Of a DNA stretch of 64,000 bases, positions 1-64,000 are shown piece after piece (position 1 is the stretch's first letter; each line of letters starts with the position of its first letter). The DNA lies in assembly GCF_000583655.1 (NCBI RefSeq), contig NZ_BAKI01000003.1, positions 62,001 through 126,000 of the forward strand, read 5' to 3'. The DNA is from Lentilactobacillus farraginis DSM 18382 = JCM 14108. Its GTDB lineage: Bacteria > Bacillota > Bacilli > Lactobacillales > Lactobacillaceae. The position numbers and the translations under genes are program-made. A model generated the notes under the pieces. The model ran no database searches. It had not been told where the DNA came from and was given only the letters and a program-made list of their open reading frames with translations.

Positions 1-591
1 GCCAACTTCTTTACGGTAATCATTCTCCCGTTTTATTTGGAAGATGCCCGGAGATTAAGTGCCGGCCAAGCCGGTACGCTACTGATTATCTTCCCGGTCG
101 TAATGGTTTTTGCCGGACCGATTGGTGGCTGGTTCGCCGATCACTTTTCCCAAGCCAGAGTGGCCTCAATCGGACTGGCAATCGTTGCGATAGCCCAAGC
201 CATGTATTACTTTCTGACCCTGACCAGCCCAATTTGGGTTTACGTTGTGATCACAATCATTATGGCAATCGGAACCGGATTATTTCAGTCGCCCAACAGC
301 GATATTGTCATGTCTGTCGTTCCCAAAGACCAATTGGGCAGTGCCGGCAGTTTGAACGCTCTGGCTCGAAACATCGGTATGATTTCCGGAACTGCCCTAT
401 CGACCAGCGCATTATTTATCGGGATGAGTCTTAAAGCCGGTTTTCGCGTCACTAATTACTTACCCAGCCAACCGGAAACCTTTATTTTCGGCATGCATCT
501 GGCGTTTGCAATCTCGTTATTGATTATAGTGGGTGCCTTCATCCTGTCCGTTCTTCAAGGGCGAAATGTAAAGGCATCCGATTTAAAATAA
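1..591 (+). CDS. MFS drug exporter, EmrB/QacA type (3' part)
   Basis: C-terminal part of a major facilitator superfamily exporter; the frame is open from base 1, so the start lies outside the window. It has several long hydrophobic segments, a GGWFADHFS loop typical of MFS proteins, and an SPNSDIVMSVVP stretch resembling the second half of DHA2 (14-helix) exporters. The protein would sit in the cell membrane and export small molecules using the proton gradient; the substrate cannot be told. The frame ends with TAA and a strong hairpin follows about 80 bases later. Family is well supported; specific function is inference. Confidence 0.85.
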   Translation, partial: ANFFTVIILPFYLEDARRLSAGQAGTLLIIFPVVMVFAGPIGGWFADHFSQARVASIGLAIVAIAQAMYYFLTLTSPIWVYVVITIIMAIGTGLFQSPNSDIVMSVVPKDQLGSAGSLNALARNIGMISGTALSTSALFIGMSLKAGFRVTNYLPSQPETFIFGMHLAFAISLLIIVGAFILSVLQGRNVKASDLK

Positions 592-669
592 TTATTCAAA
601 AATAAAGCGTGGACCAAAAGTCGGTTACTCCCAGCGCACCTTTCCATTCGGGAATAATCGTGATTAATC

Positions 670-714
670 AAAACGGGGCCGGACAAAATTACTTTTGTCT
701 CGGTCCCGTTTTTC
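670..714. terminator. Bidirectional terminator between MFS gene and ATPase
   Basis: GC-rich hairpin with arms around ACGGGGCCGGACAAAA and its complement, then TTTTT on the plus strand; an A run on the left serves the minus strand. It separates two convergent genes. The stem core with ACAAAATTACTTTTGT recurs at 18780, 40940 and, truncated, near 57985. Confidence 0.8.
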
Positions 715-725
715 TCGTATACAGA

Positions 726-3449
726 TTAACGTATTTTAGTTACCTGGCCAGCCCGTTTTCGGTACTGAATCCGAAGCAGTTTGATAATTTCCGTTACAAT
801 CAACACGACAAAGCCGCAGATTGCCGGAACCACCCAACCATAGTAAAAGCTAATGGTAGCTGTGTGGAAAATTTCCTGCATAAACGGTACGTAAACCAAA
901 AATGCCTGCAGTGCCAGTAAAATCACAATAATCCCAAACGCCATCTTATTCTCAAAAAAGTGTTTGGAGATAATTGGATATGAATTTCGAATGTTGAACA
1001 GATAGAAGATCTTACCGAAGATAATAATATTAACCGCCATGGTACTGCCAAGAACTGGATTTAATATATTGGCATCAACAAACCTGTCAAACGTAAAGAT
1101 CCCCAATGATGAAATTAAAATGGAAACGTAGACAATTTCAAGCGTGTCCATTTTACCTAAAATGCCCTTTTTGACATCCCGTGGTCCTCGAATCATAATT
1201 GATTCTTCAGCCGGTTCAAAGATAAAGGCAAATTGAATTGTCAACGCCGAAACCGTATTAATCCAAAGCAACTGGGTTGGAAATAAAGGCAACTCCTGTC
1301 CCATCATCATGCTGATCAAAACAACCAAACCTTCTGCAAAACTGGTTGGCAGCAAGAAGCGAATTGTTTTTTGAATATTGTCAAAAACATGTCGACCTTC
1401 CGCTACCGCATCCACAATCGTGGTAAAGCTGTCTTTTACCAGTACCATATCTGCGGATTCCTTAGCAACATCGGTTCCCTTAATTCCCATCGCAATCCCG
1501 ATATTGGCCTGCTTCAAAGCCGGCGCGTCGTTGACACCGTCACCGGTCATCGCAACAATCTTTGAATTGGCTTGTTGGGCCCGAACAATCCGTAACTTAT
1601 CCGCTGGCGTTGTCCGAGCAAAAACGTTGTATCGACCAATTTGTTGCTTCAATTCTTCATCAGACATTTTATTAATCTCAGGTCCGGTAATCGCATGAAT
1701 GCTTTCGGCCAGATCAAGTTTTTTGGCGATGGCGGTCGCCGTATCAGGATGATCACCGGTAATCATATTAACCTTAACACCGGCCCGTCGCAAATGCTGA
1801 ATAGCTGGAATGACTTCTTCACGTGGCGGATCCATAATACCGACAATCCCACTAAGCTGAATGCCTTGTGGTATTTGATCCATCACAATTTCTTTTTCAT
1901 CGTTGGAAACGTCTTTCCATCCCAGCGCAACTACCCGCAACCCTTGATCGGTCAATTTATTCACCTGTTGATACCAACTATCGGCATCGAAGTCAGGATG
2001 GCTTTTCTTAACCATATCAAAAATCGTACCGGGCGCACCCTTAACCATCAGTTCGTTATGCTGTCGATCATCATCAATCAAGCGGGCACTATAACGGTAA
2101 GCTGAATCAAACGGCAGCGTATCCAACTCATCAACTTCCGGTGCCCGGCCCATCAACTTATGAAACAGGGTCGTTAAGGCGCCGTCGGTCGGTTCACCCG
2201 TTAAACTCCATTCGCCGTCCGTTTGAACTAATTCGGCATCGGTGGTAGTACCGGCAATTTTAACCAGTTCAATGAAGTTTTGATCTTTCTGCCAATTAAC
2301 TTTTTGACCATCAAGCAAAACCTCTCCTGAAACGCCGTTATCGTTATCAACAAACCCGGTACCGCTTACCCGATAATGATGATCGTGCGTAATAACATCG
2401 GTTACCGTCATCTCATTCTTAGTCAGCGTCCCGGTTTTATCGGTATCAACAATATCGACAGCTCCCAAGGTTTCAACGGCCGGCAGTGTTTTAACAATCG
2501 CCCCACGCTTGGTCATCACCTGGACACCCCGGGCCAAAACAACCGACGTTGAAGCCGGCAGCCCCTCCGGAATCGATCCAACCACCATCGTAATAATCGC
2601 GATGATTAAGACCGGCAGACTGTATATCTTCGTGTATAGGCCCAGTAAAAATAACAAGACGGCAATCACCACGATAAAGACAGACAGATTGACACCCAGT
2701 TTGTTTAGATTCTTCATCAACGGGGTTACCTGAGCCTTCACGTTGGAGACACTCTGCTGGATACTACCGATTTCGGTATTCGAACCAGTTCCAACAACGA
2801 TCCCCATTCCCGAACCTTGTGTAACCGCGGTAGATGCATAGGCCATATTCGACCGTTCCGCCAGGGGAACCGTGTTGGCCTTGATGGGATCCTCGGTCTT
2901 TTCAACGGAATTGCTCTCTCCGGTCAGTGTTGATTCCTGAATCCGCAGATTATCAGCCGAAATCAACCGCATATCCGCTGGCACTGCATCCCCGGCTTCC
3001 AAATTAACCAAATCGCCAACCACCAACTCTCGAGCCGGTACTTCAACCTTCTGGTCATCACGAATAACGTAATTTTGACTTACCAATAACTCCTTAATCT
3101 TAGTTAAGGCATTATCCGCCTGAATCTCTTGAAAAAAGCCGATAAACGCATTGGCAATAATCACGATTCCGATAACAGCTGAATCAGAATAATGATGCAG
3201 CAAAAGTGTAATTACAGCCGCGGCAATCAGTATATAAATAATACTGTTATTAAACTGGGCAATGAACTTAATTAATTTACTTTGTTTTTTAACCGTCAAT
3301 TCATTGTAGCCATCCCGCTTCAACCGCTTCTGCACTTCTTGTTCAGTCAAACCACTTTCCGAATCAGTTCGGTATTTTTCAACCAATTCTGCTGTGGCAT
3401 CCTGCCACAACCTCTGTTCGGGAGGTGCCTCGGTAATTTTTTGTTCCAT
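726..3449 (-). CDS. Cation-transporting P-type ATPase (Ca2+-ATPase-like, type II)
   Basis: About 907 residues, normal for type II P-type ATPases. Visible motifs in order: an N-terminal cation ATPase domain, TGES of the actuator domain, PEGLP in the fourth transmembrane helix, the phosphorylation site DKTGTLT, the nucleotide-domain KGAPG, and MTGDGVNDAPAL of the P domain; hydrophobic helices follow to the C-terminus. PEGLP fits Ca2+ or related cation pumps in the cell membrane. ATG at 3449 is preferred to a TTG four codons upstream, because the AGAGAGG site lies directly against that TTG. It is monocistronic between two terminators. The ion is inferred. Confidence 0.88.
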   Translation of the reverse strand: MEQKITEAPPEQRLWQDATAELVEKYRTDSESGLTEQEVQKRLKRDGYNELTVKKQSKLIKFIAQFNNSIIYILIAAAVITLLLHHYSDSAVIGIVIIANAFIGFFQEIQADNALTKIKELLVSQNYVIRDDQKVEVPARELVVGDLVNLEAGDAVPADMRLISADNLRIQESTLTGESNSVEKTEDPIKANTVPLAERSNMAYASTAVTQGSGMGIVVGTGSNTEIGSIQQSVSNVKAQVTPLMKNLNKLGVNLSVFIVVIAVLLFLLGLYTKIYSLPVLIIAIITMVVGSIPEGLPASTSVVLARGVQVMTKRGAIVKTLPAVETLGAVDIVDTDKTGTLTKNEMTVTDVITHDHHYRVSGTGFVDNDNGVSGEVLLDGQKVNWQKDQNFIELVKIAGTTTDAELVQTDGEWSLTGEPTDGALTTLFHKLMGRAPEVDELDTLPFDSAYRYSARLIDDDRQHNELMVKGAPGTIFDMVKKSHPDFDADSWYQQVNKLTDQGLRVVALGWKDVSNDEKEIVMDQIPQGIQLSGIVGIMDPPREEVIPAIQHLRRAGVKVNMITGDHPDTATAIAKKLDLAESIHAITGPEINKMSDEELKQQIGRYNVFARTTPADKLRIVRAQQANSKIVAMTGDGVNDAPALKQANIGIAMGIKGTDVAKESADMVLVKDSFTTIVDAVAEGRHVFDNIQKTIRFLLPTSFAEGLVVLISMMMGQELPLFPTQLLWINTVSALTIQFAFIFEPAEESIMIRGPRDVKKGILGKMDTLEIVYVSILISSLGIFTFDRFVDANILNPVLGSTMAVNIIIFGKIFYLFNIRNSYPIISKHFFENKMAFGIIVILLALQAFLVYVPFMQEIFHTATISFYYGWVVPAICGFVVLIVTEIIKLLRIQYRKRAGQVTKIR

Positions 3450-3604
3450 TCGATGTATCAACCTCTCTTGATAAAATTAGAGTTGCCTTAAAAATATTTG
3501 GATTTACTCTTAAAAATATTATATGATATTTAACGGCCTGCCTACAAGTAGGACCTCTCCCAATAATGATCGCACTGAATTTTCATGGTTAAAACTGCTG
3601 CAAA

Positions 3605-3642
3605 TGTCAAAAAAAGGACAAAAACATTTGTCCTTTTTGACA
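3605..3642 (-). terminator. Terminator of the lysine operon (after asd)
   Basis: Inverted repeat GTCAAAAA-AGGACAAA with ATTTGTCCTTTTTGAC just downstream of the asd stop; on the minus strand it ends in a U run. It closes the leftward lysine operon. Confidence 0.75.
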
Positions 3643-3668
3643 CGCTATTAATATCACTTGCAGTTGTC

Positions 3669-4751
3669 TTAGTCACCCAAGTAAGGATTATCAGGTACCC
3701 TTACAAGATCATCATCAACCAGTCGCTCGGCAATTTGAACCGTATTCCAGGCAGCTCCCTTTAGTAAGTTATCGGAAACAACCCACATATGGTAACTACC
3801 GTCATTTTCAAAATCTGGTCGAACCCGGCCAACAAAGGTTTCCCGCTTGCCTTCAGCTTCGATTGGCTGTGGGTATACTTGATGTGCCGTATCATCCTGT
3901 AAAACAACTCCCGGTGCATCGGCCAATGCCTGCTTGATTTCGTCAGTATTGGCGTTATCATCGGCAACTTCAAAATAAACCGTCTCGCCATGCGCAATTC
4001 TGATCGGTACCCGGACACAAGTGGCCGTCACTTTAATATCTTTAGCGTCCATGTCATCCAACATAATCTTTTTGGTCTCATGAATCATTTTCCATTCTTC
4101 ATGAGTATAGTAACCGTCTTGTTCGAAGACATCGATTTGTGGTAACAGGTTAAATGCCTGCTGATAATGCTTTTTATCACCCTTGGTTGGCAGAATCTTA
4201 GGATCGGTTTTTTCACCGTTTAGTACCTGTTGTGATTCTTCCATCAGTTCATTTAAAGCCGATTGGCCGGCACCGGAAACAGCCTGGTAAGTTGAAACAA
4301 TCACTTGTTTTAAGCCGTATTTCTTATAAATCGGATTTAAGCAGACCACCATCTGAATTGTTGAGCAGTTTGGATTAGAGATGATGCCCCGGTGCTGATA
4401 CAGTGCTTTTTCGTTTACTTCCGGAATTACCAATGGGACTTCCGGTTTCATTCTGAAGTAACTGGTGTTATCAACACATACTGCACCGCGCTTAACAGCT
4501 TCCGGCAGAAATTTCTTGGAAACTGAACCGCCGGCTGAAGCCAAAACCAGGTCAATACCTTCAAACGATTCAGGCTTGGTTTCTTCCACGGTTACTTCCT
4601 GATCTTTGAATTTAAGTTTTTTGCCTGCTGAACGGGCAGAAGCAAGCAGCTTTACATTCTTAACAGGAATGGTCGACTGTTCCAACTGACTGATCATTCG
4701 AGTGCCGACAGCACCGGTAGCACCTAAAATTGCAACGTTAAATTCTCTCAT
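3669..4751 (-). CDS. asd: Aspartate-semialdehyde dehydrogenase
   Basis: Converts L-aspartyl-4-phosphate to aspartate semialdehyde with NADPH, the shared step before lysine/DAP, threonine and methionine. The 360-residue protein starts with the nucleotide-binding [12 protein letters not shown] and carries the active-site cysteine in SNPNCST (near residue 128); a conserved [10 protein letters not shown] block lies in the dimerisation domain. The start ATG follows AAGGGAG at good spacing. It is the last gene of the leftward lysine operon, about 90 bases after the aminotransferase. The frame is intact. Confidence 0.95.
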
Positions 4752-4844
4752 CTCAAAATACTCCCTTATTGATTGTAGAAACTCTAATTATAATATAATC
4801 ATACTTTAATCTCAGACGAAGCACAAGCGTCAATTTTAATGACG

Positions 4845-6032
4845 TTATTTTACCTTATCCAACAGATAAGCACTCATTCGATCCATTGCCAACTTAATAT
4901 CTTCATCAGATGCCGCATAAGACAACCGAATATAGTGCTCACCGCCCGGGCCAAAAGCCGATCCGGGAACAACGCCCACCTTGGCTTTTTCAGCAAGATT
5001 GGTTGCAAATTCAACCGGGGTTTCATTTATTGTATCAGGAATTTTCGCAAAGATGTAAAAAGCGCCTTGCGGCAATGCCGTTTGCATGCCCATTTCCCTT
5101 AACCGCTTGGCAATGTAATCCCGTCGCTTGTTATATTGCTCACGCATTGGCACAGCATCTTCCAAGCCGTTTGTCAAAGCTTCCAGGGCCGCATACTGGG
5201 CCGGATTGGACGGGCAGGTTACGGCAAATCCATGCATTTTGGCTGCGTTGGTAATAAAATCCTTCGGCGCCGCAAAGTACCCGATTCGATAACCGGTCAT
5301 GGCATGGGATTTTGAAACACCATTAACCACAATCGTCTGCTCCGGCAAAAGATTGGCAATCGAATGGTGGGTAACCCCATAAGTTAATTCATTATAGATT
5401 TCATCAGCCAACACAAACAGATCATGCTTTGAAATGACATCGGCCAGCGCTTTTAATTGGTCTTTCGAATACTCAACCCCGGTAGGATTGGAAGGATAGT
5501 TCAAAACGATTGCTTTGACACTGTCATCATTTTCATCCAGTACTCGCTGCAGTTTTTCAGGTGTCAAGACAAAACCGTCTTCCGACGTATCAATTGTAAT
5601 CAATTCAGCACCGGCTACCTGAACAACCGGAAAATACAGTGCAAAGGCCGGCGTCGGTACGATTACTTTATCACCCGGGTTCAGCATGGCCGTTAATGCT
5701 GAAAAAATGGCTTCGGTCGCTCCGACAGTCACCACAATTTCTGATTCCGGATCGTAATCAACACCGGTTTTAGTTTTTAAATAACTGCTAATGGCCCTTC
5801 TTAATTCGATAATGCCCTTTTGAGACGAATAATGAGATTTATTATCTTCAATACTTTTGATAGCAGCCTGTTTAACGTGCTCTGGCACGTTAAAATCAGG
5901 TTCACCAAGTGTTAACTTAACAATTCCCGGAATTGATGAGATCTTCTGGTCAAATTCCCGAATACCGGATGGTCCAACTGCTTTAACATGGCTGTTAACA
6001 ACCTCTGAAAGGCCTTTTCTTAATTCTGGCAT
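4845..6032 (-). CDS. patA: N-acetyl-LL-diaminopimelate aminotransferase (PLP class I/II)
   Basis: The 395-residue fold-type I aminotransferase has the N-terminal LTLGEPDFNVP motif, YPSNPTG, the PLP-aspartate segment LADEIYNE, and the Schiff-base lysine in GVSKSHAMTGYRIGY (near residue 236). In the acetylase branch of DAP synthesis it transaminates N-acetyl-2-amino-6-oxopimelate using glutamate. Substrate assignment rests on its position between dapB and asd and downstream of the acetyltransferase and deacetylase genes; sequence alone shows an aspartate-type aminotransferase. Start ATG with ACGGAGG, 18 bases after the dapB stop. Confidence 0.88.
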   Translation of the reverse strand: MPELRKGLSEVVNSHVKAVGPSGIREFDQKISSIPGIVKLTLGEPDFNVPEHVKQAAIKSIEDNKSHYSSQKGIIELRRAISSYLKTKTGVDYDPESEIVVTVGATEAIFSALTAMLNPGDKVIVPTPAFALYFPVVQVAGAELITIDTSEDGFVLTPEKLQRVLDENDDSVKAIVLNYPSNPTGVEYSKDQLKALADVISKHDLFVLADEIYNELTYGVTHHSIANLLPEQTIVVNGVSKSHAMTGYRIGYFAAPKDFITNAAKMHGFAVTCPSNPAQYAALEALTNGLEDAVPMREQYNKRRDYIAKRLREMGMQTALPQGAFYIFAKIPDTINETPVEFATNLAEKAKVGVVPGSAFGPGGEHYIRLSYAASDEDIKLAMDRMSAYLLDKVK

Positions 6033-6049
6033 AATATCCTCCGTCCCGA

Positions 6050-6821
6050 TTATAAAATATTTTCCAAACCAACAATTAATTCAGTCGCTTTTGCTGCAGC
6101 TGGGACGGCAAGTTTGACTCCATTCATAAACGAACCCCGGTCAAACGAATCCTGACGAATTGTCAACGCCTCGCCTTTACTGCCGAATAAAACTTGTTCA
6201 TGGGCAACGTAGCCCGGTAGTCTAACTGAGTGAATCTTAATTCCCTTATAATCACCGCCACGAACTCCTGGTAACGTCTCCTCAGATTTAGGTGCCGGCT
6301 TATCACCACGAACCTCACTGATCATTTGAGCAGTTGACAATGCCGTTCCCGAAGGGGCATCCAGCTTATCATCGTGATGCATTTCTATAATTTCAACATC
6401 CGGCAGATACTTAGCTGCTTCCTTGGCAAACTTCATTAGTAAAACAGCCGACAAGCCAAAGTTTGGCGCGATAATACCGCCAACCTGCTTTTCTTTGGCA
6501 AGTTGCTGCAGCTGTTTAATCTGATCTTCTTTCATTCCGGAAGTCCCAACTACCGGGTGAATGCCGTGTTCTATCGCAAACTTGACATTACCAAAAACCG
6601 CACTTGGCACAGTAAAGTCAATCCAAACATCGGCATCCGTTTCGATCTCATCCAGTTGACTAAACAATTTAACATTATCGTTTAGCCCCATCTTGCATAT
6701 GAGCAACATCAATGCCGGGATTATAGCCGCCAACCAGTTCAAACTCATCACTTTCATTAATCATTTGAACCGTTTTTTGACCCATTGATCCCATAAAACC
6801 AGCAACTAGAACCTTTATCAT
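6050..6821 (-). pseudogene. dapB: 4-hydroxy-tetrahydrodipicolinate reductase, frameshifted as given
   Basis: Reduces hydroxy-tetrahydrodipicolinate with NAD(P)H in the lysine/DAP pathway. The N-terminus IKVLVAGFMGSMGQ is the Rossmann loop. Further on are [13 protein letters not shown], the catalytic [14 protein letters not shown] (family EXHHxxKxDxPSGTA) and a C-terminal DRGSFMNGV. The frame breaks at four consecutive C's at 6686-6689 (GGGG on the coding strand); removing one G joins the two halves perfectly to about 256 residues. The start ATG follows AAAGGAG. A one-base homopolymer insertion in an essential cell-wall gene suggests sequence error; a real frameshift is not excluded. Confidence 0.9.
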
Positions 6822-6876
6822 AGTAAACTCCTTTGTAACTATAAAATTATTTATTGCTTTGCGCCGCACACTTTTT

Positions 6877-6996
6877 TAGGACTGCTGCACAAAGCAATGC
6901 CACGCCATATAAGGGATAAATCTTAAAAATCCAAAACCGGGATTTCTAAGATTCACGCCTTATATTCTGGGCATTAACCGCTTTGCTCCGCACACT
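6877..6996 (-). repeat. Palindromic repeat, locus I copy 1
   Basis: About 120 bp imperfect palindrome in the dapA-dapB gap. Read on the minus strand it runs from AGTGTGCGGAGCAAAGC to GCAGTCCTA. Outer arms are AATGCC/GGCATT, the variable stem is AATCTTA/TAAGATT, and the apex is AATCC/GGATT. Same family as the copies at 7001, 31188, 33367, 33487, 41598-42196 and 46768-46926. Confidence 0.85.
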
Positions 6997-7000
6997 TTTC

Positions 7001-7120
7001 TAGGACTGCTACACAAAGCAACACCACGCCGTATAAGAGATCGATTCGAAAAATCCAAAACCGGGATTCCCCGAATCGACGTCTTATACTCTGGGTGTTA
7101 ACCGCTTTGCTCCGCACACT
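7001..7120 (-). repeat. Palindromic repeat, locus I copy 2
   Basis: Second tandem unit, directly after the dapA stop codon TAG (minus strand: TAG then AGTGTGCGGA). Outer arms AACACC/GGTGTT, variable stem CGATTCG/CGAATCG. Nearly identical to the copy at 31188-31307. Confidence 0.87.
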
Positions 7121-8011
7121 CTAACTTTGCACACTCTCCAAATTGCTAATTCCCAAACGCTTTGCTAAGATTGCCTTTTCCTCGTCATTTAACGACAGGA
7201 TCGGCAGACGGCAATCGCCTACTTGATAACCTTGAGCGTTTAGCACCGCCTTTACAGGTGATGGTGATGGATAGCTGAAGAGCGCCTTGATCTTTGGGCT
7301 CAAAAAGCGCATCAAGTCACCAGCAGCTTTATAATCACCATCGTAAAGGTCATCATACATTTGACGCATTTCCCTACCGTAAATATGACTGGCAACTGAA
7401 ATGACGCCTCTGCCGCCAACTACTCTGGCGAAAAGTGCCTGGGCATCTTCACCGGTAAAGACATTAAAGTCATCATCAGTATGCTCCACGATATATTCAA
7501 AATCATCCATATCCGTACATTGCTTAACGCCGGCAATGTTAGGGTTCCTTGATAATTCAACCACCGTCTCATTGGCCATCGTAACGCCAGTTCGACCCGG
7601 GATATTATAAATAATCAATGGTACTGATGATTGTTCGGCAACTGCCGTAAAGTGGGCAATCATTCCCCGTTGATTTGGCTTGTTATAATATGGCACAACT
7701 ACCAACGCGTAATCAACGCCGGGAATTCGACTAACTTCAGCTGTCAGCTGAGCTGTTTCATAAGTATTATTACTACCCGTTCCGGCAATCACAACACCAC
7801 GCCCGTCAACAATTTTGGCAAATCTGGTATATAGCTCAATTTTTTCATCATGGCTCAATGTTGGTGTCTCACCAGTTGTCCCGCCAATTACAAATCCCTT
7901 ACTGCCGGTTTCAAGCAAATGGTTGGTCAACTTCTCAAGTGCGTCAAAGTTAATGGTCCCATCGTCACCGAACGGGGTAATAATTGCTGTCATAATATCT
8001 GCATTAATCAT
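7121..8011 (-). CDS. dapA: 4-hydroxy-tetrahydrodipicolinate synthase
   Basis: Condenses pyruvate with aspartate semialdehyde, the first committed step of lysine/DAP synthesis. The 296-residue class I aldolase shows [10 protein letters not shown] (substrate binding), the catalytic tyrosine region [21 protein letters not shown], and the Schiff-base lysine in AGVKQCTD (near residue 162). The start ATG follows GTAGGGA. The last codons (ESVQS then TAG) run into a palindromic repeat: the coding strand reads AGTGTGCAAAG before the stop and AGTGTGCGGAG after it, so the C-terminal tail may itself come from repeat-like sequence. Confidence 0.95.
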
Positions 8012-8064
8012 AAAAATCCCTACTTTCTATATACTTAGTTTCAATATTCTGCCACTATCAATCA

Positions 8065-9219
8065 TTAATCTGCTGTCTGTCGATACTCAAGAAACCGAAC
8101 AATTGAGTTAATCCCCTTTGAAATTGATGATTCTTTTGGATTGAGCGTTGCCGAATGCAAAGCCGAATTGTCATCAACTCCCAGCCAAAACATTGTTCCC
8201 GGAATCTTTGATAACAAATACCCAAAGTCTTCACCGGTCATTGCGGGTTGGGTTTCAATAAACTGTGTCTGGGAATCCTGCTTGGCAAACGCGATAAATC
8301 GACGAGTCAATGAATCATTATTTTCAACCGGCAGGTAGCCCCCCTGGTTGAATGCGATATTAACCGTCGCACCATAGCTGGTAGCAATACCATCGGCAAC
8401 CTGCTTTAAACGATCCACAATGTGTTCAATCATTTTCTGAGTAAGTCCCCGAATCGTACCTTCGATTCGGGCTTTGCCGGCAATCACGTTTCTGATTGTC
8501 CCGGCATCCAGCCTACCAAACGTAATCACACCGCCTTCAATCGGGTTCACGCTTCTTGAAACAATTGTTTGAACCTGATTGATGAATTGAGCCGCAGCAA
8601 CCACCATGTCGTTTGCGTCCTGTGGATAGGCCGCGTGGCCGCTTTTTCCGATCAAATCTACATTTACCTCGGTGGTCCCGGCAAACAAGGTACCCATCCG
8701 ACAGCCAATCGCGCCGGCTGGTAAATTGGGATTGTCATGCAGGCCGTAAAATTCGTCCGGCCGCCATTTACCTTCAAAAACACCTTTTTCATAGGCTACT
8801 TTGCCGCCATTTTGACTTTCTTCAGCCGGCTGAAAGAAAAACACCAGATTATCTTTGGGCTGATGCTCGCTAAACCAGTTGAGAACTCCCAAGGCAACTG
8901 TCATGTGGATATCATGACCACAGGCGTGCATGATGCCGGGGTTCTTGGAGGCAAACGGCAATCCCGTCTGTTCGATAACCGGTAATGCATCAATATCAGT
9001 CCGATAACCGATGGTCCGATTGGGCGCGCTGCCAGTCACATAAACCAGCAGCGCCGTCGGTAATTCCGGAACTTCCCTGATCTCCAGGTAATCCTGCTTA
9101 AACTTTTGAATCACTGCCAATAAATATTGATGCGTTTGAACTTCCTGCATCGCCAATTCCGGATACTCATGAAGGTGGCGACGAATGTCAATCAGGTCTT
9201 GCTTTGTTAGTTGTGCCAT
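8065..9219 (-). CDS. N-acetyldiaminopimelate deacetylase (M20 family)
   Basis: Removes the acetyl group from N-acetyl-LL-DAP to give LL-DAP, completing the acetylase branch. The 384-residue M20 metallohydrolase has an N-terminal RRHLHEYPEL, RTDIDALPV, the metal ligands in MHACGHDIHM (near residue 96), FQPAEES with the catalytic glutamate, and a dimerisation domain with GKSGHAAYP. Related M20 enzymes hydrolyse other N-acyl amino acids; placement between the DAP acetyltransferase and dapA supports the DAP substrate. The start lies 4 bases after the upstream stop, so translation is probably coupled. Equivalent to B. subtilis YkuR. Confidence 0.9.
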   Translation of the reverse strand: MAQLTKQDLIDIRRHLHEYPELAMQEVQTHQYLLAVIQKFKQDYLEIREVPELPTALLVYVTGSAPNRTIGYRTDIDALPVIEQTGLPFASKNPGIMHACGHDIHMTVALGVLNWFSEHQPKDNLVFFFQPAEESQNGGKVAYEKGVFEGKWRPDEFYGLHDNPNLPAGAIGCRMGTLFAGTTEVNVDLIGKSGHAAYPQDANDMVVAAAQFINQVQTIVSRSVNPIEGGVITFGRLDAGTIRNVIAGKARIEGTIRGLTQKMIEHIVDRLKQVADGIATSYGATVNIAFNQGGYLPVENNDSLTRRFIAFAKQDSQTQFIETQPAMTGEDFGYLLSKIPGTMFWLGVDDNSALHSATLNPKESSISKGINSIVRFLEYRQTAD

Positions 9220-9223
9220 TCAA

Positions 9224-9933
9224 TCACAGCTTTCTTAAATCGTCTTCAAGTTCCGTTTTGGACTCAGTCTTTGAATCGACATCCTTGATCTTTCGAGCAG
9301 GCATGCCAGCAACCATCGTATGTGGGGCAACATCCTCCGTCACAACCGCACCGGCAGCGACGACGGCACCTTCACCCACGTGAACACCCTCGATAACAAC
9401 CGCGTTGGCGCCAATTAAAACATTGTCGTCAATTTGAACCGGTTTGGCAGATGCCGGTTCAATTACCCCGGCCAACACTGCGCCGGCACCAATATGCGAA
9501 TGCTTGCCAACAATTGCCCGGCCGCCCATCACAACGCCCATATCGATCATGCTGTCGGCACCAATTTCAGCACCGATATTAATAATGGCGCCCATCATAA
9601 TAACCGCGTTGTCACCGATTGTGACGTGATCACGAATAACAGCGCCCGGTTCAATTCGCGCATTGATGTTCTTGGCATCCAGTAATGGAACAGCTGAATT
9701 GGTCGCGTCGGATTCAATCCGGGTATCCTTGATCTGATCTTTGTTAGCTTTTAAAAACGGTTTGACGTCCTGCCAGTCGCCAAACAAAACTGCTGTATGT
9801 TTTTCAACAAACGCTTGAATTGATTTGGGGATATCAACTTTTCGCAGACCACCTTTTACATAGACTTTAACTGGGGTCTTCTTTTCGGCGTTGCGATATA
9901 TTCAATGATTTCGCGTGCACTTAATTGTTCCAT
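9224..9933 (-). pseudogene. dapH: Tetrahydrodipicolinate N-acetyltransferase, frameshifted as given
   Basis: Acetylates tetrahydrodipicolinate, the entry to the acetylase branch (also named dapD). The C-terminal two thirds form a left-handed beta-helix of hexapeptide repeats ([18 protein letters not shown], then [15 protein letters not shown] and so on), followed by [14 protein letters not shown]. The N-terminus [14 protein letters not shown] sits in another frame; one base is missing near 9890-9895 (GC before AACGCCG where GCC AAC is expected). With it restored the protein is about 236 residues, the family's usual length. The start ATG at 9933 follows GGGAG. Likely a sequence error. Confidence 0.88.
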
Positions 9934-9983
9934 TACGGTAAATTCTCCCTTATAAGTAGTAGTTTTAATTTTTGACTGTTCGA

Positions 9984-11291
9984 TTAAACCAACGGTTGAT
10001 CAAGTCTGATTAAATCTTCGAAAGTTTCCCGCCGAATTACCAGCTGATCTTTGCCATCTTCCACAAAGACCACTGCTGGACGGGGGTTACGGTTATAGTT
10101 GGACGCCATTGCGTAACCATAGGCACCGGTCGCCAGCATTGCCAAAACATCGCCTGGCCTGGTTTTGGGTAACGCTTGTTTTTGAATCAAAATATCACCG
10201 GATTCACAATATTTGCCGGCTACCCGGACGGTTTCCTTTGCCGGTGCTTTTGGATCGCTGGCAAGGACCGCATCATACTTGGCCTGATAAAGCGCCGGTC
10301 GAATATTGTCACCCATACCGCCATCAACTGTCACGTATGGCCGAATACCAGGGACGTCTTTTCGGCTGCCAACCGTATAAAGGTTGTAGCCGGCCGGACC
10401 GGCAATTGATCGACCAGGTTCAATCCAGACAGCCGGCATCGGCAACCCGAGTTCACCAGCACGTCTCTTAATGGCTTTGACGATCGCGTCAACAAACATT
10501 TCCGGGGCGATCGGGTCATCTTCTTCAGTATAACGAATGCCAAACCCACCACCGACGTTGACTACTTTAGCAGTATAACCGATTTCCTGATGCCATTGGC
10601 CAAGCGTTTCAATTAGTTTGGTTGCGGCCATTTCAAAACCCTTGACTTCAAAAATCTGAGAACCGATATGAGCGTGAATACCAAGCATGGTCATACGCGG
10701 CTCCGCCAAAACGGCATCCAGTGCTCGGCGGGCTTGGCCGCTTTGCAGGTCGAACCCAAATTTACTGTCGGTCTGACCGGTTTGATCATACTCATGTGTG
10801 TGGGCCGATACGCCCGGTGTCACCCGAAGCATGACGTTGATTTGCGTGTCTTTTTCCGCCAAAATTTGCTTCAACAGTTCAATTTCATGGAAGTTGTCCA
10901 AAATGATGACGCCAATTTGATGATCAACCGCCATTTCCAATTCTTCAACGGACTTGTTATTACCATGGAAACTGACATGGTCCATTGGGAAGCCGGCTTT
11001 AATAGCCGTATATAATTCACCGCCGGAAACTACGTCGATATGCGCGTTTTCCTGATTGACCAACTGAAACATCGCAATGCAGGCAAATGCTTTACTGGCA
11101 TAACTGACAGCGTAATCTACGTGGTTATCTTCAAATACCTTTTGAAAATGATGAATCTGATTTCGAATAGCCGATACATCATAGACCACCAGCGGTGTTT
11201 GATATTTTTTCGCCAGGTCAAGGGCATCCGCGCCCCCGATTTCCAAATGTCCGGCTTGATTAATTTGAATCTGACTGATATCACTACTCAT
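9984..11291 (-). CDS. lysA: Diaminopimelate decarboxylase
   Basis: Decarboxylates meso-DAP to L-lysine. The 435-residue fold-type III PLP enzyme has the PLP lysine in VSYASKAF (near residue 56), GIHAHIGSQI, the glycine loop VVNVGGGFGIRY, EPGRSI, and the catalytic CESGD near the C-terminus. ATG at 11291 is chosen over an upstream in-frame ATG because GGAGG lies 9 bases before it. It is the first gene behind the lysine riboswitch, so lysine controls its own final step and, with asd, most of the pathway. Confidence 0.95.
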   Translation of the reverse strand: MSSDISQIQINQAGHLEIGGADALDLAKKYQTPLVVYDVSAIRNQIHHFQKVFEDNHVDYAVSYASKAFACIAMFQLVNQENAHIDVVSGGELYTAIKAGFPMDHVSFHGNNKSVEELEMAVDHQIGVIILDNFHEIELLKQILAEKDTQINVMLRVTPGVSAHTHEYDQTGQTDSKFGFDLQSGQARRALDAVLAEPRMTMLGIHAHIGSQIFEVKGFEMAATKLIETLGQWHQEIGYTAKVVNVGGGFGIRYTEEDDPIAPEMFVDAIVKAIKRRAGELGLPMPAVWIEPGRSIAGPAGYNLYTVGSRKDVPGIRPYVTVDGGMGDNIRPALYQAKYDAVLASDPKAPAKETVRVAGKYCESGDILIQKQALPKTRPGDVLAMLATGAYGYAMASNYNRNPRPAVVFVEDGKDQLVIRRETFEDLIRLDQPLV

Positions 11292-11325
11292 TTCAATTTT
11301 CCTCCAACTCATTTTTCAAAAGGTA

Positions 11326-11368
11326 CGAAAAAATCTCTTTGCTTAGTGGCTAACTAAACAAAGAGATT
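11326..11368 (-). terminator. Riboswitch-controlled terminator before lysA
   Basis: Hairpin AATCTCTTTGTTTAG / CTAAGCAAAGAGATT followed by TTTTTT on the minus strand, between the lysine aptamer and lysA. This is the expected expression platform: lysine binding would favour termination. Confidence 0.88.
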
Positions 11369-11404
11369 CAGAATTTTAAAATACAAACCTAATATTCTTT
11401 ATCA

Positions 11405-11584
11405 ATTTTGTCGTCGTTAGCGCCCCGCAGCTGACGATTTTCGCTGCGACAGTCCCAAGCCTCTTAAGCCTGGTCCCAGCGCGCCAAGGACTGCTTTCCC
11501 TGGTGCTTCGGCAACCGCCCCTTTCATCAGCTTCTTAGCTTAAGCAGAAACTCCACTGACTACTCTTGTTGGTTGCGACCTCTA
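11405..11584 (-). promoter_or_regulatory. Lysine riboswitch (L-box) aptamer
   Basis: The minus strand shows the conserved L-box blocks in order: AGAGGTCGCAAC, AGTAGTCAGTGGAG, GATGAAAGGGGCGGTTGCCG, AAGC, GGCTTGGGACTGTCGCAG and GGGGCGCTAACGA. These match the family's five-helix junction sequences. It is followed by an intrinsic terminator and then lysA, the usual arrangement for lysine-repressed transcription. Confidence 0.95.
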
Positions 11585-11601
11585 ATGATTATTTATTAAT
11601 C

Positions 11602-11630
11602 AGTTTATAATGCTTCTCATCATCCGTCAA
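11602..11630 (-). promoter_or_regulatory. Promoter of the lysine operon
   Basis: Minus strand TTGACG, 17 bp, TAAACT, placed about 20 bp upstream of the first conserved L-box bases, which fits a transcript starting just before the aptamer. Confidence 0.65.
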
Positions 11631-11898
11631 CCTTTTAACCGAAATTCGTACCGATTAATTTTTACACACCGATGAAACCTTCAAAAAAATAAACAAAAGC
11701 ACAATTTTAAACACTCAACAACTGATTATGTTTTATATTATACACGTTTTTTACCGTGCTTTTGGAAAAACACCACTATTTTCACAGCAAAAAATATCGT
11801 TTAAAATAACACACCGGTGTAATCTTTTTAAATCGCGATCTAATCGGTTTTACGGCTGCTCAATTCATTATTTGAATCGACTTTATTCACCAAGAGTC

Positions 11899-11926
11899 TT
11901 TACTAGTTTTCAAAATGTGCTAGAAT
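11899..11926 (+). promoter_or_regulatory. Probable promoter of the aspartokinase-dapF operon
   Basis: TTTACT, 16 bp, TAGAAT, about 60 bp before the aspartokinase start. No riboswitch-like sequence lies on this strand, so this unit is not under the L-box. The rest of the 370-base gap to the lysine operon promoter shows nothing recognisable. Confidence 0.5.
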
Positions 11927-11987
11927 TCGACTTAACGATTTTTAACTGAATTTTTAATTTATGGGAATTAGGGAGTGGACTGTTGAG

Positions 11988-13391
11988 ATGAAAGTTGTTA
12001 AGTTTGGCGGAAGCTCATTGGCAGACGCCGCGCAATTTAAAAAAGTGATCCAAATCATACAAGCTGATCCAAAGCGACAAGTAGTTGTCACCTCGGCACC
12101 CGGAAAACGATTTGACGGTGACATCAAAGTAACGGATCTTCTGATCAAATACGCCAACGCAACATTGGCCGGTAAAAAGAACACCTATGCGGCCGATATC
12201 TTTGCCCGTTATCAGGAAATTGGTACCGGCTTTGATGTTGATCAGGCCGTATTATCGGATATTCAAGCAAAATTAGTCGCTTTGCCAAATAAAACCTATC
12301 CAAATTCGGATTACCTCATGGCTGCTTTCAAAGCCCACGGTGAGCGATTAAACGCGGAATTATTCGCTGCCTGCCTGAATAAACTTGGTACCAAAGCCCG
12401 CTTTATCGATCCTTCCGAAGCCGGTATTTTACTGAGCGATAATCCAAATGGTGCTTCGATTCTGGAAGAAACCTATGCCAATCTGGCCAAATTAAAATTT
12501 GCCGATGAAAAGCTGGTTTTCCCAGGTTTCTTTGGGTTCACCAAGCACAGTGATATCGTTACCTTTGCCCGCGGCGGTTCAGATATTACCGGTTCTATTC
12601 TGGCCCGGGGACTTCATGCGTCGTTATACGAAAACTTCACCGACGTAAACGCAATTTACGCTGCCAATCCCAAAATTGTTAAAAATCCAATTCCGATTTC
12701 CAAGATGACTTTCCGGGAAATGCGGGAACTATCATACGCCGGTTTTTCCGTTTTTAATGATGAAGCCATTATTCCGGCCATTCAAGGTCAGGTCCCGATT
12801 AACGTCAAAAACACAAACAGTCCCGAACTTCCCGGCACGCTGATCGTTCCGGAAAAGGCGCTTTCAATCAAGCGGCCCGTGACCGGTATCACCGGTTCCA
12901 ACCGTTTCGCGGCACTCTATCTGCACCGGTACCTGCTTAACAAAGAAGTCGGCTTCACTCTGAAAATCCTTCAAATTCTTTACAAATATGGCGTTTCGTA
13001 TGAACACATGCCTTCCGGGATTGATGATTTAACCATTATTTTTGATCGTAACCAGCTTGACGATGACACAATTCACAAGATGTGCCACGATATTCAAATC
13101 ACTGTCAATCCGGATGATATGGAATGGATTGATGATTACGCAATCATTATGGTTGTCGGTGAGGGAATGCGTGCTAGAATTGGAACGATAGAGAACATTA
13201 TCCGACCGCTTGCTGATCACGATATCGCTGTTCATATGATTAACCAAGGGGCTTCCCGAATTTCAATCATGCTGGGAACCCGCGAATCCGACGCAGACAA
13301 CGCGATTAGATATATTTACGATAATTTTTTTAAAACAGGCAAATCGACGGTGGCCCAATTACAAGCCAGTGTCGATTCGCCAATCAGCTAA
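11988..13391 (+). CDS. Aspartate kinase
   Basis: Phosphorylates aspartate, the first step of the aspartate family. About 467 residues: the N-terminal KFGGSSLAD is the kinase signature, GFFGFTKHSDIVTFARGGSD is the substrate-binding core, and two C-terminal ACT regions follow (KILQILYKYGVSYEHMPSGID; IGTIENIIRPLADHDIAV). Length and architecture fit the monofunctional class III type, usually feedback-inhibited by lysine. ATG at 11988 is chosen because GGGAG precedes it; an in-frame ATG at 11961 has no binding site. It starts a two-gene unit with dapF, divergent from the lysine operon. Confidence 0.93.
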   Translation: MKVVKFGGSSLADAAQFKKVIQIIQADPKRQVVVTSAPGKRFDGDIKVTDLLIKYANATLAGKKNTYAADIFARYQEIGTGFDVDQAVLSDIQAKLVALPNKTYPNSDYLMAAFKAHGERLNAELFAACLNKLGTKARFIDPSEAGILLSDNPNGASILEETYANLAKLKFADEKLVFPGFFGFTKHSDIVTFARGGSDITGSILARGLHASLYENFTDVNAIYAANPKIVKNPIPISKMTFREMRELSYAGFSVFNDEAIIPAIQGQVPINVKNTNSPELPGTLIVPEKALSIKRPVTGITGSNRFAALYLHRYLLNKEVGFTLKILQILYKYGVSYEHMPSGIDDLTIIFDRNQLDDDTIHKMCHDIQITVNPDDMEWIDDYAIIMVVGEGMRARIGTIENIIRPLADHDIAVHMINQGASRISIMLGTRESDADNAIRYIYDNFFKTGKSTVAQLQASVDSPIS

Positions 13392-13417
13392 TTTTTCAAA
13401 CTAACGGAGGCATAACT

Positions 13418-14407
13418 ATGGCACAATTACTAAAAGTCCACGGCTCACAAAATCAATTTTTTATTCTGGATCAAACCGAGTTAAAGACCAAATTAAGTCA
13501 AGCAGAACTCGTCGCGCTCACAAAACAGATTACTGATCCGACCAAGGGCCTGCTTGATGGTGCCGATGGTGTTCTGGTAATTGACCACACTGATCATGCC
13601 GATGCTTTGGGCAGCATGCAGGTCATTAATACAGACGGCAGTATTGCCTCAATGTGTGGCAACGGCTTAAGAACGGTTTCAAGATATCTGGCAGACAAAT
13701 ATCATCAAGATGCTTTCAAGGTGGAAACCATGGACAGTGATTTGGCCGTTCATCGAGAGACCAGCTTGGCCCCCGGCGTTCCGACTTTCAGTGTTGAAAT
13801 TTCGCCCGTAACCTTCAACAAGGAAAGCCTGCCATTCAAAAATCTAGGCGGTGATACCCTGGTCGATCGTAAAGTTCCGGCATTCGCAAAGGATTTGACA
13901 TTTACGGCCATTGCCGTTCCCAACCCGCACCTGATCAGCTTTGTCAGTGAAGATGTTTTGCATTCCGATTTATTGGGCCGGCTGGGAAGAAGTTTGAATC
14001 AGCCGAACAACTATTTCCCAGATGGTGTCAACGTCAGTTTCGCGCAAATTCTGGACCACAATCAGTTGTTTGTCCGGACCTACGAACGGGGAGTTGGCTT
14101 CACCAATGCCTGTGGGACCGGAATGTCGGCAACCAGCCTTGCCTTCTGTCTAAACCACCCCAACGAAGCCGACTTTGAGGAAACTATCGCTGTTTACAAT
14201 CCGGGCGGGATGGTAAAAACTCGGGTTCACGATGATGATGGCAGCTACCACATTGATTTGATCGGTAACGCAACGTTTACCCACCAAATCGATTTGCCGG
14301 AAGCCGATCTTCATGTCAACAATTTAACCCGGGCAAAAATCAGCGATACGGGTGAGCAGATTGACTATTTAAACTTTGTTAATAACTTAAAACAACAAGA
14401 AGTATAA
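13418..14407 (+). CDS. dapF: Diaminopimelate epimerase
   Basis: Converts LL-DAP to meso-DAP for peptidoglycan and lysine. The 329-residue protein has two similar halves, each with a catalytic cysteine: SMCGNGLRTVSRY (near residue 80) and NACGTGMSAT (near residue 230). It is somewhat longer than the roughly 275 residues of many homologues, as in other lactobacilli. The start follows ACGGAGG; it lies 26 bases after aspartokinase and ends at a terminator. It supplies the step missing from the main lysine operon. Confidence 0.94.
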   Translation: MAQLLKVHGSQNQFFILDQTELKTKLSQAELVALTKQITDPTKGLLDGADGVLVIDHTDHADALGSMQVINTDGSIASMCGNGLRTVSRYLADKYHQDAFKVETMDSDLAVHRETSLAPGVPTFSVEISPVTFNKESLPFKNLGGDTLVDRKVPAFAKDLTFTAIAVPNPHLISFVSEDVLHSDLLGRLGRSLNQPNNYFPDGVNVSFAQILDHNQLFVRTYERGVGFTNACGTGMSATSLAFCLNHPNEADFEETIAVYNPGGMVKTRVHDDDGSYHIDLIGNATFTHQIDLPEADLHVNNLTRAKISDTGEQIDYLNFVNNLKQQEV

Positions 14408-14420
14408 CCAATAACATCAA

Positions 14421-14478
14421 AAAGGTCCGGTCAAATCAGCTTTTAAATTGAAGTACGCTGATTTGACCGGGCTTTTTG
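14421..14478 (+). terminator. Terminator after dapF
   Basis: Long stem GGTCCGGTCAAATCAGC / GCTGATTTGACCGGGC followed by TTTTTG. Confidence 0.85.
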
Positions 14479-14485
14479 TCTGCCG

Positions 14486-14701
14486 CTAGATTGTCGGGTG
14501 TTCCCGCTGCCAAACGGCTTTGATCAGCTGATTAGCCAAAACTTTGCAGATCAATTCAATTAATTGATCCTGCATATACGTGTTGGCATCAAAATCAACC
14601 GGCTCCTCATTGATGGCGGTTAATCGCATCCCCCGGGTTTTGATTTTAACGTTGTATCGCGCAAAGGTTTTGACAACCGCAGTCAGCTTTTCTTGATTCA
14701 T
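14486..14701 (-). CDS. Hypothetical protein, 71 residues
   Basis: Not recognised. The protein begins MNQEKLTAVVKTFARYNVK and ends in a helix-rich LIELICKVLANQLIKAVWQ. The start ATG has GGGAGG upstream, located inside the end of the preceding gene, 5 bases after its stop. It therefore forms a two-gene unit with the 197-residue protein upstream, divergent from the nuclease-helicase. No signal peptide or membrane segment is visible. Confidence 0.6.
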   Translation of the reverse strand: MNQEKLTAVVKTFARYNVKIKTRGMRLTAINEEPVDFDANTYMQDQLIELICKVLANQLIKAVWQREHPTI

Positions 14702-14706
14702 CACAG

Positions 14707-15300
14707 TTATTGCCCTCCCAACCTTAACTTCAGCCGCCATTCATCCTGACGGACCTGATTTGTCTTTAATCGCAAATCCATCAGCTGGGAAACTGATAAT
14801 AAAAAGTCTTTCACTTGCTCATAGTGAGCTTTACTTGAAAAATAGTGATTGGCCTTTCGTTGAGACAGCTTATCTATTTTTACTTGAAGTTTCTTTAACC
14901 TCTGTTCAACGAATTGCAGCGTATTCTCCCGAATGCTTGCCAGATTAGCAATTTGTTCATCAGCCGGATCTTCAATTTCCAATTCCTCCACCAGCCGAAA
15001 ATCATTTAATTCGGCCGCATCCGGGTTAAGTAACTGGAAATCACCATTTTCAACCGCCCGCTGGTAGGTGGACAGCTCGGTTGTCGTTAGATAACTTGGC
15101 AACTCCCTGTTAGTCAGCCGAACCAATAAAATGGCTTTTCTGGTGATGCCGGCACCGAATTTAATGTGAACAACGAAATTCTTCTTGCCTATGTAATTAA
15201 CGTTATCCAAAATCAGCTGTGGATTATTGATAACCACTTCCCCCAAAGAGAAATAGGTTTGGTGCTTATTTTTAACCAATTGACCAAAGTGTGGCTGCAT
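14707..15300 (-). CDS. Hypothetical protein, 197 residues
   Basis: Not recognised. The first half is beta-rich (LVKNKHQTYFSLGEVVI, KKNFVVHIKFGAG). The second half is strongly helical and charged, with a probable coiled coil around FVEQRLKKLQVKIDKLSQRK. ATG at 15300 follows CGGAGG; in-frame codons upstream have no binding site. No signal peptide. It shares a divergent control region with the nuclease-helicase; whether they work together is unknown. Confidence 0.65.
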   Translation of the reverse strand: MQPHFGQLVKNKHQTYFSLGEVVINNPQLILDNVNYIGKKNFVVHIKFGAGITRKAILLVRLTNRELPSYLTTTELSTYQRAVENGDFQLLNPDAAELNDFRLVEELEIEDPADEQIANLASIRENTLQFVEQRLKKLQVKIDKLSQRKANHYFSSKAHYEQVKDFLLSVSQLMDLRLKTNQVRQDEWRLKLRLGGQ

Positions 15301-15441
15301 AGAAATCCTCCGTTCGCTTAAAATGATTTTCAAAATATTGTGTACGTACCATTCATTTTAACGTATAATGGATTGGAACACACGTTCATTTTAGCTATTA
15401 TCGTTGTATTTTAAAAGGACTTTAATTTTGAAGGGATTATC

Positions 15442-17812
15442 ATGGCAGCTCATCAAATCGGCATCCGACAACTTGTTGAATTTTTAAGAAGAACCGGCGA
15501 CTTAAGTCCGCTAACTACCAGTGACAATACGGCCCAGGAAGGCAGCCGGATTCATCGAAAGCTCCAAAAGAGTCGGTCTGACAGTTATCAAGCCGAAGTC
15601 AGCTTGAAAACTACTTTCCGGTATCTTGACGAAGATTACGTTGTCGAAGGCCGGGCTGACGGCATTGATTACCGAGACGATCAGGTCATGATTGAAGAAA
15701 TCAAAACGTCCGACTTGGATTTTCAAACGGTTCCGGACGCGACAATTCAACTTTATTGGGCCCAAGCGCAAGTTTACGCCTACATTCTAATGCAACAGGA
15801 CCACCTTAACGAGCTTGAACTACAGTTGACCTACGTACAGACCCCCGATGAAAAATCACAACCAGTACCCGGTCGTACACCGCTACCGAAGCCACCAGCT
15901 TCTTTAATGCATTGATTGCCGACTATCAGGACTGGTTGAAACTCCGCCACGAACTTGATAAACAGCGAATCGAAACTGCCAAGCTTTATCGTTTCCCTTT
16001 GGTCAGTACCGACCCGGCCAACATCAACTAGCCGTGAATGTCTACAAAAGCATCGCGCTTGAAAAGCACTTATTTGTTGAAGCACCGACCGGAACCGGCA
16101 AAACCATTTCAACACTTTTTCCGGCCGTTAAAGCCATGGGCGAGGAACTCATCAGCCGCGTCTTTTATTTCACCGCCAAGCAAAGCACCCGACACGTCGC
16201 TGAAAACGCAATTTCGCTAATGTCACGGACCGGTCTAAGACTTAAGAGCATCACACTAACGGCTAAGGATAAAATTACATTTTCAGCCGAAAAAGATGTC
16301 CCACCTGAAAAAAATCCCTATATGGTTGGTTACTATGATCGCATTCGACCAGCTATTAAAGATATCATCACCAATGAAGATCAGATCACCAAGCCAAAAA
16401 TTATGGCCTACGCTGAAAAGCACAAGGTTGATCCGTTTGAATTTTCCCTGGATGTCAGCTTATTCTGCGATATTATCATTTGCGACTACAATTACTTATT
16501 TGATCCCCAAGTCCATTTGCAGCGTTTCTTTTCCGTTCCGGACAAAGCGAATTGTTTCCTGGTCGACGAAGTACACAACCTGGTGCAGCGTTCCCGTGAA
16601 ATGTATTCTGCCACCCTGGCCCGCTCACCGATCACACCACTGGTTACGGCCCTTTCAACGCAAAAAACCGCCAACCAAAAAGTAATCCGGAAACTCAATT
16701 CATTGAAACGCGCTTTTAAGCGTTACAGCAAGCCGGCCGAAGCCGCCGCCGACCACCAACTTGCCCAGCCTGCGCCGCTGGATAACTTTAACCGAATCCT
16801 CGGCGAGTTGATTGCCGCCATTCATGAATGGCTGGCTGATCAGCAACCGGGCGAGACGGTCGATCAGGTAGTCGACTACTACCTGCAGTGCCGCAGTTAT
16901 TACTTAATTTCTCAACTTTATGACGATACCTATCGCACCCGGGTCATTATTGACGATGACCATCATGACATTATCTTTCGGCAATTTTGCCTGGACCCCA
17001 GCATTCACCTCAAGGAAAGCCTTGACCTGGGCCGTGCCGCCGTTCTCTTTTCGGCAACACTGAGTCCAATGTCATATTATCGCCGGGTACTGGGCAACGA
17101 AGCCGACAGCCTGCAGATGCTGTCAACTTCTTCGTTTCCCCAGCAAAATTGTCAAGTAATCATTGCCAACAACATCAACACGATATACGCCAATCGAACG
17201 AATAGTATTCAGCCGATTTGTGAAACTATTTTTACACTAGTTTCACAAAAGCGCGGTCATTATCTGATCTTCTTTCCGTCCATGCAATATCTTGACAGCG
17301 TGTTAGCCCAATTTACCGCTATGTATCCCGATGTTGACACACTTCGACAGGAAACGACAATGGATAACACGGCTAGGCAGGCTTTCTTGGCCGAATTTCG
17401 CCAGAACCCTGATCAAACCAAAGTCGGCTTTGCGCTTCTCGGTGGCATCTTTTCAGAAGGCATTGATTTAAAAAACGATCAGCTTATCGGCGTCGGGATT
17501 GTCAGCGTCGGCCTGCCGGGCATGAACGCAGAATCCGATTTGATCCGTGATTATTTTGATTCATTGAATGGTCAGGGCTTTTCATTTGCATATCAGCTGC
17601 CAGGGTTTAATAATGTAAGTCAAGCCGCCGGCAGAGTCATTCGGACCGATACTGACAAAGGTGTCATTGTCTTAATGGATCAACGTTTCAATCAAACCCG
17701 CTATCGCCGGATTTTCCCAAAACACTGGACAAATATTCAAGTCGCCAATAACTCTGACCAGCTAAGACAGCAGCTTCAAAACTTTTGGAATCAGTTCCGA
17801 AATCAAACCTAA
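15442..17812 (+). pseudogene. ATP-dependent DNA helicase with N-terminal nuclease domain, two frameshifts as given
   Basis: XPD/DinG-type superfamily 2 helicase of about 790 residues. The N-terminal 190 residues look like a PD-(D/E)XK nuclease (EGRADGI then EEIKTS). Helicase motifs follow: Walker A EAPTGTGKT, the DEVH box in LVDEVHN, FSATLSP and QAAGRVIR. The frame breaks twice, each repaired by one base: an A missing from AAAAA at 15850-15854, and a T missing from TTT in CGTTTCCC near 16000. After repair the join reads YRFPFGQYRPGQHQL. The iron-sulphur cysteines expected between motifs I and II are replaced (NPYM, KVDPFE). Role in DNA repair is inferred. Confidence 0.82.
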
Positions 17813-17813
17813 A

Positions 17814-17832
17814 GGTGTATACTAGTATCACC
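17814..17832 (+). promoter_or_regulatory. Near-palindrome with -10 box before the FAH gene
   Basis: GGTGTATACTAGTATCACC is a near-perfect inverted repeat starting 2 bases after the helicase stop. It contains TATACT, with a weak -35 (TTCCGA) 17 bp upstream, so it could be a promoter with an overlapping operator. The binding protein is unknown. Confidence 0.35.
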
Positions 17833-17867
17833 ATTCATTCATCGAATTAAGCCAGGAGGGATTCAGT

Positions 17868-18719
17868 TTGAAATTAGCAATGTATGATCAGAAACCAATG
17901 TTTGTCGCGCCACAAAATAACCAGATTTGGGGTGTACCAATCACTGATTATGACACAATCGACGATATCTTGAATGATTGGCAGAACTTCGAATCCAAAG
18001 TACTCATCAATATTTCAGACAAAGCCATTATTAACGACGATCGCGCTGAGCCGCTCGACCCCGAAAAGTTTGAGCAGCCCGTTACCCACCCCCGTCAGTT
18101 ACCGGCGATCGGCTTTAATTACCTTGATCACATGGAAGAGATGTCAACTGCCCGGCCAAAGCGGCCAAATGTATTCAATAAATTTGTCAGTTCCCTTGCA
18201 GGTCCGAAAAACGCCATTCACTTAAGCAGTGATACGGTTGATTGGGAATCCGAACTGGTCGTTGTTATCGGCAACGGCGGTCGCAATATCAGCAGAGAAG
18301 ACGCTGAAGACGCCATTGCCGGCTACATGGTTGGTCAGGATATCTCTGATCGGACGATGCAGTCAATTGACGGGCCCGGCACCCAGTTTGATTTGGGAAA
18401 ATCATATCGAAACTATTCGCCAATCGGCCCCTATATTTCAACAATCGCCGATACCGATGATATTGTTTCAAAAAAGATTATTACCAAGGTTAACGGCGAA
18501 GTCATGCAGCAGGCAACGGTTGGCCAAATGCTTTTTGATATTCAAACCCTGGTTTCATACATTTCCGGTGTCATCGAATTATATCCAGGTGACCTGATCT
18601 TTACCGGAACGCCCAGTGGTACCGGTGTCGGCCGAGATCCCCAAATTTTTCTAAAATCCGGAGATGTCTTTACAAGTGAAATCGATGGCTTGGGTGCAAT
18701 TGAAACAAAAGTTAATTAA
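17868..18719 (+). CDS. Fumarylacetoacetate hydrolase family protein
   Basis: The 283-residue protein has the FAH C-terminal domain: GFNYLDHMEEM, PNVFNKFVSSLAGP, the metal ligands in WESELVVVIG, GYMVGQDISDR, and FTGTPSGTGVG near the end. Such enzymes hydrolyse or decarboxylate acylpyruvates, oxaloacetate or catechol-derived dioates; the substrate cannot be told here. The start TTG follows CAGGAGG at normal spacing. It stands alone between the helicase and a terminator-like inverted repeat. Confidence 0.88.
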   Translation: MKLAMYDQKPMFVAPQNNQIWGVPITDYDTIDDILNDWQNFESKVLINISDKAIINDDRAEPLDPEKFEQPVTHPRQLPAIGFNYLDHMEEMSTARPKRPNVFNKFVSSLAGPKNAIHLSSDTVDWESELVVVIGNGGRNISREDAEDAIAGYMVGQDISDRTMQSIDGPGTQFDLGKSYRNYSPIGPYISTIADTDDIVSKKIITKVNGEVMQQATVGQMLFDIQTLVSYISGVIELYPGDLIFTGTPSGTGVGRDPQIFLKSGDVFTSEIDGLGAIETKVN

Positions 18720-18779
18720 CCACATCGGCTGGTTAAAAACCGGCTTAAAAGGATGATTGAATCTAATCAATTAATAGAC

Positions 18780-18819
18780 GAAGGGGGCTGGACAAAATTA
18801 CTTTTGTCCAGCCTCCTTC
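18780..18819. terminator. Terminator-like perfect inverted repeat
   Basis: GAAGGGGGCTGGACAAAA / TTTTGTCCAGCCTCCTTC around a TTAC loop. No U run follows, so termination is less certain. It belongs to the same hairpin group as those at 670 and 40940 and lies between convergent genes. Confidence 0.6.
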
Positions 18820-18903
18820 GTGTGATCGCAATTATTACTGAGTAAAAACATGCGCCGAAAGGCAACTTCCTGCCACTCTCTTAAATTAAAAATAATTCAC
18901 CGG

Positions 18904-19955
18904 TTATTTTTTCCTTAAAACGCAAACCGGCTCGGGAACCTGAACGTCTTTTTGGACCATTGTCAACTTACCGTTTTCAGCGTCTCGAGTATATAACGTA
19001 CCGTTATCCGAATTCTGGTTAACACAAATTACAAATGATTCATCATCGCTAAAGTTAAAGTCCCGTGGGAAATCGCCCTCGGTTGAAATACGTTGAACCA
19101 GCCGGACATCACCCTTTTCATCAGAACTAAATACCGCAATCGTGTTGTTCCCGCGATTTGAAACGTAGACAAACCGGCCGTCTTTGGAAACTCGAATGGC
19201 AGCCGCACCGTTATGCGTGGTCCAATCTTCAGGGATTGTTGATGAGATGCTTCTCAAAGACAGCTTGCCGGTCTGCTCATCATAATCCAAAACCGCCAGA
19301 TTGCTGCTTAATTCACCAACCAGGTAGCAACGCCTTTCTTTTCATCAAAAGCGATATGACGGGGACCATAACCATCTTCCATCTGAAGCTCACTGACAGG
19401 CGTCAACTTGCCATTATTGTCCAAGTCATAGATAAAGACTTTGTCGACACCCAGATCAACGGCGACTACTCGATTATCAGGTGTTAAATTAATATAGTGG
19501 GGATGTGGGCCGTCTTGTTGTTCAGGCCGAAAGCCAAGAGTGCCTTTATCCATAATTCTGTCCGCCCGGGTAATTGAGCCGTCATCACCAATCTTATACG
19601 TACAGATGGTTCCAGCGTGATAGTTGGCTGTGAAAACGAGGTGGCGGGTCTCATCAACGGCAATGTAAGCCGGTGAGGTCTCCTGATCGTGAATGGCCGC
19701 GATATCTGCCAACGGAAAGTCCTCAGAACTACCGTCCCATTCTTTAAAACCGCCCGTAACGTTACCGTCATCACCCTTAACCTTGGTAATCGCATAAATT
19801 CGCTTGGCATTAGACTCAGCGACGTAGGTCGGATCAATGGCCTCACCAACAAATTGAAGATGCTGCAATTTTTGGTTGTCGGTGTCCAACTCAAGTTGAT
19901 AAACACCCTTACTGATTCGTCTGGTATAAGTTCCGATCAAATATTTTTCTATCAA
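18904..19955 (-). pseudogene. Lactonase-family beta-propeller (6-phosphogluconolactonase-like), frameshifted as given
   Basis: Seven-bladed propeller of the PF10282 type, which includes 6-phosphogluconolactonase and carboxy-cis,cis-muconate cyclase. Typical pieces are IGTYTRRISKGVY at the N-terminus, DGPHPHYINLTPD, YGPRHIAFD, VYVSNRGNNTIAVF and GDFPRDFNFSDD. The frame breaks near 19325 where GTTGC meets TACCTGG; one base (GCC TAC expected) restores VAYLVGELSSNL and a protein of about 350 residues. TTG start at 19955 with GGAGG. It may act in the pentose phosphate pathway, but the family is broad. Confidence 0.82.
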
Positions 19956-20053
19956 AAGCGCTACCTCCAGAATTTATTTATATCTTTATTATGCCACAGA
20001 TAAACATTATTCCAAATATATGATGAAAGCTTTTTCACGAAAGGATGCTCATT

Positions 20054-20557
20054 ATGAATTCATTTGAAAAATTCCACCCGGTTCTAACCGCCCACTACAC
20101 GCTGGATTGGCTTACCCAAACACCGGTTAAACAAGTTGATGATTTATTTAACAGTCCCTACTTTACAACGGTATCTGCCGAACGATTACCGAATGAGATT
20201 TTCGATACCATCAAGGGGGTCAATCGGATTATGCGAAAAGTGATGAACGGCAGTCAATTGACTTGGGGCATAACCAATTCAAATACCATGGTCTTCAAAG
20301 GGATTATCACCGTTTCAGGATTTAACGCTAATCAGCAAACCGGCATTTTGGACTTCACATTTGTCAAACAGGAAGACCAGGGACTGAGTGAGGTGATTCA
20401 ACGCGTGGTTGAATTCGTTAAAGATCACTTTTCCTTTACTCATCTGGCAGTTAACATAGACACACCGGTAAAAGCTATCGAAGATATTCTCAGCGAAAAC
20501 CACTTCAAAACCACCGATCAGCGACACTTTAAGCTAACGCTGCCGCCTGCCGACTAA
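20054..20557 (+). CDS. Putative GNAT-like acetyltransferase, 167 residues
   Basis: It resembles RimJ/RimL-style GNAT proteins only weakly: a beta strand TMVFKGIITVSGF, then LDFTFVKQEDQGLSEVIQRVVEFVKDHF and LAVNIDTPVKAIEDILSENHFK, similar in layout to the acetyl-CoA-binding half. The classical Q/RxxGxG/A loop is not clear. ATG at 20054 is used because AAAGG lies at proper spacing; the ATG at 20045 overlaps that site. It stands alone, upstream of perR. Confidence 0.55.
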   Translation: MNSFEKFHPVLTAHYTLDWLTQTPVKQVDDLFNSPYFTTVSAERLPNEIFDTIKGVNRIMRKVMNGSQLTWGITNSNTMVFKGIITVSGFNANQQTGILDFTFVKQEDQGLSEVIQRVVEFVKDHFSFTHLAVNIDTPVKAIEDILSENHFKTTDQRHFKLTLPPAD

Positions 20558-20609
20558 TAAAAAATTAGTAAAATAATGGCCAGTTTATTGATTTATCCGA
20601 AAAGATAGT

Positions 20610-20624
20610 TTAGAATAATTCTAA
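20610..20624. promoter_or_regulatory. PerR box upstream of perR
   Basis: TTAGAATAATTCTAA is a perfect 7-1-7 palindrome matching the PerR consensus TTAnAATnATTnTAA. It lies about 80 bases before the perR start, which implies autoregulation. Confidence 0.8.
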
Positions 20625-20706
20625 GATAAGAATTAAAGTAACTCTGAAGATCGGTTGAAGTTCAGAAAACTTGCCACCTTCCACCCATGCATTGGAGGAA
20701 TCACGT

Positions 20707-21177
20707 ATGGCTACCAACACGCAGTTAGATGTATCACTGAAACGGCTTAAGAAAAAAGGGATTCGGATTACCCCCCAGCGTGAAATTATCTTAACCTACC
20801 TGATCAGTCACCATAATCATCCATCCGTTGAAACAATTCGGGATGGCATTGACGAAAAGTTACCGAATTTAAGTGTGGCAACGATTTATAATACGCTGAA
20901 ACTATTTGTCGATAACGGATTGGCCATTGAATTACCGAACAAAGACGGTGGCCTGCGTTACGACTTTTTTGGGGTTCCCCATTATCACGCAATTTGTGAA
21001 AACTGTGGCAAAATCTTTGATATTTTTGACGAATCCTATCCTGAAATTGTGGCCCATGTGAAGCAGGTTGCCCAGGAGAGGGTCGGGTTTAAAGTTACCG
21101 GCGCGCAACTTGAAGTTACCGGTATCTGTCCGAAGTGTGAAAAGAAGCTGGCTGCCAAAAAGACGGTTGCCAAATAA
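20707..21177 (+). CDS. perR: Fur-family peroxide-type repressor (PerR-like)
   Basis: The 156-residue regulator has an N-terminal winged helix (KKGIRITPQREIILTYL; SVATIYNTLKLF), the regulatory metal site region RYDFFGVPHYHAIC, and two CxxC pairs for structural zinc (CENC and CPKC). Choice of PerR over Fur rests on the perfect PerR box upstream and on the YDFFG.PHYHAIC motif with its aspartate and histidines. ATG at 20707 follows TTGGAGG. It is expected to repress oxidative-stress genes until metal-catalysed oxidation. Confidence 0.88.
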   Translation: MATNTQLDVSLKRLKKKGIRITPQREIILTYLISHHNHPSVETIRDGIDEKLPNLSVATIYNTLKLFVDNGLAIELPNKDGGLRYDFFGVPHYHAICENCGKIFDIFDESYPEIVAHVKQVAQERVGFKVTGAQLEVTGICPKCEKKLAAKKTVAK

Positions 21178-21270
21178 TATTACAAGCCGCAACAGCTTGT
21201 CTGATAGGCTTTAAACCGCTTTTTTCAGTATTTTGTCAACAACTTTTAATATGATTGACAATAAGTCGCT

Positions 21271-21315
21271 AAAAGCCCGTAATTACGCATCAAAATGCGG
21301 ATTACGGGCTTTTTT
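21271..21315 (+). terminator. Terminator after perR
   Basis: AAAGCCCGTAATTACGCAT / ATGCGGATTACGGGCTTTTTT. The remaining 160 bases up to the amidase start show no further feature. Confidence 0.85.
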
Positions 21316-21475
21316 ACTGCTTGAATTTCCCCTGCTAAATCGTTTATATTACTAAGCGTAATCTAATAGCATGTAAACATTTGATATATTTAAACCAGAC
21401 TAACTTAACTTAAAAAAAGCAACCATCATCAAATTTAAAAATCAACTTTATCAACTTCTGAAGGGAAAAATTATT

Positions 21476-22456
21476 TTGAAAAAACGAAACTTGATTAAGG
21501 CGGTTTGCGCGCTTTCGTTCGCCACTGCAGGGTTATTTTCATTTGGGGGCAGTGCCCACGCTGAAAGTGTCAATACGTATATCGCCAATAATGATATTGG
21601 GCACGCCAGCGTTACCTCTTCCGTATGGGGCGGGTTTCCTAAAAATGGCTACCGCCATGGTACCGGAAAACCAGAGGGCGTTGTCGTTCACGAAACCGCA
21701 AACCCAAGTTCAACCATTTATAATGAAATTGCCTATATGAAACGCAATTATCAATCCGCTTTCGTCCATACCTTTGTGGACGCCAGCCGAATTATCAATA
21801 TCGCAAACACAAACTATCTGGCTTGGGGTGCCGGATACCCGGCCAACGCCCGGTTTGTGCAGTTTGAACAGGTTCGCGTTCATAGTAAGTCGGCGTTTGC
21901 CCACGAGATTGCCAACGCGGCTTATTACACCGCGTACATTTTGGATAAGTATGGTTTAAAGCCAAATGACGCCGCTTACGATGGCAAAGGCACAGTATGG
22001 TCACACAAGGGCGTTTCCAAATACTTGGGCGGCACCGATCATACCGATCCAACTGCCTATTATGCTTCAATGGGCAAAAAGTATTTTGGTGCCGGCTACA
22101 CCTTCGCGCAGTTCTATCAACTTGTTAAGACAACGTATAACAACCTTTCCGGCTCACACGAAAAAAAGGCCTTTGATAAAGTTTCGTATAAGTCGGCAGA
22201 TGAAGAGGCGCTATTAGGAGATAAATACAAGTCTTACAGGTTGTATAACCACGTTAAGAATTCGCGGGCAAACGTTAAAAAGTATTCTTGGTCATCAGTT
22301 GGGGCAACCGTTGGCAAGAAAGTCTATATCGACGATATTGGTAAGAAATCTTCCGGCAGCACGTGGTACCGGATTCGCTTTGCCAGTGATCAGGGTGTCC
22401 AGAAGTATTGGGTTTATAGTAAAGCCCTGAATCTGGACACATCAGCCGATGAATGA
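21476..22456 (+). CDS. Secreted N-acetylmuramoyl-L-alanine amidase (Amidase_2) with cell-wall domain
   Basis: Cleaves the amide between muramic acid and the stem peptide. The 326-residue protein has a signal peptide (KKRNLIKAVCALSFATAGL ending at SAHA-ES). The amidase domain at about residues 55-190 shows VVVHETAN, HTFVDASRI and WSHKGVSKYLGGTDHTDP with zinc-ligand histidines. A C-terminal SH3/GW-like domain (about 225-320; YRLYNHVKN, WYRIRF, YWVYSKALN) probably binds the wall. TTG start after GAAGGGA. Possible role in cell separation or autolysis. Confidence 0.9.
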   Translation: MKKRNLIKAVCALSFATAGLFSFGGSAHAESVNTYIANNDIGHASVTSSVWGGFPKNGYRHGTGKPEGVVVHETANPSSTIYNEIAYMKRNYQSAFVHTFVDASRIINIANTNYLAWGAGYPANARFVQFEQVRVHSKSAFAHEIANAAYYTAYILDKYGLKPNDAAYDGKGTVWSHKGVSKYLGGTDHTDPTAYYASMGKKYFGAGYTFAQFYQLVKTTYNNLSGSHEKKAFDKVSYKSADEEALLGDKYKSYRLYNHVKNSRANVKKYSWSSVGATVGKKVYIDDIGKKSSGSTWYRIRFASDQGVQKYWVYSKALNLDTSADE

Positions 22457-22492
22457 TCAGGTGACCAGTCGTTATCTTTTAGCCTTATTTAT

Positions 22493-22521
22493 TTGACATT
22501 TTGATGTTAATTATATATGAT
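22493..22521 (+). promoter_or_regulatory. Promoter of the proBA T-box leader
   Basis: TTGACA, 17 bp, TATGAT, directly upstream of the T-box leader. Confidence 0.75.
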
Positions 22522-22529
22522 AAGGCTAC

Positions 22530-22730
22530 TTTGGAAGACCAAGTAGTGTCAGGACAGAGAAAGGGCGAGATGCTGAAACGCCTTTAAAGACACGAATCCT
22601 ACCTTCCGTTACGATTATGTCCCAATCAGACACGGATTTTCCCGTTACGAAATCAAAAAGTGTGAAGCGCTGCTTTGAATGAGAATGGTACCGCCCAATC
22701 GGGTGTCTCAATTCAAAGCAGCGTTTTTTG
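22530..22730 (+). promoter_or_regulatory. T-box leader of proBA, probable proline specifier
   Basis: The T-box sequence AATGGTACCGC lies at 22684-22694. A terminator with 13 bp arms CGCTGCTTTGAAT / ATTCAAAGCAGCG and T6 ends at 22729. In the stem I region, GTGTC pairs with GACAC and is followed by GAAU-CCU-A. CCU at 22598-22600 fits a proline specifier, matching the downstream genes. The alternative register UCC would read serine. Confidence 0.88.
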
Positions 22731-22761
22731 GTTTATCATAAAAAGAATGCAGGTGGCTATT

Positions 22762-23609
22762 ATGAATCATCGAAGTATTGAAGCAAATCGTATCGTCGTG
22801 AAAGTCGGCACCAGTAGCTTGATCCACCCCAACGGCGCCGTTAACCTGGAAACCTTTGACCAACTCGCGTATACATTGAGCGCCTTAACAACCAGGGAAA
22901 AGAATTAATTCTGGTTTCATCGGGGGCCATTGGGGTTGGCCTCAATAAAATGCATCTCAAAAAGCGGCCATCGGAAATCGGTGCCCAACAAGCTTTGGCA
23001 GCCATCGGTCAATCCGAGCTGATGACTTTATTTACCCAAAGATTCAACCATTATTTAACGGATATCGCCCAAGTACTGCTGACCCACGATATTTTTGACT
23101 ATCCCAAAAGTAATAAATATGTCATGGATACTTTTAATTGTCTGCTGAAAGATAATGTAATTCCCATAGTAAATGAAAACGATACGGTCGCTACCGACGA
23201 ATTGGATCATAAGACCACCTTTGGTGATAACGACCAACTATCGGCCATCGTTGCTAGTCACGTCAACGCCGACTTACTAATCGTTTTATCGGACATTGAC
23301 GGTTTTTACGATCAGAATCCAAAGAAATTTGCCAACGCCAGCCTCATTCCAACCGTCAACATCATTAACGAAGAGACCTTTACCGTTGCCGGCGGTTCTG
23401 GGAGCCGCTTTGGGACCGGCGGCATGCAGACAAAATTATTAGCCGCCAAACGTATGCTGGCTGAAAACCGCCAGATGATTTTGGCAAATGGTCGGGACCC
23501 CCGAATTATTTTGGATATCCTGGCCGGCAAAAAAATTGGTACGTTATTTACTAAAAACCGTTCCGAAAACCAACCGCAGTCCGAAACATCACCAACAATT
23601 AATCATTGA
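22762..23609 (+). pseudogene. proB: Glutamate 5-kinase, frameshifted as given
   Basis: First step of proline synthesis, phosphorylating glutamate. The N-terminus IVVKVGTSSLIH is the ATP/phosphate loop; VSSGAIGVG, VNENDTVATDE, FGDNDQLSAIVA and GSRFGTGGMQTK follow as in the family. At about 267 residues it lacks the C-terminal PUA domain of longer ProB proteins. The frame breaks near 22890: TTAACAACC should read TTAAACAACC, giving LNNQGKELILVSSGAIG. ATG at 22762 follows AGGTGG. It forms the proBA operon behind a proline-type T-box. Probably a sequence error. Confidence 0.9.
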
Positions 23610-23660
23610 AGTCAACTTAACTTTGAAACGGCCTAAGACACCCCAAGGAGGATAAGTCAA

Positions 23661-24920
23661 ATGGATGAAATTCTAGTGAACCAAACATTAAATCAAATCG
23701 GCAGCCAGGCTAAAAGAGCTGCCGCTAAATTGAGTCAACTGGATACGGTTACCAAAAACCGGCTTTTAAATCAATTTGCAGCTGAACTGGTAACCAGAAC
23801 ACCGACAATCTTGGCAGCTAATCAAAAGGATCTCCGTGCCGCTGTTGACATGCCGGCTAAATTTACAGATCGGCTAAAATTGACCGAACAACGCATTAAA
23901 GACATGGCCGCGGGATTGCGACAGGTAGCCACACTGCCGGATCCGATCGGCAATCTTGATCGTGGCTGGACAAACGAAGCCGGTTTGTTAATCGAACAAA
24001 AGCGGGTCCCACTGGGGGTCATTGCAATGATTTTTGAAGCCCGGCCAAATGTAACGGTCGATGCTTCAGCCTTGACCTTTAAAAGTGGTAATGCCGTGAT
24101 TCTCCGGGGTGGTAAAGAAGCGCTTAACAGCAATCTTGCTTTGGCCAACACGCTCCGTTACGTCTTAAAACAAGCCGGTTTGGATGAAAATATTATCCAG
24201 ATTCTACATGATACCAGCCACCAAACTGCAGATGACCTCATGCATCTAAACCGTTACGTGGACGTGCTGATTCCCAGAGGTGGTGCCGGGCTGATTCAGG
24301 CTGTCCTTAAAAACGCAACTGTTCCGGTAATTGAAACAGGTGCCGGCAACTGTCACATCTACGTTGATCAATTTGCTGAAGAAAAAATGGCGGTTGATAT
24401 TGTTGTCAACGCGAAAGTTCAGCGGCCTTCCGTCTGCAATGCCGCCGAAAAACTATTAATTCACCAAGCCGCGGCTGCCAAATTGCTGCCGCCAATCGCC
24501 AAAGCCTTGGAGGCTCACGGCGTTGAATTACGCGGTGATCAGCGAAGCCGCGCAATTGTCAGTTCGATCAAGCCGGCTCAGGATACCGATTGGTCAACCG
24601 AATACAATGACCTGATTATGGCCGTTAAGATTGTCGACGATGAACAGGCAGCTATCGAACACATCAACCACTATTCAACCGGTCATTCAGAAGTCATTAT
24701 TACCGATAACTATCAAAATAGCCAAACTTTCCTGAATCAGATCGATTCCGCCTGCGTGTATGTAAATGCTTCTACCCGCTTCACCGACGGTTTTCAATTC
24801 GGTTTTGGTGCCGAAATTGGCATCAGTACTCAAAAACTGCACGCCCGTGGCCCAATGGGCTTGAAAGAACTGACAACTACCAAATACGTTGTTAGGGGCA
24901 ATGGTCAGATCCGCAAATAG
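23661..24920 (+). CDS. proA: Gamma-glutamyl phosphate reductase
   Basis: Reduces gamma-glutamyl phosphate to glutamate semialdehyde with NADPH, the second step of proline synthesis. The 419-residue aldehyde dehydrogenase-fold protein has VPLGVIAMIFEARPNVT, GNAVILRGGKEA, LIPRGGAGLI, ETGAGNCHIY and the catalytic cysteine region QRPSVCNAAEKLL (near residue 258). The start ATG follows CAAGGAGG, 52 bases after proB, and a terminator follows. The frame is intact, unlike proB. Confidence 0.95.
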   Translation: MDEILVNQTLNQIGSQAKRAAAKLSQLDTVTKNRLLNQFAAELVTRTPTILAANQKDLRAAVDMPAKFTDRLKLTEQRIKDMAAGLRQVATLPDPIGNLDRGWTNEAGLLIEQKRVPLGVIAMIFEARPNVTVDASALTFKSGNAVILRGGKEALNSNLALANTLRYVLKQAGLDENIIQILHDTSHQTADDLMHLNRYVDVLIPRGGAGLIQAVLKNATVPVIETGAGNCHIYVDQFAEEKMAVDIVVNAKVQRPSVCNAAEKLLIHQAAAAKLLPPIAKALEAHGVELRGDQRSRAIVSSIKPAQDTDWSTEYNDLIMAVKIVDDEQAAIEHINHYSTGHSEVIITDNYQNSQTFLNQIDSACVYVNASTRFTDGFQFGFGAEIGISTQKLHARGPMGLKELTTTKYVVRGNGQIRK

Positions 24921-24930
24921 ACCCATTGAT

Positions 24931-24965
24931 AAAAAGGGAAGCGTCCAGCACGCTTCCCTTTTTTA
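24931..24965 (+). terminator. Terminator after proA
   Basis: AAAAAGGGAAGCGT / ACGCTTCCCTTTTTT. The flanking A and T runs allow use on both strands, including after the YibE/F gene. Confidence 0.85.
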
Positions 24966-24996
24966 CTTGTCCAACCGCCCCGGCACAATAGCCGAA

Positions 24997-25773
24997 TCAG
25001 TCAATAGTTGATTTTTCCTTATCCTGCAGACGCTTTAACTTATAACTCATAATCAGCGTAGTTCCGGGAATTGTCAGCACAACGCCAATTAACGAAATGA
25101 CAATTGCGATCAATTCCGCCGCAAAAACCTTATCATTTAAAATGCTGCCAAGCGAATAGTGCAACCCGTAAAACCAAATAAACAGCCCCATCGAACTACC
25201 GAAAAAGCCGAAGAACAACGTATTAACAGCTGTTCCAATAATTTGTCTGCCAATCACAATGCCATCCGAGAACAGCTGCTTACTGCGGATTTTGGGATGC
25301 TGCGTCACAATTTCGTCCAAGCCGGAAGCAATCGCAATTGCGGCTTCGGCAATCGCTCCCAAAGAGCTTAAGATTGCAGTAGAAACGGCGATTTTGGTAA
25401 AACTGATACCAACGTACAGGGACAGGCCTTCAAGTTCCTCACTGTCTTCAAGACCGAAGCCACCGACTCGAGCCCAATATTCCACGGGGATAATAATCAG
25501 AACCAAAACAATTAAAATAATAACCGAAGCTTGAAAGGCAGTGGCTGATGCATTATCACTGGCACTGCTCCAAAAAATAGTAATCGATAACAGAATAATA
25601 CTGGCTACAAGGGTTACCGCGATGGGTGGCAGATGAAAAGCAATCAGGACAATACTGAAAAACAGGATCCCGAAGTTAACAACCATACTCAAAAAAGACG
25701 TAATTCCCTGTTTGCCGCCAACAATCATCATTAGAATCAGCAGTACCAACCCCAATGCTGTTAATGAGCCCAT
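24997..25773 (-). CDS. YibE/F family membrane protein (second of pair)
   Basis: A 258-residue integral membrane protein with about seven hydrophobic segments and the family signature around SLGAIAEAAIAIASGLDEI and GRQIIGTAVNTLFFGFFGSS. Function is unknown; YibE/F proteins occur as adjacent pairs in Firmicutes. Its start overlaps the stop of the upstream partner (TAATG), so the two are translationally coupled and probably form one membrane complex (inference). Confidence 0.82.
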   Translation of the reverse strand: MGSLTALGLVLLILMMIVGGKQGITSFLSMVVNFGILFFSIVLIAFHLPPIAVTLVASIILLSITIFWSSASDNASATAFQASVIILIVLVLIIIPVEYWARVGGFGLEDSEELEGLSLYVGISFTKIAVSTAILSSLGAIAEAAIAIASGLDEIVTQHPKIRSKQLFSDGIVIGRQIIGTAVNTLFFGFFGSSMGLFIWFYGLHYSLGSILNDKVFAAELIAIVISLIGVVLTIPGTTLIMSYKLKRLQDKEKSTID

Positions 25774-26879
25774 TAATTTTCATCTCCCTTTATCCACAAT
25801 CCGGCGAATAGACTGGAAAGCACCACCGTTAAAACAATCCCGATTGCACTGATCAAACTGGAGGTTACCCCTAAGGACATGTTCATTGAAAATGAGTATT
25901 TCCAAGTATTGCCATTTTTCAAGTACAATAAAGTCATCGGGATCGTTTCTGCCATAAAGATAAAAAAGAGCACGTTAATCAGCGGTCCCATAATGGACTT
26001 CCCAATTTGCCGACCGGAATTAAAAAGCTGCATTTTACCGATTTGGGGCCGTTCCTGCTTAAGGGTGGCCAAAGAGGCGATGATATCGGTTGCTTCGTCC
26101 ATAACGGCTCCCAAAACACCGATTAAAACTTCAGCTAAAAAGAGTGGCTTGGGCAGCTGCGTTACATATTGCATGGATTCATAGTACATTCCCTTTTCAT
26201 GGGTAGCGCCAAAGACCAGCAGGGTCAACAATAATGTAACCGCCGTTGCCGAAACAACCGCAGCCAAAGTTACAAACATTTTGCGGTTCCACCCCATTAC
26301 CAAAAGAAGCGTAATGAAACAAAAAATAATTGCCAAAACACTAAAAATCGGAATCACTGCCGCACCGTTATTATAGTGATCAAGTTTAACCGCAACCCAG
26401 AAAAGAAGCGTATTAATAACGATACTGGCAATCACCGTAACACCTTTCAGCTTTAAAATGATAAACATTAATCCAACAGCTAGTGCCAGTAGGAAAACAA
26501 TCGGCGTATCCCGCTTCAAATCCTTGACAGTCGCGTGCAATTTAGGCTTGGTGTGCAGTGAAATAAATAGTTTTTGATGAACGCGATATTGATGGTCCAT
26601 GGCGCCGGAATCGGAATACGCATTTTGAATTTTTAATTGCCTGCCGGCGTACTTGCCGTTTGTAATCCGACCGGTTAACACCTGCTGGTGATAATGGTCC
26701 ACATTGTGAAATTCATCGGACATCTTCGTTACTTTACCACTGGTTACCTTCGTTACTTGAAGAATTGGTTCAGAGTACAGTCGATCGTTATGGGCAGTTA
26801 TCAACACAGCTGCCAAACAAAAAAAGACGACCGCCAACACCTGTAACCAAGTCATTCTGCTTGTCAGTTTAGAAATCAT
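25773..26879 (-). CDS. YibE/F family membrane protein (first of pair)
   Basis: The 368-residue protein has an N-terminal membrane anchor (WLQVLAVVFFCLAAVLI), an extracytoplasmic beta-rich domain of about 100 residues, then seven or eight membrane helices with GVLGAVMDEATDIIASLATL and GRQIGKSIMGPLINVLFF. The acidic ATDI motif matches the partner's GLDEI, showing that the two share a core. Transport of an unknown solute is often assumed but unproven. ATG start; no strong terminator lies between it and the next gene upstream. Confidence 0.82.
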   Translation of the reverse strand: MISKLTSRMTWLQVLAVVFFCLAAVLITAHNDRLYSEPILQVTKVTSGKVTKMSDEFHNVDHYHQQVLTGRITNGKYAGRQLKIQNAYSDSGAMDHQYRVHQKLFISLHTKPKLHATVKDLKRDTPIVFLLALAVGLMFIILKLKGVTVIASIVINTLLFWVAVKLDHYNNGAAVIPIFSVLAIIFCFITLLLVMGWNRKMFVTLAAVVSATAVTLLLTLLVFGATHEKGMYYESMQYVTQLPKPLFLAEVLIGVLGAVMDEATDIIASLATLKQERPQIGKMQLFNSGRQIGKSIMGPLINVLFFIFMAETIPMTLLYLKNGNTWKYSFSMNMSLGVTSSLISAIGIVLTVVLSSLFAGLWIKGDEN

Positions 26880-27020
26880 GTTTCACATCTTTTCGTGCGA
26901 ATTTTAGAACCATTGTACCATTAGTAAATTTAAGATGACGGGCGCGGCGGGCAATATTAATAAAATTGAAAGAGTCATGCCAATTTATTTTCAGCAATTT
27001 CAAAATGAAGCCCGGTAAAT

Positions 27021-27050
27021 AAAAAAATCGGGGTTAAAAACGCCCCGACC
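27021..27050 (-). terminator. Terminator after the Usp gene
   Basis: GGTCGGGGCG / ACCCCGATTTTTTT on the minus strand, just after the Usp stop codon. Confidence 0.75.
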
Positions 27051-27061
27051 ATTAAACGCGA

Positions 27062-27499
27062 CTACTTTTTGGGATAATCAATCACCATCACATTCACGGT
27101 TGAATGCCGTACCACGTAAGCGGTTGTTGAACCCAAAATTGCCCTTGAGATGCCGTTAACACCCGACTTACCCATGACAATCAGCGAAGCATTGTATTTC
27201 TTGGGCAGTTCTTTGGCAATTTGAATTTTGGGGATGCCGACAACAAAATGGGTTTCCACTTTAACACCCATTTTTTCAACCGTTTCCCGGGCATCGTCCA
27301 GAATCTCTTCAGCCCGTTCCTGAAACGACTGCATGACATCCTGCCCCAATGTCACGCCGTACTGAACATAACGCTGATCGCTGGCTACCGAGACAATCTG
27401 CAGTGTCGAACCAAACTGCTTGGCTAATTTTGCGGCTTCCTCAACAGCCTGCTTCGAATTTTCACTACCGTCAACCGGCACCAAAATTGTTTCATACAT
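27062..27499 (-). CDS. Universal stress protein (UspA family)
   Basis: The 145-residue single-domain Usp has the N-terminal ILVPVDGSENSKQAVEEA, LIVMGKSG and the C-terminal ATP-loop GSTTAYVVRHSTVNVMVI (G-2x-G-9x-G(S/T) type). Likely a cytoplasmic nucleotide-binding dimer linked to stress survival; the precise role is unknown. ATG follows GGAGG at slightly long spacing. Monocistronic with its own terminator. Confidence 0.9.
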   Translation of the reverse strand: MYETILVPVDGSENSKQAVEEAAKLAKQFGSTLQIVSVASDQRYVQYGVTLGQDVMQSFQERAEEILDDARETVEKMGVKVETHFVVGIPKIQIAKELPKKYNASLIVMGKSGVNGISRAILGSTTAYVVRHSTVNVMVIDYPKK

Positions 27500-27611
27500 A
27501 ACCTACTCGCCTCCATTTATTATCCTACAAGTAAAGTTTACCATTTAATTTCTGCCAAACCAGTTATTAGAATGACAAGCCAACATTATCGAAAAAGCGC
27601 ATTCAAAGCAC

Positions 27612-28124
27612 TTATTTACTGGACAAGTGCGCAACAATCGTTTTATTTTCGCGAAGTTCCGCCTGTCGCTTTAACAGTCGCTCCTGATAATGTGCCACCA
27701 GGTAATTTTCTTCATCCGACTCCGGGATAAGCTTTGGAAAATGAATCTCCTCAAGCGGGTTCGTAATAATCAGGGTACAAAACGAAATAAATGCCGGTTC
27801 GATTTTTTTGGTCCGCTTTTGATAAGTTTCAAATTTACTAAAAACCTCAACCGCCTTCTGGTTGGCTCCGGTCACATATGACGTACATTTACTGAGGTCC
27901 CCCGGCGTTATCGGCGCCAAAAACTGCGTGTGGTCATAGCCCGCTGTCACAAACGATAAATTACCGGGTAAAAATTTAACGGCTGCCAAGCCGGCATTGG
28001 CGTCTAAAATTGCCAAGGTCCGGCCGCCAAACTGAATCTGATTATTATTCATGTCACCAGGAAAGACGTAGCTTTCATGAATAGCCGCCGTTTGGGCACA
28101 TGTTATTGATTCAATGATTGTCAT
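27612..28124 (-). CDS. Acyl-CoA thioesterase (hotdog fold)
   Basis: The 170-residue hotdog protein has the diagnostic helix GDMNNNQIQFGGRTLAILDANAG (about residues 23-45), corresponding to the N..GxxFGGxLL..iD..A pattern of BFIT/YciA-type thioesterases, and FVTAGYDHTQFLAPITPGD as the following strand pair. It probably hydrolyses acyl-CoAs in the cytoplasm; chain-length preference is not visible. GGAGGGG lies very close to the annotated ATG, so the start is not certain. Confidence 0.82.
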   Translation of the reverse strand: MTIIESITCAQTAAIHESYVFPGDMNNNQIQFGGRTLAILDANAGLAAVKFLPGNLSFVTAGYDHTQFLAPITPGDLSKCTSYVTGANQKAVEVFSKFETYQKRTKKIEPAFISFCTLIITNPLEEIHFPKLIPESDEENYLVAHYQERLLKRQAELRENKTIVAHLSSK

Positions 28125-28248
28125 CCCCTCCGCTTCAGCTGAATTGTAAATCCTACCAATATGATACCCTTTTCATTAGTGAAATCGCAACTGCCACGCC
28201 CAATAACTCCATGCTTGTGAATTAATTATTACAAATACCCGAATTTTA

Positions 28249-28277
28249 TTGTTAGCGCTTTCTCAAAGATGTAAAAT
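28249..28277 (+). promoter_or_regulatory. Promoter with overlapping cre site before butanediol dehydrogenase
   Basis: -35 TTGTTA, 17 bp, -10 TAAAAT. TTGTTAGCGCTTTCT (28249-28263) fits the cre consensus WTGNAANCGNWNNCW with one mismatch and covers the -35 box, so CcpA repression is likely. Confidence 0.6.
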
Positions 28278-28321
28278 GAAGGCGTACAGAAAAAGAACAT
28301 TTTCACTAGGAGGCCATTATT

Positions 28322-29392
28322 ATGAAAGCAGTTCGGATTTATGGTGAAAAAGATATTCGTGTCGAAGATGTGACGATTCCCGAACCAAAGGATGATCAAG
28401 TTCAGTTAAAAGTTAAGTATTGTGGTATCTGTGGCAGCGATCTACATGCCTACCTGGAAGGGTGGGGACTGCCAACCGTACCGTATCCGTTAACCGGTAA
28501 AACCGTACCAATCACACTTGGGCACGAATTTTCCGGTGAAATCGTTAAAGTTGGCAAAGACGTTGACAATTTGCAGGTTGGTGACCATGTGGCAGTAGAA
28601 CCACTGCTTGCTTGTGGTAAGTGTGAAAATTGTCGAGCCGGTAACTATAACTTCTGTAACCGGGCTGTTTCAACGGACGGTGCCGGTAATTTTCTCGGCT
28701 TTTCAGAAGACGGTGGGATGGCGCAATACGCCAACGTTCAAGGCGTCTTCGCCCACAAATTACCTGAAGACATGAGCTTTGAACTGGGTGCTTTGGCAGA
28801 ACCAACTGCTGTTGTTTACGAAGCTATCAAGAAGAGCCGTCTGCGTGAAGGTCAAAGTGTCGCTGTCATGGGTGCCGGCCCAATCGGCTTACTGCAGGCT
28901 TTATTAGCTAAAATTGCCGGTGCCAACAAAGTCTACATTGTCGATGTTTCAAAAGTTCGCTTAGCCAAAGCCAAAGAACTGGGCTTGGAAAACGTTCTTG
29001 ACCCAACTCAGGTTGACGTTGAAAAAGAAATTAAGAAGGACTTTCCAAATGGTGTTGATATCACCTTTGAATGTGCCGGCGTTCAGGCCACCTTTGATAC
29101 CGCACTGAAAGTTACCAAACGAACCGGTACCCTTCAAATCGTTGCACTTTACGGCAAGCCGCTTACAATGAATATGACAGATGATTTAATTATGCAGGGC
29201 CTAGATATTATTACGACGCTTTGCTACAACAATTCTTTCCCGAACGTTTTGGGCATTATCGATAATCACAAAGAATTATTTAAGAAGATTGTCACTAAGA
29301 AAGTCAGCTTGGACGATGCGTTGGATCAAGGAATCAAGGCATTGTCAACTGACAAATCACAGGTTAAGATTTTAATTGATCCGTCACTATAA
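28322..29392 (+). CDS. Zinc-dependent (R,R)-butanediol dehydrogenase
   Basis: Medium-chain dehydrogenase of 356 residues. Catalytic zinc ligands lie in CGICGSDLHAY and GHEFSGEIV; structural zinc cysteines are in CGKCENCRAGNYNFC; the Rossmann motif is VMGAGPIGLLQA. The insert before GHEFSG (YLEGWGLPTVPYPLTGKTVP) is typical of 2,3-butanediol dehydrogenases, which interconvert acetoin and butanediol with NAD. Other secondary alcohols are possible substrates. Start ATG with AGGAGG; a probable cre site overlaps its promoter. Confidence 0.88.
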   Translation: MKAVRIYGEKDIRVEDVTIPEPKDDQVQLKVKYCGICGSDLHAYLEGWGLPTVPYPLTGKTVPITLGHEFSGEIVKVGKDVDNLQVGDHVAVEPLLACGKCENCRAGNYNFCNRAVSTDGAGNFLGFSEDGGMAQYANVQGVFAHKLPEDMSFELGALAEPTAVVYEAIKKSRLREGQSVAVMGAGPIGLLQALLAKIAGANKVYIVDVSKVRLAKAKELGLENVLDPTQVDVEKEIKKDFPNGVDITFECAGVQATFDTALKVTKRTGTLQIVALYGKPLTMNMTDDLIMQGLDIITTLCYNNSFPNVLGIIDNHKELFKKIVTKKVSLDDALDQGIKALSTDKSQVKILIDPSL

Positions 29393-29501
29393 CAGTATTT
29401 AATTTCCTGAACAAAGTTTTAACCACAGAACCGCCGCCCTTCCGCTTTACCCACTTCCTGGTTCTGTTTTGGTGGAAGGGTATTAGATGATTATCTCCTT
29501 A

Positions 29502-29540
29502 TAAAAAATCCACTGATAGCAATCTACCAGTGGATTTTTT
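29502..29540. terminator. Bidirectional terminator
   Basis: AAAAAATCCACTG / CAGTGGATTTTTT between convergent butanediol dehydrogenase and acetyltransferase genes. Confidence 0.88.
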
Positions 29541-29552
29541 CTTAAACCAAGC

Positions 29553-30014
29553 TTATAACCTTTTTTCCATGTTAATATCGGTAACCTCAAAACCGCTTTC
29601 CCGATAAAGATGCAGGGCGCGTTGATTACTACCAAATACGTGCAGGGCAATGTTTCTGAACCCCAACTTGGCAGCTTCCGTGTCTACTAGTTTAAGCGCC
29701 TGCTTACCATACCCCTGATTCTGATAGGCATTACCTATCTGAAAATCATAAATAAAGGCAGTTTCTGGATTATCTTTGCTTTTCGCAAACCAGATCACCC
29801 CAATTTTGGTACCATCCTGATCAAGTCGATAGAAATAATTATCCGGCGTTTGAATACCTTGAGGCAATAAGCGTTGATACTCTTCAGTTGCCTTTTGAAA
29901 CGCAAGCTGTTCTGTCCAAGTACCAGCCTTTACTTTTTCACTGGCATAGTAAGTGACCGCTGTCGATAAATAAGCATCGTAATCTTTTTGTGACATTTGT
30001 TTTAATGTAAGCAT
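29553..30014 (-). CDS. GNAT family N-acetyltransferase
   Basis: About 153 residues with clear GNAT features: a central strand IGVIWFAKS, ETAFIYDFQIGNAYQNQGYGKQAL carrying the acetyl-CoA loop QNQGYGK, and NQRALHLYRESGFEVT near the C-terminus. Substrate unknown. ATG at 30014 is preferred over the one two codons upstream, which touches GGAGG. Monocistronic. Confidence 0.88.
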   Translation of the reverse strand: MLTLKQMSQKDYDAYLSTAVTYYASEKVKAGTWTEQLAFQKATEEYQRLLPQGIQTPDNYFYRLDQDGTKIGVIWFAKSKDNPETAFIYDFQIGNAYQNQGYGKQALKLVDTEAAKLGFRNIALHVFGSNQRALHLYRESGFEVTDINMEKRL

Positions 30015-30107
30015 GGGCATTCCTCCGAAATGATTAGTTGCTGTTATTTATTATAGCAGGCTGACAAAATTCAGAAGTATGTTGATCTATTTCCAAACGA
30101 ATACAAG

Positions 30108-30440
30108 CTACATCCCCAACACCAAACGTAGAAAGGCCAGCGAAATGACGCCGACAACCACCGTTACCAGAAGGCTTTTTGAAATGATTGCGCTTAAAAT
30201 TGTTGGTAAAGAAGCAATCAGGTTAGGGACATTCAATGATGGTAAATGCCCCAAATGCTGAATAAACAAATTTTCAAACCACAGCGCCGACATAATCGCA
30301 ATTGGTACGAAACTTAAAAACTCAATGACCCCCGCCGACAGCTTGAATTTCTTTAGAATAACAAACGGCATAATTCGGGATAACCAGGTCGCAATCCCTG
30401 ATCCCAAAATTGTAAAAAAGACAAAACTAGAAGAAGGCAT
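30108..30440 (-). CDS. azlD: AzlD family branched-chain amino acid exporter subunit
   Basis: A 110-residue protein with four hydrophobic helices, including WLSRIMPFVILKK and the C-terminal SLLVTVVVGVISLAFLRLVLG. AzlD is the small partner of AzlC in branched-chain amino acid (or analogue) efflux. Its start lies inside the end of azlC (14-base overlap), so the two are coupled. Confidence 0.88.
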   Translation of the reverse strand: MPSSSFVFFTILGSGIATWLSRIMPFVILKKFKLSAGVIEFLSFVPIAIMSALWFENLFIQHLGHLPSLNVPNLIASLPTILSAIISKSLLVTVVVGVISLAFLRLVLGM

Positions 30441-31134
30441 GCTTCATCACCACCCCAAATGCACAAGCTAATAATGTTACCACCAACGTTAACAGATTGG
30501 CCGGAATAAAAATAATCCCAACAAAAGTTGCGACCAATACAAAGCCAACCACCAACAGCTGCAGCTTAAACTTAATTGATTTATCACTAATCAGCTGCAG
30601 GTATAACAGCCCAATGAACATCGATACCAGCGCGAAATCCAAGCCGTACTTTTCCGGATTACTGATAAAATTTCCCAAAAGAGCCCCAACTAGCGAAGCC
30701 AGTGCCCAAGCTGTATACGCAAACCAGTTAACGGTATTAAACCACGCGAAGTTCAGTCTTCTGTTGGTATAGTTCAGTTTGTTCATCCCCAAGGCAAAAC
30801 TTTCATCCGTTACCAAGCCGCCCAAAATAATGTTTTTCAGTAGACTTTCTTTTTGAAAATAAGGTGCCAGTGTTGTACTCATCAAAATCATCCGTGAATT
30901 GACCAAAAAAGCCGATAGAATAATGGAAACCATCGGACTGTGTGAAACCAACATACTGACAATAATAAATTGTGACGCACCACCATATGTAATCAACGAC
31001 ATCAGTGTAATCATCAACGGACTGATTCCCGATGCTTTACCAACAATGCCGTATGCTAAACCAATACCGATATAACCAAAAACTGTTGGTAGGGTCTCCT
31101 TGGCTGCACTTGAAACTGTTAATTCATTATCCAC
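30427..31134 (-). CDS. azlC: AzlC family branched-chain amino acid exporter subunit
   Basis: About 235 residues with several membrane helices and family stretches FGYIGIGLAYGIVGKASGISP, YGGASQFIIV and FLVNSRMILMS. GTG at 31134 is proposed because AAAGGAG precedes it; the longer frame runs back through a palindromic repeat and is not credible. With azlD it forms a divergent pair with the XRE-cupin regulator, a common lactobacillus arrangement. The repeat at 31188-31307 occupies most of the control region. Confidence 0.87.
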   Translation of the reverse strand: MDNELTVSSAAKETLPTVFGYIGIGLAYGIVGKASGISPLMITLMSLITYGGASQFIIVSMLVSHSPMVSIILSAFLVNSRMILMSTTLAPYFQKESLLKNIILGGLVTDESFALGMNKLNYTNRRLNFAWFNTVNWFAYTAWALASLVGALLGNFISNPEKYGLDFALVSMFIGLLYLQLISDKSIKFKLQLLVVGFVLVATFVGIIFIPANLLTLVVTLLACAFGVVMKHAFF

Positions 31135-31187
31135 GCATTGTTTCTCTCCTTTCCGTTGGGTTACTTGGTGTAACTCCGCACACTTTC

Positions 31188-31307
31188 TAGGACTGCTGCT
31201 CAAAGCAACACCACGCCGTATAAGAGATCGATTCGAAAAATCCAAACCCGGGATTCCCCGAATCGACGTCTTATACTCTGGGTGTTAACCGCTTTGCTCC
31301 GCACACT
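31188..31307 (-). repeat. Palindromic repeat, locus II
   Basis: One full 120 bp unit, nearly identical to 7001-7120 (variable stem CGATTCG/CGAATCG). A further CTCCGCACACTTTC end fragment lies at 31173-31187, as if a second unit had been lost. This is the only locus placed upstream of a gene (azlC) with no gene ending at its 5' side. Confidence 0.87.
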
Positions 31308-31428
31308 GTGTTTGACTTTTCCCCTCACCGTTGTTTAAAATAAAAGACAAGCGTATAATATATTGAACATTAATGGAATTTTAATTCATTTTTCATCTTA
31401 TGTCAACACTACTTGGGGGCTTTTTAGC

Positions 31429-31995
31429 ATGGATATAGGCGCAATTGTCAGCGCGAACCTTAAGCACATCCGCAGTGAAAAAGGATTTAGCCTGACCAAA
31501 TTATCAGAACTTTCCGGTGTCAGTAAAGGAATGCTATCCCAAATTGAAAATAACGGCACCAGCCCCACCATCAACACGATTTGGAAAATCTGTGCCGGTT
31601 TAAATGTGCCGTACACGGCTCTGTTAGAAGGCCGGGTTGAGGTATCCCGGGTTATCCGAAGATCGGAAACCAATCAGCAGAAATCCGCCGACGGTCACTA
31701 CCGTATTTATGGCTACTATCCGGATTCCGCCCACCGCAACTTTGAATTATTTCAAATGGAACTAGACCAAGGTGATGATTATAAATCAACTGGTCATTCA
31801 AAGGTAAACCACACTGGCCATTCGGAAGAATATGTCATGGTCTTGGCGGGTCAATTAACATTGGAAGTTACCGGTGAAAAATTGATTCTCAATAAAGACG
31901 ATGCCACCCGATTTGATTCAACGGGTAACCATACCTATCGTAATACCGGTACCGGTATTTTGAAAACGGTTATCATTAATTTCTATCCGGTCTGA
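31429..31995 (+). CDS. XRE-family regulator with C-terminal cupin domain
   Basis: The 188-residue protein starts with an HTH_XRE domain (LKHIRSEKGFSLTKLSELSGVSKGMLSQIENNGTSPT), followed by a cupin (HTGHSEEYVMVLAGQLTLEV; DSTGNHTYRNTG). ATG at 31429 is supported by GGGGG upstream. Divergent from azlCD, so it most likely controls that exporter, possibly sensing an amino acid through the cupin (inference). Confidence 0.88.
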   Translation: MDIGAIVSANLKHIRSEKGFSLTKLSELSGVSKGMLSQIENNGTSPTINTIWKICAGLNVPYTALLEGRVEVSRVIRRSETNQQKSADGHYRIYGYYPDSAHRNFELFQMELDQGDDYKSTGHSKVNHTGHSEEYVMVLAGQLTLEVTGEKLILNKDDATRFDSTGNHTYRNTGTGILKTVIINFYPV

Positions 31996-32128
31996 AAAAA
32001 CTTTCAAGAAATTATTAAATCAGCTTGAATTCTTTCATGGTTTGAAATACAATAATGTTTCCTGAAGTTGTTCATCAATTTCAGGGAGCATTGTTTCTTC
32101 AATCAATCCTTGAAACGGAGGCATTCCT

Positions 32129-32379
32129 ATGATTCAAAGCATGGTGAAAGTTCGTCCTTTTGTACTGAAAGTAAGAGGCAAGAAAGTATTATTCGCACCC
32201 AACTATCCGGAAGATGCCCGCAGACGTTTTGTGAAAACAAAAAACGGGCAGATAAAGACCCGTTTGATACAGAAGCGGAATTTGATTTGGCAATCGAAGA
32301 TAAATTGCGCATCGATGCCCTTAACCAATACTACGAAGAAGTTGACGAGAAAGAAGCTTTCCGCGCCAAGGTAAGTTGA
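32129..32379 (+). pseudogene. Small hypothetical protein, frameshifted as given
   Basis: About 83 residues after repair. The first half (VKVRPFVLKVRGKKVLFAPNYPEDARRRF) is in one frame; the acidic second half (KDPFDTEAEFDLAIEDKLRIDALNQYYEE) is in another. One A missing from the A6 run near 32240 joins them as VKTKKRADKDPFD. ATG follows ACGGAGG and a terminator comes after the second-frame stop, so the joined protein is the real gene. Function unknown. Confidence 0.65.
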
Positions 32380-32422
32380 TGTTACCCAATTTTTTAGAGA
32401 ATTAAATAAACAGTTAATCAAG

Positions 32423-32452
32423 AATCGAGACGCAGTTTGTCTCGATTTTTTA
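32423..32452 (+). terminator. Terminator
   Basis: AATCGAGAC / GTCTCGATTTTTT after the small hypothetical gene. Confidence 0.85.
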
Positions 32453-32464
32453 ATATAATTTTGC

Positions 32465-33199
32465 CTAAGCTTTTAGAAAAAGTAGGATTCCAAACACTAC
32501 CAATAATGCATACACATATTTCACCATCATTTCACTGGAAATATGATCAGTTAACCAATTACCAAGTGGAATAATGATGAGCAACAACGGGACAATAATT
32601 GCTAATAACTGAAATACTTCAATTGTCCAAAAGCCTGCAATTGCCTGACTGGCAACGACTAAAACGCCCACGCATAAGAAATGCGCCTGCAAAATACCAC
32701 GAAGTGCCATTACCGGCCATTTCTTTAGTGTGCCATACACAACAATCGGAACACCGTGACTGTTATAAGCACTGCCCATTACACCAGAAATCAAACCGGC
32801 TATGTAATCAGAAAAAGAAGATTGAAACCGGGGTTTACTGCTGTGATGTCGGTAAATCCGAATCAAACAATAACTGCCATATCCAATTAAGAAAAGGCTC
32901 AAAAAACGTATAATCAGTGTTTTGTCGACGTATTTAATTAATAGAATACCAACGGGCACACCCAAAAGTGAACCAGTCACCAACCGACGAACAATCGCAA
33001 AATTAATATGGCCTCGATAACGAATGGCGCCCGGTAAGGCAACAATTAGCCCCAAAGCCCCAATCAGTGCAACCGACGTTTGCAGGTTAAATGATATCAA
33101 AGCCAACAACGGCATTGTTACCAAGGCTTCACCAAAGCCAAAAACCGTTCGCACCAATGCTCCAAAAAGGGCAATTAAAACAACCAAAACAAGTGTCAT
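32465..33199 (-). CDS. TSUP family (TauE/SafE) membrane transporter
   Basis: About 244 residues with seven or eight membrane helices and the N-terminal signature FGALVRTVFGFGEALVTMPLL (GxGGG-like first repeat) repeated as SGVMGSAYNSHGVPIVVYG. Members move sulphite, sulphonates or other organic anions; the substrate here is unknown. GGAGG is followed by two adjacent ATGs; the second gives better spacing. Confidence 0.85.
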   Translation of the reverse strand: MTLVLVVLIALFGALVRTVFGFGEALVTMPLLALISFNLQTSVALIGALGLIVALPGAIRYRGHINFAIVRRLVTGSLLGVPVGILLIKYVDKTLIIRFLSLFLIGYGSYCLIRIYRHHSSKPRFQSSFSDYIAGLISGVMGSAYNSHGVPIVVYGTLKKWPVMALRGILQAHFLCVGVLVVASQAIAGFWTIEVFQLLAIIVPLLLIIIPLGNWLTDHISSEMMVKYVYALLVVFGILLFLKA

Positions 33200-33249
33200 C
33201 ATGTCCTCCAAAAAACTTTTTTAACAATCATTAACCATATTCTATACAA

Positions 33250-33292
33250 CAAACGGGCACATCGCAAAATAGAAATTCGATGTGCCCGTTTG
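33250..33292. repeat. Perfect 15-bp inverted repeat
   Basis: CAAACGGGCACATCG / CGATGTGCCCGTTTG with a 13-base loop, upstream of the TSUP gene and downstream of the repeat cluster. It could be a terminator for minus-strand transcripts (TTTGTTGTAT follows) or an operator. Confidence 0.6.
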
Positions 33293-33366
33293 TCGTTTAG
33301 TTATAGGCAATTTTTGATTTTTAACTTGGGTTATTGGGGTGGAAGTGGTTTGTTTTACATGGCTAT

Positions 33367-33486
33367 TAGGACTGCTACTCAAAGCAGCACCGCTCCATAT
33401 AAGAGATCGATTCGAAAAATCCAAAACCGGGATTCCTAAGATTCACGCCTTATATTCCGGGCATTAAACGCTTTGCTTCGCACACT
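33367..33486 (-). repeat. Palindromic repeat, locus III copy 1 (hybrid)
   Basis: 120 bp unit. The minus-strand 5' half matches the 6877 subtype (GAATCTTA) and the 3' half matches the 7001 subtype (CGAATCGA), so the variable stem cannot pair. The exchange lies at or near the conserved apex. Confidence 0.82.
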
Positions 33487-33609
33487 GGTTGAGGATTGCT
33501 TCGCTAACCATAAACCTGCATGTAAGGGATTCATTTCAAAAATCCAAACCCGGGATTTCCGAAATGAACGCCTTACATTCCGGTTTATCCCAGGTTAGCT
33601 TCGCACACT
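33487..33609 (-). repeat. Palindromic repeat, locus III copy 2
   Basis: Same architecture with different arms: outer GCTAACC/GGTTAGC, middle ATAAACC/GGTTTAT, variable stem TTCATTTC/GAAATGAA. It begins at the last base of the TAA stop of the 72-residue gene. Confidence 0.85.
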
Positions 33610-33827
33610 TATTTTTTATAATCCTCCCAAGCCTTTAAGCCGGCGGCCGTCAAACCGGTGACCGAGGTGCCGTCACTTTTAATTAAGCCGGCATCAATCA
33701 GTGGCTGCGGGTGGCCGCCAATCGCATTGTCGCAGTAATCCACAAAGTGGCTGATTAATGTCCCTGATTCTACCCGGCCTGATTTAATCGCGTTTAAAAT
33801 ATCAAAATCGGTTTGTGATAATTTCAT
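33609..33827 (-). CDS. Small hypothetical protein (possible winged helix), 72 residues
   Basis: The protein (LSQTDFDILNAIKSGRV ... LIDAGLIKSDG ... GLTAAGLKAWEDY) has the helix-helix-wing pattern of a small winged-helix domain, but no family is recognised. ATG follows GGAGGGAAATTGAATC. Its stop codon TAA is immediately followed by a palindromic repeat (GTGTGCGAAG). Confidence 0.65.
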   Translation of the reverse strand: MKLSQTDFDILNAIKSGRVESGTLISHFVDYCDNAIGGHPQPLIDAGLIKSDGTSVTGLTAAGLKAWEDYKK

Positions 33828-33912
33828 GATTCAATTTCCCTCCATTTTTTAAAATCATTATAACCGAAAAGAAACGAATCTGCGCAAGAAACGCTTTACT
33901 TAGGTGGGGGAA

Positions 33913-35238
33913 TCACTGCCGATGTTCAGCTTCCCAGCGCTTTATCTGCTCCAAGCGTCGTTTGAAACGGCCCTCGTTTCCCTGTTCAGTTGGCTCGTAA
34001 TACGTATGCCCGATTAATGAATCGGGCATTGTCTGCATCGTCGTTAGTTTAGCTTCAGCTTCATGGGCATACTGATACCCCTTGCCATAGCCCAGATCGG
34101 CCATCAATGATGTTGGGGCATTCCGCAATTGCAACGGTACCGGTTCGTCAATCGAATGCTTAACATCTGACGCCGCTTTTAACTTGGCCTTATAAACAGC
34201 ATTGGATTTCGGTGCCAATGAAAGGTAGATCACTGCTTCTGTTAAATGGACATCACACTCCGGCATTCCAATAAATTGGCACGCCTGAAAAACATTTACC
34301 GCAACATTTAGCGCATTAGTATCCGCTAGTCCAATATCTTCACTCGCGAATCGAACTAATCGTCGCGCAATGTACAGCGGATCTTCACCACCATTCATCA
34401 TCCGGGACAGCCAATAAACGGCCGCATCCGCATCACTGTTGCGCATTGATTTGTGAAGCGCAGAAATTAAATTGTAATGTTCTTCACCACTTTTGTCATA
34501 AAGAAATGATTTGGTCGCCATCAACTGATGAAGATTATCCGTCGAGACCTTAACGTGATCGTCAGTTTTTTCGCTATTATTAACAGCCATTTCCAGCGTA
34601 TTTAAGGCGACCCTGGCATCCCCGTTGGCAAATTCGGCAATTTGCTTAATTGCCCTTTCATCTATTTCAACATGCTGCTTGGCAAAACCATCCGGATGAA
34701 TCAGCGCATGCTTAATTAAACGGACAATCTCCGCTGTCTGAAGTGGCTGCAAAACAAAGACCTTGCACCGGGATAAAAGCGCTGCGTTAATTTCAAATGA
34801 CGGATTTTCAGTCGTTGCTCCGATCAACGTAATGCTCCCCTTTTCGACAAACGGTAAGAAAGCATCTTGTTGCGCTTTATTGAATCGATGAATTTCGTCA
34901 ACAAAAACAATGGTTTTGCCACCCATATCCAAATTGGCCTCGGCATCCTTCATTAACTTGCGGATATCTCGGATACCACTGGTAACCGCACTAAAAGTAA
35001 CAAACTTAGCCTTGGTTTTTCTGGCAATAATCTCAGCTAAAGTCGTTTTTCCAGAGCCCGGCGGTCCCCAAAAAATCATGGACGGCAACTGATCGCTTTC
35101 GATGATTTCCCGAAGGACTTTCCCTTTGCCCAACAATTGCTGCTGACCAGCGAATTCTTCAAGTGTTTTTGGTCGAACCCGGTATGCTAACGGTTGATTG
35201 GCAAATTCATTGGCAGCAAATAATGATTGCTGTTTCAA
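33913..35238 (-). CDS. rarA: Replication-associated recombination protein A (AAA+ ATPase)
   Basis: RarA/MgsA acts at stalled replication forks. The 441-residue protein has LAYRVRPKTLEEFAGQ, Walker A GPPGSGKTT, Walker B VFVDEIHRFNKAQQDAFLP, sensor 1 GATTENPSFE with the arginine finger in LLSRCKVF, and a C-terminal tetramerisation domain (RLVRFASEDIGLAD; YGKGYQYAHE). Length is typical. TTG start with GGAGGTG. Monocistronic. Confidence 0.94.
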   Translation of the reverse strand: MKQQSLFAANEFANQPLAYRVRPKTLEEFAGQQQLLGKGKVLREIIESDQLPSMIFWGPPGSGKTTLAEIIARKTKAKFVTFSAVTSGIRDIRKLMKDAEANLDMGGKTIVFVDEIHRFNKAQQDAFLPFVEKGSITLIGATTENPSFEINAALLSRCKVFVLQPLQTAEIVRLIKHALIHPDGFAKQHVEIDERAIKQIAEFANGDARVALNTLEMAVNNSEKTDDHVKVSTDNLHQLMATKSFLYDKSGEEHYNLISALHKSMRNSDADAAVYWLSRMMNGGEDPLYIARRLVRFASEDIGLADTNALNVAVNVFQACQFIGMPECDVHLTEAVIYLSLAPKSNAVYKAKLKAASDVKHSIDEPVPLQLRNAPTSLMADLGYGKGYQYAHEAEAKLTTMQTMPDSLIGHTYYEPTEQGNEGRFKRRLEQIKRWEAEHRQ

Positions 35239-35390
35239 AGTAACACCTCCACTCTGGTGAATTTAGTCTTATTATAGCACGCCCTTGCGAACTTAGGTTC
35301 GATGGATAATCCAAATAAAAAACTGCCGTAGTGAATTACCCGACAGTTTAAATGAAAAATATTTCGTTTAAAAAATTGTTTGTTTTCAAA

Positions 35391-35726
35391 TCAAGCGATC
35401 AAATCAGCTGCCATATGAAATGCATTGGCCAATGAAACGCCTTTACTTGCAAACCGTTTGTTTAGAAGTAATTGTCTAAAGTCTTCAATCGAAATGTGCT
35501 CTGTATCCTTGATTGGCATTCCCTGACCACCATATGATCCGGTGGTTAAGGTTACAACCAAGCCATCCCGGCTGTCCAAATGAATGTCATAATCTTCAAA
35601 GTAATACGAATCATCGTAATGACCTTTCATTTCTTTGTGGCTTGCAAAATACGTTCTAATAAAGTCTTGAAAGGCTTCCTTTGACTTCAATGATTCCTTC
35701 CATTCAGTCTCAGTTTCTTCAGCCAT
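35391..35726 (-). CDS. Hypothetical protein, 111 residues
   Basis: Not recognised. An acidic cytoplasmic protein with WKESLKSKEAFQDFIRTYFAS, a tyrosine-rich DDSYYFEDYDIHLDSRDGLVVTLT and a helical C-terminus. ATG at 35726 has AAAGGAAG upstream; the longer frame has no site. It lies between rarA and a terminator. Confidence 0.65.
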   Translation of the reverse strand: MAEETETEWKESLKSKEAFQDFIRTYFASHKEMKGHYDDSYYFEDYDIHLDSRDGLVVTLTTGSYGGQGMPIKDTEHISIEDFRQLLLNKRFASKGVSLANAFHMAADLIA

Positions 35727-35845
35727 TATAAAGACTTCCTTTCTCTTTTCTCTCTTTAAGAAGCTCAGAAACACCGATTATGTAAATAAGCTCTTTAGCT
35801 CATCTACTAATTTTCATTGTAATCATGTTATATCCAAATGCAAGC

Positions 35846-35896
35846 GAAAAAGTCGATGAAAACGTTGCCACTAAACATTTTCATCGACTTTTTTTG
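35846..35896. terminator. Terminator after the PPK2 gene
   Basis: AAAAAGTCGATGAAAA / TTTTCATCGACTTTTTTT, usable on both strands; it lies about 110 bases beyond the PPK2 stop. Confidence 0.8.
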
Positions 35897-36005
35897 TGCC
35901 ATTAAAAATAACCGCTTTCACTTTTAGACTATTACCCATTAATTATACTAAAGCTATATCAATGTAACATTAGTCGCAGGTTGTTTGATAATTGCACGCC
36001 CTACC

Positions 36006-36901
36006 CTAATTTTTCTCCAGTTCATCCAGTGCACTTTCCAACTGAGCTTTACTGTCCGCGTCCAAGTCCGGGTACTTGAGTGGCAGCTCTTTGATTCGCC
36101 GATCGATAATATCTGATACGCAAAGCCGGGAATACCATTTATCGTCTGATGGAATAATGTACCAAGGGTTTTGCTTGGTAGCAGTTTTGCTTAATGCCCT
36201 TTCATAAGCATCGACATAGTCATCCCAATACTTGCGCTCTTTAATATCAGCCGCGGAAAATTTCCAATTATGATCCGGCATTTCGATTCGACGCTTGAAT
36301 CGATTCTTCTGCTCGTTTTTGGACATATGCAAAAAGAACTTTAAGACAACAAAACCATTTCTGGTCATGTAGTCCTCCAAAAAATTAATGTCCTGATAAC
36401 GCCCCTCAAAGAATTCATCATTAACCTGCTTTAATTTCGTAATCCCGCCGATATGGGCATTCAATATCAACTGAGGATGGACCGGCTGACCAGTACGTCC
36501 TCGTAATAAGAACGATTGAAGATGCCGATAATCCCTCGAGGCGGCATATGCCGGTGAACCCGCCACAGATAATCATGATTCAGCTCGATAGATGTTGGTA
36601 CCTTAAAGCTGGTCACCTCACATCCCTGGGGATTGACTCCGCTTAAGATGTGTCGAATCATGCTGTCTTTACCAGAGCCGTCCATTCCCTGAAAAATAAT
36701 TAAAATACCAAACCGGTTTTGAGCATATAATTTCCCCTGAAGATCCTGTAACGTCATAATATTGTTTTCAATTCGGGCTTTAATTTCACTCTTACTAAGA
36801 TTTTCGGCAGTCGCAGCGGTCGGTTGCTTTCTCAGTTTGAAATTATCACCGCCGTTATAGCGAAATGATTTTTCACGATTAAATAGCTTCTTGTTGTCCA
36901 A
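36006..36901 (-). pseudogene. Polyphosphate kinase 2 family protein, frameshifted as given
   Basis: PPK2 enzymes transfer phosphate between polyphosphate and nucleotides. Walker A is FQGMDGSGKDSMIRH; next come SFKVPTSIELNHDYLWRVHRHMPPRG and FNRSYYEDVLV, and the C-terminal part contains FLHMSKNEQKNRFKRRIE and a lid region DHNWKFSAADIKER. The frame breaks near 36490: CCGGTCC should be CCGGGTCC, giving EDVLVSRVHPQLIL. The repaired protein is about 298 residues, the usual size. TTG start at 36901 follows GGGAGGG. Direction of reaction and nucleotide preference are not determinable. Confidence 0.87.
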
Positions 36902-37142
36902 AGGAATCCCTCCCGTCCTGTTAATTAAAAGATAGCACACTGCCATAACAGGTGGCCGAATTGTGCTTCCATATTCAAATCCTGTGTTGCATTTATTGTC
37001 AGCAACCCCGTCACTCAAAACTGCCAAATTAACAAATTCTTCATTTTTTCCAAAGTTGGTTTTATCTATCGACAATCACTTTGAAATCCCTGCTTAAAAG
37101 CATATACTTATTTCAATGAACGTTAGACAGGGAGGAATCAGT

Positions 37143-39118
37143 TTGAAAAAATTAATTGTAACCGCAACCGAAGCTGAAGCGGAAATGCCAATCAACCGAC
37201 AGATGATTCAATTGATGAATCACAATTAAAAGACGACCTTTATCAAGCCGTTAACGGAAGATGGGAAAAGACCGCGAAAATCCCCGCTGATCATTCTTCA
37301 ACCGGTGGATTCATGGACCTGAATGATAACATCGATAAAGAATTGATGCGTGACTTGGACGATATCGAGTCCCAAAATAAGGATAGTTTCGAAGCACCTT
37401 TCTCAGAAATGTTGAAGCTATATGAACTGGCTCGGAATTTCAAGAAGCGGGATGCTGATGGTGCCGAACCGCTTAAACCTTATTTAGAAAAGATTGAAAA
37501 CATCTCCGGCTTTGACGATCTGAACAGTCAAATTGTGGCTTGGACCAAAACCGGTTTCCCATTGCCGTTTGGCTTTTTCGTTGAACCAGATATGAAAAAT
37601 ACCAAAGTCAATGCCTTGTTTGCCAACAGTCCCAGCCTGTTTTTACCTGACCGAACCTATTACGAAAATAACAATCCGGCTTACGCACAGTTAATGCCGG
37701 TTCTAACCAAAACCCTCAGCCAATTACTGATTTTGGCAGATTACAGCAGCAACGAGGCTGACTAAATTGTCGAATCCGCCAAAAAGTTTGACGCAGCAAT
37801 TGCGCCACACGTTAAGTCGGCAGAAGAAGTGGCTGATTACAGTAAAATGTACAATCCACAATCATTTGCCGACTTTGCCAAATCCAGCAGTCATTTTGAT
37901 CTGGTGACATTAGCTGACGGCTTGTTTGAAAAAGCACCCGAGCAGATAATTGTCACGGAGCCCAAATTCTTTGAAGCCCTTGATGACATTGTCAACGAAG
38001 ATTCCTTCCAGGATATGAAGAATTGGATGCTGGTTAAAACAATTTATTCAGCAGCCGGTTATCTTTCAGAGGAATTCCGACAAACCGGCTCTACCTTCAG
38101 CCGGGCGCTTTCCGGAAAGAAGGAAGCAACACCACAAAAGAAGTCAGCCTTTTATTTGGCAACTGGCACTTTTGGCCAAACAATCGGTGATTACTACGCT
38201 AAAAAATACTTTGGCCCTAAAGCCAAAGCGGATGTTGAACACATGGTTCGCAACATGATCAGCGTTTACAAAAACCGACTTGAAAATAATACTTGGTTAA
38301 GCGAAGCAACCCGTCAAAAAGCCATTGTTAAGTTGAATAAACTGGGCCTGCATGTCGGTTATCCAGACCATATTGATGAACTTGAATATAAATATCAGAT
38401 TATCCCGGAAAACCAAGGTGGCACCCTCTTTGACAACATGACCAAAATCGGCCAGGTTGCGCAGGCAGATAATTACGCCAAACTTGGAAAACCGGTTGAT
38501 CGAACCAAATGGGAAATGAGTGCCAGCACCGTCAATGCTTATTATGACCCATTTAAGAACCTGATCGTCTTTCCGGCAGCCATCCTGCAGGCACCTTTCT
38601 ACAGTTTGGAACAAACGCCCAGCCAAAACTATGGCGGTATCGGTGCCGTTATGGCGCATGAAATTTCACACGCCTTTGACAACAATGGTTCGCTCTTCGA
38701 TGAATATGGTAATTTAAACAATTGGTGGACCAAAGAAGATCATGCGTATTTCACCAAACTGGCTGATAAAATGGTGAAAGAATTTGACGGTATTCCATTT
38801 GCCGGTGGCAAGGTTAACGGCAAATTAACCGTTTCAGAAAACATTGCCGATGCCGGTGGCTTAAGCTGTGCCAACGAGGCGGCTAAGAACGAACGGGATT
38901 ACAATCTGTATGATTTCTTTATCAATTGGGCCAAAATTTGGCGAATGAAGGCTACGACCCAATATAAGCAATTACTACTGAATATCGATGTTCATGCACC
39001 GGCTGAATTACGGGCCAACGTGCAGGTTAAAAACCTGGATGATTTTTATTCAACCTTTGAAGTTAAGCCGGGAGACGGTATGTACCTGAAGCCGGAAGAT
39101 CGCGTTAAAATCTGGTAG
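37143..39118 (+). pseudogene. pepO: M13 family endopeptidase PepO, frameshift and in-frame stop as given
   Basis: Neprilysin-type zinc oligopeptidase, about 650 residues when repaired. DDLYQAVNGRWEKTAKIPADHS at the N-terminus is typical of PepO. The active site is VMAHEISHAFD (HExxH), with the third ligand in SENIADAGG. Two defects are seen: a missing base near 37180 (GAAGC before GGAAATG; GCC GGA expected) and an in-frame TAA at 37763-37765 between EAD and IVESAKKFD, with the same frame continuing to the end. TTG start after GGAGG. The stop cannot be explained by an indel. Confidence 0.88.
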
Positions 39119-39134
39119 TTCGCTTAATAACACC

Positions 39135-39192
39135 AAAAAACAGCAATCGGCTGAAAAACCACTTTGGCGTTTCTCAGTCGATTGCTGTTTTA
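39135..39192 (+). terminator. Terminator after pepO
   Basis: AACAGCAATCGGCTGA / TCAGTCGATTGCTGTTTT. Confidence 0.75.
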
Positions 39193-39324
39193 TATATATC
39201 GAGCCGGCTAAATCAGGATTGCCAGCCCGGCACTTAAATAAGTAAATCCAATTGCATCATCGAATAAGCGAATCAAGCAACTACTTAATCCCGAAACAGT
39301 TGGTTCATTCGCTTATTTGCTTTT

Positions 39325-39498
39325 TTAATCGTTCCCCCTCTTAAAATATGATTCTACCAAACTATATAAAGCCTCCAAAAACATCCCAACAACCATCATA
39401 TACATGACAACCATGCTCTGACCCTTATATAGCAGGATTCCCATTACCAAATAAAACAATACAAAGAACCACTTTAGCCAAATGTTATTGACCATCAT
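39325..39498 (-). CDS. Small membrane protein, 57 residues
   Basis: Minus-strand frame starting MMVNNIWLKWFFVLFYLVMG and ending in SYFKRGND. Two hydrophobic segments (about residues 8-22 and 29-47) suggest a two-helix membrane protein. AAGGGGATGAG precedes the paired ATGs. The family is not recognised. Coding support is the binding site, membrane-like composition and position in an otherwise empty 600-base gap. Confidence 0.5.
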   Translation of the reverse strand: MMVNNIWLKWFFVLFYLVMGILLYKGQSMVVMYMMVVGMFLEALYSLVESYFKRGND

Positions 39499-39668
39499 CT
39501 TCTCATCCCCTTATTAACCAGAATAAAACTAACGTCAATACATTTCAAATGTCGGCATTCTGAATTTGTGATATGATAAGGCTAATTGTCATTTATAGCT
39601 GGTTTGAATTTAAGATTAATCATCAAGCTGCCGACCCGAAGCGCAATCATGATACGGGAACATATTCA

Positions 39669-39696
39669 TGTACACTTTTTATAAATGATATATAAT
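39669..39696 (+). promoter_or_regulatory. Probable promoter of the 55-residue gene
   Basis: TGTACA, 16 bp, TATAAT, about 30 bases upstream of the small gene. Confidence 0.5.
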
Positions 39697-39727
39697 ATAA
39701 GTAAAGAGAACCTGTGAGGTGACCATC

Positions 39728-39895
39728 ATGAAACTAACAGAATATCTTCATGATCAATTGAAATTTTTGAACGATCAAATGAGTTCAGCGAAAAAGGAAA
39801 AAGATGAAACCACGCAATATTTAGTTGATTCTAAAATAACGGAAGTTAAGTTAATTTTGGAAGCATTGCAAAAAGGCATCATCGACGAAGCATAA
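39728..39895 (+). CDS. Small hypothetical protein, 55 residues
   Basis: Frame starting MKLTEYLHDQLKFLNDQM and ending in LEALQKGIIDEA. Highly charged and helical, probably a coiled-coil mini-protein. GAGGTGACC lies before ATG, a consensus promoter lies upstream, and a terminator follows at once, so it is an independent small gene. Family not recognised. Confidence 0.65.
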   Translation: MKLTEYLHDQLKFLNDQMSSAKKEKDETTQYLVDSKITEVKLILEALQKGIIDEA

Positions 39896-39898
39896 CAA

Positions 39899-39948
39899 CG
39901 AGGTTGAGGCGAAACAGTCGTTTTGTTGGCAACCTCATTTTATTTGCG
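39899..39948 (+). terminator. Terminator after the 55-residue gene
   Basis: AACGAGGTTG / CAACCTCATTTTATTT. The next 175 bases before the methionine aminopeptidase gene hold only short inverted repeats. Confidence 0.65.
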
Positions 39949-40122
39949 TTAAGATAGGTCGCATGTTAAAGCTGATTAATAGTTAACCGGGCCACTCCTA
40001 TCGTTAGATTAAGAGGGCGGCTCTCCTCAAATTATGCTGCCTTGGTTGCAGAAATACCACTAATTGTGGTTTAATCGATTATAGTATAAACTCAGTAAAT
40101 AATTCCTAAGGAGTAAAATGAA

Positions 40123-40926
40123 TTGATTACATTAAAATCACCACGTGAAATTGAAAAGATGGCCGAATCAGGAAAAGTTTTGGCCGGTGTTCATTTGGGG
40201 CTGCGTAAAATGATCAAGCCCGGCTTGGACACATGGGATATTGAAGAGTTTGCCCGCCAGTATATCAAGGACCACAATGCCTACCCTTCCGAAATGGGAT
40301 TTGAGGGCTACAAATTTGCAACCTGCGTTTCCGTCAATGATGAAGTTGCCCACGGAATTCCCCGCAAGGGCCTAATCCTAAAGGACGGCGACATCGTCAA
40401 GGTTGATTTAACGGTCAACAAAGACGGCTTTGAAAGTGATTCATGCTGGTCCTATGCTGTCGGTGATGTTTCGCCTGAAATTAAAAACTTAATGGATGTT
40501 ACCCGCAAGGCCTTATACCTTGGCATCGACCAAGCTGTTATCGGTAACCGTCTGGGTGATATTGGTGCCGCAATTCAAACTTACGTTGAAGATGAGCATC
40601 ACATGGGCGACGTCCGTGAACTGATTGGTCACGGTATCCAGCCTAAGATGCACGAGGAGCCAAACGTTCCTGCCTACGGTGTGCCTCACAGAGGACTTCG
40701 CTTGAAAGAAGGGATGACCATTACCATTGAACCAATGGTCAACACCGGCACCTGGGAAATCAAGGACCGCTACGACAAGGCGGACGATTGGACTTACTAC
40801 GTTTCAGCAGACGGCAGTCCATCAGCTCAGTATGAACACACTTTAGCGATTACCAAAGATGGTCCCAAGATTTTGACTATTCAGGATCCGGATATCGACG
40901 CAAAGTATATTTATCATAATAACTAA
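40123..40926 (+). CDS. map: Type I methionine aminopeptidase
   Basis: Removes N-terminal methionine from new proteins. The 267-residue protein has VSVNDEVAHGIP and all five metal ligands in order: VKVDLTV, ESDSCW, ELIGHGI, ITIEPMV and QYEHT. No SEC-C zinc extension at the N-terminus. TTG start at 40123, nine bases after AAGGAG. Monocistronic with a terminator. Confidence 0.95.
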   Translation: MITLKSPREIEKMAESGKVLAGVHLGLRKMIKPGLDTWDIEEFARQYIKDHNAYPSEMGFEGYKFATCVSVNDEVAHGIPRKGLILKDGDIVKVDLTVNKDGFESDSCWSYAVGDVSPEIKNLMDVTRKALYLGIDQAVIGNRLGDIGAAIQTYVEDEHHMGDVRELIGHGIQPKMHEEPNVPAYGVPHRGLRLKEGMTITIEPMVNTGTWEIKDRYDKADDWTYYVSADGSPSAQYEHTLAITKDGPKILTIQDPDIDAKYIYHNN

Positions 40927-40939
40927 TTTTCAACCGATA

Positions 40940-40978
40940 AAAGGCTGGCGCAAAAGTAATTTTGTACAGCCTTTTTAT
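40940..40978 (+). terminator. Terminator after map
   Basis: AAAGGCTGGCGCAAAA / TTTTGTACAGCCTTTTT; same hairpin group as 670 and 18780. Confidence 0.85.
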
Positions 40979-41096
40979 TGAATATGCCATTTTGAACAAA
41001 ATGGTTAAACATTAAAAGTGGTTCAAATGCATTTTTGAACCCATTACTTATTTTTAGAGAAATCTGCCACAGGGCAATCACTTGGAGGTCAACTCA

Positions 41097-41597
41097 TTGA
41101 ACAACAAACAATTTAAATTTCCAGATACCAAAGCCTATAATTTTGTTATCGAAGCATTAAAAGAACGGGGCATCACACCTGACGATATTTCAAGAATGGC
41201 TATTGATCTTCAAAAGCCATTCATTCCAAACCTTTCGATGGAAGAAGTCCGAAAAGATACCACCAACGTTTTGCACAAGCGGGAAGTGTTAAATAATGCC
41301 ATGGTTGGCTTGGAATTGGACCGCTTGGCAACTGAAGGGCTGTTAAAGGAACCCCTTGAAAGCATCATTATGAACGATTCAGGCGTTTTCGGCGTCGATG
41401 AAGGGATTGCCCTTAATATTGCCAACATTTATGGCACGATTGGGATCACTAACTATGGTTATATCGACCGAGACAAAACCGGCGTTGTTAAAAAATTGGA
41501 CGAGTCAAAAAACGGCAAGTCCAATACATTCGTTGATGATATAGTGGGCGCGATAGCAAGTGCGGTATCGGCAAGAATTGCGCATAGAAATAATTAG
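41097..41597 (+). CDS. Phosphatidylglycerophosphatase A-like protein
   Basis: 166 residues, soluble, close to the YutG/PgpA type: DISRMAIDLQKPFIPNLSMEEV, GVDEGIALNIANIYGTIGITNYGYIDRDKTG and FVDDIVGAIASA. In some Firmicutes this family dephosphorylates phosphatidylglycerol phosphate for membrane lipid synthesis. TTG at 41097 is chosen because GGAGG lies upstream; the longer start overlaps that site. The TAG stop is immediately followed by the AGTGTGG end of a palindromic repeat array. Confidence 0.82.
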   Translation: MNNKQFKFPDTKAYNFVIEALKERGITPDDISRMAIDLQKPFIPNLSMEEVRKDTTNVLHKREVLNNAMVGLELDRLATEGLLKEPLESIIMNDSGVFGVDEGIALNIANIYGTIGITNYGYIDRDKTGVVKKLDESKNGKSNTFVDDIVGAIASAVSARIAHRNN

Positions 41598-41720
41598 AGT
41601 GTGGAAAGAGACGGTTAGCTTCCAGAATATAACTTGACTAAGCGAATATTCCTGGTTTTGGAATGTTGGCTTAGTTAAGTTATATGGCCGGAAGCTGTCT
41701 CTTGGAACACATTTCAGCTT
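41598..41720 (+). repeat. Palindromic repeat, locus IV unit a (divergent subfamily)
   Basis: Begins AGTGTGG right after the TAG stop. Arms are AGCTTCC/GGAAGCT and ATATAACTT-ACTAAGC / GCTTAGT-AAGTTATAT; apex ATTCC-TGGTTTT-GGAAT. Same plan as the main family but different arms. Confidence 0.8.
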
Positions 41721-41838
41721 AGTGTGCGGAGCTAACCTGGGATAAACCGGCGTGTAAGGCATTTATTTCGGAAATCCTGGACTTGGATTTTTGAAATGAA
41801 TCCTTACATGCAGGTTTATGGTTAGCGGAGCAGTCCTA
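41721..41838 (+). repeat. Palindromic repeat, locus IV unit b
   Basis: Starts AGTGTGCGGAGCTAACC and ends GCAGTCCTA. Matches the 33487 subtype (GCTAACC and ATAAACC arms; TTTATTTC/GAAATGAA variable stem). Confidence 0.85.
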
Positions 41839-41859
41839 CATCTCCGTTGCCTAAAAACA

Positions 41860-41953
41860 ATATAACTTAACTAAGCGAATATTCCTGATTTTGGAATGTT
41901 GGCTTAGTTAAGTTATATGGCCGGAAGCTGTCTCTTGGAACACGTTTCAGTTT
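41860..41953 (+). repeat. Palindromic repeat, locus IV unit c (5'-truncated)
   Basis: Copy of unit a from the ATATAACTT arm onward, with a few base differences; the 5' outer arm is missing. Confidence 0.8.
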
Positions 41954-42072
41954 AGTGTGCGAAACAAAGCGGTTAACGTTCGGAGTATAAGGCGTCGCTT
42001 CGGGAAATCCTGCACTTGGATTTTTCGAAGTGATCCCTTATATGCAGAACGTTGCTTTGTGTAGCAGTCCTA
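41954..42072 (+). repeat. Palindromic repeat, locus IV unit d
   Basis: AGTGTGCGAAACAAAGC ... GCAGTCCTA; outer arm AACGTT/AACGTT, variable stem TCGCTTCG/CGAAGTGA. Close to the unit at 46808. Confidence 0.85.
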
Positions 42073-42076
42073 AAAA

Positions 42077-42196
42077 AGTGTGCGGAACAAAGCGCTTAGC
42101 ACCCAGAGTATAAGAGATCAATCTGGGAAATCCCGGGCTTGGATTTTTCAGATTGATCTCTTATATGGCGTGGTGCTGCTTTGTGTAGCAGTCCTA
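42077..42196 (+). repeat. Palindromic repeat, locus IV unit e
   Basis: AGTGTGCGGAACAAAGC ... GCAGTCCTA; outer arm AGCACC/GGTGCT, variable stem TCAATCTG/CAGATTGA. A partial start (GCATGCGGAACAAA) follows at 42200, before the end of the convergent glycosylase gene. Confidence 0.85.
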
Positions 42197-42230
42197 AAAA
42201 GCATGCGGAACAAATCACTCAGCCCCTACT

Positions 42231-42860
42231 TCACCGCCACCCAAAATGATCTAAATCCATATCCCGTTTTTTCATACCAGAGACAAATGGATTGCCCTTC
42301 ACAAAATATCTCAACGGTTTTCCCGCCCAATCCCCTTGGTTTGAAACGCCGATTCGATTCGAAGTTTCAATCATCTGAGGGATTTTTTTGCGATGTTTGT
42401 GGATATCAAGCTTACTGTTATCACCAAAGATTTCAAAATTCATTTTTTTATCGGAAATACCAAAGGCTTCCATTAATTTACCGGGACCATTTGTTAAATC
42501 GAATCCGGTTTTTGCCCGATTTTTCAGCATTATTTCTTTGCCGATAAACGGCTCAACGGCACGGATTAAGACTCCTTGAGGGACATCTTTAGCCTGGGCA
42601 GCGACATCAAGCAGGTACCTGCCATGGATCGAATAGATGTAAACTGTACCTGGAGGCCCATACAATGGTTCATTGGATGCGGTTCGACGTCCCTTAAAAG
42701 CATGGGCTGCCGAATCCAGCTGGCCCAGATACGCTTCCGTTTCAACTATCCAGCCGCCGACCAATCCTTTCGGTGACTGATATGTAAGCAGCATCCCCAA
42801 CATTTCCTGGGCAACTTGATCAGTCGAGGCGCTGGCATAAAATGGATCACTGGTACTCAA
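42231..42860 (-). CDS. 3-methyladenine DNA glycosylase (MPG/AAG family)
   Basis: Excises alkylated purines in base-excision repair. The 209-residue protein has the AAG signature: GGWIVETEAYLGQLDSAAHAFKGRRT with the catalytic glutamate, YGPPGTVYIYSIHGRY, VLIRAVEP and LTNGPGKLMEAFGI. TTG start at 42860 with a weak site, so the start is uncertain by a few codons. Its 3' end touches the repeat array. Confidence 0.93.
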   Translation of the reverse strand: MSTSDPFYASASTDQVAQEMLGMLLTYQSPKGLVGGWIVETEAYLGQLDSAAHAFKGRRTASNEPLYGPPGTVYIYSIHGRYLLDVAAQAKDVPQGVLIRAVEPFIGKEIMLKNRAKTGFDLTNGPGKLMEAFGISDKKMNFEIFGDNSKLDIHKHRKKIPQMIETSNRIGVSNQGDWAGKPLRYFVKGNPFVSGMKKRDMDLDHFGWR

Positions 42861-42905
42861 ATTATCACAGCTTTCAAATTTATTTTTTACGAGGAGGATT
42901 TTCTA

Positions 42906-43274
42906 ATGGAACTAAAACTTGAACGAATTTACGATAAACCACAGGATCTAAACGGCTACCGTATCTTAGTCGACCGACTTTGGCCCCGGGGAATTTCAAA
43001 GGTGAATGCCAAATTGGACGAATGGGAAAAAGAGATTGCGCCTTCAAAAGAGCTCCGTTCATGGTTCTCCCATGATCCGGCCAAGTTTGCCGAGTTCGAG
43101 AAAAAATACATCGCTGAATTGGATGGTAATGATCAACTACCAACTTTTATGACTACCATTAAGGAAAAACTTAAAACTGATAACGTTATCTTGTTATACG
43201 GTGCAAAGGATCGGGAACACAACCAAGCCGTTGTTTTAAAACAGTACTTGGAAACTCACTTGGGCCAAGCCTGA
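42906..43274 (+). CDS. DUF488 family protein (YeaO-like)
   Basis: The 122-residue protein carries the family core RIYDKPQDLNGYRILVDRLWPRGISK and LRSWFSHDPAKFAEF, and ends NVILLYGAKDREHNQAVVLKQYL. Biochemical role unknown. ATG at 42906 follows GAGGAGG. Its 3' end overlaps the 3' end of the convergent pgmB by 19 bases. Confidence 0.88.
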   Translation: MELKLERIYDKPQDLNGYRILVDRLWPRGISKVNAKLDEWEKEIAPSKELRSWFSHDPAKFAEFEKKYIAELDGNDQLPTFMTTIKEKLKTDNVILLYGAKDREHNQAVVLKQYLETHLGQA

Positions 43275-43930
43275 CGAATGTTAGCCAAAGTCAGCTGATC
43301 GGTTCGCTCGAAATTAATAGCCGCTTCATGGAGTATCTGGGGATCGCCAACCCCAATTGAGACAATCCCGGCAGCGTTAATTGATTTAATTCCTACAATT
43401 CCATCATCAATCCCAACGCAGGCTTCCGGCGGCAGATGAAGCATTTCAGCTGCCTTGGCAAAAACATCCGGCGCCGGTTTATTATGTTTGATCGTTTTTA
43501 AATCAACGATTAGTGGAAAGTAATTTTCCAGTTTCAACTTACGAATCTCTTTAGGTGCGTTGGCTGACGCCGAAGCAATAATCATTTTGTAACCATGACG
43601 GGTTAAGTCATCTAGAAAAGCTAGAATTCCCGGCAAAATATCGCTAGGATTCATCTTATCCAACATGGTTTGATAAATATCATTTTTTTGATTCGCAAGC
43701 GCCTCTTTTTGTTGACGGGTGTATTGACCTCTCTTGCCCGCAGAATCCAAGATTGCATCCAGTGAATCAATCCGGTCACGCCCCTTTATTGCTTCTTCTA
43801 ATTCGGCCGACCACTCAATTCCCAATTGATCGGCGATTTGGCGCCACGATTGGCTGTGGTAAGCCCAAGAGTCGGTGATAATGCCATTTAAATCAAACAA
43901 TACACCTTTTACGTCTGCAAAATTGCTCAT
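43256..43930 (-). CDS. pgmB: Beta-phosphoglucomutase family HAD protein (variant motif I)
   Basis: About 224 residues with the HAD layout of beta-phosphoglucomutase: FDLNGIITDSWAYHSQSW, a helical cap, PGILAFLDDLTRHGYKMIIASASANAP (motif II serine), IKHNKPAPD (motif III lysine) and GIDDGIVGIKSINAAG (motif IV). The usual FDLDG motif reads FDLNG, so the second aspartate, the general acid/base, is asparagine. That may lower or alter activity, or the substrate may differ. No maltose or trehalose phosphorylase gene is nearby. ATG at 43930 is supported by AAGGGTGG. Confidence 0.82.
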   Translation of the reverse strand: MSNFADVKGVLFDLNGIITDSWAYHSQSWRQIADQLGIEWSAELEEAIKGRDRIDSLDAILDSAGKRGQYTRQQKEALANQKNDIYQTMLDKMNPSDILPGILAFLDDLTRHGYKMIIASASANAPKEIRKLKLENYFPLIVDLKTIKHNKPAPDVFAKAAEMLHLPPEACVGIDDGIVGIKSINAAGIVSIGVGDPQILHEAAINFERTDQLTLANIRQAWPK

Positions 43931-43980
43931 CTCTATAACCACCCTTTCTATCAAGATGGATACCCATTAATTTATATTAT

Positions 43981-44028
43981 AAAACGAGGGCCAGAAAATA
44001 GGTTTATTTTCTCTCCCTCGTTTTTTTA
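43981..44028. terminator. Terminator after the VOC gene
   Basis: AAAACGAGGG-CC-AGAAAAT / ATTTTCT-CT-CCCTCGTTTTTTT; on the minus strand it terminates the VOC gene. Confidence 0.8.
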
Positions 44029-44052
44029 ATAATCGTTAACTTCACATTAACA

Positions 44053-44493
44053 CTATTTAACAGCACTGAAGATCCAGGTGATCCCGTATTTATCAACAAC
44101 CTGACCGTATTTATTACCGGACGATTTTTTCTCAAACGTTACGATTACCTTCACCTCTTCAGAATCAGAAACCTGCTTATAAAGGCTTTCCAACGCAGAT
44201 TCGGCATCAGAATCGTGGGCATCAACCTCCAACATTAACGAAATTAGAGAGGAGACAACCGGCTTGCCAAGAAAACTGTCAGCCGCATAAATCGGTTGAT
44301 TCAGCACCCGAAAACTCGCCTGTAACGTGAGATTATCGAGGTTAACGTCTGGATTTAAAGACATTTCCTCGGCCTGCTTTTCGGTTGGCGATTCGCGGGT
44401 AACATCTGTTGCGCCAAACACCCGCTTATAGTATTCAAGCGCACTCTTTGTGTTTTCAAATGTTAAGTATGGAATTAAATTTGTATTAGCCAT
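44053..44493 (-). CDS. VOC/PhnB-like glyoxalase-fold protein
   Basis: 146 residues of the 3-demethylubiquinone-methyltransferase-like (PhnB) group: PYLTFENTKSALEYYKRVFGATDV at the N-terminus, a middle strand region, VDAHDSDAESALESLYKQV and the C-terminal GQVVDKYGITWIFS. Substrate unknown. The ATG start has only a weak site. Monocistronic. Confidence 0.85.
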   Translation of the reverse strand: MANTNLIPYLTFENTKSALEYYKRVFGATDVTRESPTEKQAEEMSLNPDVNLDNLTLQASFRVLNQPIYAADSFLGKPVVSSLISLMLEVDAHDSDAESALESLYKQVSDSEEVKVIVTFEKKSSGNKYGQVVDKYGITWIFSAVK

Positions 44494-44694
44494 TAGGTCA
44501 GCAACCCTTACTATCTAAGATATTATTATTTTCGTGATTTTTGTTCAAATTTTAGAATACCGTTAATTACATTAGTTGTCAACGTTAACAAGCCGCATCC
44601 CTTATCAAACCAGCTTTCGTTAGTACCAACATAGTACTATATTAACGCTAAGAAGTGTAAACTAATAGTTAAAGTCACTTGGGAGGAAATGCTG

Positions 44695-45255
44695 ATGGAA
44701 CTTGCAATTACGATTTTTATCTTAAACGCACTCTATATTTCAATCAATACTTTCAGAACAATGCTGGTCGTCAAGGGGCACCAATTTCTGGCACCACTGG
44801 TCGCAGTTGGTGAAGAACTGATTTATGTTATCGCTTTGGCGATTGCCCTTGATCACATTGATAGTCCGTTGAATGTCGCGTCCTATGCGGTTGGATTCGG
44901 AGTCGGGATTTACATCGGAATCGTTATCGAAAATAAAATTGCCTTGGGATATGTTAATTTCCAAGTTACAGTTCAAATTGATCCTCAAAATCCGGTCCAT
45001 GCGCATAACGAAGAGCTTGCCGAAAAGCTGCGCGACCTTGGATATGGTGTTACGGTCAGCCGAGCCGAGGGTCGTTCCGGTGCCCGACTGGTACTCAGCA
45101 TTTTAGCACCTCGAAAAGCTGACCGCCGCCTGATGGAGCAGATCAAGGAAATTTCACCAGATGCCTTCATTATGGTTCAGGAACCCGTTCAACTATCCGG
45201 TGGTTTTTGGAGCAAAGAGGTCGATCGGCGTTATCATGGTGTAGATCACCACTAA
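44695..45255 (+). CDS. UPF0316/DUF2179 membrane protein
   Basis: About 186 residues: three N-terminal membrane helices (AITIFILNALYISINTF, ... VGFGVGIYIGIVIENKIALGYVN), then a cytoplasmic DUF2179-type domain (ELAEKLRDLGYGVTVSRAEGRSG, VLSILAPRKADRRLMEQI). Function unproven. ATG at 44695 follows GGAGG. The stop overlaps the convergent RNase H gene by 4 bases. Confidence 0.87.
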   Translation: MELAITIFILNALYISINTFRTMLVVKGHQFLAPLVAVGEELIYVIALAIALDHIDSPLNVASYAVGFGVGIYIGIVIENKIALGYVNFQVTVQIDPQNPVHAHNEELAEKLRDLGYGVTVSRAEGRSGARLVLSILAPRKADRRLMEQIKEISPDAFIMVQEPVQLSGGFWSKEVDRRYHGVDHH

Positions 45256-46214
45256 TGTTGATGATGATCATCATCAAACAAGCCCAATTGCTTTAAACTC
45301 TCTTCAATATCATGCACCGATTTCTCAACTTCCGGCGATAATTTTTCCGGAGTTGGTTGACTTGGATGAATGCTTTCAGTGTCCAATTTGATTTTTCGCT
45401 TCTTACTTTCATGATGTGAAGGCACCGAAGCGTTTTTTTGATCTTTCGGCTGTTTAATTTCAAGCTTGGGCAAAGTGACCTTACCTCCCCGGTTCTCCTT
45501 GGGAGCCATTTGATCCATCGTTTGGTTTAATAATTGATCAACAAAAACATTTCCGTCATTGTCACTGTGGCCTTTAGTCCATTGATAGTGAATATTTGGA
45601 AACTTTTTCAAAAGATCGGCAACCCGCTGCCATAATTCTTTGTTTAAAAGTGGCCCAGCGCTTCGTTTCCACCCCCGGCGCTGCCAACCTTCGAGCCATC
45701 CCTTGGTAATCGCGTCCAAAACATACTTGGAATCGGCAACCACTGTTACAGACCGTTTTTCAAGGTGATGGTCGATCAAATAAGTTAGCGCCTGCAGCAG
45801 TCCCATAATTTCCATTCGATTATTTGTCGCGCCATACTCACCACCTGTGTCAGCAACTGCGTCGGCACCCGCAATCATAATTAAATAGGCCCATGCGGCT
45901 TTATCATCAGCTTTAACGTGACCACCGGCATGGTTACCATGATTCCTGGTACCACCATCTGTATAGACCACAATTTCGTCACTCAAATCAAGCTCAACCG
46001 GTCGCTCCACGATCTCTTGGAACTTGGATTGATTTTCTTTACGATGGCTATCATTTTGGGGCTGCTCCGACTGTCCCAAAAAAGTTTCAGCGGCCGCCCG
46101 CGTCTTAAAGCTTTTATATTCGGCACCCGAAAAGCCGGAAACCTGCTTGACGGTTTCATCCCAAGTAGTGAAAATGCCGGTTTTTCGGCCCTTCCTAACA
46201 GCGTAATATTTCAA
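45252..46214 (-). CDS. rnhA: Ribonuclease HI with N-terminal hybrid-binding domain and long tail
   Basis: Cleaves RNA in RNA-DNA hybrids. The 320-residue protein has an N-terminal RNase H1 hybrid-binding domain (YYAVRKGRKTGIFTTWDETVKQVSGFSGAEYKSF), a linker, and the RNase H core with acidic residues in VVYTDGGTRNHG, NNRMEIMGLLQAL, VTVVADSKYV and TKGHSDNDGN. An extra C-terminal region of about 90 charged residues ends in DDDHHQH and matches nothing I know. TTG start at 46214. Confidence 0.9.
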   Translation of the reverse strand: MKYYAVRKGRKTGIFTTWDETVKQVSGFSGAEYKSFKTRAAAETFLGQSEQPQNDSHRKENQSKFQEIVERPVELDLSDEIVVYTDGGTRNHGNHAGGHVKADDKAAWAYLIMIAGADAVADTGGEYGATNNRMEIMGLLQALTYLIDHHLEKRSVTVVADSKYVLDAITKGWLEGWQRRGWKRSAGPLLNKELWQRVADLLKKFPNIHYQWTKGHSDNDGNVFVDQLLNQTMDQMAPKENRGGKVTLPKLEIKQPKDQKNASVPSHHESKKRKIKLDTESIHPSQPTPEKLSPEVEKSVHDIEESLKQLGLFDDDHHQH

Positions 46215-46328
46215 AGGATCACTTCTTTTTTTATAAATTTTCAGAAAAAATTACTTATAATATTTCTATCTGCTTTTCAATTAGATAAATCTATGCGAAA
46301 ATAGTTAATAAAGGGGGCAAAGACTATT

Positions 46329-46769
46329 ATGACCCGTACCAAAGCTACATTAATCACGGTCGAAGAGGCCAAGGCACTTCTTAAAGATCGTTCCGACCAA
46401 ATCAATGAACGTTTTCCGCAACTCAAAAAGCAGGGAAAATACATTTTGCCTGATTATCGACTAACAAGAAAGCGGGAAGCTTTTAAAATTAGGAAACATA
46501 CTTTTTTGCAGCGACATCCACGTTCTTACGTTGCTTTTGACTCAGAAAACGGGCAAACATTATGGATGCACAATTTTCCAAGCTTAACAGAAGCTATATT
46601 TTGGCTGGATACCGGTCTTAAACCAACTGATACGGATACCAGCACTTCTTATAAACAGTGGAAAGCGCAACATGAAGATGATATTAACGTCTTAAAGGAC
46701 ATTCTCCGCAAACGGTCATTGGAAAGAAAAGCGGCAGCAGCAGCGAAGAAGAAAAAGATAAAAAGGTAG
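46329..46769 (+). CDS. Hypothetical basic protein, 146 residues
   Basis: Not recognised. Very basic, with a C-terminal lysine-rich stretch (RKRSLERKAAAAAKKKKIKR). The middle has SYVAFDSENGQTLWMHNFPSLTEAIFWLDTG. ATG follows AAAGGGGG. Binding to nucleic acid is a guess from charge only. Its stop codon TAG overlaps the AGTGTGCG end of a palindromic repeat. Confidence 0.65.
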   Translation: MTRTKATLITVEEAKALLKDRSDQINERFPQLKKQGKYILPDYRLTRKREAFKIRKHTFLQRHPRSYVAFDSENGQTLWMHNFPSLTEAIFWLDTGLKPTDTDTSTSYKQWKAQHEDDINVLKDILRKRSLERKAAAAAKKKKIKR

Positions 46770-46804
46770 TGTGCGAAGCGGTGCTGCTTTGTGTAGCAGT
46801 CCTA
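46768..46804 (+). repeat. Palindromic repeat, locus V, internally deleted copy
   Basis: 37 bp: AGTGTGCGAAGCGG joined directly to TGCTGCTTTGTG-TAGCAGTCCTA, so nearly the whole stem is missing. Its first two bases are the last two of the upstream stop codon TAG. Confidence 0.75.
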
Positions 46805-46807
46805 AAC

Positions 46808-46926
46808 AGTGTGCGAAATAAAGCGCTTAACGTTCGGAGTATAAGGCGTCGCTTCGGGAAATCCTGCATTTGGATTTTTTGAAGCGATCCCTTATATGCA
46901 GAACGTTGCTTTGTGTAGCAGTCCTA
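46808..46926 (+). repeat. Palindromic repeat, locus V, full copy
   Basis: Full unit close to 41954-42072; variable stem TCGCTTCG/TGAAGCGA. A further start (AGTGTGCGAAGCAAAGCAG) follows at 46931. The remaining roughly 130 bases up to 47081 hold only a weak inverted repeat (ACCACT/AGTGGT). Confidence 0.85.
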
Positions 46927-47080
46927 AATCAGTGTGCGAAGCAAAGCAGTTAATACCGCTTCACATCAGAAACCAAAAACTTAAACCATACCAACCACTT
47001 TAACTTCGGCTCTGAAGACAGCCTATATCCAAGAGCAGGATTGGAGTGGTTTTGTTGTATCTGGAAATCAAAGTCAAGCA

Positions 47081-48321
47081 TTAAAGGCTCAAGCGATTAT
47101 CGACTTTCTTAGGTGTTGTTTTAACCAAAATATTGCCCTTATGAATGGAATACAAGATTTCAGAGCGTTCATTCAAGGCATTGTAGAAATTGTCATTATT
47201 CATAATAATGCAATTAGCCGGCTTACCAACTTCAATCCCATAGTGGTCCGTAATATGCATGGCTTTTGCAGCGTTGGTTGTCACAAATTGATAAGCATTT
47301 AAAATATCATTGTAACCCATTAAATGACCGACATGAATGCCCATCTCAACCGGATCAAGCATGTTGCCGTTGCCCATTGGATACCAGGGATCCTTAAGGT
47401 CATCTTCACCGAAGGCAACGTTAATGCCGTCTTGAGTCAATTCCTTAACCCGGGTCATGCCGCGACGCTTCGGATAACTGTCGAAGCGCCCGCCGAGATT
47501 GGTATTAACAAGTGGATTGGCAATAAAATTAATGTGTGACATCTTAAGCAGTCTGAATAATTTGTACGTATAAGCATCGTTATAGGACCCCATAGCCGTT
47601 GTGTGACTGGCAGTTACCTTATCACCCATTCCGGATTCCAAAGCCAACGTCGCCAAAGTTTCCAAACTGCGTGATTGCGGATCATCAATTTCGTCACAGT
47701 GGACATCAACCAGTTTATCCTGGGTTTCCGCCAGCTTCATTAGAAATTTTAACGATTCAACAGCGTATTCCCTGGTAAATTCAAAATGAGGAATCCCGCC
47801 AATAACATCCGCACCCATCTCGGCGGCCGCTGTCATCAGTCTTTACCGTGTGGAAAAGACAGAATGCCTTCCTGAGGAAAAGCAACCAGCTGTAATTCAA
47901 CCTGATCTTTTAATTCTTCCCGCACCTCAATTAATGCTTTTAAGGCCGTCAATTCAGGATCAGTTACGTCAACATGGCTGCGAACAAATTGAATACCGTT
48001 TGCGACCTGGGTTTTAATCGCCTGCTTGGCCCGATGCTTAACATCCGCAACTGACAGTTTCTTTTTACGCTCGCTCCAAATTCGAATGCCATCGAACAGC
48101 GTTCCCGTTTGATTCCATTCGGGATCACCGGCAGTTTGCGTTGCATCCAGGTGAACGTGGGGATCGACAAAGGGCGGCAGCAACAATTTATCGGTAGCAT
48201 CAATCACCTGCTCCCCCGCTTCAGCTTTAATTGCCGGAGCGATTTTCACAAACTTGCCATTTTCAATTTTTAAGTCACTTGTTTGTACTTCATTTTGAAT
48301 ATGAACATTTTTAATCAGCAT
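47081..48321 (-). pseudogene. codA: Amidohydrolase, cytosine deaminase-like, frameshifted as given
   Basis: About 413 residues after repair. The metal site begins with PPFVDPHVHLDATQTAG; WNQTGTLFDGIRIWSERKK, IQFVRSHVDVTDP, LVDVHCDEIDDPQSRS, VTASHTTAMGS and INVAFGEDDLKDPW follow, as in CodA and isocytosine/creatinine deaminases. The frame breaks near 47838: GACTG should read GACCTG, giving PHGKDLMTAAAEMG. ATG start at 48321 after GGGAAA. Cytosine deamination for pyrimidine salvage is likely but not proven; no permease gene is adjacent. Confidence 0.82.
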
Positions 48322-48461
48322 TTTCCCAGTCCTTTACATGACACATATTTATTAGTATTATAACTTATTTAAGCGGTAAATAAGAAGATTCTTGAAAAAT
48401 GTGAGATAATGTGAATAGTTAAACAATGAAATTACATAAAAAATTTGGAGGCACAATTACT

Positions 48462-49799
48462 GTGAGTTGGCGGGGAAAACTTTCTTTACCACAAATCCTA
48501 ACATTGGGATTTTTAACAATCATTTTAATCGGCACGCTTTTACTGTCATTACCCATTGCCAGTCAATCCGGGACCACCACCAATTACCTTAACGCTTTTT
48601 TTACCGCAACATCGGCAACCTGCGTAACGGGAATGACCGTTGTTAACACGGCGCTTCACTGGAGTATCTTCGGTAAAATCGTGATTCTGGTTTTAGTTGA
48701 GATCGGTGGCTTGGGCTTTATGACCTTTGCGGTTTTAATGTTTGTTTTTATGCGGCAAAAAGTTGATTTAACAACCCAATTATTAACACAGCAATCCCTA
48801 AACCTGGAAACATTTGCCAATACGAGAAGCGTTGTTTTTCTCGTGGTTCGACTGTCATTAGCGATTCAGACCTTGGGAGTCGGTCTGTTGTTCGTTGATT
48901 TTTATCCGCGTTATGGTTTGATACGGGGAATCGGTTACAGTGTGTTTCACTCAATCAGTGCTTTTTGTAATGCCGGCTTTGATTTGTTTGACAACAGCCT
49001 GGTTCGGTTTCAAAACGACCCTTATCTCCTATTTGTGCTAACGTGTCTAATTATTTCCGGCTCACTCGGGTTTTTAGTTTGGAAAGATATTCTACTGTAT
49101 CGAAAGGACCACTTTCTGAGTCTGCATACCAAATTGGCACTGACAACCTACTTGGGACTAATCGGCATCAGTTTTATTGTTTACCTGCTGACAGAAGGAA
49201 ACTTCGGGGAAAACACCCATTTAAATATTTTTCAGCGCCTCATGGATACCTATTTCATGGCTGTAACTCCCCGAACCGCCGGCTTTTATATCTACCCCTA
49301 TCCCAAAATTTCGATGGCCGGTATGTTTTTTACAATGATTTTAATGTTAATTGGCGGGACGCCCGGATCGACAGCCGGGGGAATTAAAACAACCACCGTC
49401 GGCATCCTGTTAATCCGGGTTTGGGCCACATTACGGGGAAAACGGGACGCCACTTTCATGGGTCGCCGCTTCACCAACGATAACATTTCACGGTCGCTCA
49501 CGCTGGTTTTCCTGGTTTCCGTAGTTTTGTCAATTGCCACGCTGATTTTATGTATTACTGAAAGTATCCCCAAGCACTTTGGTATTGAATACATTCTCTT
49601 CGACGTCGTTTCAGCCTTTGGCACGACCGGCTTAACCTTAGGGCTGACACCCCATCTGACTTTTATCGGCAAACTGATTTTTGCCGCATTGATGTTTATG
49701 GGCCGGGTTGGTATCTTTACCGTTATGTATTCACTGCTTAACTCCAAAAGACCGGAAGATGCTTTCAGGTATCCAAAAGAAAATGTCATGATTGGATAA
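48462..49799 (+). CDS. ktrB: Potassium uptake channel subunit KtrB
   Basis: Ktr-type K+ transporter membrane subunit of about 445 residues with four helix-pore-helix repeats; selectivity-filter regions include SATCVTGMTVV, SISAFCNAGFDLF, VTPRTAGF and GTTGLTLGLT. GTG at 48462 is preferred because TTTGGAGG lies ten bases before it; the earlier ATG at 48426 lacks a site. Followed by ktrA after 36 bases, forming the complete two-component system. Confidence 0.92.
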   Translation: MSWRGKLSLPQILTLGFLTIILIGTLLLSLPIASQSGTTTNYLNAFFTATSATCVTGMTVVNTALHWSIFGKIVILVLVEIGGLGFMTFAVLMFVFMRQKVDLTTQLLTQQSLNLETFANTRSVVFLVVRLSLAIQTLGVGLLFVDFYPRYGLIRGIGYSVFHSISAFCNAGFDLFDNSLVRFQNDPYLLFVLTCLIISGSLGFLVWKDILLYRKDHFLSLHTKLALTTYLGLIGISFIVYLLTEGNFGENTHLNIFQRLMDTYFMAVTPRTAGFYIYPYPKISMAGMFFTMILMLIGGTPGSTAGGIKTTTVGILLIRVWATLRGKRDATFMGRRFTNDNISRSLTLVFLVSVVLSIATLILCITESIPKHFGIEYILFDVVSAFGTTGLTLGLTPHLTFIGKLIFAALMFMGRVGIFTVMYSLLNSKRPEDAFRYPKENVMIG

Positions 49800-49835
49800 C
49801 CATCCCTTACAAATTATATTGAAAGGAATTTTTAA

Positions 49836-50501
49836 ATGAAAAGCAATTACGCCGTCATCGGACTGGGACTTTTCGGCAGCAGTATCGTTAACACACTGAT
49901 TAAAAACCACCAGGAAGTCCTGGTAATTGATAAAAAAGAAGAAAACGTCGATAAATTCAGAGACGTCGCCACTGAAGCCGTGGTTGCCGATACTCAAAAT
50001 GAACTGGCGCTTCAGCAACTTGGAATTGGTAACTTCGATAACGTTTTTGTTGCAATCGGTACCGATCTGGAGGCCAGCATTATGACAACGTTAATCTGCA
50101 AAGATCTTGGCGTTAAACACCTGATCTGTAAAGCAGAAAATGCCCGTCATGCGCAGGTTTTGGAAAAGTTGGGTGCCGATGAAATTATTCAACCGGAACG
50201 TGACATGGGGCAACGGGTCGCGCTTCATGTCATGGAGCCTAAAATTTTAAACGATTTAAAGTTAAAGGGCGAACTGGCCGTCGTTGAATTCGAATTAACC
50301 AACGAGAAATTCTTCAACCAATCGCTTAAGGAACTCAATCTGACAAACCGCTACCAGGTTTCCGTTATTGCCATTTCCCATGCCAATGAAGAAGGTGCCG
50401 CTATTCCCAATCAGTCAACCATCGTCGAGCCCGGCGATGTTGTGACGATTATCGGCACCCGCAAGGACGTTCAAAAATTCGAAGATTTGGCAACCAAATA
50501 A
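49836..50501 (+). CDS. ktrA: Potassium uptake regulatory subunit KtrA (RCK)
   Basis: The 221-residue cytosolic gating ring protein has the RCK-N Rossmann motif VIGLGLFGSSIV, VADTQNELALQQLGIGNFD and the RCK-C domain at the end (ELNLTNRYQVSVIAI ... IVEPGDVVTIIGT). Nucleotide and probably c-di-AMP binding control the KtrB channel in this family. ATG follows AAAGGAA. Terminator just after. Confidence 0.93.
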   Translation: MKSNYAVIGLGLFGSSIVNTLIKNHQEVLVIDKKEENVDKFRDVATEAVVADTQNELALQQLGIGNFDNVFVAIGTDLEASIMTTLICKDLGVKHLICKAENARHAQVLEKLGADEIIQPERDMGQRVALHVMEPKILNDLKLKGELAVVEFELTNEKFFNQSLKELNLTNRYQVSVIAISHANEEGAAIPNQSTIVEPGDVVTIIGTRKDVQKFEDLATK

Positions 50502-50503
50502 CT

Positions 50504-50549
50504 AAAAAAGCACCAGGATTCGCCTTTCGGTTTATCCTGGTGCTTTTTT
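50504..50549. terminator. Terminator after ktrA
   Basis: AAAAAAGCACCAGGATT / TATCCTGGTGCTTTTTTG, also serving the convergent 40-residue gene. Confidence 0.85.
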
Positions 50550-50556
50550 GATTGCA

Positions 50557-50679
50557 TTACTTAGCAGGTTTCTGCTTCAAGAAGTGTTGCAGATCTGCTA
50601 ATGCTTTGTTCCGCTTGATATCTTTCTTGCGGCTGATTGGTCGACGGCCCTGAACGCCGTTTGGATGACAAATACGCAT
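50557..50679 (-). CDS. Small basic protein, 40 residues
   Basis: Minus-strand frame starting MRICHPNGVQGRRPISRKK and ending in HFLKQKPAK. The start ATG has AAGGAGAG at ideal spacing, and the frame ends just before the ktrA terminator. Basic and arginine-rich, so RNA or ribosome binding is possible but not shown. Family not recognised. Confidence 0.7.
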   Translation of the reverse strand: MRICHPNGVQGRRPISRKKDIKRNKALADLQHFLKQKPAK

Positions 50680-50918
50680 AGTAAAACTCTCCTTAATATT
50701 TTTCCAATTATAAAATTCCAATAGACTAAATTATTATAATACAAATAGCAGTTTGAAAGCAAATTTATTTGGGTGTTTGATCCCCACATCGATTAACCAG
50801 CGGATTAACACTCTGATTTAAGCCAACCGCTTCAACAAATTCAAAAAAATAAACACGCTGCCCCTATCTGTGGTATCTTATTATTAAACAATTAAGAAAT
50901 CGGGATAGGGTGATTATA

Positions 50919-51730
50919 TTGGCAAATGAATTTCCACAAGCATTAACAATTGCAGGATCAGATAGTGACGGCAGTGCCGGGATGCAGGCTGATCTTCACA
51001 CCTTCTTTAGACGCCGCGTATATGGGACTTCCGTTCTAACAGCGTGTGTTGCCGGTAACAGTTACGGGATTCACGACGCAGTCAACCTGCCGACATCGTT
51101 TATCGATCAGGAATTTAAAGACTTGGCGGACGATTACCACATTCGGGCAAGTAAGACGGGAATGCTCTCCGATTCCGAATTAATCCGAACAGTGATTAAA
51201 AATTATCAAAAGTATGATTTTGGCCCGCTGGTTGTCGATCCGGTAATTACTACCAAGCATGGCAATATGCTGCTGGAACAAAGTGCCTATCAGACGCTTC
51301 GAGACGAACTGATTCCATTAGCAACGGTTATTACCCCCAACTTTTTTGAAGCCCAAAAGTTAGCTGAAATGACAATTGAAACCAAAGACGATATGCAAAC
51401 CGCTGCTCGGAAACTAAAAGCACTCGGGGCCAAAAATATTGTTTTAAAGGGCAGTCATCACGATCCCAATCAATCCGAGGTTTCCGACTATATCCTGCTT
51501 GAATCCGGGAAAAGTTTCTGGTTAACCGGTGCTTTCTTTGATACCGACCGTAAAAACGGTACTGGCGACAGCTCTCCGCATGTATCGCTGCTGAATTGGC
51601 AAAGGGCACCTCTATTGAAGCTGCCTGCCGGATTGCTAAAAAATTCGTTGATACGGCGATTGAAAATGAAATCCAGGTTGGTCACAAGTTCGGTCCAATC
51701 AATCATTGGGCACCCGCAGACCAACTATAA
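50919..51730 (+). pseudogene. ThiD/PdxK-type vitamin kinase, frameshifted as given
   Basis: Ribokinase-fold kinase acting on hydroxymethylpyrimidine (phosphate) or pyridoxal: ALTIAGSDSDGSAGMQADL, ACVAGNSYGIHD, KTGMLSD, VVDPVITTKHG, TVITPNFFEA and NIVLKGSHH. The frame breaks near 51571: GACAGCTC should read GACACGCTC, giving NGTGDTLSACIAAELAKG with the catalytic GTGD and anion-hole helix. The repaired protein is about 270 residues and ends at 51730. TTG start at 50919 follows AGGGTG. Substrate is not resolved by sequence. Confidence 0.84.
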
Positions 51731-51767
51731 CCAAACAGCTTAATCCAAAAATACAATAACTTTTCAC

Positions 51768-51814
51768 CCACCAAACCATTTGCCGCCGGCTAAATTGATT
51801 TGGTGGTTTTTAGT
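51768..51814 (+). terminator. Terminator after the vitamin kinase
   Basis: ACCCACCAAA / TTTGGTGGTTTTTAG. Confidence 0.7.
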
Positions 51815-51860
51815 GTCATCAGTTAATAATCATTTAACGTGCTGACGAGCCCGATCAAAG

Positions 51861-52040
51861 TTACCATTTCTCCGGGCTCCAAATTCGTCCATCTATTTCC
51901 TGCTGAGCCTGATCGATTCGCCTGGTTTGTTCTCTAATCAAATTTTGAGCCGCTTTTAAAACAGCTTTATTAATAAAGGCTGGTTCAGCTTCTGCCATTT
52001 TTGCAAGCTGTTGAACAGCCCCATCTTGAGTATCGTCCAT
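51861..52040 (-). CDS. Small hypothetical protein, 59 residues
   Basis: Minus-strand frame starting MDDTQDGAVQQLAKMAEAE and ending in GRIWSPEKW. Almost entirely helical, glutamine- and alanine-rich. GGAGG precedes ATG and the start lies 6 bases after the oxidoreductase stop, so it is the second gene of that operon. Function unknown. Confidence 0.65.
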   Translation of the reverse strand: MDDTQDGAVQQLAKMAEAEPAFINKAVLKAAQNLIREQTRRIDQAQQEIDGRIWSPEKW

Positions 52041-52046
52041 TATGGT

Positions 52047-52742
52047 CTATTCCTCCTGGTCCCGAATCATCTTTATGTTCATTTTCAAATCATCAATTTG
52101 GTCTTGCCGGCTGTCAATTGAATCAATAATTAAATCAAGCATCTCTCTTTGTTGCGCGCTTTTCCCGACTTGCAGCTGTTTAAGACGAACGAGCAGCCAC
52201 TTTTCGCGATTTTCAAGGTTTAAGGGCATTGGTGCGCTCAAATACTGCAAATAATCAACCAATTTTTTTTGCTTCTCTAAAACGCTCCAATAGCCGAACT
52301 GGGCGATTATAAGCGGTGCCAAGTAAATCATCCCTGCTTTGTTGGCAAAAGCCTCAAATGGCTTCATAAGCTCCGAAATCGTGAATTTTTCGCGACCACC
52401 TGCCTGAAAATCGACCAGCTTATCGCCCATTGTTATGACAAGCCCAAACTCTTTGTTTTTCAGCCCCCGCTTGGCAATCACAAATTTTCTGGAAAAGACA
52501 TCATCCATATACCGTTTTAAACTTGCCGGTGACGAATACCAATACATAGGAAACTGAAAAATAATTCGGTCAAAATTTTGCAATTGCGTTTGTTCAGCAA
52601 TCACGTCCAAACGATCGGCCGCGTAAAGTCTATCAATCACCCGCCAAGTAACATTGTCCAAGGAATCAGCACTGGTTTTCAAAAACGCTTGTGTCGCAGA
52701 TTCATCAACTTTTGGGTGAGAAACTAAAATCAATGTTTTCAC
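52047..52742 (-). CDS. NAD(P)H oxidoreductase, flavodoxin fold (KefF/MdaB-like)
   Basis: The 231-residue protein begins TLILVSHPKVDESATQAFL (flavin phosphate loop region), then has DRIIFQFPMYWYSSPASLKRYMDDVF, typical of FMN-dependent quinone reductases, and GLVITMGDK. About 50 C-terminal helical residues (RLKQLQVGKSAQQREMLDLIIDSIDSRQDQIDDLK) extend beyond the usual domain and may form a coiled coil. It probably reduces quinones or electrophiles. Coupled with the 59-residue gene. Confidence 0.85.
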   Translation of the reverse strand: MKTLILVSHPKVDESATQAFLKTSADSLDNVTWRVIDRLYAADRLDVIAEQTQLQNFDRIIFQFPMYWYSSPASLKRYMDDVFSRKFVIAKRGLKNKEFGLVITMGDKLVDFQAGGREKFTISELMKPFEAFANKAGMIYLAPLIIAQFGYWSVLEKQKKLVDYLQYLSAPMPLNLENREKWLLVRLKQLQVGKSAQQREMLDLIIDSIDSRQDQIDDLKMNIKMIRDQEE

Positions 52743-52823
52743 GTAATCACCTTACTTTCCATTCACATTATTACCTGCTATTGTATGCTATATCAACCAA
52801 AATGATAAAGGAGAGCTTTTAAA

Positions 52824-53243
52824 ATGGCAACTTATACAATTCACACAACGTATCGAAACATTGGTGCCCAAACGCTGAATCAAGCCGGCGATCACCAGTT
52901 TATCGCTGATGAGCCGACCATCTTCCGGGGAACAGATGCCGGCCCAAATCCGGTCCAATACTTGTTGGGAGCTGTCGGTGCCTGCCTTGGTGCAAGCGCT
53001 GCGTCATTGGTTAACCGACCCAAATCCAATATCAAAGTTAAGAAATTTGAAGTAATCGTCACTGGTGAAACTGAACGCTTTGCCGACAAATCATCGCGGG
53101 TATCAAAAATCAACGTTAAGTTAACCTGTCAAACCAACTTGAATCAGGAAGAAAACCGCCAATTTATTGAAGATACGATTCACTTGTGTACAGTCCATAA
53201 TACGTTAAAAGATGCGGTTGAATTCACTTTTGATATTAATTAA
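52824..53243 (+). CDS. OsmC family protein
   Basis: The 139-residue OsmC/Ohr-fold protein has FIADEPTIFRGTDAGPNPVQYLLGAVGACLGASAASLV in the N-terminal half and the C-terminal HLCTVHNTLKDAVEFTF, where the cysteine corresponds to a redox-active one. The first family cysteine (GACLG) is also present. Likely detoxifies organic or fatty-acid hydroperoxides; substrate unknown. ATG follows AAAGGAG. Confidence 0.88.
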   Translation: MATYTIHTTYRNIGAQTLNQAGDHQFIADEPTIFRGTDAGPNPVQYLLGAVGACLGASAASLVNRPKSNIKVKKFEVIVTGETERFADKSSRVSKINVKLTCQTNLNQEENRQFIEDTIHLCTVHNTLKDAVEFTFDIN

Positions 53244-53259
53244 ATAATTACAAAATACG

Positions 53260-53286
53260 TTAGCACTCATCAATTTTGAGTGCTAA
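53260..53286. promoter_or_regulatory. CIRCE (HrcA operator), also terminator-like
   Basis: TTAGCACTC-N9-GAGTGCTAA is an exact CIRCE consensus. It is followed by TTTTTT, so the same hairpin could end the osmC transcript. It lies 208 bases before the clp start and 84 bases upstream of a separate clp -35 box. Confidence 0.75.
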
Positions 53287-53369
53287 TTTTTTATTCCGTT
53301 TTTTTAAAAATCGTCTTTAAATCGTTGATATACCAGCGCTTATATTTATAAAATAAAACGATCATTTCC

Positions 53370-53398
53370 TTGAATCAATAATCAATCCGTGATAATAT
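53370..53398 (+). promoter_or_regulatory. Promoter of the clp gene
   Basis: TTGAAT, 17 bp, TAATAT. Confidence 0.7.
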
Positions 53399-53402
53399 AT
53401 AG

Positions 53403-53434
53403 TTGTTCGGAAGGGGAACAGATATTCCGAACAA
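53403..53434 (+). promoter_or_regulatory. Inverted repeat at the clp transcript 5' end
   Basis: TTGTTCGGAA / TTCCGAACAA, 10 bp perfect arms with a 12-base loop, starting 5 bases after the -10 box. It may be an operator or a 5' UTR hairpin. No CtsR box (GGTCAAA direct repeats) is seen. Confidence 0.55.
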
Positions 53435-53493
53435 TCACTATTACAATTAGCATTTAATGATTCATTAAATCATTAGACATTGGAGGAATGCAT

Positions 53494-55521
53494 ATGAATA
53501 ACGACATTTTCGGTGACATTTTTGACGACCCGTTCTTTAAGCAGGAATTTCCTGAAATGACAGGTCAACGTCGAATGCGTCAACAACCCATTCAAGTACA
53601 AGAACGCAGACCTCAAAATAAAACGACATTATTAGATCAATACGGAACCGACCTAACCCAAATGGCCAAAGACGGTAAGCTTGATCCTGTTATCGGTCGG
53701 GATAAAGAAATCGAACAAATGGAAGAAGTTTTGAGCAGACGAACCAAGAACAACCCGGTTTTAATTGGCGAAGCGGCGTTGGCAAGACCGCGGTAGTCGA
53801 AGGGCTCGCCCAGAAAATCGTTGACGGCGATGTTTCCGAGAAGCTGCTTAACAAGCGGATTATTTCCGTTGACGTCGTCTCATTGGTTCAAGGAACCGGA
53901 ATCCGTGGTCAATTTGAAGAACGTATGAAGAAACTGATCGATGAAGTTTCGAAGAATAAGAATGTGATTCTCTTCATCGATGAAATTCATCAAATCATCG
54001 GTGCCGGCTCAACCGGTGAAGGTGACAAGATGGATGCCGGCAACATTTTAAAGCCAAAGTTGGCCCGTGGCGACTTTCAATTAATTGGTGCCACGACCAG
54101 CAACGAATACCGGGATATTGAAAAAGACCAGGCTCTGGCTCGTCGATTCCAGCCAATCATGGTTAACGAACCAAGCGAAGCCGACACCCTGACAATTATT
54201 AAGGGGTTAAAGCCGAAATACGAGAAATTCCATCACGTTCAATACACCGATGACGCCCTGAAAGCTGCTGTTTCCTTCAGTAACCGTTATATTCAAGACC
54301 GAATGAATCCGGACAAAGCAATTGATTTAATCGACCAAGCCGGTGCCAAGGTTGCAATGTTCATCGATTGCCAAAGATAAATCGAGTCTGGAACAGGAAG
54401 CTTCAAAGCTTGAAAAAGCCAAGAAAGCCGCTTCCGAAAACGAAGAATACGAGAAAGCCGCTGCTCTGCGTGACAAGCTTGATAAGATCAATGGCCAGAT
54501 CAAGTCAATTGATAACGGCACCAAGGTTTCAGTACCAAAAGTAACAGCCGATGTTATCAAAGACGTTGTTGAGCGAATTACGGGTGTCCCGGTTACCGAT
54601 GTTAATAAGAATCAGGTCAGCCAGCTCAATCGTTTGAACAGCAATCTCAAGAAAGAGGTTATCGGTCAAGATGCGGCAATTGACGCCATTTCTGCTGCTA
54701 TTAAGCGAAGCCGGGTTGGCTTTACAGAAGGCAACCGGCCAATCGGCAGTTTCCTGTTTGTTGGTCCGACCGGCGTTGGTAAGACCCAGACCGCCAAGGC
54801 ATTGGCCAAAGAACTCTTTGGAACGACCAAAGCGATGTTTCGTTATGACATGTCCGAGTATATGGACAAGATCAGCGCTTCCAAACTGATTGGTTCCGCA
54901 CCCGGCTACGTTGGCTATGAAGAAGGCGGCAAGCTAACCGAACAAGTTCGTCGTCATCCCTACAGCTTGATTTTGCTCGATGAAATCGAAAAGGCCCACC
55001 CGGACGTTTTGAACCTGCTGCTGCAAATTTTGGACGACGGCCGCTTATCTGATGCCCAAGGTCGAACAGTTGACTTCAGCAACACTGTGATTATTATGAC
55101 CAGTAACGCCGGGCAGGAACACGTTGATTCGCAAAAGAGTGTCATTGACAGGTTGAAACCATACTTCAAGCTTGAATTTTTGAATCGAATTGACGATATT
55201 ATTCAATTCAACTCATTAACCAAAGCTGATTTGCTTCAAATTCTCGATTTGATGCTTCATGATTTGGACAAGCTTGTCAACAAGTCCCGGGGCATTCACT
55301 TTACGGTTACCGACGCTGCCAAAAGTCAATTGGTTGAGATGGGTTACAGCAAGGAACTTGGCGCTCGTCCAATGCATCGGGTTATCACCAAGGAAATTAC
55401 CGACAAATTAACCAACAGCTTCCTGGCCCACCCGGAGGAAAAGGACTTTACGGTTAAAACAGAAAATAATCAAATTTCCGTTGTCCCTACCACCAGTAGC
55501 GAACCAGTCGCCAGTAAATAA
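53494..55521 (+). pseudogene. clpL: Hsp100/Clp ATPase (ClpL-like), two frameshifts as given
   Basis: About 676 residues with two AAA+ modules: [30 protein letters not shown], a broken Walker A1, [15 protein letters not shown]; then a middle region with a UVR-like EYEKAAALRDKLDKI; then Walker A2 GPTGVGKTQTAK and LILLDEIEKAHPDV. The short N-terminus lacks the zinc finger of ClpE and the repeats of ClpC, favouring ClpL. A base is missing near 53770 (GAAGC before GGCGTTGG; GCC GGC expected) and one T is extra near 54360 (ATGTTCATCG; repaired [11 protein letters not shown]). ATG at 53494 follows GGAGG. Confidence 0.86.
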
Positions 55522-55550
55522 TGTTTAATCCGAAAATCGAAGTTAATCCG

Positions 55551-55579
55551 TTGACAACTACCAATGATATTGGTATATT
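55551..55579 (+). promoter_or_regulatory. Promoter of the cold shock gene
   Basis: TTGACA, 17 bp, TATATT, about 137 bases before the start codon, leaving the long 5' UTR typical of csp genes. Confidence 0.8.
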
Positions 55580-55716
55580 ATAGTCAATGTGTTTCAGGAT
55601 TCGATTTTCAAAGGTAACTTGTTTTATAGTTTTATGAAATAACTTCCTTGGAATCAGTTCAACTAGATACATTAAAATTTAAACTGCGCAGAAAGCGCAA
55701 GGAGGTTTCATATATT

Positions 55717-55920
55717 ATGAAACAAGGTACTGTTAAATGGTTCAACGCTGATAAAGGTTATGGCTTCATTACTACTGACGATGGTGACGTATTTGTTCAC
55801 TTCTCAGCTATCAACAAAGACGGCTTCAAGTCATTAGACGAAGGCCAACACGTAACCCTTGACGTTGAAGACAGCGACCGTGGCCCACAAGCTGCCAACG
55901 TTACTGTTGTTGACGACTAA
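55717..55920 (+). CDS. Cold shock protein (CspA family)
   Basis: 67 residues, the standard size. RNP1 is KGYGFIT and RNP2 is VFVHFSAI, inside a five-stranded OB fold starting [13 protein letters not shown]. Binds single-stranded RNA/DNA as an RNA chaperone. ATG at 55717 has AAGGAGG upstream. Its own promoter, long leader and terminator make it monocistronic. A copy of its last 19 codons lies at 57903, between two hydrolase genes. Confidence 0.95.
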
Positions 55921-55937
55921 TTAAAAACTAATTTTTA

Positions 55938-55967
55938 AAGCCGACGAGTGATCGTCGGTTTTTTGTG
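55938..55967 (+). terminator. Terminator after csp
   Basis: CCGACGA / TCGTCGG followed by TTTTTT. Confidence 0.88.
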
Positions 55968-56104
55968 TCCAAAAAGAAAAATTCTAATTAATTTAGTTAG
56001 TGCCATTCATCAAATATATATCCCAAAAATAATTATTACTTCCTTTTTCATGCAATTGAAGATATAATAAATCCATAAACTGTCAAAAAAGGGGTATCTT
56101 AATC

Positions 56105-57813
56105 GTGAAAGCAAAGAATGCAGCTGCTCACAAAAGAAATATTTCAATAATAACTTGTTTGGTTGCTTTGGTATCAAGCTTCCTCCTGGTTGTCAACCAT
56201 ACATATGCTGACGCTGAATCACAAACAACCTGCACTCAAATACCATCTCAGTCAACGTCCTCACAACAAACACCCCCCTCTAGAGAATCATCTTCTACCA
56301 ACCACAATAATGACGAAGTCCCCTCACAAAATATCGCAATTACCACGGGTGGCAACTCTTCGAACGATCAAAACAGCGACCAGAGAATCTCTGTTCCGTC
56401 GAATCAATCATCTGTCAATGAAACAACTACCCATACACCATCAGATAATACCAACTCAACAAATCAAAGCAACCCATTGAGCAGCCCAGACGCCACAGCA
56501 AATAAAGTCCAGATTGCTCAACAAGACGTAGCAACTAGTCCATTAGCCCCCGATCAAAACCCGATTACTACTGATTTTTCAAAGAGCAATGACAACCAAG
56601 CAACCGATTCAAAAACTACTGTGGCTCAATCCGAAAGTGTCAGCAACATACCAACTAGTGGCGTTGATAAAGATCAAATGACCGTCACAGGTACCATTAA
56701 TTCGACTGATCCAACCATTAAACAATCAAGCTCTAATCCCCTATTCAAATGGCTGACAAACATGACAAGTGCCGGAACAGCCGCTTTAATTTACCCACTT
56801 TTAGCTTCCCGTCAAGGCGTCCGTTTCTTACTGGAATGTCGAAAAATATTCTTCCCTCGTTACACGATCGATCATACGTGGTCTAATTTAGATCAAAAAT
56901 ACAATCCGAAATATACAAAACAATTTTATACGAATGCCCAGCAATGGTACGACATCGGTGTTAAGAGAGAAAATTTGACGATCCCATTTGCGGACGGTAG
57001 TGGGAACGCTTCAGCGACTTACATTGCGCATCCAGGATCAACTAAAACTATTATTTACGGTCAGGGTTGGACAACCAGGCAGAATGGATGGGATATGTTT
57101 CAAAAATTTTCTATGATATGGGTTACAATATTTTAATGCCATATAGCCGCGGTCAGGGCAGTAGTGATGGCGAATTTGTTACATTTGCTTACAAAGATAA
57201 GCAAGATTGGATTAATTGGATTAATAAGGTTAACCAGATAAACGGCTCTGGCAGTGAAGTCATTCTCTATGGCCAGTCTATGGGAGCTGATGAGGCTTTA
57301 GAAGCCGCTGCGCAAAAGAATTTGCCATCATCTGTCAAAGCAGTTGTTGCTGACTGTGGTTACTCAACGCTTCCTTCACTTCTTTATTCACTTTATACAA
57401 GGGCTGCTAATAAATTAAATGACTTCACGGCCAAAATCGGCTGGAATCTAAATGGATCGATCCCATTGGCACCATATGATCAATTTTTGAAAAATCTCAA
57501 CAACATTAACTACTTGCTTCAAAGTTTCAATATTGATGATGCTTCGGGAATAACAGCCGTAAAGAATTTAGCGCTGCCCACATTATTTATTGCAACAGCT
57601 GATGATGACTTCATTCCAGATTCTGAAACCAAAGCTTTGTACAACGCCAGCATTTCCAAGAATAAGCAGCTATGGATTCTGGATGGGCGCGTGGGTGGTC
57701 ACGCCTCTGCCAATAATGCGGTGGTTGCCTATCAACAACATATTCAAAGCTTCCTTGATGCTTGCTGCAACGTTAAAAATAATTCAATTTCAAACCATAC
57801 TATTGCAGCCTAA
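56105..57813 (+). pseudogene. Secreted serine/threonine-rich alpha/beta hydrolase, copy 1, frameshifted as given
   Basis: About 570 residues after repair. Signal peptide (RNISIITCLVALVSSFLLVV then HTYADA), a 170-residue low-complexity S/T/N/Q linker, then a hydrolase domain: TIIYGQGWTT, GYNILMPYSRGQGSSDGEF, nucleophile GQSMGADEALEAA, acid TADDDFIPDSETK and histidine GRVGGHAS. The frame breaks near 57083: ACCAGGCAG lacks one base (ACC AAG GCA likely), compared with WTTEPEWMGY in copy 2. GTG start with AAAGGGG. Lipase/esterase or peptidase activity is possible; substrate unknown. Confidence 0.78.
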
Positions 57814-57902
57814 CATTTTTTGATATAGGGCAAGGAACCGCGGAACTGGTTTTGGTTCAAAAAATCTCTCTCAAAATGTGTCTCAAATATTGACTTCATT
57901 CC

Positions 57903-57962
57903 AACGTTGAAGGCAGCGACCGTAGTCCACAAGCTGCTAACATTACTGTTGTTGACGACTAG
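57903..57962 (+). pseudogene. Remnant of a second cold shock gene (3' end only)
   Basis: About 19 codons reading NVEGSDRSPQAANITVVDD then TAG, matching the end of the csp gene at 55717-55920 with few differences, including the following TTAAAAA. No 5' part remains. It lies in the same relation to copy 2 of the hydrolase as csp does to copy 1, so it marks a csp-hydrolase tandem duplication. Confidence 0.82.
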
Positions 57963-58125
57963 TTAAAAAAATTTCTAGGAACGGGACTGGGATAAAAGTA
58001 ATTTTGATTATATTAGTTGATAGCTAGCATTAATCATACACCCCCGGAATAATTAACCATGTTCATTTAATTAAAAAAGCGGTATACTAAATTTGGAAAT
58101 TAGTTAATATGAGGGTATATTAAGC

Positions 58126-59880
58126 GTGAAAAAAAATCAATTAAGCATTTATCAACTATTTAGCCTGACAGTTGCAACATTAATCATCGGCTTATTTTGG
58201 GGTATTCAAAATACATATGCCGACACCGTTGCAACACCACAGCAATCCGTTTTCTTTAATGTATCGACTGATTCTAGTTCAGCTGAGCAAAGCACAGAAA
58301 CACCAACGCAACAAGCCACGGCCACAGTGTCTTCATCTTCATCTTCAGATTCAACTTCGTCAATTAATCAAAACGATCAGGGGCAATCTGCGTCAAATAA
58401 AACCATTGATGCTTCGTCAAAATCCGAAGCAACGACGCCGGCTGCCACACAAAAATCAGTTGTTGATGATCAAGCGGAGACACTATCATCCTCAACTGAT
58501 AGTAGCGTCACTGAAACAAATTCATCTCAATCAGTATCATCTGATTCAATCGTAAATAATCAGTCTTCCTCACAAGCGACAACCGCTTCTCAATTCTCTC
58601 AAAGCCAATCCAGTGCTGATTCTACAAGCGACGTTTCAACTGCCGACTCAAGTTCAGCTTCTGTAACCAGTTCAGCCGCTAAAAGTGATGGCCCCTCTGA
58701 TGAGACAGACAAAGATCAAATTACCGTTAGCGGGACTGCTGATTCATCCGATCCAACCATTAAACAATCCAGCAGCAATCCGCTACTTAACTGGTTAACA
58801 AATCTCACGAGTGCTGGGGCAGCCTCACTTATTTATCCGTTTGTGACATCCAGACAAGGTTCTCACCTCATTTCCCAATTTCGGACATTATTATCACCTA
58901 CCAGATATAATATTGATAAAACCTGGTCCGACTTGGATCAAAAATATGATCCCGATTACACAAAACAATTTTATACTGAAGCTAAGAACTGGTACGACAA
59001 CGAGGTAACCAAACAAACTTTAACGGTACCATTTGCCGATGGCTCTGGGAATGCTTCGGCAACCTATATCGCTCATCCCGGATCAACCAAAACGATCATC
59101 TATGGTCAGGGATGGACCACCGAACCGGAATGGATGGGCTACATTTCAAAAATCTTTTATGACATGGGCTACAACGTTTTAATGCCCTACACTCGGGGAC
59201 AAAATGGTAGTGATGGCGAGTTTATGACTTTTGGCTATAAAGACAAGGCTGATTGGACTAACTGGATTAACAAAGTTGACCAGATCAATGGTCCTGACAG
59301 TGAAGATATCCTCTATGGTCAATCCTTGGGAGCAGATGACGCGCTGGAAGCCGCTGCCCAAAAAAACTTGCCTTCTTCAGTCAAAGCCGTCATCGCAGAT
59401 TGTGGCTACTCAACGATTCCTTCACTTCTTTATTCACTTTACACAGGAGCCGCTAATAAGCTAAACGGTTATACGTCTAAAATCGGATGGAATCTTAATG
59501 GTTCGATTCCACTGGTTCCTTACGATCAATTTTTAAGCAACTTAAACAAGATTAACCATTTTGTTCAAGGCTTTAATTTAGATGACGCTTCAGGGTTAAC
59601 AGCTGTTAAGAATTCAACTCTGCCAACACTATTTATTGCAACAGCAGATGATACTTTTATTCCTGACTCAGAAACCAAAGCTTTGTATAACGCCAGCAAC
59701 TCCGAATATAAGCAATTATGGATCTTGGACGGAAATGTTGGTGGTCATGCTTCAGCCAATAATGCTGTTCTTGCCTATAAGCAACATATTCAGAATTTCC
59801 TTAATGCTGTTGAAAACGGTCAGACAACGCCGGCAAACACTGCTTCACCTGTTGTAAATACACAAAATGCTGCCGCATAA
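58126..59880 (+). CDS. Secreted serine-rich alpha/beta hydrolase, copy 2
   Basis: 584 residues, intact. Signal peptide (FSLTVATLIIGLFWGIQNTYA-D), then about 170 residues very rich in Ser/Thr/Gln/Ala, then the hydrolase domain from about residue 200: TIIYGQGWTTEPEWMGY, GQSLGADDALEAA (nucleophile elbow G-x-S-x-G), TADDTFIPDSETK (acid) and GNVGGHASANN (histidine). No LPXTG anchor, so probably released or wall-associated through the linker. GTG start with GAGGG. The catalytic domain is very similar to copy 1; the linker has diverged. Confidence 0.82.
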   Translation: MKKNQLSIYQLFSLTVATLIIGLFWGIQNTYADTVATPQQSVFFNVSTDSSSAEQSTETPTQQATATVSSSSSSDSTSSINQNDQGQSASNKTIDASSKSEATTPAATQKSVVDDQAETLSSSTDSSVTETNSSQSVSSDSIVNNQSSSQATTASQFSQSQSSADSTSDVSTADSSSASVTSSAAKSDGPSDETDKDQITVSGTADSSDPTIKQSSSNPLLNWLTNLTSAGAASLIYPFVTSRQGSHLISQFRTLLSPTRYNIDKTWSDLDQKYDPDYTKQFYTEAKNWYDNEVTKQTLTVPFADGSGNASATYIAHPGSTKTIIYGQGWTTEPEWMGYISKIFYDMGYNVLMPYTRGQNGSDGEFMTFGYKDKADWTNWINKVDQINGPDSEDILYGQSLGADDALEAAAQKNLPSSVKAVIADCGYSTIPSLLYSLYTGAANKLNGYTSKIGWNLNGSIPLVPYDQFLSNLNKINHFVQGFNLDDASGLTAVKNSTLPTLFIATADDTFIPDSETKALYNASNSEYKQLWILDGNVGGHASANNAVLAYKQHIQNFLNAVENGQTTPANTASPVVNTQNAAA

Positions 59881-59897
59881 ATTTTATCAACTTAGAT

Positions 59898-59936
59898 GAA
59901 AAAGCGAAGTAGGAAAAACCTACTTCGCTTTTTATT
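59898..59936 (+). terminator. Terminator after hydrolase copy 2
   Basis: AAAAAGCGAAGTAGG / CCTACTTCGCTTTTTAT. The 200 bases up to panE contain nothing I can support as a gene. Confidence 0.85.
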
Positions 59937-60136
59937 TATATACTTTTTCTTATCCTTCATAGCGTGCTTATAAGTCTGGTTAATTCCGCTAAACAATTGA
60001 CCACAGACTATGGGTAAAGTTGCCAAAAGTGCCTTACTTATTATGTGTCTTCCACTACAATGGTTTCTATTATCAATTCTGAAACTTGTCGAAGAAGAAA
60101 GATTAGTGCTATGTCATTTCACAAAATCAGTTAACC

Positions 60137-61162
60137 TTATGATTTCGCTTGGGCCGATGACTGCTGAGCAGCATGTTTCTTATCCGATTCCAAGACTGAT
60201 TGGATATAACCGTCAACATCAAACGTGCCGGAAAATTCAGCTAAGTGAACCAGATTTCGCAAAAAGTCATGCGTCTTTGCTTCATAATGATACTTTAAGC
60301 CCAGTTCATAAATATAACCGTTAATATAATCAACTTCTGTTTGTCTGTTCTTTGAAATGTCCTGATACATGGACGGAAAATGAAGTGGATTGGAAACCCG
60401 GCTAACGTAGGAAACTGTCTCCCACTCTTCTTTACGGGTATTCAGCAGCGTAATCCCGGCTCGTTCACAAACGTCAAAAGCTTCGTTAATCAACTGTACG
60501 CCCAACTTTTTAGCCACCGGTGATTGAATATACTCGCCCATTCGAATTTTAAACATAGTACAAAGCGTATTGACAACCGAATTAAAGATAACCTTGGCCA
60601 TCAGTGTTCCAAGAAAGTTGGTAGTCAAATTAGGGTTCAAGCCAGCCTGGGTGAACTCATCGACAATCTGATGAGTCATTTGATCAGGCTTTTCAGTTTC
60701 ATTGGCAATATTCATTGAACCGGCTCCCTTAGCGCCGATAAAATCAACGTCGCCGGCCTTATTCAAAACCGTCCCAATCAAAGCCGTCCCACCAAGGACC
60801 CGATCTTCAGGAAAATATTGATTTAACTTTTCAATATGCCCCATGCCGTTCATACAGGTAACAACATATTGTTTATCATTAAAGAAATGAGCACTTCGCT
60901 TTAAGAAATCAGCTAGTTGGTACTGTTTGGTAAAGACAATCAGCACATCCGGATCACCTTTATATTCTTCAGGATAATAAATGTTTACCGGCACCAAATG
61001 TTTATTTTGTCCGTCACGGGAAACGTAAACCCCTTTTTGCTGCCGAATAGTGTCAACTTGTTGATCCCAAGTATCAACAAAGTCAACGTCAAACCCCGCT
61101 TCCTGAAGTAAAACGCCGTAACGTAGTCCCATAGCGCCTGCACCCAATACTGTATATTTCAT
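60137..61162 (-). CDS. PanE/ApbA family 2-oxoacid reductase (ketopantoate reductase-like)
   Basis: 341 residues: N-terminal Rossmann VLGAGAMGLRYGVLLQEAG, DVLIVFTKQYQLADFL, CMNGMGHIEKL with the conserved asparagine, and the C-terminal substrate domain with the catalytic lysine in GTLMAKVIFNSVVNTLC and NRQTEVDYINGYI. In lactic bacteria this family includes true ketopantoate reductases and D-2-hydroxyacid dehydrogenases acting on branched-chain or aromatic keto acids. A T-box with a Phe-type specifier upstream favours an amino-acid-linked role such as phenyllactate formation (inference). ATG with GGAAGATTGG. Confidence 0.8.
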   Translation of the reverse strand: MKYTVLGAGAMGLRYGVLLQEAGFDVDFVDTWDQQVDTIRQQKGVYVSRDGQNKHLVPVNIYYPEEYKGDPDVLIVFTKQYQLADFLKRSAHFFNDKQYVVTCMNGMGHIEKLNQYFPEDRVLGGTALIGTVLNKAGDVDFIGAKGAGSMNIANETEKPDQMTHQIVDEFTQAGLNPNLTTNFLGTLMAKVIFNSVVNTLCTMFKIRMGEYIQSPVAKKLGVQLINEAFDVCERAGITLLNTRKEEWETVSYVSRVSNPLHFPSMYQDISKNRQTEVDYINGYIYELGLKYHYEAKTHDFLRNLVHLAEFSGTFDVDGYIQSVLESDKKHAAQQSSAQAKS

Positions 61163-61221
61163 AGTCCAATCTTCCTTTCAATTAATCGCTAATATTTTCA
61201 ACTGCCAATCGAGTCTGGCCA

Positions 61222-61480
61222 AATAAAAAATCGCCCCTCTGTCACTACTGACAAAAGGACGACTTTCAGCCGCGGTACCACCTTCATAGATACACTATCT
61301 GCATCCACTCGTTGACATGCTTTAACGGACAAGTCCGAAACCAGCTTACCAGGTTAGCTCACCGATTTGATTAAAAAGCATGAAAGTCACCATTTGTGGT
61401 CTCAGAGTCATCTTCCAGCCGCTGAATGACTTCTCTAATAAACTGAATACCAACAAAAGCTTCTTTCAAATTGATACTTC
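61222..61480 (-). promoter_or_regulatory. T-box leader of the PanE-type gene, Phe specifier likely
   Basis: Minus strand: AGAGA of the specifier loop, AGTCA pairing with TGACT, then the loop GACU-UUC-A. UUC lies at 61384-61382; the neighbouring register UUU is also Phe. The T-box sequence GGTGGTACCGCGG is at 61282-61270. The terminator TCGTCCTTTTGTCA / TGACAGAGGGGCGA with T6 ends near 61225. Confidence 0.88.
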
Positions 61481-61482
61481 GA

Positions 61483-61511
61483 ATTATGAGTTTTAAATAA
61501 CAAAATGTCAA
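61483..61511 (-). promoter_or_regulatory. Promoter of the T-box leader
   Basis: Minus strand TTGACA, 17 bp, CATAAT. Confidence 0.8.
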
Positions 61512-61690
61512 GTGTTTTTTAATTAAACGTGATTAAAATGTGATTTTTAATTTGATTCATGTCCCTAAACGGTTAATTAAGGTTTCCGTTACAAGACATT
61601 TCACTTTTCATCAGATACTATTATTTCGGTGAATCATAGGTGTTCCCTGCGTTACAGGCGCGGGTTTGCGGTTTTCGATTTTAACCGCTG

Positions 61691-62472
61691 TCACTTCGGA
61701 TAAACTGCCAAACGATCACCTGAAATGGTAACCGTTTGAATGGGCTTCTCATAAAACTCGGATAAGCTGGATTCATTTAGAACCATTTCCCGTTCTCCAG
61801 CACGAACACGTGGCCTTGACGCAACAATAAAACATGGTTAAAACACGGTAACAGTTCTTCAGTATAATGCGAAACCAACAGAAGTGCCGGTCGATTCGGC
61901 ATTTTTGCGATCTGGGCAACCCGCGTCAATAATTCTTCTCTGGCAAACAGGTCCAGGCCGTTGCACGGTTCATCCAAAATCAACAATTGCGGATGAGCCA
62001 TCATTGCCCTGGCAATCAAAACCAGCTGCCGTTCCCCCTGCGATAAAACGGCATATTTTTTACCTAATAGTTTTTCCCCACCCATTTCAATTAGGATTTG
62101 ACGGGCTTCATCTAAATCAGCCTGTGAGAACTCCTGATAAATACCAATACTGGCAAATTTCCCCGATAAAACGATAAAATCTACCAAATCACCGGTATGC
62201 AGCTGATCTTGAAGGGCATTACTAACCCACCCAATTTTGGTCTTCAATTCGGGAATGTTAGTGTGGCCAAAGACACCGCCCAAAACCTCCAACCGGCCGG
62301 TAGTCGGCCATAAATCCCCATGAATCATTTTCAACATGGTTGTTTTACCGGCACCGTTTAATCCCAAAATAGCCCAATTCTCATTTTGATTCACCTGCCA
62401 ATTAATATGATGCAAGATTTTCTTTTTACCGCGGGTAACCGAAACATCATCAAATCGTAAAATTCTTTCCAT
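61691..62472 (-). pseudogene. ABC transporter ATP-binding protein (ModF/YlmA type), frameshifted near the C-terminus
   Basis: About 261 residues after repair. Walker A LGLNGAGKTT, Q-loop region WVSNALQDQL, signature VLSQGERQLVLIARAM, Walker B LLILDEP and the switch histidine in LLVSHYTEE. No membrane partner lies next to it, as with stand-alone YlmA/ModF-like ATPases. The frame stops early at 61777; one A missing from GGGAAATGG restores GKMVLNESSLSEFYEKPI to a stop at 61691. Transport substrate, if any, unknown. Confidence 0.82.
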
Positions 62473-62499
62473 AGCTGCCTCCTAAATGTATATGTATTC

Positions 62500-62551
62500 A
62501 AAAGGACTGAATAAACCGGAGTGAGGGGTTTGATTCAGTCCTTTCTTTTTT
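62500..62551 (-). terminator. Terminator after ilvC
   Basis: GGACTGAAT-AAACC / GGTTT-ATTCAGTCCTTTT on the minus strand; the plus strand also has a T run. Confidence 0.75.
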
Positions 62552-62688
62552 AGTTACTTCGTTATCGTGAGCAAAAGCCCACAGTCGCTCCGTAAACGCT
62601 GGCCGAGTTAGTTTACGGAAGTCGTTTCATCATTTTATTCAATCAAACATGTTGGAAAATAATCCTGTCACTATAAGCGGTGATTGGC

Positions 62689-63800
<1,112 letters not shown>

Positions 63801-63822
63801 TCACCTCCTTAAATTTTTTTGG

Positions 63823-64000
63823 CTAAAAGCCAAGCATATCATTATTTTGATGTCCAGGCGCTACCATTGGGTAAACCTGTTCGTCAACCGGTACCTGAAC
63901 CTCAACCAAGGTTGACTTGGGGTCATCAAAGATATCATTCAACTGCTGCTCAAGCGGTTGTTCCGAATCCAACTGCCGATAATGAATGTCGTAGGCATCG
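63823..64000 (-). CDS. ilvB: Acetolactate synthase large subunit (3' end)
   Basis: The minus-strand frame enters from the right edge (DAYDIHYRQLDSEQPLEQQL), continues STLVEVQVPVDEQVYPMVAPG and ends NDMLGF then TAG. PKSTLVEVQVP...VYPMVAPG is the typical C-terminus of the biosynthetic, ThDP-dependent acetohydroxyacid synthase large subunit. It makes acetolactate or acetohydroxybutyrate for IlvC. Only the last 58 codons are visible. Confidence 0.88.
   Translation of the reverse strand, partial: DAYDIHYRQLDSEQPLEQQLNDIFDDPKSTLVEVQVPVDEQVYPMVAPGHQNNDMLGF

Follow-up and report, generated by a model that had tools for sequence, protein, structure and literature searches.

A T-box that most likely reads a valine codon precedes a lone PanE-family gene, a predicted D-2-hydroxyacid dehydrogenase, in Lentilactobacillus farraginis

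The window, by which we mean the whole 64,000-nucleotide stretch of Lentilactobacillus farraginis DNA analysed here, carries a PanE/ApbA-family gene (hereafter panE) whose product matches the Pfam domains ApbA (2.4e-31) and ApbA_C (9.3e-28). The gene is single on its strand; the next long open reading frame, 58126-59880, has the opposite orientation. The first-pass annotation had placed a promoter, a T-box and a terminator ahead of this lone gene, and all of these parts were located (Table 1). The promoter-like site is weak by itself, since shuffled sequences yield 1.9 comparable sites; TTGACA was also seen by eye in orthologous panE leaders. The T-box is a full-length match to the RF00230 model with a score below the gathering score of 93, and a default Rfam scan of the window therefore does not report it. 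A hairpin pattern scan missed the terminator; the one hairpin that it gave here, at 61273-61259, is smaller and forms the antiterminator arm. The tRNA-Val and tRNA-Phe genes, read by eye, both have A73.

Table 1. Parts of the panE transcription unit, in window coordinates.
Feature	Position	Strand	Basis or remark
PanE/ApbA-family gene, 341 aa, predicted D-2-hydroxyacid dehydrogenase	60137-61162	minus	ORF, Pfam, structure comparison
T-box leader, RF00230	61252-61477	minus	covariance model, 1-219/219, 58.4 bits, E 3.4e-12
Promoter-like TTGACA-17-CATAAT	61483-61511	minus	11/12 consensus matches
Intrinsic terminator hairpin, 19 bp, U-run	61226-61267	minus	fold
UGGU bulge of T-box sequence, predicted tRNA 3'-end partner, suits A73	61277-61280	minus	sequence
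Helix under specifier loop, 5' strand UGAAAG	61463-61468	minus	alignment and folds
Helix under specifier loop, 3' strand CUUUCA	61381-61386	minus	includes UUC 61382-61384
Proposed specifier codon GUG (Val)	61388-61390	minus	loop above covarying helix, apical distance, GUU in L051

The neighbours of panE include an ABC ATPase gene, ilvC (62689-63719, minus strand, broken into two frames that overlap) and an ilvB-like gene. Divergently oriented to these are ilvA-like and ilvD-like genes and one that encodes a protein of 242 aa under a GUA T-box. The 242-aa protein (L172:10267-10995), which sits beside ilvA and behind that GUA (Val) T-box, has no Pfam match at 1e-5. Elsewhere the window holds a lysine riboswitch (11410-11592, minus strand, 90.1 bits), a second T-box (22527-22711, plus strand, 50.5 bits) ahead of what by eye is a proB-like gene, and an Rfam cspA thermoregulator match on a cold-shock-like gene (55556-55966, plus strand), which spans the coding part and may merely reflect the gene. 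By eye, a Clp-type ATPase-like gene lies in three frames (53488-55521, plus strand), and a tandem pair of genes for serine-rich, hydrolase-like and probably secreted proteins has its first member (56105-57813, plus strand) split and its second (58126-59880) whole.

Taking at least 80% identity as the mark of a close orthologue, 19 Lentilactobacillus genomes, the source genome counted, carry panE, and the T-box motif GGTGGTACC stands upstream of it in 17. The orthologues of L065 and L066 (84% and 80% identity), which belong to a sister lineage, have no upstream T-box motif, an apparent loss of the switch. RF00230 matched at E<=1e-6 in all ten orthologous leaders scanned. Judged from the sequence, the leader, its T-box and terminator, the gene behind them and their conservation within the genus are real.

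The identity of the specifier is less direct. The first-pass annotation had read a Phe codon, UUC, by alignment with known T-boxes, with UUU, also Phe, in the neighbouring register. For the window, the Rfam alignment does place UUC in the specifier columns, and this part of the reading stood; folds and orthologues instead put GUG in the loop. The same columns hold UUC again in L056, GUG in L053, UUU in L051, GAC in six orthologues (L050, L054, L055, L057, L058 and L060) and nothing in L052, and an alignment in which one model gives GUG, GAC, UUC, UUU or nothing across orthologues cannot decide the codon. GAC, the Rfam reading in six of ten orthologues, was dropped since L051 carries UUU at that place; UUU was rejected since L051 and L067 have GUU, and L063 has CUU, at the aligned position. 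A single T-box aligned to Rfam can thus have its specifier misplaced by six bases when the loop stands on an unusual helix, a shift that orthologues resolve.

Stem I was therefore compared in 17 sequences (the window, L050-L064 and L067). RNAalifold pairs CUUUCA with UGAAAG across them, with pairing probabilities of 0.9-1.0 in the 14 closest, and both Phe registers fall within CUUUCA, as does the Ser triplet UCA. In this helix 97.0% of alignment cells pair, and its covariation is 0.186 against 0.064 in shuffles that ignore kinship, none of 500 being as high and slid partners reaching at most 0.100. Two pairs show two-sided changes, one from A-U to U-G and G-C, the other from G-C to A-U and C-G. 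An alternative helix, GAAG:CUUU, which has the CUU strand in common, pairs in 89.7% of cells with covariation of 0.248 against 0.127 when shuffled, and it leaves the identical loop. A UUC specifier would require the helix AAGC:GCUU, in which 85.3% of cells pair and covariation (0.164) is hardly above the shuffled value (0.156). When stem I is folded alone, UGAAAG:CUUUCA is present in the free energy minimum of 15 of the 17 sequences, the window among them; in L063 it lies 0.8 kcal/mol above the minimum, and L064, with another base helix, is not comparable. Imposing AAGC:GCUU on the fold carries a penalty of 2.3 kcal/mol in the window; among the 13 sequences able to form all four pairs the penalty reaches 10.7 kcal/mol. 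In longer fragments the window's own minimum fold differs from that of stem I alone.

The loop above this helix contains GUG in 13 of the 14 closest orthologues and GUU in the other (L051, as GAAC-GUU). GUG is mostly preceded by GAUU or GAUC, but the window (AAUG) and L052 (AGUG) have no GANN there; L063, L064 and L067 show no clear codon. The spacing between apical helix and codon points the same way. For reference we took 30 T-boxes, namely 28 of the 49 matches that the source genome yields at E<=0.001 (12 of the 49 above the gathering score) together with L116 and L077; seven of their codons are fixed by a tRNA-synthetase gene and the remainder were read by pattern or gene, and the hisS, serS, thrS, ileS and alaS leaders were left out because their codons could not be placed by eye. 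The distance is 14-20 nt in 28 of the 30 (14-19 nt in the leuS, pheS, valS, argS, tyrS, glyQ and trpS leaders), the outliers being proB at 12 and L029 at 46, where the wrong hairpin was taken. In eight panE orthologues GUG or GUU stands at 15-17 nt and UUC at 21-23 nt.

A phenylalanine switch, in which the helix holding UUC would open on tRNA binding and uncharged tRNA-Phe would control an aromatic keto-acid reductase, could draw on the Rfam alignment of the window and L056, on the perfect match of UUC to the tRNA-Phe(GAA) genes, on the retention of UUCA in 16 of the 17 orthologues and on the UGGU bulge, which suits A73. Set against this are the place of UUC in a covarying helix, its distance from the apical helix, the want of covariation support for the partner helix that it needs, and the T-boxes of other PanE genes, which mostly read Ile, Val or Met; we regard such a switch as unlikely. 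The codon assignment to valine has a complication of its own. The tRNA-Val genes found in the stretches scanned all carry the anticodon UAC, which offers no Watson-Crick partner for GUG, so that GUG needs a U-G wobble and the GUU of L051 a U-U contact; the other Val T-boxes that were read use GUA. Imperfect third positions may nevertheless occur, for the proB-like leader is read as CCU and the tRNA-Pro anticodons seen are UGG and CGG. We conclude that GUG, in the loop above the covarying helix that contains UUC, is a well supported specifier and that the T-box most likely reads a Val codon, not a Phe codon. Once the specifier reads Val, the suggestion that phenylalanine controls an enzyme for phenyllactate-type acids loses its basis.

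The nearest solved sequences to the panE product are 8wl3, 8wl1, 8wl4, 2ew2 and 3wfi, and the structure search names 8wl1 as a D-mandelate dehydrogenase of Lactobacillus brevis and 5x20 as a D-mandelate dehydrogenase with NADH. In a VIA alignment of the predicted model (pLDDT 92.0), 5x20_E (Z 40.5) ties with 5ayv_B (Z 39.6), an archaeal ketopantoate reductase; the fold is common to both kinds of enzyme and by itself does not decide the class. An Asp or Glu closes the second strand in all 17 aligned PanE proteins; an acidic residue at the end of this strand favours NADH, and the panE product is probably NADH-dependent. K190, N194, N198, S264 and E276, which we take to be the catalytic and substrate residues of the E. 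coli ketopantoate reductase, are invariant in the same 17 proteins. A true ketopantoate reductase serving pantothenate synthesis would have the family name, the tied archaeal fold and a link to valine on its side, pantoate being derived from 2-ketoisovalerate. It is nonetheless very improbable: neither panB nor panC was found in the source genome (94% complete), panB was not found in any of the 26 relatives with a strong PanE match, and PanE relatives lie under Ile and Met T-boxes. The absence of detectable panB and panC and the D-mandelate dehydrogenases among the nearest solved relatives agree with the first-pass view of a keto-acid enzyme, and the product is probably a 2-keto acid reductase/D-2-hydroxyacid dehydrogenase rather than a pantoate enzyme. 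PMC7583248, which cites Chambellon 2009, describes the use of PanE for assaying D-2-hydroxyisovalerate and D-2-hydroxyisocaproate, and PMC6303947 cites Wada 2008 for a family of D-mandelate dehydrogenases and ketopantoate reductases.

Among the 19 genomes with a close panE orthologue, ilvD occurs in five, each time 8-18 kb away on the panE contig. It was not found in the other 14, two of which are less than 90% complete, and most carriers are for this reason probably valine auxotrophs, unable to make valine de novo, yet most keep the switch. No ilv genes were found beside panE in the relatives' loci (1.5-3 kb flanks), queried with the source genome's proteins only. Both ilvD copies of the source genome, one of them at L172:12822-14045, have open frames of only 408 and 448 codons, where relatives have 566-636. 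The split ilvC and the short ilvD frames reflect either decay of valine synthesis or assembly errors.

The T-boxes of other PanE genes widen the picture. All PanE starts in L049-L128 (81, or 63 after deduplication) were read with a script that takes a GANN-codon 13-20 nt from the apical helix. Within the window clade (n=17) it called GTG in 11, GTT in one, TTC in one (L052, at the far limit) and TCT, CAT and GGG once each, leaving the window uncalled; the last result and the TTC call arise because GUG has no preceding GANN in these two leaders. Its demands for GANN and for that range nearly bar UUC in the window clade, and only the calls outside the clade are independent of the distance test. 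Those 46 comprise 15 ATC, ten GTA, three ATG, one AGC and one stop, with no T-box motif in 13 and three uncalled; the Met calls for L075 and L092 are doubtful, as AUC three bases further fits equally well. On a PanE protein tree of 64 rows the codon labels cluster, with 13 changes against 34.0 when shuffled and none of 200 shuffles as low; labels set by hand in this tree are GTG for L049 and L052, unclear for L063, L064, L067 and both L099 genes, "I?" for L075, L092 and L094, and GTA for L107 and the second L101 gene.

Several genomes pair differently labelled paralogues: L100 has two PanE genes with AUC and GUA, L101 likewise (the second by eye), and L122 GUA and AUC. The source genome's own paralogue C121 (L005) has a GUA T-box, and in its paralogue C96 (L036) a T-box and the PanE gene are followed by a class I/II aminotransferase gene; the C96 codon is ambiguous, since drawn by hand it could be AUU or GAU, and a Leu codon first considered for it was dropped. 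In L119 (Limosilactobacillus frumenti) the gene after an AUC-led PanE encodes a relative (57%) of the aminotransferase at C96. At C64, another locus of the source genome, the order is a Met T-box, a permease, a cyclase-family protein, a PanE lacking its N-terminus, and genes that by eye resemble metQ, metN and metI. Other T-box loci were noted in passing: an Ldh_2-family (malate/L-lactate dehydrogenase) gene, also for a hydroxy-acid enzyme, behind a GAAA-AUG-A (Met) T-box (L028:1501-2947); a gene for a 248-aa protein with a PEP_mutase match and a GUA (Val) T-box upstream (L003:1501-2566); two T-box motifs 116 bases apart ahead of one transporter-like gene (L017); and a back-to-back pair of T-boxes, one on each strand (L116:2212-2911).

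We propose, with a probability of about 0.7, that a terminating, valine-sensing T-box controls the lone PanE-family gene, whose product would be a D-2-hydroxyacid dehydrogenase for branched-chain 2-keto and 2-hydroxy acids, and that uncharged tRNA-Val induces it. Uncharged tRNA-Val would bind the specifier loop and the UGGU bulge, the antiterminator would then form, and panE would be transcribed when valine is short. The enzyme would interconvert branched-chain 2-keto acids, 2-ketoisovalerate among them, and D-2-hydroxy acids. In shortage the reaction may run toward the keto acid, from which aminotransferases could make the amino acid at the expense of scavenged hydroxy acids; this is the weakest step of the proposal. 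Such a salvage direction is favoured because T-boxes act in shortage and because the operons of relatives include uptake and transamination genes. A serious rival, though the less probable one, accepts the Val T-box and holds that the enzyme only reduces branched-chain keto acids, for redox balance or keto-acid disposal, and salvages no hydroxy acid; a T-box, however, turns on in shortage, when draining a keto acid would presumably be costly, and aminotransferase or methionine uptake genes stand in the relatives' operons.

Extending the salvage proposal to the family, we tentatively suggest, as a possibility still short of even odds, that Lactobacillaceae hold PanE-family D-2-hydroxyacid dehydrogenase paralogues, each wired by a T-box to one amino acid (Val, Ile or Met), in some cases arranged as Ile/Val tandems or accompanied by a methionine transporter or an aminotransferase, by which auxotrophs would rebuild amino acids from scavenged 2-hydroxy acids, the codon predicting the substrate. 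If so, the substrates of enzymes that are routinely called "ketopantoate reductase" could be predicted from the leader codon and the prediction put to the test, and 2-hydroxy acids would seem to serve lactic acid bacteria as a reserve of amino acids. The mechanism is a known one; the enzyme found under it is unexpected. In the full-text passages searched, among them ones from Wels 2008 (PMC2494555), Sun 2013 (PMC3766115), PMC3616900 and PMC12452182, no PanE gene or member of the D-mandelate dehydrogenase-type family was found described under a T-box; PMC11651100 and PMC5409546 mention a T-box and a PanE gene in unrelated places.

As a regulator, the panE leader resembles the transcription-attenuating T-boxes of RF00230 in its stem I with AGAGA bulge and apical loop, its UGGU bulge and its competing terminator. 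It departs from their norm in its sub-threshold score and in GUG, which the tRNA-Val genes found would read by wobble, and its specifier loop is without the AGUA motif found in most T-boxes of the same genome. With the ketopantoate reductases (PanE/ApbA) its product has the Pfam domains and the invariant residues in common, in a genome without detected panB or panC; with the D-mandelate dehydrogenases and PanE-type D-2-hydroxyacid dehydrogenases (3wfi, 3wfj, 5x20 and 8wl1) it has about 30% identity and a common fold.
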